DNA from: a virus
Direction: 5' to 3' (one strand)
Virus record (IMG/VR): IMGVR_UViG_3300026183_000032
Coordinates: 1 to 28,687 of that record
DNA: 28,687 nucleotides
In this document: positions 1 to 28,687 of the stretch, piece after piece
Layout: each line of letters begins with the position of its first letter
How positions within the stretch are numbered: position 1 is the stretch's first letter
The notes under the pieces: generated by a model
What the model saw: only the letters and a program-made list of their open reading frames with translations
Told to the model about the DNA's origin: nothing
Databases searched by the model: none
Position numbers and translations under genes: made by a program

Positions 1-133
1 CAACGTGAACTATTGCATTAGATACTTGAAAACCATGTGGATTACCATTGGAATCTAAACTAAAAATATGGTCATCGTAATCAGAAGAACCAGCTATTCG
101 CTGGGAAGCATCAAAAGTTGTATCAATTGCCAT
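1..133 (-). CDS. N-terminal fragment of a further gene, cut by the window edge
   Basis: From ATG (133-131) a frame runs open to position 1, giving 44 residues that begin MAIDTTFDASQRIAGSSDYD and continue with HIFSLDSNGNPHGFQVSNAIV. An in-frame TAG lies 30 bases upstream, so the start is near this ATG. It overlaps the previous gene by 11 bases in another frame. The DSNGNPHGF turn suggests a beta-rich, possibly fibre-related protein, but 44 residues do not allow an assignment. No strong Shine-Dalgarno is visible. Confidence 0.65.
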   Translation of the reverse strand, partial: MAIDTTFDASQRIAGSSDYDDHIFSLDSNGNPHGFQVSNAIVHV

Positions 134-395
134 CAGGCACGCTACTTTGTTCTACAGGTAATTCACTACCTAATGTGCCTCCGAACTGCTTATATAAAAA
201 ACGCAATCTTTCTATTTCATCTTTTACTTTAATTATTGTTTCATACCATTGTTCATAGTCTGTATGACTTTCATCTAAAGAATCTACCATAAGTTCAAAA
301 TGTAATTGTTCTGCTTCGGCCATTCTTGCAATAAGATAATTTCTTTTGCTTTCATGTGTCATAAATTGATAATTTATATCGTATTTATTAGCCAT
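123..395 (-). CDS. Small 90-residue helical hypothetical protein
   Basis: The protein is helical and charged (ESKRNYLIARMAEAEQLHFE, then YETIIKVKDEIERLRFLYKQ) with a flexible end. No family is recognised. It is translationally coupled with the upstream 57-residue gene (TAATG, GGTGGA just before the ATG). It stops at TGA (125-123), one of only two TGA stops seen in this window, and overlaps the next gene by 11 bases. It may be a fibre accessory factor by position only. Confidence 0.72.
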   Translation of the reverse strand: MANKYDINYQFMTHESKRNYLIARMAEAEQLHFELMVDSLDESHTDYEQWYETIIKVKDEIERLRFLYKQFGGTLGSELPVEQSSVPDGN

Positions 396-568
396 TATCC
401 ACCAAATTGTTCTTCATATTTAGCTTCTAAAGAGTCAACTTTTGCTTGCAAATTATCAATAATTGATTGCTCACTATCATTAATTTCAGCAATATATAAA
501 TTTTCTCTAGCAGCTTTAATATTTGTTAATAATATATTTTGCTTTTCTTCTTGAGTTAAATCAGGCAT
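395..568 (-). CDS. Small 57-residue coiled-coil protein downstream of the fibre
   Basis: This short frame begins MPDLTQEEKQNILLTNIKAA and runs to a TAA that overlaps the next ATG. It starts at the ATG overlapping the fibre stop (TAATG), with GGAGGG just upstream inside the fibre gene. The sequence is helical and charged with heptad-like Leu/Ile spacing (DNLQAKVDSLEAKYEEQ), so a short coiled coil is likely. Position suggests a fibre-assembly chaperone or accessory protein, but I do not recognise a family. It closes the only sizeable gap in this part of the window. Confidence 0.78.
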   Translation of the reverse strand: MPDLTQEEKQNILLTNIKAARENLYIAEINDSEQSIIDNLQAKVDSLEAKYEEQFGG

Positions 569-2259
569 TATCCCTCCAATGCTTCGATTCTAGCAGTTAA
601 TTCTGAAATCTGTGTGCTTAGTTCTTGTACTGCTTTTACTAATGGTGCTAATAACTCTGTTCCTTTAAGTCCATATTCATCGGAAGTTTCGTTGTAATCT
701 ACTAAAGCAATATCCAAATCTGTTTCAGGTGGGGTGTTCAAAACTTCCTGTGCAATAAATCCCCAAGACTTTTGACCTACAGGTACACCTGTTGTATCTA
801 TTTCTCCCACTACACAAGCAATTTCATTTTCTACACAATCAGGACATTCAGTTTCTAAAGTTTCTCCATCTGATTTTGTTTGGAATACATAATTAGAAGT
901 TAAGCAACCACTTCTTGTTCTTCTGTTCCATTCATACTGAACAGGTCTCAATGTGTTTAAATAATCTATACCATAAGGAATATCTTCTATAGTGTTTTTT
1001 AATCTCTCATCAGAAGTGTAATTAGGTGCATTAATAAGATATATACTTTTATATCTACCATTACCAAAGTTGTTTCCTATATCTTCGTCTGCGTTGCTAT
1101 CAGGATATATGTCTCTTGTGTAGAGAGTAGTTCCTGCATAGTTTGTTGTGTAAAGATTTATAGTTTGACCTGATTGACCTATGTAATCAACAAATCTACC
1201 ACCTGAGCTAGCAGATAAAGTAACACTTCCTCTTAATCCACCAGGATAAAGAGCTTGTACTGCTGTAGAAGAACTTACATGAGAACCATGACTAACTGCT
1301 GCATAATCACTATCGTGGTCGTGATTACCTGCAGCAACTCTAGTTCCTGTAGTTCCAAAGTTTAATGTAATGTTTCTACCACTAATAGTTAATGCATCTG
1401 TAGAACCACTAACAGTATCTACATATTCTCCATCGTGGTTGTGACTACTAGCAGCAAAAGTTGTATGGTCGCTTTCATCATGATGAATGTTTAATATACC
1501 ACTTGAACCAGAAAGACCTAAAACACCAGAAACACTTAAGCTAGCAACACCACTTGTAGCAGAACCAACTGCAAGTCTACCTGAGCTAGTTACACCAAGT
1601 AATTTACTTAAAGTAGTACTTGTTTTTGAGGCAGCGTTAATACCATTAAATGTCAATATAGGGTCATTATTTGAAGTTCCATTGGATAAATTTAAAGTAT
1701 CTCCTTCTAAGCTAATTATTCCACCAGTTGATGTGATAATCCTTGTATCTCCATTTAAAATACCATTTTCTATAAAAAAGTCGCTTGGGCTAGTAGATTC
1801 AACTGCTAATCTCATTGCAGTTCCAAGAGATGTTTCGTATCTTATTTCACCTTCTCTTTGACTATTGTCTGTTATTTCGATTCTTGGTGTACTAGCAGAA
1901 GTTCTAAATGTTCCACCATTAAAATCTAAAGTTCCAGCAAGCTCAACACCTATCAAATCACCTCTTACTGTTACATTATTAAATTCTGCACTTCCATCTG
2001 CTGAAATAATCCAACCAGCAGTATTTTGACTGTAATTACCTGATATTGAACCATTGTTATTTAGTGTTATATAGTTAGTTCCATCTGAAGCTCTTAAGTA
2101 AGTATTTGCTAGCTCCCAACCACCTACAGTTCCTGAAGTTGCTGTTAATACACCAGTCTTAGTTACAGAAAAAACAGGTGTATAACTTATCTCACTTAAT
2201 TCTTGCGAGCCTGTTTGACCAAACCAAAAATTACCATCTGTATCTATATGTATTGCCAT
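568..2259 (-). CDS. Tail fibre/spike with C-terminal S74 intramolecular chaperone
   Basis: A 563-residue receptor-binding candidate. The N-terminus (1-102) repeats the beta module of the hub C-terminus, suggesting end-to-end trimer joining. The middle is Ser/Gly/Thr-rich. His-rich turns occur at 259-265, 273-275 (HNH), 313-315 (HDH) and 324-327, comparable to metal-binding HxH sites of T4-type fibre tips. Residues 416 to the end are a peptidase S74 chaperone: SDERLK places Ser416 and Lys421 as the self-cleavage dyad, followed by YGIDYLNTLRPVQYEW and GFIAQEV, and a C-terminal heptad helix. A Cys-containing insertion (Cys452, 472, 475, 482) interrupts the chaperone. Self-cleavage would leave a mature fibre of about 415 residues. 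AGGA lies 6 bases before the ATG; the stop overlaps the next gene as TAATG. Confidence 0.92.
   Translation of the reverse strand: MAIHIDTDGNFWFGQTGSQELSEISYTPVFSVTKTGVLTATSGTVGGWELANTYLRASDGTNYITLNNNGSISGNYSQNTAGWIISADGSAEFNNVTVRGDLIGVELAGTLDFNGGTFRTSASTPRIEITDNSQREGEIRYETSLGTAMRLAVESTSPSDFFIENGILNGDTRIITSTGGIISLEGDTLNLSNGTSNNDPILTFNGINAASKTSTTLSKLLGVTSSGRLAVGSATSGVASLSVSGVLGLSGSSGILNIHHDESDHTTFAASSHNHDGEYVDTVSGSTDALTISGRNITLNFGTTGTRVAAGNHDHDSDYAAVSHGSHVSSSTAVQALYPGGLRGSVTLSASSGGRFVDYIGQSGQTINLYTTNYAGTTLYTRDIYPDSNADEDIGNNFGNGRYKSIYLINAPNYTSDERLKNTIEDIPYGIDYLNTLRPVQYEWNRRTRSGCLTSNYVFQTKSDGETLETECPDCVENEIACVVGEIDTTGVPVGQKSWGFIAQEVLNTPPETDLDIALVDYNETSDEYGLKGTELLAPLVKAVQELSTQISELTARIEALEG
1954..2151 (-). 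repeat. Beta repeat module, fibre copy
   Basis: Fibre residues 37-102 (LTATSGTVGGW... SADGSAEFNNVTVRGDL) mirror the hub copy. The preceding strand pair also matches: hub VFKVDSNGNMWLG against fibre AIHIDTDGNFWFG. The array is thus continued across the gene boundary. Confidence 0.75.
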
Positions 2260-2262
2260 AAC

Positions 2263-5200
2263 TTATCCTATATGAACCGAACCTGCGTTTATTGTCATTG
2301 TACCAGTAATTGTTGCACCACTAGCGAATAATACACCTGAATTTGAAACAGTAAATGGTGCATCTCCATAATTAGCATGACCAAGCCACATGTTACCATT
2401 ACTATCTACTTTAAATACTGCATTACCAGAACCAATACTAATTGTACCTGCTGATAAATCACCTCTAAATGTTCCATCATTAAATTCTACTGAACCATCT
2501 GCATTTAGTTTAAAACCTGCACTTCCTTGTGTATAGTTAGCCTTAATGAAAGCATTAGCACCATCAATCTCCATAGAGTTAGAATTACCATCATCTGCTG
2601 ATAGCTTATCGCTTGCAATTGTCCAGCCACCAATATTGCCAGATGTTGCTGTTATATTACCTCTAAATACTGCATCATTAAATTCTGCATAACCATTTGG
2701 ATAACCAGTATCTTGCTTTCTAATTGTCCAACCTGATGTTCCTAATGAATAGTTATCTGATTCAATAAGGTTTCCTATTTTTGCATTACTAATAGCAGCA
2801 TTAGCTATCTTTGCAGTATCGACTGATAAGTTTCTTATTTTTGCAGTAGTAATAGCAGCATCATCTATATTTTCAGTTAAAACTAAATTAGCACTTTTCT
2901 GTTGTTCAGGTGAAGCAGCAGACTCATTACCAGCTAAATCTACAGCAGTAAATCTAAAAAACATAGTATCTGCACTATCTAAACTATCTCCTTTAAGAGT
3001 AGTGACAGCAGGTATCCCTAATCTAAGCATTGATGCATCTGCTGGTACTTTACCTATTAAACTACTTTCTCCAACAGTAAAACCTGAAGTTGTAGAACCA
3101 TATACATTTAAATGTGACAAGTCTGATGGAAGAGTGAAATCGACCACTGAAGCAAGTGGATTACCTTGTGCATCAGTAGCAGCACCTAATCTATGTATAA
3201 CTTGAATAGCACCTTGTAAGGAAGCAAGTGTTGTTGCTTCATCAGGTGTAGGGGGTGTTCCTGTATCAACTGCTGTAGTTATTGTTTCATATACGAAACC
3301 ACTAGAAGCACCAGTAGTTATAGCTTGAACACCTACTTTATAAGAAGTAGCTTGCAATAAATCTTGTATAGTAAATGTAGTATTTCCCCAGTTAATAAAG
3401 TAATGTTCTGTACCACCTAGTGCTGGGTTTAGTGGTTGAACTGTAATTTCGTATTGCAAACCATTATTTATAATTGTTCCATCATCATTTCTAGGAACTA
3501 ACCACTCTACAAATATAATAGACCTTTGTGTTCCTAAAGCATCTGTTTCAAATCCTGTAGTAGTTCTTATACCTTCATTATCAGTATCATCAGGGTCTAA
3601 AACTTTACCTGGCTTATATTGTTTTTCCCCAGTAAATGCACCAGATATTTGTGAAGAAAATCTTAAATCATCTCCTATTTGCTTACCTATCTCACCTACT
3701 TCTAAAGTTGTATTACCAGTCTCAAACTCTACATAGTCACATAAGTCATAATATCTAACACTGTATGGATTTGTAGAAACAACTTTCCTTAAATAAACAC
3801 CGAATGTATCTTCAATAGGATAAGTTATTCCTACTATTCTTATTTTTTCAGGATTGATAAATTGACCTTGCCATATAGTTTCATAAGGTTCACTTCTACC
3901 ATCTGCAATGGCTTTTGTATTGTCATCTACAAAACCAATTTCAGGGTCATAAACATAAATATTATCGCCTACTTCAAAATCACCTTTGACATCGTAATAT
4001 TCTAAAGATAAAGAAAGAGATTTTTTAATTCTTGTAAATTCATCTAAAAATGCTTCAGCTCTTTTAGGTGCCATGTTACTTGTAACTTCACTTTCAGTAA
4101 CATAAGCAACTCTTTCTAAAGGATTTCCAAATAAATCATAATAAGGTACATTGGTTAAAAATCTTTCATAACTATCCATATGCTCACCATCAGAACCAAC
4201 ATTTTCTAAATATTCAACACCAGCAACCCAATCTTCAGCTTCAAACTGTGTTGTCAATGCATCAGGATTTAAACCTATAATTGCAGGGTCTTCTCCACCA
4301 CTATCTCTGACAATTATTGCTGTTGGTTCATTAGTACCATGTCCAACAAATATAGATTCTGGTAAACCTGAATCTAAAGTACCATTTGTATTAATTCTGT
4401 ACTCTGCTTCTAATTGAGACATTACTTTTTTAATAGCAGAATAGGCACTCTCTACATTGTGGTTACCAGTGTAATTATTAACAGTAGTTTGAATTGTTGG
4501 TGTTGTATCAGGTGTAAAGCTAGCATCATATAGAGCTTCACCTTTCGTAATCCTTAGCCCATCAATATAACCTTTAAAGTAATCTGCTTGTTGACTTCTA
4601 CCTATTGATAATTTTAAAGATGCTTTTTCATCAGTACCACCTGTTTTAGCATCGCGAGTGTTTCTTTTAATTACTTTGTCAGAAAACCACTCATCAACTT
4701 TTACACCATTTTCCCAAGTTGTAAATTTATTACCTTTTCTAGTAATTGCTCTATGCACCCATTGATTGGTAGATGGAACATCTCCAAGTTTTTTATTATT
4801 AGCTATATTCCATATAGTGCTATCAACACCTGTAATACCATCTATGTTACTTTCTGCATAGTGACCAGTAATATAAACACCCAATCTTCCTGTGCCATCA
4901 TTTAAACCAAATATATATGGTGGGATTGAGCCATCGCCTTGGGCTGCAACTGCTGGTCCATTTGTTGTTGCAGGTCTAACATTTATAAAAGTTTGGTCTC
5001 CTTTATACCACCTATTGTTAATCTGCCATATTAAAGAAAAATATTTTTGATATAAGGGCTCATCTTCCCAGTAGTTTGCAGGTCCTTCAGATGTGTCGTA
5101 GATTGATGCATCTCCTGTGTAGTAGAGTGGTATTTCATCTTGTCTGCCTTGACTAAGTAGTTCTAATATTGTGTTACTTACAGACCCTGTTGGTAATGTT

Positions 5201-6276
5201 GAATATACTATATCTACCCATTGTGGTGCATTTGGTCTAGCCATAAAAAAGTCTTCTATGATTGCTGGTCCTTGATACCACTGAGAGTTTGTTCTTGGGT
5301 CAAGTGGTGTAGCACTAGGATTGATACTGCTGTTGGAACCTAGCAAATCATCAATATCTTCTCTTCTAGCTTTTATCATTGCATCATCCCAAATCATTGC
5401 TGATTTCCAAGTAACTTTTACACCATTAACAACAACAGGTTCATAGACTGTTTTTAAATTATTTGGGTCAACACCTGATGGGTAATCTGCTGGTGATGGT
5501 TTAGCACCTAAAAACATTAAAGCATATCCTGAATCGTTATATGCAGTTAAATCACTAGATTGAGTTACAGATGTACCATCTACTTGTTTATATAAATGTA
5601 CAAAAAAACTATTAGAAAATGCCTCTTTACCAATCTGAAAACATACTAAAACCATCATGTCAAAGTGTTTTTGAGCTAATGTATTGTCATAAGGGAAAGC
5701 ATCTTTATATGAATTAAATACAGATTTTACTTTTGCAATATAACCTACTAAATCTTCTGAAAGTAATGTACTAGCAAGTGACTCAGAAAATCTCATATTA
5801 TTGTTAGCATTATCATTTCCTGTGTAAGCTACTCTAATACCAGTTGTCTGTACTGCACTATTTACATCTAAATAATTACCACCAGAATTAGATGTTGCGT
5901 AGGTACTACCAGTTTGTATTGGAAAACTGTAATCTACTGTATTGATTGTGAATGTGTCATCAGTGTATAATCCATAAAAATCATAGTATAAAGAATCAGA
6001 ACCTCTATGAACTGCACCTTCGTTAAGATATGTATGACCATATCCAACAACTAAATTTCCCCTTACACCATCATGAAATTCTGGGTCGAATGGCACTCTA
6101 CCACCAACGCCCTCTGCAAATGGTGTTGAACCACTAGGAACTGGGTCGTTGTCAATATAAACACCTCTAACTGGATATCCTGTGTCATAAACAAAAGGTA
6201 CGAATCCAATTCTGCTTTTTACAGCAGCTAATCCATCAGTACTTAAGTTTGCATTTGCTAAATCAAATTGTGGCAT
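2263..6276 (-). CDS. Tail hub, C-terminal part: GH24-like module, LamG half, hub core, FN3 and fibre repeats
   Basis: Domains in order: residues 12-312 resemble GH24 phage lysozyme (STDGLAAVKSRIGF, GYGHT at 78-82, HFDMMVLVCFQIGKEAF at 204-220, then IKARREDIDDL) but Ile23 replaces the catalytic Glu; an unassigned segment to 425; the second LamG half 426-590 (WVHRAITRKGN, LSIGR, GYIDGLRITKGEALY); hub core about 600-870 (EAEYRINTNGTLDSGL, VPYYDLFGNPLERV, YYDVKGDFEVGDNIYVYDP), as in actinophage hubs; fibronectin III-like domains about 900-1130; a TAKI-repeat coiled coil; three beta repeats of the NY...GW...EFN..FRG type. Role: closes the tail and starts the fibre, probably contacting the cell surface. 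The start (ATG at 6276) has only a weak GGA 3 bases upstream and lies 6 bases after the preceding TGA. Confidence 0.88.
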   Translation of the reverse strand: MPQFDLANANLSTDGLAAVKSRIGFVPFVYDTGYPVRGVYIDNDPVPSGSTPFAEGVGGRVPFDPEFHDGVRGNLVVGYGHTYLNEGAVHRGSDSLYYDFYGLYTDDTFTINTVDYSFPIQTGSTYATSNSGGNYLDVNSAVQTTGIRVAYTGNDNANNNMRFSESLASTLLSEDLVGYIAKVKSVFNSYKDAFPYDNTLAQKHFDMMVLVCFQIGKEAFSNSFFVHLYKQVDGTSVTQSSDLTAYNDSGYALMFLGAKPSPADYPSGVDPNNLKTVYEPVVVNGVKVTWKSAMIWDDAMIKARREDIDDLLGSNSSINPSATPLDPRTNSQWYQGPAIIEDFFMARPNAPQWVDIVYSTLPTGSVSNTILELLSQGRQDEIPLYYTGDASIYDTSEGPANYWEDEPLYQKYFSLIWQINNRWYKGDQTFINVRPATTNGPAVAAQGDGSIPPYIFGLNDGTGRLGVYITGHYAESNIDGITGVDSTIWNIANNKKLGDVPSTNQWVHRAITRKGNKFTTWENGVKVDEWFSDKVIKRNTRDAKTGGTDEKASLKLSIGRSQQADYFKGYIDGLRITKGEALYDASFTPDTTPTIQTTVNNYTGNHNVESAYSAIKKVMSQLEAEYRINTNGTLDSGLPESIFVGHGTNEPTAIIVRDSGGEDPAIIGLNPDALTTQFEAEDWVAGVEYLENVGSDGEHMDSYERFLTNVPYYDLFGNPLERVAYVTESEVTSNMAPKRAEAFLDEFTRIKKSLSLSLEYYDVKGDFEVGDNIYVYDPEIGFVDDNTKAIADGRSEPYETIWQGQFINPEKIRIVGITYPIEDTFGVYLRKVVSTNPYSVRYYDLCDYVEFETGNTTLEVGEIGKQIGDDLRFSSQISGAFTGEKQYKPGKVLDPDDTDNEGIRTTTGFETDALGTQRSIIFVEWLVPRNDDGTIINNGLQYEITVQPLNPALGGTEHYFINWGNTTFTIQDLLQATSYKVGVQAITTGASSGFVYETITTAVDTGTPPTPDEATTLASLQGAIQVIHRLGAATDAQGNPLASVVDFTLPSDLSHLNVYGSTTSGFTVGESSLIGKVPADASMLRLGIPAVTTLKGDSLDSADTMFFRFTAVDLAGNESAASPEQQKSANLVLTENIDDAAITTAKIRNLSVDTAKIANAAISNAKIGNLIESDNYSLGTSGWTIRKQDTGYPNGYAEFNDAVFRGNITATSGNIGGWTIASDKLSADDGNSNSMEIDGANAFIKANYTQGSAGFKLNADGSVEFNDGTFRGDLSAGTISIGSGNAVFKVDSNGNMWLGHANYGDAPFTVSNSGVLFASGATITGTMTINAGSVHIG
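2455..2658 (-). repeat. Beta repeat module, hub copy
   Basis: Hub residues 1207-1274 (NITATSGNIGGW... NADGSVEFNDGTFRGDL) match fibre residues 37-102 at protein level. A shorter relative (NYSLGTSGW... AEFNDAVFRG) lies just upstream, about residues 1175-1205. Likely a trimeric beta-prism-like fibre unit. Confidence 0.75.
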
Positions 6277-6285
6277 TTTCCATCA
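5002..6285 (-). other. In-frame module inserted into the LamG domain of the hub
   Basis: The LamG domain breaks after Ala231 of the upstream piece and resumes at Gly426 of the downstream piece. The intervening 1284 bases (428 codons, exact multiple of 3) hold the TGA, a new ATG, the GH24-like module and about 110 more residues. No convincing target-site duplication or terminal repeat is seen at either end. Ends are placed by protein pattern and may be off by some codons. Confidence 0.65.
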
Positions 6286-6978
6286 CGCAGTCCTATATTC
6301 CCACCATTCAACAGTAAAGTCACCAGATTCAAATTGAAAGTGATAAGAATAATCTACTTCTACATATGACCTATCACCATCTAGGTATAAACTTGTACTA
6401 CCATTTTTTGCTTGTGTGTTACTTATCTTGGCATTTCCATAAAAATATGAATCGTGGTCTCTTTTAGTTGCATCTGTAGTTGATGTATCTCCATTGTTAC
6501 CTTCGAAGTTGTACAATAAATCTGTACTTTCTTTGCTTGGATTTGTAATTGTTCCAGCTCTAATTGCTCTTTTACCACCATCTTTACCATCTCTTAAAAG
6601 ACCATAAGGTGTTCCGTCTTCAAAATTATCTAAAACATATTGCAAAGATTTATCTTTGTATTTACGCATATCTGAAATACCACTACCTTGGTCAGATATA
6701 GGAAGACCTCTAGTATCACTGTCTCCTAAATATATTCCAAGACCTGCACCATCAATTTCTACTGCATCATCTCCTAAAGCTAAACCAGTAATTACACCAA
6801 CATAATCAGCACTAGAAAGCATCGCAGCATCATTAAGTTCATTTTCAGAAACTCTTTGTGGAACTATGATTATGTTATCCCATGCATCTATTGTATTAAG
6901 AATTGAGTTAGGTGTCTTGTTGTAATCTAGTTTTAAACTAAAACTACCTTGAGCCATTAATTTTTCTGTAACTGACAT
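6283..6978 (-). CDS. N-terminal part of the tail hub (Tal-like) ending in half a LamG domain
   Basis: Residues 1-145 (LMAQGSFSLKLDYNKTPNSI, IITGLALGDD-like strands, YLGDSDTRGLPIS, LLRDGKDGGKRAIRAGTI) match the start of actinophage minor tail/hub proteins. Residues 153-231 are the first half of a LamG/concanavalin-like domain (LLYNFEGNNGD, GSTSLYLDGDRSYVEV, GDFTVEWWEYRTA) and stop abruptly at TGA (6285-6283). The complementary LamG half lies 426 residues into the next gene, in the same frame. The frame continues past the TGA as TGG AAA ATG, the ATG being the next gene's start. It may act as a split protein whose halves reassemble, or be joined by readthrough to 1571 residues. No clear Shine-Dalgarno precedes its ATG; coupling through TAATG is likely. 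Confidence 0.85.
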   Translation of the reverse strand: MSVTEKLMAQGSFSLKLDYNKTPNSILNTIDAWDNIIIVPQRVSENELNDAAMLSSADYVGVITGLALGDDAVEIDGAGLGIYLGDSDTRGLPISDQGSGISDMRKYKDKSLQYVLDNFEDGTPYGLLRDGKDGGKRAIRAGTITNPSKESTDLLYNFEGNNGDTSTTDATKRDHDSYFYGNAKISNTQAKNGSTSLYLDGDRSYVEVDYSYHFQFESGDFTVEWWEYRTA

Positions 6979-8327
6979 TATGCTTTTATTATTTTCTGAT
7001 ATTCGTATACATTATCTAAATATTGGTCTCTTATATCTGTTGCACTGTCGGCATCATTAACGCTTCCATCTTCTTGTGCCAATTCATATCCAATAAATGC
7101 TTTCATTTGAGCACCACTTTTATACATCATTTCTCTTGTAGCATCAAAATTTAAAGAACTAGATGCACTTTCAGGACTACCTAGTATCCATTTGTTACCA
7201 TCTTCAGGAGAAGACATATTGTCGATTATGTATCCAGTTCCTGTAGCTGCGTTTGTTCCAGAAGCTGTAGCTAATGAAAGATTAAATCTACTTGCTGTAA
7301 ATTGATTTGCAACAATTGAAACATGATGTGAACCCCTTCTTAAGGTAAAATCTACCACCAATCTCCCATCTTTTGAATCAGCATTTAAATATGTTGTACA
7401 TCTAACTGTAATGCATTCAGGGTGATTTTTTAGTATTTGCATTGTTCTCCACCCTTGCCAGTCTGCACCTAATTGAGCAGAGCCACTAGGCAAACCTCTA
7501 CTAAAAGCCCATGTTTTACCAGATTGATAATCAGCGACATCGTAAATATATGTATCAAAAAGTGCCTGTGTAGTAGAGCTACCTAATACAACTTTTATTA
7601 ATCCATTTTCTAAAACTAATTCAGTTGGTTTATTTTTAGAAAATAGTCCACATCTAATTTCTGTAGAAGGTGTATCAAATGTTACAGCACCAGTAACATC
7701 ATCTGAAAATCCAGATAAGTAAGTTCCTGTAGTAATTCTACAAGCACCTTTATAATAATCACTTGGCTCTACATGATATGTAGCGTTAAAATCTCTTAAG
7801 TTGCTATCGGTTTTTATTCTTAATGTAGTATTAGCACCTGTAGTAGAGCTTGTTAAATCTTTAGCCAACCTCGTACCATCAGTAGGTTGACCTGCGTGAT
7901 AATAGTTGTAATGATTTGCTGGTGGAACATGAAATTGATTAGTAGTGGATGTAACACTGTGGTCGTTGTCTAGCAACGCACCTGTAAACCTTGATTCAAA
8001 TTGAACTTCACCACTTCTTCCTAAATATTCAAATTCTACATCATAATTAAAACCACCAAGTGAATATCTTGATGTATTTACAGAACTTCCTAAAACTCTA
8101 ACATATCCATCATAAGTACTATCGCCATCATATCTAAATGGAACAACTAAACCATAAGATGCCATAGAGATTAATTCATCTCTAATATATTTTATATGTT
8201 CTATAGTGACAGCAGTACCACCAATTTTTCCACTAAAAGATAATTCTCTGCCACCATCAGAAGATTGAAAGTTCAAAGATGATGGTGAAGTTATACTTAA
8301 TTGTCCTATATGTACTTGATGAGCCAT
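6978..8327 (-). CDS. Distal tail (Dit-like) / minor tail protein, actinophage type
   Basis: A 449-residue protein between tape measure and hub, where Dit is found. The N-terminal 120 residues (HIGQLSITSPSSLNF, LSFSGKIGGTAVTIEHIKYIRDEL, GLVVPFRY) fit a Dit-like ring domain. The C-terminal portion follows a pattern I know from mycobacteriophage-type minor tail proteins: an HVPPANHYNYYHAG segment, LVLENGLIKVVLG, WQGWRTMQILKNHPECITVRC and LVVDFTLRRGSHHVSIV. It probably forms the ring connecting tube and hub; carbohydrate binding by the C-terminal beta domain is possible. Start and stop both overlap neighbours as TAATG, so translation is coupled with tape measure and hub. The family assignment is by memory of pattern, not search. 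Confidence 0.75.
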   Translation of the reverse strand: MAHQVHIGQLSITSPSSLNFQSSDGGRELSFSGKIGGTAVTIEHIKYIRDELISMASYGLVVPFRYDGDSTYDGYVRVLGSSVNTSRYSLGGFNYDVEFEYLGRSGEVQFESRFTGALLDNDHSVTSTTNQFHVPPANHYNYYHAGQPTDGTRLAKDLTSSTTGANTTLRIKTDSNLRDFNATYHVEPSDYYKGACRITTGTYLSGFSDDVTGAVTFDTPSTEIRCGLFSKNKPTELVLENGLIKVVLGSSTTQALFDTYIYDVADYQSGKTWAFSRGLPSGSAQLGADWQGWRTMQILKNHPECITVRCTTYLNADSKDGRLVVDFTLRRGSHHVSIVANQFTASRFNLSLATASGTNAATGTGYIIDNMSSPEDGNKWILGSPESASSSLNFDATREMMYKSGAQMKAFIGYELAQEDGSVNDADSATDIRDQYLDNVYEYQKIIKA

Positions 8328-11300
8328 TAATTTCTCCTAAGTCCAGTTCCTGAATTTCCCTCTTTACCTAATTTAACAAGAGCTTTTTGTATTTGTTGTG
8401 CTGCTTTTCTTGCTTGTATTGGGTCACTTGGCACACCAGTAACTTGAACATTTATATTATCTACAAGAATACTAGCACCTCTTCCACCATCAGGTTGTAC
8501 TCTTAATCCACCACCTGGAACAGCTGTTACCATTTCTGGACCATATTCACCAACTAATGCTCTTTGAAATGGTTTCATAAAACCACCATACTTGAAACCT
8601 CTAAGAACAGAATAGTTAGTCAAGCCTAAGTCGTCTAAGTTTCTAATAAGTCTTGTTTGTAAGGAATCAAAATAACCTTCTACTTGATTTCTTCTTCCTG
8701 CTGGCAAAACGCTTAATCTTTGTGAATCTGCAAGCAAATCATTGTACACATTCATATCAGGGTTAGCACCTATTGCAGTTAATAATTGTTCAGGTGTCAT
8801 TATGCCAGGTATACTTGAAACAATTTGAGATAAGTTATTAGCAAAAAATTCTTTTTGTTGTCCTGCACTACTTGTGTTTATATTAGGTATGTACCCAGCT
8901 GTTCTAGTTCCACTTTCACCACTTCTTGAAACATCAGCAGAGATATTTAATTTTTCGTTAGTATCATAAATATTTACACCAGACTTTAACAATCCATCTC
9001 TAAATTGTTCCAACCCAGCAGCTTTTAACCCCTCTTCAGATACAGCTAATTGACCAGCAGCAGTTAAAGTAAATGGTATACCGAATATTCCTTCTAATGC
9101 TCTGACTACTTCATAAGCAGCCATACTACCACTTGCACCAATATTTCTTAGATTTTTTGCTGCCAATGATGCTAAATTCATTTCTTCATCATCTTTAAAT
9201 TGACCTTTTGCCCTTGCTTCATTTATACCTAACTTGCTTTGGTCACCAGCTTTTTGTAAAGCTAATTGTTGGAAACCTTGAGAGCCACCAAACATAGTTG
9301 ATACTACATCTTTAAAAGTTGTATTTTGTTGTGGGTCGGAAAGTCTTTGTTGTAGCATAAATGTGTCACTTAAATGTTTTCTTACAGCTTCAGTTGCTTT
9401 TCTCATTTGAGTTTCAGTTGTAGTTGCATAGTTAATTGTTTTCTTTATAGCAGTGTCTATGTGAGAACCTACACCACCATAACCTTGTATAATTGCATCA
9501 AACAATGGTCCTGAGTCTGTTGCAAATACTCTAAATGATTCTCTTGCAACTTCATAAGCGTGTTCAGCTTTTACAACACCATCGAGAGATGCTTCTAAGC
9601 TATCATAAGCAATCTCCAATTCATAACTGGCGTTAGCTGATTCATTTAATAATGTAACTTGTTTTTCTCTAGCTGCTATTACTTCATCAGAGGTTTCTTT
9701 TGCTTTATCTTCAGTTTCTTGTAATTTACTTTCAGCTTCTGCCAGTTCTAGTACAGCAATTCTTTGTTCATCTACAGATAAATTATTTCCCTTTAATTCA
9801 TCAAGATTTTCCTGTGCAACTTCAACTTCTAATGAACTTACGATACCTGCTTCTGCTGCAAGTTCTAATCTTTCTAATTCTTCCTCTGCGTTTGCAATAG
9901 CTAATCTTTCGCTAGCACTTCTTTTACCTTGAGATTTATCAAGCATTTCCTGTAAAGAAACTTTTTGTTTTAATATGCTTAACTCTTCAGCACCAGTAAT
10001 GACACCTTTTCTACCTTCTTTTTCCATTTTTTGTAAATGTATTTGATGCTTGAGCATTCTTTCAGATAATGTAGCTTGACTTCTTCTAGTAGCCATAAGT
10101 GCTTGTTCTGATTTTTGTACAGCATAGTTTGCTTGTACTAAAGCTCTTTGTGCAGCAGTTAGTCCAAATATAACATCAAGACCTTTTCCTATTTCTCCTA
10201 ATGATTGTTCCCAAGTTGCATATAACCCTACAGCTTCTTCTTCCATATTCATTACGCTTGTACGTACAATATCTTCTATTTCACCAAAATTTTTCCTTAC
10301 ATAAGTAACAGCATCTTCTGTCTCTAACCCTATTAGTTCAAATGATTGTTGTTCAGGCATTATATCTTCTTCGCCATCACCACCCCTAGCTGCCATAATT
10401 GCACCATCAACTAAATTAATCATTGCATTATTTACATCCTGCTCCATTCCCTGTATACCTACTACTAAACCCTTGCCTATATCTTGACCTATTTTCCTAG
10501 TTTTTAATGATGGAGAGCGTGTATCTGCACCTTCGGGGCTAGCAGCGGCATCTAGTGCAGCAGTAATTTTGTTAATCATTTCTTCTTCTAATTCAATTAC
10601 ACCTGAATCTTGCAATCCTAAAAGTAATCCATTAGCAAGCATTTTACCAATTTCTATAGCTTGATTTTGTGCGTTCTTTACTTGTTCTGAGCCAACTCCA
10701 ATATCTTTTGCAAATTCTGGCATTAGAGTTGCTAGCATACCCTCTGCTTGGAAAGCAGATGTTCTATCACTTAAGAAACTTTGTGCTACATTTATAGCTG
10801 AGACACCTTTTCTTGATAATTGTTCAGCTAACATTGGTGCAAAGGATGACAAATCTTGTATTGTCTGTTCAAAAGCTCTTTGCATTGCACCTTTGACCAT
10901 TAACTCCTCAATAATTTTTCTGGTACTCTTTCTTATCTGTAAAGGAACATCAGAAAAAACATCGCCTAGTTCTTGAGCAGCTTTAGCAAGATTTTCTTTT
11001 AATGTCTTACTAAATTTATCAGCAGAAAGCTCTGCAAGGTCAAGTTCATCTCTTAATGCTTTTGCTTCTTGTTTTGCTTTCTCTTGCATAACAGAACGAG
11101 CAACTGATAATTGTCTTTCTGCACCCAGTCTGTCTTTAGATGGGAAAACTATTTCATCAATAATACCTTGATTTTGAAACTGTCTTAATTCAGACAATAT
11201 TGCTTGATTTTGCATTTCTGCTATTGCAGTTAAACCACTATCAGTAATTTCTAATGATTGGTCAATTATTCCCTTTCCAAGAACAAGCATTGCTGTGTAG

Positions 11301-14300
11301 TCTTTTTCAAACTGCTTCATTCCTTTTTCTGAAGAAAGCTCACCAATAATGTTTCTTAAAATACCTTCAGCAATTACATCTCCATCAACATTTCCAGCAC
11401 CAGATTTCTCAAGAGCTTTTTGATATGCCTCCTCAAATTCTTTAGTAAGTTTTATACTCTCTACATCAATTTGACCTAATACTTTTCTGGGCATATTACC
11501 ACTAAACTGACCTGGCTTATATATCGCACTATCTATATCAGGAAGAGTAATTGTTATAACATCATTGGATAAATCTACATTTAATCCCATAAATGCACCA
11601 AACATATTTCGTTCAAAATGGTCTTGGAAATTAGAACCAAAACTAAAGAAATTAGTCACACCATCAGCAATAGCATTTTCTGCATCTGCTGGGGAACCAA
11701 ATATTTGACCCTCTGTAAGTATTTGACCTAGGTCTCCATTTTCTCTAAAGAAGTCTAATAAGTCACTCATATTTCTTTCGTAATAGTTTTTAAGACCATC
11801 ACTGTAATCTGGCATATCGTATACTAAATTTACACTATCTTCTATTGAACCTAGAACAGCACTAAATACTGTTCTACTCTCTTTAGTAAATCCTTCAACA
11901 TCAACTAAACTTTCTGCTAAATCTCTAGGGCTTATATCCCCTTCTATCATTTGACCACCAATAGCATCACTTAAATTATCTTTAAATAACTGTTTTTCAG
12001 CTTCACCTCTTAGACCAATGTAATTAGCAATTGCTTCTGTTCTCTTTGTCAAGTCTCCTATGTCATCATTTACAGTTGTGTTAAATAATAATTCTGTACC
12101 TATCTCACCCATATTTTTTCTAGCTTCAGCATTAGATTCTGCAATAGCTCTATTTGTTTCATCAAGTCTCTTTTGTATTGCTTCTACTACTTCTGCATAA
12201 TCATCACCCATTGCTGAGTACTCATTAAGTAATTTTTCAAGTTCTGTTTTGTTAGCAGCAAGCTCTTCTCTAGTCTGTGCACCTTCAAAGAAACCACTCA
12301 TTATGTCAGAAACAGATTTAATAGCTCTTTCTGTTTTGGATAAGTTTTCCATAACTTGCATTGCTGTAGTCATCAAAGCCATAAATCCAGCCATCATTGC
12401 TATGTTTGCAACAAGACCTAGAATTGCAGTAGCAACACCACGAATAACACCAATTAATCTAAACATAGCTGCTTGGAGATTAGCAGTCATCTTTGTGTTA
12501 CCTGCAATAGCTAATTCGAGATTTTGAAAATTCTTAATTGCAGAGGGCATAAAGAACCCTAGTAATCTAAATAGCCTAGAAAAACCTCTTGAAATCCATT
12601 TAATACCACGAGTCATTTTGTTCATAGGAACTTCAACTTTTTCACCAAATTCATCAATAACAGTTTCAATTTTTCCAAAGTTTTTAGTAAAGTTTGCTAG
12701 AACATTGAAAAATCCTTTGTCTAAATCGCCAACTATTTTTCTTAATTCAACAAAAGAAGATTTTGTAGTTGGAGGTATCTCAAATAATTTACCATCATCA
12801 AATATCTCCCCAGAGTTTTGTAATATAGTGCCGATACCTTCAAATATACCCTCAGCATTTCTTAGTTTGTCAACATCACCAGATTGTATCATTTGGATTA
12901 AGTCATCAGCTTGAACTTGTGTAATCATTCCTGCATCTGCTACACCTTTAAGAGTATCTTTAATTTGCTTCAATCCTTTATCATTCGTATCAATTTGAAC
13001 ACCGACTTCTGCAAATTCTTTATTTAATCTTCTTACTTCATCTCCAGCACTTTGTATGTTTCTTAATGTATCTTCTAATCCACCTAAATCTTCAGTAACT
13101 TTAGCTAAATCTTCAGATATAAATTCTTTGTCTCCTGCTGTTACTGAAGCAAGTAATTTATTAATCTTTGATGCATCAACTTTACCTTTTTCTAAGGCTT
13201 TTTCAATGTCACCAAATATAGAACTTATTGTTCTTATTCCGCCTTTTCCACCATCTGGGTCAGAAACTAAATCTTGTAATTCTTTTTGAGCTTGTATTCT
13301 TCTACTATCGATAGTGCCTGCTTCAGCATCTAGTTTTTGATTTTTCACTTTAAGGTCTTTAATTTCTTTAACAGAATCTCGAATTTCAGTTTGGCTTTTT
13401 GATAAATCTACAATTTCTTTACTAGAAGCCTTTTCTATCTCAAGAACTTCTTTTTTAGAATTTGCTATATCTGCATTAATTTTTTCATTTTTACTATCTA
13501 AAGCATTTGCTCCTTGACGCAGTTTATTACCTTGTTCTATTTGACCTTTTTTAAATTTTTCGTCTAATTTCTTTCTGGACATTTTGTCGACATTTAGGTC
13601 TTCAGTTAGAACACCCCTATCAAGCATGTCTTGTACTTCTTCTCTTAGTTGTGCACTAGACTTGCCTTTAGTTGAGGTTTTCCTAAACTCTTTAGCATCT
13701 TCTCTTTTCTGAGCTGCTAATTCTTCATTGCGTGCTATTTCAGCCTGCATACGAGTTTGTTTGTCTAATTCGTTACTAATTAAATTTTGATTACTTTTAA
13801 TATTTTCTACAGCTTGAGCTGACCTCTCGCTTGTATCTGCTTGTCTAAGAAGGTTATCTAACTTTTGCTCTTCTAGTTCAATTAACTTTTTATTGTCAGC
13901 TATCTTATCTGCATTAGCTTTTGCTTCATCATCAATTAAGGAAACTACTTTTTCTTTTTCAGTAATTTTCGCTTGTTCTGCATCAATTTGATTTTTGACA
14001 TCATCAGCTATGCCTTTACTTACTGTCTTAATATCTTTTTCTAAAGACAGTATTTTATTATCTAAGAAAGTTTTTAACTGTGCATTTTGATTAACTTCTG
14101 CTGTTAACTTTGACCTATCAGCTAAAAGTTGGTTATTTCTATCTTCAAGACCTGCCATTGTTTCCATGTCATTTAAGTACTCAGGTAAAGCATCTCCAAA
14201 TTCATCCATTGGAATTCCCTCATCTCTATACTTCTTATCTATTTGAGCAATTCGTTCTTGATTACTTAAATATTCATTTGTCATATCATTCAAATTATGC

Positions 14301-16900
14301 TCAAGCACTTTAGCATTTTTTTCTATTTGGTCTACAGATTGAATTAATTCATTTTTATATTGTTCTGCACCCTCTTGCAAAGCATCATATTGGTTTTGAA
14401 GACTAGCAACATCTTCCTCGCTTAAACCAAGTTCTTGAGCCCTTGCTATTTTTTGCTCAATAAATAACATTGATGCATTTTTCTTTAGTATTGTGTCGTA
14501 ATTGTTTATAAATTTTTCCTGTGACTGTAAACGACCTTGTTGTACTTCTAATGCTGCTATTTCTTGTCTAGTAATTGATTCTAACCTACTAAACTCTGCA
14601 TCACCCTTACTAATTTCGGATAGTACTCTTTTTGCATTTTCACGCTGATTGTTTAAATTTTCTAATGATTTAGTAACATTTTTAACTTGTGCGTTTTCTT
14701 TAATAAGGTTATCTATTTTTTCTTTGTCTTTAACTGGGTCAAGTTTTTGTGTTTTAATAATGTCAGCTTTGACATCACTTTTAACTTTTTCTAGCTGTCT
14801 TACTTTTCCATCGATATCTTCGTTAAGTCTCAGGATATCATCACCAGCCTGAGTTCTAATGTCGTTTAAAGTTTCTGCAATTTCTACCTGTTTAGCATCT
14901 AAGAGTTTTTTTGCTTCTGTTTTAATAGACATTTCTTCAGCAGCAAAATTTAAACTAGTATCTGGTGTTACTTGTCCTTGTATTAAATCTGATATTTTAT
15001 CTTTAGCATCTTTAGTCAACTGCTGTATTTCTGTCATATTTTCTACATCAAGACCTCCTGGTAAAGTATCAAATATATTTCTTACACCAGATTTTTTAGC
15101 ATCAAGCATAACCTTTTCAATTGCTTTAGTATCAATTCCTTGTGCTTGTAAAATAGAATTAAATAAATTGTCGCCCATTTCTAAATTATCAAAGTTGTCT
15201 AAAAATTGTGTACTACCACCATCTGCCATTTTTTTTACATTTTGAAAATGTCTACTTATAGCATTTACATAATCTTTGTCATAGGAACTTATTCCTCTTA
15301 ATTGTTCATCAAATATTTCTGTAACATCACCATCAGAAGTTGTCATAGTTTTTAATCTGTTAAGCATATTTTGTGCTAATTCTTCATTACCATTTAAATG
15401 TATGCCCATTTCTTTTTTATAGAAATTATCTAACTGGTCAAGATATGAAACTCTACTTTCTTCAATAAATTTCTGTGTAAGTTTATTGTTATTTGAACGC
15501 CTACCTAATACGTCTCCAAATAAACTTGAACCACCACCTTTTGCAGTACCAGGTATAGATGAAAACTCATCTGATATGTTCCTAACTGCTTTTAATGCAG
15601 TCATTGCAGTAGTGGCAGCAATACCCATATTGATTAAAAAGTTTTCTATATGATTGTTTCTTACATTTCCTTCATCATCTAAATCAACAACTGCACTAGC
15701 TATTGTTGAAAAAGATTTTATGACATCTGTCATTACTGGAAGAAGTTCATCTCCCATAGCAATACCTATCTCATTGATATTGTTTCTTAAAATACCAGTT
15801 TGAGAAGTGAATGTTTCGTATCTTTTTTCAGCTTCTTCAGTAAGTGCTGTATTTATAGAAAATTCTTCATTAGCAGTACTTAAAGCTCTTTCGACATCAT
15901 CAGCAGCAAAGGCCATAGCTCTTAAAGCTCTTACTGTTCTCTGTTGTGCTAAACCTAACTCTTCTAATACAGCAAATGTATTACCACCAGCGTTATCAAC
16001 AGCTCTTAATCCTTGTAAGAATGCTAAAAATGCTCTTGCTGGGTCTATTGCAACTAAATCACTAAATGCTTTTTCACTCATTTGTGCTAAGTCAGCAAAT
16101 AAACCTAACTCCCTACCACCATTAGAAACAGCTTTACCTAAAGTATCTAAAGCTCTTTGTACGGCAGTCGCACCAGATTGAGATTGAACACCTACAGCTT
16201 TTAAGGCTGTAGCAAAAGCTAATGCATCTACACCTGAATTTGTAAACTCACTAGACAAAGCTTCCATTGCGGTTGCAATACCTAATGAAGTGTTTATTAT
16301 TTCACTTTCAGTAGCAGCAAATTCGTTACCTAATCTAACTAATACAGATGCAAGGTTGTCTAAATCTTTTTCAGCAGTTCCAGTGATATTTGCAAGTCTT
16401 GATATAGCAAAAGCGGCATCCTCTGCACCCATAGTTGTAGCTACAGTAAGTTTTGATATTGTGTCAACAAATTTACCTATTGAAGTAGCTGATATACCTA
16501 ACTGTCCACCAATTTCACCAATTTTATTTAATTCATTTACAGATATTGGTGTTTCTTTAGCAAGATTTCTAATTTCTAATGATAAGTTTTTAAATTTTTG
16601 TTCTGTAGTTGTTACGGCACTATTTGTAAAGTTAAGTGTTTTCTTTATACCAGCAAAGCTGTCTTGAAATTGTATAGCTTGTTGTGTAGCAAATCTAAAA
16701 GCGGCAAACGCTGCACCACCAGTAGCAGCAAATGCAGGAACAATACCTGCCATAGATTTACCGACAGTAGAAGTTTTTCTTTGTAAAGAAACTAATTGAC
16801 TAGATATTTGTTTTGATGCTCTACCTAATCCAGAGCCATCTGCTACGAATTGCAGACCAACTGTAGCTGTTGCTACTTGTTTACCTTTTGCTACTGCCAT
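8327..16900 (-). CDS. Tail tape measure protein, very long (2857 residues)
   Basis: This sets tail length and is ejected with DNA. Residues about 75-420 match the TP901-type tape-measure core (VNELNKIGEIGGQLGIS, ISRLANITG, LGNEFAATESEI, ALKAVGVQSQSGATAVQRAL). Residues about 660-1300 are a long charged coiled coil rich in Glu, Lys and Gln with few prolines. A hydrophobic block follows at about 1470-1520 (ILGLVANIAMMAGFMALM), likely to insert into membrane at ejection. A second coiled-coil stretch is at about 2250-2450. The C-terminus carries the LVGEYGPEM motif common in tape measures. No peptidase or lysozyme domain is apparent. At 1.5 angstrom per residue the tail would be about 430 nm. The stop overlaps the next start as TAATG, with AGGAGA inside the last codons. 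Confidence 0.96.
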   Translation of the reverse strand: MAVAKGKQVATATVGLQFVADGSGLGRASKQISSQLVSLQRKTSTVGKSMAGIVPAFAATGGAAFAAFRFATQQAIQFQDSFAGIKKTLNFTNSAVTTTEQKFKNLSLEIRNLAKETPISVNELNKIGEIGGQLGISATSIGKFVDTISKLTVATTMGAEDAAFAISRLANITGTAEKDLDNLASVLVRLGNEFAATESEIINTSLGIATAMEALSSEFTNSGVDALAFATALKAVGVQSQSGATAVQRALDTLGKAVSNGGRELGLFADLAQMSEKAFSDLVAIDPARAFLAFLQGLRAVDNAGGNTFAVLEELGLAQQRTVRALRAMAFAADDVERALSTANEEFSINTALTEEAEKRYETFTSQTGILRNNINEIGIAMGDELLPVMTDVIKSFSTIASAVVDLDDEGNVRNNHIENFLINMGIAATTAMTALKAVRNISDEFSSIPGTAKGGGSSLFGDVLGRRSNNNKLTQKFIEESRVSYLDQLDNFYKKEMGIHLNGNEELAQNMLNRLKTMTTSDGDVTEIFDEQLRGISSYDKDYVNAISRHFQNVKKMADGGSTQFLDNFDNLEMGDNLFNSILQAQGIDTKAIEKVMLDAKKSGVRNIFDTLPGGLDVENMTEIQQLTKDAKDKISDLIQGQVTPDTSLNFAAEEMSIKTEAKKLLDAKQVEIAETLNDIRTQAGDDILRLNEDIDGKVRQLEKVKSDVKADIIKTQKLDPVKDKEKIDNLIKENAQVKNVTKSLENLNNQRENAKRVLSEISKGDAEFSRLESITRQEIAALEVQQGRLQSQEKFINNYDTILKKNASMLFIEQKIARAQELGLSEEDVASLQNQYDALQEGAEQYKNELIQSVDQIEKNAKVLEHNLNDMTNEYLSNQERIAQIDKKYRDEGIPMDEFGDALPEYLNDMETMAGLEDRNNQLLADRSKLTAEVNQNAQLKTFLDNKILSLEKDIKTVSKGIADDVKNQIDAEQAKITEKEKVVSLIDDEAKANADKIADNKKLIELEEQKLDNLLRQADTSERSAQAVENIKSNQNLISNELDKQTRMQAEIARNEELAAQKREDAKEFRKTSTKGKSSAQLREEVQDMLDRGVLTEDLNVDKMSRKKLDEKFKKGQIEQGNKLRQGANALDSKNEKINADIANSKKEVLEIEKASSKEIVDLSKSQTEIRDSVKEIKDLKVKNQKLDAEAGTIDSRRIQAQKELQDLVSDPDGGKGGIRTISSIFGDIEKALEKGKVDASKINKLLASVTAGDKEFISEDLAKVTEDLGGLEDTLRNIQSAGDEVRRLNKEFAEVGVQIDTNDKGLKQIKDTLKGVADAGMITQVQADDLIQMIQSGDVDKLRNAEGIFEGIGTILQNSGEIFDDGKLFEIPPTTKSSFVELRKIVGDLDKGFFNVLANFTKNFGKIETVIDEFGEKVEVPMNKMTRGIKWISRGFSRLFRLLGFFMPSAIKNFQNLELAIAGNTKMTANLQAAMFRLIGVIRGVATAILGLVANIAMMAGFMALMTTAMQVMENLSKTERAIKSVSDIMSGFFEGAQTREELAANKTELEKLLNEYSAMGDDYAEVVEAIQKRLDETNRAIAESNAEARKNMGEIGTELLFNTTVNDDIGDLTKRTEAIANYIGLRGEAEKQLFKDNLSDAIGGQMIEGDISPRDLAESLVDVEGFTKESRTVFSAVLGSIEDSVNLVYDMPDYSDGLKNYYERNMSDLLDFFRENGDLGQILTEGQIFGSPADAENAIADGVTNFFSFGSNFQDHFERNMFGAFMGLNVDLSNDVITITLPDIDSAIYKPGQFSGNMPRKVLGQIDVESIKLTKEFEEAYQKALEKSGAGNVDGDVIAEGILRNIIGELSSEKGMKQFEKDYTAMLVLGKGIIDQSLEITDSGLTAIAEMQNQAILSELRQFQNQGIIDEIVFPSKDRLGAERQLSVARSVMQEKAKQEAKALRDELDLAELSADKFSKTLKENLAKAAQELGDVFSDVPLQIRKSTRKIIEELMVKGAMQRAFEQTIQDLSSFAPMLAEQLSRKGVSAINVAQSFLSDRTSAFQAEGMLATLMPEFAKDIGVGSEQVKNAQNQAIEIGKMLANGLLLGLQDSGVIELEEEMINKITAALDAAASPEGADTRSPSLKTRKIGQDIGKGLVVGIQGMEQDVNNAMINLVDGAIMAARGGDGEEDIMPEQQSFELIGLETEDAVTYVRKNFGEIEDIVRTSVMNMEEEAVGLYATWEQSLGEIGKGLDVIFGLTAAQRALVQANYAVQKSEQALMATRRSQATLSERMLKHQIHLQKMEKEGRKGVITGAEELSILKQKVSLQEMLDKSQGKRSASERLAIANAEEELERLELAAEAGIVSSLEVEVAQENLDELKGNNLSVDEQRIAVLELAEAESKLQETEDKAKETSDEVIAAREKQVTLLNESANASYELEIAYDSLEASLDGVVKAEHAYEVARESFRVFATDSGPLFDAIIQGYGGVGSHIDTAIKKTINYATTTETQMRKATEAVRKHLSDTFMLQQRLSDPQQNTTFKDVVSTMFGGSQGFQQLALQKAGDQSKLGINEARAKGQFKDDEEMNLASLAAKNLRNIGASGSMAAYEVVRALEGIFGIPFTLTAAGQLAVSEEGLKAAGLEQFRDGLLKSGVNIYDTNEKLNISADVSRSGESGTRTAGYIPNINTSSAGQQKEFFANNLSQIVSSIPGIMTPEQLLTAIGANPDMNVYNDLLADSQRLSVLPAGRRNQVEGYFDSLQTRLIRNLDDLGLTNYSVLRGFKYGGFMKPFQRALVGEYGPEMVTAVPGGGLRVQPDGGRGASILVDNINVQVTGVPSDPIQARKAAQQIQKALVKLGKEGNSGTGLRRN

Positions 16901-16912
16901 ATTTGTCCATAA

Positions 16913-17598
16913 TTACCTAACTCTCTTCTTTTTATTTGTTGCATCAGAAACAAAATCTTCGACTGACACTTGTTCTCTAGGTCTGTTGCCACGACCTCTA
17001 ATTCTGTCTAATTCTTTTTTCCACCAACCTCTTTGTGGTTTTGTGCTATCTTCATGCTCATATGTCTCATCATTCATCAAAGCATTGTAATGTGGTGCAT
17101 AGAAATTAGAAGAATCCACTGGTAGATTAGTTAGTAATATCATAAACTTTCTCCAAGTAACCTCTAATGGTTTATCAATGTTGTAATGTCGTTGAAAGTC
17201 TGATTCTATTGAAGCCCAACGAAACCATATTTCACTGAGCTTAAACGCTATTTTGGGGAGCCATCCTCTTCGGAAGTTTCGGTTTCAACCTCTTCATCAC
17301 CTTGTTGTAAGTTATATTTTTCTAACAACCAAGTAAGTAATTCTTCAAGTTGATTCCAAGTTGCTCCATTTTCAAGCATCTCATCTAAGACTTCTTGTCC
17401 TACAATCGATGCTAACCATTCAGGTATAACTTGTGTTGGAATAGAACCAGTCTCATCCATCCAACGCATTTGTGCAAGAACTGTTCTTGCTGGTAAAGCA
17501 TGGGGAAAAGTATACTCTTCTCCACCTAGTTTTACCTTAATTGCTTTCTCTTCAGCTTCTTCTTGAGCTAAATCGAAATCTTTAAAATTGTCAGCCAC
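16913..17598 (-). CDS. Tail assembly chaperone, -1 frameshift G-T fusion
   Basis: Reading 17598 to 17251 in the G frame, slipping back one base at C CCA AAA and continuing to TAA at 16915-16913 gives 228 residues: G plus a 112-residue T extension. The extension begins IAFKLSEIWFRWASIESDF and continues with RHYNIDKPLEVTWRKFMILLTNLP, the classical T-domain pattern (DFQRxYxI...W..F..LL..LP). The Met at 17143 that would start a 76-residue separate gene lies inside this T domain and removes its first 36 residues, so a separate gene is unlikely. T binds tail tube subunits while G binds the tape measure, as in phage lambda; this division is by analogy. Confidence 0.92.
17212..17257 (-). promoter_or_regulatory. 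Programmed -1 ribosomal frameshift signal (slippery site and hairpin)
   Basis: The slippery heptamer C CCA AAA is at 17257-17251, immediately followed by the G stop codon TAG. After an 8-base spacer (17250-17243) the RNA can form a 13-bp stem (17242-17230 with 17224-17212) with a 5-base loop. I paired it by hand: ten Watson-Crick and three G-U pairs, no bulge. The X XXY YYZ site, spacer and hairpin are canonical, and the -1 frame downstream encodes the T domain without a stop. Confidence 0.92.
17248..17598 (-). CDS. Tail assembly chaperone, unshifted G form
   Basis: The 116-residue G product is an acidic helical protein (VKLGGEEYTFPHALPARTVLAQMRWMDETG; then LEELLTWLLEKYNLQ) that resembles the tail assembly chaperones of long-tailed phages. 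Such proteins coat the tape measure before the tube assembles. Start: GTG at 17598, supported by a perfect AGGAGGT at 17609-17603. It stops at TAG (17250-17248) directly after the slippery sequence C CCA AAA, so a minority of ribosomes produce the longer G-T protein. The gene sits between the major tail protein and the tape measure, its usual place. Confidence 0.93.
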   Translation of the reverse strand: MADNFKDFDLAQEEAEEKAIKVKLGGEEYTFPHALPARTVLAQMRWMDETGSIPTQVIPEWLASIVGQEVLDEMLENGATWNQLEELLTWLLEKYNLQQGDEEVETETSEEDGSPK

Positions 17599-17638
17599 AC
17601 TGACCTCCTATCACTATCATTATTATTTTTTAACCTTA

Positions 17639-18286
17639 TTAGTTAATGTCGAATACATCGCTATCGTTTGTATTATCAATAATTCTAAACAATTCAAGGA
17701 ATTGATTTGTTGATTGTACAGACTTTGGCTTAAGTACTTTGAACTCAGTTGCAATAACAACCTTCTGAGGTGCTTTTTGGTGAGCCATTGAAAAAGCTCC
17801 AACATTGATAGCACGAGGAATTTCCACATGTCTATCAGCACCAGCAGGACCATCAACAATTAACAACAATGATTTCTCATCAAAGTCGTCTGTTGAAGGT
17901 GGTTTTAAGCTGTCGTATCCTGATGCATAATCAGTATCATCTTCTGTGAAAGTACCACCAGCAAGAGCAACTTGTAAGTTACTCATAGATGCCTGTGCTA
18001 ATTCACCAGTTAATCTAACTTCTTGTGCAGTTTTGAATGTTGCAATTGGGTCAATTTCTTCAGCGACCATAATGTCTTCAAATGTTTTATCCATTTCAAG
18101 AGTCCAGCCGTCTTCGGAATACCCAACGTCGACCCAGTCTGCAGCAGGGTCAGCCCATGCTCCAGTGTTGTCTCCAGGAAAAGCTACATAGTCTCCAGTA
18201 GCGTTACCATCATTGGATATTGCTGCAACATAAAGTACACCAGTACCAACAATAACTTCAGATATTGTACCATTTGTGTTTGGCAT
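17639..18286 (-). CDS. Major tail tube protein
   Basis: This 215-residue protein would polymerise into the tail tube. The features are typical: a beta-rich start (GTISEVIVGTGVLYVAAI), a 'WVDVGYSEDGWTLEMDKTFEDI' type segment in which the tube proteins have the conserved G-Y-t-e-dG pattern, the IATFKTAQEVRLTGELAQAS strand-helix region, and a closing beta region (VVIATEFKVLKP). AGGAGA lies 6 bases before the ATG. Position just before the tail chaperones is the standard order. High expression is expected, and the strong Shine-Dalgarno agrees with this. Confidence 0.9.
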   Translation of the reverse strand: MPNTNGTISEVIVGTGVLYVAAISNDGNATGDYVAFPGDNTGAWADPAADWVDVGYSEDGWTLEMDKTFEDIMVAEEIDPIATFKTAQEVRLTGELAQASMSNLQVALAGGTFTEDDTDYASGYDSLKPPSTDDFDEKSLLLIVDGPAGADRHVEIPRAINVGAFSMAHQKAPQKVVIATEFKVLKPKSVQSTNQFLELFRIIDNTNDSDVFDIN

Positions 18287-18300
18287 AATTTATCTCCTAA

Positions 18301-18627
18301 TTATTCTTCTTCTACTTCAGTATCTTGCAAGACACTGCCATTATCGGCAAAGTCTTCAATGTCTTTATCCACATAGTCCTCTGAAGCGTCATTGTCTTCT
18401 TCTTCAGTGACTTCCTCATCAACTTCAATAAGCAAAGGATATGCTTTACCATCTAAGGTCCAGCTTTTTTCCTTTAGCCTATCCCAGTCTTCGGACTCAA
18501 TTTCCACCCATTCTCCTGTCTGAAAAGTTTTTCCAGACACGACATCTCTTGCTGAGTTTGCTTTATTAAATAGAGGGTTAAGTTTAACTTTCACCATCTT
18601 ATTCTCTTGTTCTTTGTTACCAAACAT
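18301..18627 (-). CDS. Small acidic hypothetical protein between tail terminator and major tail protein
   Basis: A 108-residue protein with a folded N-terminal half (VKVKLNPLFNKANSA, VVSGKTFQTGEWVEIESEDWDRL) and a strongly acidic C-terminal third of Glu and Asp that is likely disordered. I do not recognise a function. Small proteins in this slot in related phages are unassigned; a chaperone or decoration role is only a guess. The chosen ATG (18627) has AGGAGA a few bases upstream, overlapping the previous TAG. An internal ATG at residue 11 would give the form starting MVKVKL and cannot be excluded. Confidence 0.75.
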   Translation of the reverse strand: MFGNKEQENKMVKVKLNPLFNKANSARDVVSGKTFQTGEWVEIESEDWDRLKEKSWTLDGKAYPLLIEVDEEVTEEEDNDASEDYVDKDIEDFADNGSVLQDTEVEEE

Positions 18628-18635
18628 ATAATCTC

Positions 18636-19115
18636 CTAGCTTGCATCTCTATATGTCATAGATAATGCGATAGCGTATCTTCCCAAACCAGTGGTTGTTT
18701 CTTCAATTCGAGTTGGCATTTGCACAATCTCAAAACTGTAGATTTTGGCTTTTAAACCATCACTGCTTTGTATATACCCATTACTATAATTGAAAGCTGA
18801 CTGAATTATGGTATTTGCTAAGTCCATTGCTGCACCATAATCAGGAACAGCAGTATCATCAGTACCACCCCAACGACCTGCATAACATTCCATTGGTATT
18901 AAAGCACTTTGAATATGTGCTTCACTTCTAGGATTTAATAATGCACCACCAGCTCTAAACAAAACTACAAATGGCATTTCAGCACCTCTTGGTAATCTTG
19001 TAGCAACTCGTGTATCGACTAAAGCTGTTATTGGTGATTGGTCAAGCATCCACGCTCTTGCAATAATTTCTGCATCAGGTGGTACTTTTTGGTTTATGTC
19101 TCTTGTGTTTGGCAT
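18636..19115 (-). CDS. Tail terminator protein (DUF3168-like)
   Basis: At 159 residues this has the size and pattern of proteins that cap the head-proximal end of the tail tube: an N-terminal helix (PPDAEIIARAWMLDQSPITALV), then RVATRLPRGAEMPFVVLFRAGG, a beta strand with IPMECYAGRWGG, a helix (GAAMDLANTIIQSAF), and a final beta pair (EETTTGLGRYAIALSMTYR). This follows the tail terminator scheme of alpha, beta, beta, alpha and beta hairpin. It lies two genes upstream of the major tail protein, which fits. Only a weak ribosome-binding site is visible before the ATG. It stops at TAG inside the Shine-Dalgarno of the next gene. Confidence 0.8.
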   Translation of the reverse strand: MPNTRDINQKVPPDAEIIARAWMLDQSPITALVDTRVATRLPRGAEMPFVVLFRAGGALLNPRSEAHIQSALIPMECYAGRWGGTDDTAVPDYGAAMDLANTIIQSAFNYSNGYIQSSDGLKAKIYSFEIVQMPTRIEETTTGLGRYAIALSMTYRDAS

Positions 19116-19152
19116 ATAAAAATACTACCATAGCAATTCTTACAATATGTTA

Positions 19153-22100
19153 TTAGTATCTGTAACCCATATTCATATAAAAATCCTTAACTGCTCTTTT
19201 TTTCTTTACTAGGTCACCAGAATTTTGTAATCGATTTAACAATTCTAATACCTCTCTTCTAGGAGCTACCTCTGAAAAAATTCTTTGGTCTGAACCAACT
19301 TGTGAAGAAGTTTCCATTATAACTTTAAAAGTAGTATTAAACAGTTCATCACCATAACCAAATAGCAATAAAGCTAAAGTCTGTGTATTTTCGCCTTGGT
19401 TTATATCTGCAGCAATGTTTTCTAGTGCTTTTCCTAATTGACCTGAAGTAGTAAAGTCTTTTTGTTTTTGACCCTCATTACTATCTACAACTACATAATC
19501 TCCATAAATTTCTTTTACAGACCACCCTTTACTTCTTTTACCACTGTCAGATATTCTTAATTCTCTTAAAACAACCATAAAGTTTTCTACAAAATTTTTG
19601 TCGGATGAATCGCCCCTTAAGAACTCTTCAAATACTGGGTCACCTTGAACACCAGTATCTCTAAAATCTCCAGGTATGGATTTACCATCATAACCTTCAA
19701 TATATAGTTCACCTACATTATCTGGGTCCATATCCAATCTGACCCTTTCTATATAATCAGCATCATAGTTACTTGGTGCATCAAATTTTCTATCAGCATC
19801 ATCACGAATATATTGCTCAAGTGTAATTCTTAAATCTTCTTCATCATCTCTGCCTGGAAATACTGCTATAACCTTTCTACCACTTTCTGATGTTGTAAAC
19901 TCAATTCCATATTCGCTATATGTATTTTTCATAATACCTCTTTGTATTGCTAAGAACTCTTTAAATTCTTTTGAACTTAATATTTGATTTAAATTATCTC
20001 CCTTAGCAATTCTTGAATCTATATATTCTTTTTGTGCACTTTCAAATGTGCTTTGAATGTCACTTTCAATTTCTCTAAAAGATGGTGCTTTTTCAAATTT
20101 ACCAAGTCCAGAATTGTAAAAACTCATTGCTTCATCTCCAGTGCTCTTAGATACAGCTAATAAATATTGTCCTATTTCATCTACAGTCCTATCTAATGTT
20201 TCTTCAAAATGTCTATCTGCATTAGCATCCCATTCAGCTTCATACCTCATAATTTCATTATCAATGTGGTAGCCTTGTTCTAGTTGCAGTCTTTCAAGCA
20301 CATCTTCTGCCTTTTTTTCGGCATCAATAGGGTTGTAATTTCCTTTTGCATTTACTTCTGCTATTGCAATATCTCTTAATTCTTGTGTACCAGGACTTCT
20401 TAATAACAAATCTTTACGAAAATTATCAATAGCCATGTTTCTATCTTTTGTATATATCTCATCTATATAATCAATAATTGATTGTTCCGAAGTTAATCCT
20501 GCATCTACCATACCCCTAGGTATTCTTGTTGTATATATCCATTCATAGTCTTTAGGGTCAAACATGCTTGCACCTGAGCCTTCTGTTCCTGGTATACCTT
20601 TGTATATACTTGTTCTGAATGGACCATCTTGAAAGTTAATTTCTTTTCTTAATATATTCATTAATCTATCCTGTATTCTTGCAGCATTAATATAACTTCT
20701 TTCATCATTAACACCTGCTCTTCTTCTACCATCTCTTCTAGTTGACTCGTTAAATCTTTCTTGTGGTGTCTTTCCTAAATTAGGAGAACTTAAATCAGAT
20801 ACAGGTTCTAATTTATGTTTTCTGACTATCTCTGTACCATCTTCTAATACATCAACCATAAATGCACTTGCACCAATACCTTGTAACTTATTAAATGCTT
20901 CAGTGTTGTTAATACTTGCTCTTGCTTGTTCTACTGCATCCATTTGTTTTCTCAATGGGTCATCAAATATGCTAGCTCTAGGATTTATTGACTTAACCCT
21001 ACCTGACCTCAACCTATCTTGATAGATAGCGTTTTCAGCGTTCATTATTGTTTTTAATCTATAATCAGCAAGTAAGTTAAAACCTCTGTCTTTTTCACGA
21101 GGAGATATACCTCTTAATGTTTGATTAGTTAATGATTGTGTAAAGCTTCCTTTTTGCATACCGCCAAATCTAAATGTCGCATTTATACCTAAACTTTGGG
21201 CAGTTTTATAAGCAGCATTATTTAAAAATAAACTTCTTGGATATGCGTATGGTGTTTGTACAGTTGTTGCAGGACCACCATATTCAATTTGTTGAGCATC
21301 TACTATTGAGTCTGCAAATTGTGAACGAGGTGTGCTACCACCAAAGCTAACACCAAAAGATAAAAATGCATCATCTTTAGGCATATCCTCTGGTGGAATA
21401 ATGTGTATAGCTTTTTGTATTTGTTGTCTTGATGGTATGTAGTTAGCTTTTGCTGGATTGTTTTGTAAAATTACATTTGAATATGAACTATTGAATCCTT
21501 TAGTGTCATTTCTACCAAAACCACCACCAACCATTACTGACATTTCTTGAAAATCACCTAAACCTTTTTCAGCACCTAACACCATCTCTACTAATCTTTC
21601 AGCATCTCTTCTTGTTCCACCTGCATCTCCACCTGGTCTATGAGCACCATGTATACCCATTGATGTCATGTTTAAAAATTGTACAGCTTGTCTTACACCA
21701 TCATTTTTTATATCTCCACCTCTTCTTCTTGCCTGTGCATAACTTCTTGCCATATTTAATTTTCCTTTAGGCATCAAAGGTGCTGTATCTTTACTTCTCG
21801 CTCTAGCTATATGATTTAATTTTCTAGCTGTGTCATATAAAATCTCAAATTTAGCCGAATAATTTTCTAAATCATCACCATATTTAGTTAAGCTACCACT
21901 TGTTTTACCTATCATCCTTTCTATCATGTCATCTACTTCACTACCTGAAAACTGTCTAAAGAAAGTAGCATCAGTTGAATTTTCACCTATGTTAAAACCA
22001 AATGATGGATATGTTTTGGAGTCTCTATATCTTGGCTCACCAGTTTCAGGGTCCATACCTAAATATTGCCTACCCATAATTTCATAGTCTCCATCTTTTC

Positions 22101-23019
22101 TTCTTTTTTCATAATTTGTTGCTAATTTTTCTTTAGCAGGTTTTACTGAATCTTCAATTTCATCTATCAAACCCTCTAAATCATCTGACATTTCACCTGT
22201 TCTAATATCCTTAACATAATGTCTAGGGTTAGGGGTCTTTCTTGCTATAGCTTGTCTATAGTCATCTAATAAATTATTAGGATTTGAACCTGTTTTCATA
22301 AATTTTAAATAGTGATTTGCTTCTGAAACATTCATTCCTTCAGACAAAAGATTTTTAAACATATCTGTATTTTTAAGAAAAAATTGATTGCTTGCAAAAT
22401 CAGTATCAGAAGTCATGTTTCTTTTGCCATAACCACCCATAAGTTTAGCTGCTTGATGGTAAGGGTCAGGTGCACTAGATATTGCATTAGCTGCTGTCAT
22501 TAAAGACCATTGCCTACCAATACCTCTACCATCTCTTATTTGTCTTTTAATTTCATCTTCAAAACTCTTAACATTATGTATAGTCAATTCAGAATTAACA
22601 AAAAACTTAGATGACATTTTAGATAGTATATTTTTTGATTGTCTACCTGCTTGCACACGCAAAGCTCTTGAAACAGGACCATAACCACTTGGTACAACTT
22701 TGTTTTGTATTCCTGCTAAAAACTTACCACCTTTTGTCCACGCATAACGAGCAGCTAATGATTTTGTTAAATTGTCTGTAACGAAAAAAGCAGATATGTC
22801 ATTTAATCCCTGTAGAAATCCATAAGATAAATTGACTAAATTATTTGTTACAGCAGTTTGAGCACCAAAAGATTTTGCCCATAAAAAACTTCTGTTTACT
22901 TTATATAATTTTGCTTCTTGTCTTTGTGAAAGAAAAAATTGTTTACGACTTTCAGATACAAACTGTCTCTGTTCAACAATTACCTTTTCACCAAGATTTG
23001 TTGATACTCTTTTAGCCAT
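19153..23019 (-). CDS. Giant 1288-residue protein of unknown function in the neck position
   Basis: I do not recognise this protein. It occupies the slot between head closure and tail terminator, where HK97 gp10-like neck proteins of about 120-200 residues are usual. The first 170 residues are basic and helical (YAWTKGGKFLAGIQNKV, PSGYGPVSRALRV) and could be the neck portion, but this is a guess. The middle contains Arg- and Gly-rich stretches (ARSYAQARRRGGDI, GIHGAHRPGGDAGGTRRD, MVGGGFGRNDTKG), and residues about 700-1000 are charged and helical with many Asp and Glu. The C-terminus is mixed (IYGDYVVVDSNEGQKQKDF). No transmembrane segment, signal peptide or obvious catalytic motif is visible. 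The start overlaps the previous stop as TAATG. It may be a virion protein, possibly an ejected one, that has absorbed the neck protein. Confidence 0.9.
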   Translation of the reverse strand: MAKRVSTNLGEKVIVEQRQFVSESRKQFFLSQRQEAKLYKVNRSFLWAKSFGAQTAVTNNLVNLSYGFLQGLNDISAFFVTDNLTKSLAARYAWTKGGKFLAGIQNKVVPSGYGPVSRALRVQAGRQSKNILSKMSSKFFVNSELTIHNVKSFEDEIKRQIRDGRGIGRQWSLMTAANAISSAPDPYHQAAKLMGGYGKRNMTSDTDFASNQFFLKNTDMFKNLLSEGMNVSEANHYLKFMKTGSNPNNLLDDYRQAIARKTPNPRHYVKDIRTGEMSDDLEGLIDEIEDSVKPAKEKLATNYEKRRKDGDYEIMGRQYLGMDPETGEPRYRDSKTYPSFGFNIGENSTDATFFRQFSGSEVDDMIERMIGKTSGSLTKYGDDLENYSAKFEILYDTARKLNHIARARSKDTAPLMPKGKLNMARSYAQARRRGGDIKNDGVRQAVQFLNMTSMGIHGAHRPGGDAGGTRRDAERLVEMVLGAEKGLGDFQEMSVMVGGGFGRNDTKGFNSSYSNVILQNNPAKANYIPSRQQIQKAIHIIPPEDMPKDDAFLSFGVSFGGSTPRSQFADSIVDAQQIEYGGPATTVQTPYAYPRSLFLNNAAYKTAQSLGINATFRFGGMQKGSFTQSLTNQTLRGISPREKDRGFNLLADYRLKTIMNAENAIYQDRLRSGRVKSINPRASIFDDPLRKQMDAVEQARASINNTEAFNKLQGIGASAFMVDVLEDGTEIVRKHKLEPVSDLSSPNLGKTPQERFNESTRRDGRRRAGVNDERSYINAARIQDRLMNILRKEINFQDGPFRTSIYKGIPGTEGSGASMFDPKDYEWIYTTRIPRGMVDAGLTSEQSIIDYIDEIYTKDRNMAIDNFRKDLLLRSPGTQELRDIAIAEVNAKGNYNPIDAEKKAEDVLERLQLEQGYHIDNEIMRYEAEWDANADRHFEETLDRTVDEIGQYLLAVSKSTGDEAMSFYNSGLGKFEKAPSFREIESDIQSTFESAQKEYIDSRIAKGDNLNQILSSKEFKEFLAIQRGIMKNTYSEYGIEFTTSESGRKVIAVFPGRDDEEDLRITLEQYIRDDADRKFDAPSNYDADYIERVRLDMDPDNVGELYIEGYDGKSIPGDFRDTGVQGDPVFEEFLRGDSSDKNFVENFMVVLRELRISDSGKRSKGWSVKEIYGDYVVVDSNEGQKQKDFTTSGQLGKALENIAADINQGENTQTLALLLFGYGDELFNTTFKVIMETSSQVGSDQRIFSEVAPRREVLELLNRLQNSGDLVKKKRAVKDFYMNMGYRY

Positions 23020-23366
23020 TATTCTCTATAAAGTAAAGACAATGTTTTGTGAAATACTCTTCCTACTCTATTTGTATATGGATTGACACTATTTATTTCA
23101 AAATACTTATCTGTGCTAGGCTCATAAATTCTATCAGATGCTTTAACATCTTGATTACCAGGTATAATACAAACCCATGACTGTACTATTGTGTTTCTAC
23201 CACTTCTATTCTCTGCTTCATTTTGCATAGTCAACCTACATTTAATACCTGTAGCAATATTTGACCAAGAATCACTTTGTAAACCACGAGAATCAACAGC
23301 AGTATTACTTACTCTTTGTATGTTTACTGTATTTATTAGTAGTCTTTTAGGGTATTCACCTGCCAT
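23019..23366 (-). CDS. Head closure / head-tail joining protein
   Basis: A 115-residue all-beta protein in the position of the SPP1 gp16-like stopper. Its pattern, NTVNIQRVSNTAVDSRGLQSD followed by GIKCRLTMQN, then IIPGNQDVKASDRIYEP and YFEINSVNP, matches small head-tail joining proteins in which a 'D.V..GD.v......F.V..v' segment is conserved. It would close the DNA exit channel and bind the tail. The stop overlaps the next start as TAATG, so translation is probably coupled. No clear Shine-Dalgarno is seen before its own ATG, and 42 bases separate it from the zinc-finger gene. Confidence 0.75.
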   Translation of the reverse strand: MAGEYPKRLLINTVNIQRVSNTAVDSRGLQSDSWSNIATGIKCRLTMQNEAENRSGRNTIVQSWVCIIPGNQDVKASDRIYEPSTDKYFEINSVNPYTNRVGRVFHKTLSLLYRE

Positions 23367-23408
23367 ACAATAAATATAGTATGAGAAAGTAGAATCTCTG
23401 TCTTTATA

Positions 23409-24047
23409 TTAAATGCCTAGATTTTCGTTAATTCTTCTAGTCTTTCTTCTTTCTTTCGATTTACAAGTTTTACAAAACAATGAAAGACCATCTCTAAATT
23501 TTGAATTGCCATCAAATGAGCTAGGAGAAAGACTTTGTTTACACATCATGCAAGTTTTTTTGTCTATCTTTACTTTATTGTCTTTTATCTGTGAATGACA
23601 TACTTTGCAATATCTGTTGTATCCATCTTTATATTTTGCTGATTTATTATATTCACTAATAGATTTATTAACAGAACATTTATAACAAACTTTTTCTGTT
23701 GGATTGTAACTAGCATTTAAAAAATTTTCACGAGCTTGTTCTACTCGTTTACTAAGTTCTACATCTTTGACACACCAAGTTCTAAACTTGTCATAACCAA
23801 CTGATAAACCCTTATATGTTTTTCTAGTAGCTATAGTTCCATAACCAGATTGTATTCTTTGTATAACTTGTTCTGCAACTTCGTAATCTATGTCATTACC
23901 TATAGATAAACCAGCTTGAACTTTTAATTGCCTGACCCTTTCTACTGAGACACCCCATTCTTTAGACCATTCCTTAAGTAATTTATTAGGGTTTTCTAAA
24001 AATAGAGTTTTTGCCTCCTCCACACTAGGTGCTTTTTTATTAGGCAT
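23409..24047 (-). CDS. HTH-like protein with two Cys4 zinc knuckles, embedded among connector genes
   Basis: The 212-residue protein has a helix-turn-helix-like N-terminus (about 21-48, LLKEWSKEWGVSVERVRQLK) and a middle segment that may hold a second helical unit (FRTWCVKDVELSK). The C-terminal half carries two tandem Cys4 units with identical spacing: Cys121, 124, 147, 150 and Cys166, 169, 192, 195, each C-x2-C-x22-C-x2-C. Each unit includes a Lys/Arg-Asp-Gly turn (YKDGYNRYC, FRDGLSLFC) as in zinc-binding parts of phage endonuclease VII-like and homing proteins, but no nuclease domain follows. It ends in a very basic tail. This suggests a nucleic-acid-binding protein rather than a structural part. 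No Shine-Dalgarno is visible before the ATG. A regulator or a remnant of a homing nuclease are both possible. Confidence 0.85.
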   Translation of the reverse strand: MPNKKAPSVEEAKTLFLENPNKLLKEWSKEWGVSVERVRQLKVQAGLSIGNDIDYEVAEQVIQRIQSGYGTIATRKTYKGLSVGYDKFRTWCVKDVELSKRVEQARENFLNASYNPTEKVCYKCSVNKSISEYNKSAKYKDGYNRYCKVCHSQIKDNKVKIDKKTCMMCKQSLSPSSFDGNSKFRDGLSLFCKTCKSKERRKTRRINENLGI

Positions 24048-24050
24048 GAT

Positions 24051-24713
24051 TTACACGAAAAAAGATTTCCTGAATGGTGAAAGTAATGACCTGTCTGATT
24101 GTGATAAAGGTGGTAAAGATAAAGCATCTAGTCCTATGCTATAGGTAGCTGAGTAATCACCAATTCTTTCAGTTCCTGCTAAATTAAAATTACCAGCTGT
24201 TCCAGCTGATACATTTTGGTCTCCTATTTCAGCAGGTTCTTGCTGTGATGAAACTACTAATACAGCTTCTAAAAGTCTTGCCGATGCTCTAGCAGATACC
24301 ATTTTAATTACAGTAGGTAAGTCTGTAGATAGACCACCACCATGAGGTGTATATCCAGCAACATAAGTTATTACAATATTTCTTTCTCTTGCATAAGACC
24401 ATCTCTTACCTAATCTTCTTACTCTACCATTAGGATAAAAAATAAAATCTGCTGATGAACCTTCAGTTAATGTAAAGTCATCTTCAACTACTGAGGTAAT
24501 AGACCTTACAGGCATATGTGTTAAGAAAACTTCTTTAGTTTGGTCACCTGTAAATGTTTCAACTTGAGTTTGTTGTTCTAAATCATATCCTACAAATTGA
24601 ACAATAGATTCATCTACAAAAGGTATTAAATTATCTGTTAAATGTGACTCTAAACCACTGTCAAAATCAATACGAGTATAAGCTTCGACATCGGCTGCCG
24701 TTGAGAAAGCCAT
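24051..24713 (-). CDS. Head-tail adaptor (gp6-like connector)
   Basis: This 220-residue protein probably forms the ring below the portal that begins the neck. It has the typical connector pattern: helical N-terminus (STAADVEAYTRIDF), a segment leading to the beta region (ETFTGDQTKEVFLTHMPVRSI), then VVEDDFTL, a short beta motif with YPNGRVRRLG, IVITYVAGYT, and a C-terminal helix (LPTVIKMVSARASARLLEA). VxSVxxD...V.Y.AGY is characteristic of phage head-tail connector families. An almost perfect Shine-Dalgarno (AAGGAGGT) lies just before its ATG and overlaps the stop of the upstream gene. It is 3 bases from the zinc-finger gene, within the connector cluster. Confidence 0.85.
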   Translation of the reverse strand: MAFSTAADVEAYTRIDFDSGLESHLTDNLIPFVDESIVQFVGYDLEQQTQVETFTGDQTKEVFLTHMPVRSITSVVEDDFTLTEGSSADFIFYPNGRVRRLGKRWSYARERNIVITYVAGYTPHGGGLSTDLPTVIKMVSARASARLLEAVLVVSSQQEPAEIGDQNVSAGTAGNFNLAGTERIGDYSATYSIGLDALSLPPLSQSDRSLLSPFRKSFFV

Positions 24714-24723
24714 TTAGACCTCC

Positions 24724-24993
24724 TTACTTATCTTCGGTATCGAAATCTTTTAGAGCTTTATCTTCTACTTCTGATTTTTTAACTGCTTTGGCTGGTTTTT
24801 TTGCTGCTTTTTTCTTAGCAGGCTTGTCTTTTTTACCCCAACCTTGCTCTTTGAGCCAGTCAGTTGGATATTCTTTACCAGCTTTAGCAATTAGGTCAGC
24901 TTGTGAAGTTGGCACATCTACTGGGTCACCTTCCCATAGCTTTCCATCAGGTAGCTTATAAATATTTTTTTCTGGAATTGTATACATAATCAT
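24724..24993 (-). CDS. Small Lys/Ala-rich hypothetical protein
   Basis: This 89-residue protein has a compact N-terminal half (YKLPDGKLWEGDPVDVP, a Trp-containing segment, then DWLKEQGWGKK) and a low-complexity basic tail of Lys, Ala and Pro (about 54-73) ending in acidic residues. I do not recognise the family. Small genes between capsid and adaptor are common in HK97-type phages and may encode minor head or decoration proteins, but nothing here proves that. Two in-frame ATG codons compete as start (24993 and 24987); an AGGA is 3 bases before the first and 9 before the second, so the second may be real. The stop overlaps the Shine-Dalgarno sequence of the next gene. Confidence 0.75.
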   Translation of the reverse strand: MIMYTIPEKNIYKLPDGKLWEGDPVDVPTSQADLIAKAGKEYPTDWLKEQGWGKKDKPAKKKAAKKPAKAVKKSEVEDKALKDFDTEDK

Positions 24994-25027
24994 TAATCCT
25001 AACTTATAAAATAAAATTACTTGGTAT

Positions 25028-25053
25028 TAGAAAAGCCCTCCGAAGAGGGCTCT
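25028..25053 (-). terminator. Rho-independent terminator with UUCG tetraloop after the capsid gene
   Basis: On the minus strand a 7-bp GC-rich stem AGCCCTC/GAGGGCT closes a TTCG tetraloop (25051-25034) and is followed by a short T-rich stretch (TTTTCT). UUCG loops are exceptionally stable. The opposite strand has no good U tract, so it should act on minus-strand transcripts only. It is the clearest terminator in the window, sits in the 83-base gap after the capsid gene, and would lower expression of downstream connector and tail genes relative to capsid. Confidence 0.88.
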
Positions 25054-25076
25054 TCACACTATCGTCTAAATCAAAC

Positions 25077-26324
25077 TTAGAAGTTTGTTATAGAACAGAA
25101 AGCTGTTGGTTTATAGACCACAAAGCCCATTCTCATGGTTAATCTGATAGCTAGTTGATTCTTCGCAAAGAAGTCACTATGGCTGTCAGATACGGCAAGG
25201 TCAACACCTTCCCTCATGACAATTTGAGCAGCATCGCCACCACCGAATTTACCGACTAATGCGGTACCTTCTGCGATTGCTGTGCTCGGAACTACTTTAA
25301 GACCCCATAATCTAGCGGCTACATCGCCACCAAAGCCACCTGCGGCTACGATTAATGGATTCTTAGAAGCAAGACCTGCGGCTGCATCTCCTGCTTGGTC
25401 TGTAACTGCTGTTACAATTTGATACCAGTCACTTGGGTGCATAACTACTGTATCAGGTTCGACAAAAGCGTCTTTTCTGATTTCTGTAATTGCTTGATAC
25501 ACTTGTCCAAGTCTGCTTAATTCTCCAGAATATGAAGAATAGTCAAATGTGTTAATACCAGATTTTTGTAATACACCAGTCAAGTTTGGAGCGGAACCAT
25601 TACCATTTAGTAATTGGTTGTCCATTCTTAATCTCATCATTGTTGTGAGACGTGAATTAACATATCCTTGGATACCAGAAACGTCAGCCAACAATTCATC
25701 TGTCACAGGCAAGAAAGTAGCAATCTTACGAATGCTCTCTGTTCTTTCTGTGAAAGCCAATGCTGATTCGTTTGCACTGGAGATGTCTCCAGATTCTGCA
25801 ATTTCACCTGCATTGTTTGTGAATGTTGTCTCTTCAAGATATACAAATGCGTTTTGGGATGTTTGAATTTGGTCAAACAATCCAATAACAGCATTAGGGT
25901 CTCTTAAAGCTGTCTCTAATATTCCAGGTGCTCTTAACGACTCTGGTGGATAACCTGTGGTATTTAATGTTGTTTTAAATTCTGCTTGAGAATCTACGCC
26001 TTTAACACCATTGCTCATGTATTTTGCATAAGCGTCAGTATTTGTGAATTGCTCACCTATTGATTTAACGCCAGCTGGAGCTTCTTCAACTACAGGAAGT
26101 TCATTAACAACTTCGTTGCTAACTTCCATAGCTTTTTCATTAGCAGCTTTAGATTCTTCAATCTTTAGCTCGTCTAATGAACCAGCAAGTTCCTCATTAA
26201 GACCTTTGATTTTCTCTTTTTGGTCATTAGAGTACTTGCCTTCTTCAGCTGGAGCATCAAATACAGATTTAAGTTCTTCACGAGACTTAGCAATATTTTC
26301 TCTAAGCTCTTGTACTTTACTCAC
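25077..26324 (-). CDS. Major capsid protein, HK97 fold, with N-terminal delta scaffold
   Basis: It forms the icosahedral shell. Residues 1 to about 85 are charged and helical (repeated Glu, Lys and Leu), as in the HK97 delta domain that serves as scaffold and is removed by the protease. The mature part probably begins near GVKSIGEQF (85-93). The remainder shows HK97 capsid signatures: FVYLEETTFTNNAGEIAESG (E-loop region), the spine helix segment following ATFLPVTDELLADV, RLRMDNQLLNGNG and VVMHPSDWYQI. The length of 415 residues is typical for the family. The start is GTG with AGGAGA 9 bases upstream (26339-26334). A strong terminator follows 25 bases after the stop, and the gene lies immediately downstream of its protease, as usual. 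Confidence 0.97.
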   Translation of the reverse strand: MSKVQELRENIAKSREELKSVFDAPAEEGKYSNDQKEKIKGLNEELAGSLDELKIEESKAANEKAMEVSNEVVNELPVVEEAPAGVKSIGEQFTNTDAYAKYMSNGVKGVDSQAEFKTTLNTTGYPPESLRAPGILETALRDPNAVIGLFDQIQTSQNAFVYLEETTFTNNAGEIAESGDISSANESALAFTERTESIRKIATFLPVTDELLADVSGIQGYVNSRLTTMMRLRMDNQLLNGNGSAPNLTGVLQKSGINTFDYSSYSGELSRLGQVYQAITEIRKDAFVEPDTVVMHPSDWYQIVTAVTDQAGDAAAGLASKNPLIVAAGGFGGDVAARLWGLKVVPSTAIAEGTALVGKFGGGDAAQIVMREGVDLAVSDSHSDFFAKNQLAIRLTMRMGFVVYKPTAFCSITNF

Positions 26325-26349
26325 TGTAAATTATCTCCTATTAGATTAC

Positions 26350-27531
26350 TTATACTTCGTTGTCGGTTGCTTCTACATCAATAGCTTCTGCTATTAATCT
26401 TTGGCTTTCTATCCACACATCATCTTCCAAGTCATCACTATCAACTGATTCAGTGTTATCTACTGGAACTTCTTCAGTAACTACTTCTTCTACTTCATCA
26501 GATTCTTCAGGATTCTCTGTATCTTCTTCTGGTTCGACAGCTACTTCTTCAGTATCGACTGTATCTGTTGGTTCTTCAACAACATCTACAGGCTCTTCAG
26601 CTTGTTCTTCTTCTAAGTCAACATTTAAAGCTTCTTCGGTTCCAACCTCAGAGATAAATGAATCTATTTCAGTCCATGCATCTATAAGGTCTTCCTGAAC
26701 TGCCCTTAAAGCCTCAGTTGCCTTGGTTCCTATTTTTCTCCCATCCTTGGCACGCAACATCGCAATGGCGTTAGCTCGTGTCATTAAGTTATTTAATGCG
26801 GCAAGCACATCTTTAACTTCTTCTGAGAAAGATTTTTTTTCTTCCTCTGAAACTTCATCAATGTCAGCAGATTTTTTCATCTCTTTTGCACATTTACCTG
26901 TTTTGTCATAGTCACAAGAACCATATCCTTTACTACAACATTCACAGTGTTTTGCATTTGCATCATGAGCAACAATTTCTTCTGCTGGTTTTTCTTCTGG
27001 CTCTTTTTCTATAAAAGAATCTGAACTTAAAGTATCTTTTGTAAGTTCTTCTAGTAATTCCTTATTAGATTTAATAGCCATTGTGTATGTATCTTGGTTT
27101 GCACCTACAAGTACAGGTGATACCTCATATACTGATAAATCTTTTAAGTATCTAGCATCAACTTCTTTATCACTGCTTTTGAATTTACCTCTTTCGCTAT
27201 CGTTAACTCTGTAACCAAATGACCATTGTTGTAAGTCACCCATAGCTTTTACTAAGTTGTATGCTTCTTTTCCAGACTCGGTATCCATAAAGAATGAACC
27301 TTCAAAAGTAGCTTTATCACCATCTTGTTTGATTTCACCTTTACCAATTGGCATATCCCATTTATGAGCCCATACCATTGGAACTGAACCTGATTTAAAT
27401 CCTGATTTGATAGCTTCTGGAACGACAACATCGCCGTCACTATCTAATGTATTGAAAACTGAGAAAACAGCAGAAACTTTACCTTCACCGTCTGCTTTAA
27501 ATTCTAAGTCGATATTTTTAATTTCACTCAC
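26350..27531 (-). CDS. HK97-type prohead protease (peptidase S78 family) with Cys cluster and acidic tail
   Basis: This serine protease would cleave the capsid scaffold domain during prohead maturation. The N-terminal 150 residues show the S78 pattern: FNTLDSDGDVV, His56 in VWAHKWD, Ser104 in QQWSFGYRV, and the YEVSPV motif with Glu136 as likely third catalytic residue. After the catalytic domain comes a Cys-rich patch (Cys196, 198, 199, 206, 214), possibly metal-binding, then a very acidic segment (about 290-380) rich in Glu, Val and Thr. At 393 residues it is about twice the length of a minimal S78 protease; the tail may act as an internal scaffold or targeting region. The start is GTG, chosen because AGGAGA (27544-27539) lies 7 bases upstream. 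The capsid gene follows after 25 bases. Confidence 0.93.
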   Translation of the reverse strand: MSEIKNIDLEFKADGEGKVSAVFSVFNTLDSDGDVVVPEAIKSGFKSGSVPMVWAHKWDMPIGKGEIKQDGDKATFEGSFFMDTESGKEAYNLVKAMGDLQQWSFGYRVNDSERGKFKSSDKEVDARYLKDLSVYEVSPVLVGANQDTYTMAIKSNKELLEELTKDTLSSDSFIEKEPEEKPAEEIVAHDANAKHCECCSKGYGSCDYDKTGKCAKEMKKSADIDEVSEEEKKSFSEEVKDVLAALNNLMTRANAIAMLRAKDGRKIGTKATEALRAVQEDLIDAWTEIDSFISEVGTEEALNVDLEEEQAEEPVDVVEEPTDTVDTEEVAVEPEEDTENPEESDEVEEVVTEEVPVDNTESVDSDDLEDDVWIESQRLIAEAIDVEATDNEV

Positions 27532-27551
27532 GAGTGCATCTCCTATATAAA

Positions 27552-27561
27552 CTGTTAACAG
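27552..27561. promoter_or_regulatory. Perfect 10-bp palindrome CTGTTAACAG in the protease leader
   Basis: CTGTTAACAG is a perfect inverted repeat without spacer. It lies between the putative -10 box and the Shine-Dalgarno sequence of the protease gene. It could be an operator half-site or chance; no second copy was seen beside it. Confidence 0.2.
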
Positions 27562-27579
27562 ATTTATTTAGGTGCATAT

Positions 27580-27607
27580 AGTATAAACATTAACAAAAGT
27601 CTTTAAA
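27580..27607 (-). promoter_or_regulatory. Putative sigma70-type promoter upstream of the protease-capsid unit
   Basis: In the 92-base gap before the protease gene the minus strand has a TATACT box (27585-27580), 16 bases downstream of TTTAAA (27607-27602). The -10 match is good (5 of 6) and the -35 match weaker (4 of 6). The gap is unusually long for this packed region, and the next two genes encode the most abundant head components, which supports a dedicated promoter. AT-rich DNA gives such matches by chance, so this is tentative. Confidence 0.35.
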
Positions 27608-27623
27608 ATGCGTGGTATTTATC

Positions 27624-28687
27624 TTAAGGTGTGTCTGGGTTCTTTACTTTATTATCTACTTCAGCCATCTGTTTTTTAGATGAGAGTGGATGGCTTGAAG
27701 GCAATAAATCAGTATCGTATGGCTTTCTCTTAAACTTCTCGTTTTTCAAAGCAAACAAGAACCCATTAACTCGTGCTAATCCCCATTGTTCTTCTGAATT
27801 AACACTTGGTCTTACTGAACTAGGGTTAGTTCTATAAGCACCTACACCCCTGTTAAAAACTGATACTAACATTCTCTTTGTTGCCTTATGTTTTGGATTA
27901 CTAGAATTATGGTCTTCGACTTTTTTATCTAGTGCTTTAGAGATTGCAGAAGTAACAGCTTTAGAACTTACTTCATCAGCAATTTTTATTGCTAGTTTTC
28001 TAGCTTCTTTTCTTCTAGCATTAACAACTTTTTTTTGGTCACTAATAACTTTTTTCATTGCAGGAACTCCCATGTTAAGAACACCACCCCATTTAATCGC
28101 GGCAACAACACCAGCTAATCTGTTATTGTTTTGATGTCTTCCCATAAAGCGTTCTCTTCTACGAACCCAGCTAAGTACTGATTCACTTCTATCTCCAGAT
28201 TGATATTTACTCCATCTGTTAAAAGCATCATTACCTGTAAATGAGGTTGGTGGGTTACCACCATTACCACCTCTTCTCCATATTTCTGGGTAATCTTCTT
28301 TTAAACTTTTAGCATAACCAAAAGGAAATTGTTTATATTTAGAATTAGAAATAGATACTTGTTGGTCATCACCAGGGCTTGGAAAATTTGTCCTATCTTT
28401 CATAGGTTTTTCTTTTTTAATATTTTCTGAAGCTTTACCTTCGTTTTCTGGTTTACTCATTGCTTTTTCAAATTGTTCATGTGTTGAACAAGCCATGTAA
28501 TATGTTTGACCATTCAATTCATATTCGTGTGCACCTTCACATCCTAAAACTTTAGCTCTTTCTTCTGCTTCTTTTCTAGTATCAAAAATTTCTGGTAAGA
28601 CTTGGGCTTTCTCTTCTGTCATTTCACCTATCTCAAATTCCTGTTCAAATAAAACTTCAGCTTCTTCTAATGAAACTTTTAACTCTT
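27624..28687 (-). CDS. C-terminal part of a portal-region head protein (5' end outside window)
   Basis: The reading frame is open to the window edge, so the Met at 28622 is probably internal; 353 residues are visible and the true start lies beyond 28687. From the N-terminal side I see an acidic helical stretch, a small module with the pattern LGCxGxHE...YYMACSTHEQF that resembles short C-terminal modules of phage head proteins, and a basic helical domain rich in Arg and Trp (IWRRGG, WVRRRERF, VVAAIKWGG) ending in a Lys/Arg-rich helix. No catalytic motif is evident. It lies directly upstream of the prohead protease, where portal genes normally end, so it may be the C-terminal extension of a portal protein or a separate minor head protein. 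The role is inferred from position only. It ends in TAA, 92 bases before the protease start. Confidence 0.6.
   Translation of the reverse strand, partial: ELKVSLEEAEVLFEQEFEIGEMTEEKAQVLPEIFDTRKEAEERAKVLGCEGAHEYELNGQTYYMACSTHEQFEKAMSKPENEGKASENIKKEKPMKDRTNFPSPGDDQQVSISNSKYKQFPFGYAKSLKEDYPEIWRRGGNGGNPPTSFTGNDAFNRWSKYQSGDRSESVLSWVRRRERFMGRHQNNNRLAGVVAAIKWGGVLNMGVPAMKKVISDQKKVVNARRKEARKLAIKIADEVSSKAVTSAISKALDKKVEDHNSSNPKHKATKRMLVSVFNRGVGAYRTNPSSVRPSVNSEEQWGLARVNGFLFALKNEKFKRKPYDTDLLPSSHPLSSKKQMAEVDNKVKNPDTP

What the first reader, a model, noticed from the sequence alone, without database searches (positions are those of the whole stretch)
5002..6978. LamG domain split between two tail proteins by an inserted lysozyme-like module
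The 231-residue hub piece ends in the first half of a LamG-like domain (…GDFTVEWWEY), and the second half (WVHRAITRKGN, GYIDGLRITKGEALY) starts 426 residues into the next protein, in the same frame. The LamG domain itself sits between two parts of an actinophage-type hub. So three layers are nested: hub, LamG, lysozyme-like module. The halves could reassemble in the tail tip as a natural split jelly-roll holding two chains together. I know of no described case, though T4 gp5 has a lysozyme inside a tail hub.
Basis: partly seen in the sequence, partly recalled or inferred. Interest (0 to 1): 0.8.

Follow-up and report, generated by a model that had tools for sequence, protein, structure and literature searches.

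The report
Phage tail lectin split by lysozyme
In a family of uncultured phages, a lysozyme-like gene has landed inside a sugar-binding (LamG) domain of a tail-hub protein, so that one protein fold is now apparently made from two separate chains; related phages still carry the uninterrupted protein, or a hub with no lectin at all, so each step of the build-up can be seen.

Summary
The 231-aa ORF ends in the first six strands of a LamG jelly-roll. The next ORF starts with a ~425-residue GH24-lysozyme-like module and then carries the remaining strands. Twenty-seven contigs (about 20 genotypes) share the split at the same residue (...EWWEYR), although the frame relation of the two ORFs varies, so read-through or programmed frameshifting does not explain it. 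Twenty-five relatives encode the same hub with an uninterrupted LamG in one ORF, and one distant relative (L203) has the hub with no LamG. A profile from nine unrelated phage LamGs maps the halves to complementary positions in 16 of 16 lineages. Both halves are under purifying selection. AlphaFold on the window's read-through sequence gives the same strands as the intact relative. Best explanation: a lysozyme gene inserted once into a LamG loop and split the hub gene, and the chains re-form LamG and hub non-covalently. Reassembly is inferred, not shown. New: the GH24 residues E, D, T are kept in 14 split contigs but all lost in the window's clade, so its module is probably a pseudo-lysozyme. 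Phage genes-in-pieces are known for enzymes; I found none described for a tail protein.

The parts
6577..6978 (-). hub part 1 (P0002 residues 1-134)
   Evidence: 33-35% identity of residues 1-91 to the LamG-less hub L203 and about 39-44% to intact relatives
6286..6561 (-). LamG N-half (P0002 residues 140-231), six main strands, ends ...DFTVEWWEYRTA
   Evidence: matches positions 2-78 of an HMM from nine unrelated phage LamGs; AF2 strands 153-229
6274..6285 (-). stop/start junction TGA TGG AAA ATG
   Evidence: sequence; distance -1 to +8 nt and all three phases in relatives
4993..6276 (-). inserted lysozyme-like module (P0001 residues 1-428), GH24 fold
   Evidence: Pfam Phage_lysozyme E 1.8e-5; Foldseek to T4-type endolysins and SpmX muramidase domain
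6049..6210 (-). positions of the GH24 catalytic residues, here I23, T32 and V76 instead of E, D, T
   Evidence: comparison over 26 contigs, column positions
4477..4992 (-). LamG C-half (P0001 residues 429-600), eight main strands
   Evidence: HMM positions 125-210; Pfam PF13385 69-142; AF2 strands 677-812, pLDDT about 70-91 over most of it
3637..4476 (-). hub part 2 (P0001 residues 601-880)
   Evidence: 43% identity to intact relative L016, 31% to LamG-less hub L203; weak PF06605 Prophage_tail hits among relatives
3310..3528 (-). fibronectin type III domain (P0001 917-989)
   Evidence: PF00041 E 1.1e-5
2635..2820 (-). phage tail tip fibre region (P0001 1153-1214)
   Evidence: PF09327 E 2.6e-11
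6978..8327 (-). 449-aa protein between tape measure and hub, distal-tail (Dit) position
   Evidence: gene order only; no Pfam or PHROG hit

Best explanation
A hub gene of the siphophage tail tip had first gained a LamG (ConA-like) domain between its two hub parts. Later, in one lineage, a lysozyme (GH24) gene inserted into the loop between LamG strands 6 and 7. A start codon at its front remained or arose, so the old gene was cut in two: a ~230-aa chain (hub part 1 + LamG strands 1-6) and a long chain (lysozyme module + the remaining LamG strands + hub part 2 + FN3 and fibre). The two ORFs overlap or nearly touch and are most likely made by coupled translation. The two chains then fold together, completing both the hub and one LamG jelly-roll non-covalently, with the lysozyme module hanging from the LamG surface at the free N-terminus of the long chain. 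In the outer lineages the module keeps its catalytic residues and probably cuts peptidoglycan at entry. In the window's clade all three are gone, so it probably serves as a structural or peptidoglycan-binding piece. Shown: the sequence split, its conservation, intact and LamG-less relatives, selection on both halves, loss of the triad. Inferred: reassembly, coupling, position in the virion, function.
For: Same breakpoint in 27 contigs. 25 uninterrupted relatives and a hub with no LamG. Complementary halves against an independent LamG profile in 16/16 lineages. dN/dS 0.02-0.24 for both LamG halves in ten informative pairs, in the range of the other segments (one near-identical pair is uninformative). 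40 LamG residues identical at >=90% in both split and intact groups, and 43 of 66 hydrophobic positions kept. An AF2 read-through model made without any intact sequence gives strands that match the intact relative's. On an L203-rooted tree split is one clade (98/98) and intact one clade (91/92). In every complete split contig the insert and LamG C-half share one ORF, while the N-half has its own stop. No known intron by Rfam. Precedents of split phage enzymes that work (PMC2988022).
Against: No structure or biochemistry of the two chains. The AF2 test used a single read-through chain with a 3-residue junction; confidence in the N-half is moderate (pLDDT 61-85), the hub is poorly predicted, pTM is low (0.36), and no contact map was available. 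The rooting rests on one long outgroup branch (L203). All sequences are metagenomic.
Confidence: 0.8

Rival explanations
1. The two ORFs are sometimes translated as one chain by stop-codon read-through or frameshifting, so the hub is a single protein with a lysozyme inserted in its LamG.
For: In the window and three relatives the ORFs are in the same frame.
Against: The phase of the second ORF is 0, 1 or 2 among 26 contigs. Three of the four same-phase contigs have two stop codons (TGA TAA). The second ORF starts MPQF[DN] next to the stop in every case.
Confidence: 0.04
2. The LamG no longer forms: one half is vestigial and the chains are joined only through the hub parts.
For: Hub parts alone could hold the chains together; the LamG halves evolve somewhat faster than the hub in some pairs.
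Against: Both halves keep LamG core residues and low dN/dS although the split proteins have diverged to about 46-50% identity; no complete contig has lost or shortened either half.
Confidence: 0.1
3. The insert is an intron, intein or homing element that is spliced out.
For: Its position inside an otherwise intact domain resembles a mobile element.
Against: No Rfam intron. The insert is coding in all contigs, under purifying selection and fused in frame with the C-half. It is GH24-like. The N-half ends with its own stop.
Confidence: 0.02
4. The LamG forms between protomers: the N-half of one hub copy pairs with the C-half of a neighbour in the trimer (domain swap).
For: Hubs of this type are trimers (T4 gp27, PMC3004832), and the break lies in a long loop.
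Against: No direct evidence; hub part 1 and LamG half 1 are on one short chain, which favours pairing within one protomer.
Confidence: 0.1

Closest known systems
Phage genes-in-pieces: Aeh1 nrdA (mobE), T4 topoisomerase gene 60/39 (mobA), Aeromonas phage 25 gene 43A/43B (PMC2988022)
   Same: An inserted gene cuts a coding region into two polypeptides that must reassemble; intact homologs exist in relatives.
   Different: There the insert is in the main a free-standing homing endonuclease and the target an enzyme. Here the insert is a lysozyme-like module fused in frame to the downstream half, and the target is a jelly-roll of a tail hub.
'Evolved' Tal and Dit proteins of siphophages (PMC7291167)
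   Same: Carbohydrate-binding modules inserted in the hub (gp27-like) domain; position after tape measure and Dit.
   Different: Those are single polypeptides; no second insertion inside the module and no chain break is described there.
T4 gp27-gp5 hub with tail lysozyme (PMC3004832)
   Same: GH24 lysozyme domain carried by the tail hub; more than one chain in the mature device.
   Different: In T4 the chains arise by proteolysis of gp5 and no LamG is involved. Here the break is genetic and lies inside a domain.
Phage LamG/Laminin_G_3 domains, e.g. cyanophage baseplate wedge initiators, S-SKS1
   Same: Same LamG type (DFTxEWW ... QWxHxAxxR ... GYxDxxRITKG).
   Different: Uninterrupted, and in other proteins.

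Membership tests
LamG / ConA-like (PF13385) | sequence profile over the whole domain | tested here: met
   Met only when the halves are joined: 2-142 of 151, E 3e-9; independent HMM 2-210 of 211
LamG / ConA-like (PF13385) | jelly-roll (ConA-like) fold | tested here: met
   Intact relative: LamG pLDDT mostly 80-96, AbnA domain 4 TMt 0.68. The split read-through gives matching strands, but Foldseek aligned it less fully (AbnA TMt 0.37)
LamG / ConA-like (PF13385) | ligand (glycan) binding | not testable with these tools
   -
GH24 phage lysozyme (PF00959) | fold and profile | tested here: met
   PF00959 E 1.8e-5, residues 141-237 only; Foldseek 7m5i, 6h9d, 8app
GH24 phage lysozyme (PF00959) | catalytic Glu-Asp(+9)-Thr | tested here: not met
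   Window clade 12/12 has I/V, T/S, V; 14/14 other split contigs have E, D, T; L202 lacks E and T. The E-to-D spacing equals T4 gp5 Glu184/Asp193 (PMC7677548)
GH24 phage lysozyme (PF00959) | muralytic activity | not testable with these tools
   -
genes-in-pieces (insertional fission) | uninterrupted homolog in relatives | tested here: met
   25 contigs
genes-in-pieces (insertional fission) | both pieces kept under selection | tested here: met
genes-in-pieces (insertional fission) | insert is a homing endonuclease (as in the described phage cases) | tested here: not met
   Insert is GH24-like
genes-in-pieces (insertional fission) | pieces reassemble and function | not testable with these tools
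   only indirect support
gp27-like tail hub (Tal) | gene order after tape measure and Dit | tested here: inconclusive
   Order fits, but the Dit-position protein has no Pfam or PHROG hit
gp27-like tail hub (Tal) | gp27-like fold | tested here: inconclusive
   Hub pLDDT low; PF06605 Prophage_tail in 4 of 36 alignment members, best E 0.0016

The most novel reading that the evidence does not exclude
A stable class of natural split-lectin tail hubs: one LamG jelly-roll made from two co-translated chains in every virion, with a lysozyme tethered at the new free N-terminus, which in one clade has become a non-catalytic peptidoglycan-binding part, so that the tail tip evolved from hub to hub-lectin to hub-lectin-lysozyme to hub-lectin-pseudolysozyme.
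Probability: 0.6. Interest if true: 0.72.

Novelty: new variant of a known kind. Interest (0 to 1): 0.62.

Why it matters
It is a natural split protein of a structural (non-enzyme) kind with every evolutionary stage still extant: hub alone, hub with LamG, LamG broken by a lysozyme gene, and lysozyme decayed. That makes it a clean test of how a domain survives being cut by an inserted gene, a candidate source of a split-lectin pair for protein engineering, and an example of how phage tails stack modules inside modules.

Tried and rejected
Read-through or frameshift: rejected because the phase varies and double stops occur. Intron: no Rfam match. Assembly artefact or pseudogene: rejected by 27 contigs and low dN/dS. 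Free-standing copy of the insert: not found in three searches, so its donor is unknown. Known phages: no tblastn match for the insert or hub part 2 in 50,697 phage records; only LamG matches. Genome contigs: only LamG relatives, no host. A first alignment for the intact model misplaced C-fragments (A4) and was replaced by A5. Direct PDB sequence matches of single inserts gave chance hits. Many Foldseek hits of the intact LamG are jelly-rolls of clostridial neurotoxin binding domains: shared ConA-like fold only, no suggestion of toxin function.

Full report
What is there. The window is a whole 28.7-kb viral contig with an HK97-type head and a long-tailed (siphophage-like) tail module on the - strand: head maturation protease, major head protein, connectors, tail terminator, major tail protein, tail assembly chaperone, a 2857-aa ORF in the tape-measure position, a 449-aa protein in the Dit position, then the two proteins of the finding, then a fibre with an S74 chaperone domain. 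The 231-aa ORF ends ...DFTVEWWEYRTA-stop. After the stop (TGA TGG AAA ATG) the 1337-aa ORF starts in the same frame.

The two halves are one LamG. An HMM from nine LamG domains of unrelated phage proteins matches the N-half at positions 2-78 and the C-half at 125-210 of 211; the excised join gives a single hit, 2-210, 118 bits. In all 16 split lineages tested the halves occupy complementary parts of the profile. Pfam agrees: the window's join covers 2-142 of 151 (E 3e-9), the C-half alone 69-142, the N-half alone nothing.

Relatives. Searches of IMG/VR gave three states. Split: the window and 26 other contigs, several near-identical, so about 20 genotypes. In all of them the first ORF ends at EWWEYR plus a few residues and the second starts MPQF[DN]. 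Intact: 25 contigs with one ORF that reads ...DFTVEWWEYRTSTSGNPTAIARNN... through the breakpoint. No LamG: L203, whose residues 1-89 match hub part 1 and 130-372 match hub part 2, with a 40-residue connector in place of LamG. On a hub tree with L203 as outgroup, split contigs form one clade (98/98) and intact ones another (91/92) (unrooted, 100/100). L203 is a long branch, so the root is less certain than the separation of the two groups. The simplest history is LamG gained once, then lysozyme gained once inside it.

Expression. The second ORF lies -1 to +8 nt from the first stop, in phase 0, 1 or 2; three of the four same-phase contigs have TGA TAA between. That is what translational coupling would look like, and it argues against a programmed fusion product. 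The lysozyme module and LamG C-half always share one ORF where the contig is long enough to tell.

Does the LamG still form? dN/dS (Nei-Gojobori) is 0.02-0.24 in both LamG halves, against about 0.03-0.13 in the hub parts and 0.07-0.23 in the insert; one near-identical pair is uninformative. Forty LamG residues are identical at >=90% in both split and intact groups, including the EWW, QW and GY/D motifs. AlphaFold on the window's read-through sequence (TGA read as W, a stand-in for two chains; the alignment held only split relatives) gave LamG strands 153-229 (pLDDT 61-85) and 677-812 (about 70-91 over most of it). The intact relative gave high confidence over LamG (mostly 80-96) and the same main strands in the same order, with the break in the loop between strands 219-227 and 247-253. 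No contact map or coordinates were available, the hub was poorly predicted, and a true two-chain prediction could not be run. Reassembly is therefore inferred.

The insert. It has the GH24 fold: Pfam Phage_lysozyme 1.8e-5, and Foldseek matches to T4-type endolysins and the SpmX muramidase domain. GH24 enzymes use a Glu and an Asp nine residues later (T4 gp5 Glu184/Asp193, PMC7677548); the third residue, Thr, is from general knowledge of T4 lysozyme. The 14 split contigs outside the window's clade keep E-x8-D and T. All 12 contigs of the window's clade have I/V, T/S and V instead. L202, within a triad-keeping clade, has lost E and T on its own. So the module probably entered as an active enzyme and decayed at least twice while the fold was kept under selection.

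Mechanism proposed. Insertional fission of a tail-hub gene by a lysozyme gene, followed by non-covalent completion of hub and LamG by two chains. A second interface, the hub itself, would help the LamG halves meet and may explain why the break was tolerated. The lysozyme module sits at a free N-terminus on the LamG surface, where it could reach the cell wall.

Known cases. Phage enzymes split by inserted genes work as two chains (Aeh1 NrdA, phage 25 DNA polymerase, probably T4 topoisomerase; PMC2988022). Siphophage hubs with inserted carbohydrate-binding modules are known as evolved Tals (PMC7291167). T4 carries a lysozyme in its hub (PMC3004832). I found no report of a structural jelly-roll split by a lysozyme, but the library lacks most subscription papers.

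Noticed in passing
19153-23019 (-): 1288-aa ORF between head-tail connector genes and the tail terminator with no PHROG match; an unusually large protein for that position.
   Followed up: no
23409-24047 (-): 212-aa protein with two zinc-ribbon-like CxxC repeats matching endonuclease VII/HNH PHROGs, lodged between connector genes; possible mobile endonuclease.
   Followed up: no
568-2259 (-) versus L016:6001-10146: The S74 chaperone domain is a separate gene in the window, while in intact relative L016 an S74-like end (DERLKENV...) is fused to the hub protein: apparently a second fission or fusion in the same ancestral protein.
   Followed up: partly
L087/L088 around 6001-6441: Another phage tail protein has a LamG domain sitting inside what looks like a tail-hub sequence: possibly an independent hub-LamG insertion.
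   Followed up: no
L047, L053, L065: Split relatives with larger lysozyme-like inserts (about 530-570 aa instead of about 425), with extra segments inside the module.
   Followed up: partly
16913-17598 (-): Two adjacent small ORFs (116 and 76 aa) before the tape measure, the first a tail assembly chaperone; the usual site of a programmed frameshift.
   Followed up: no
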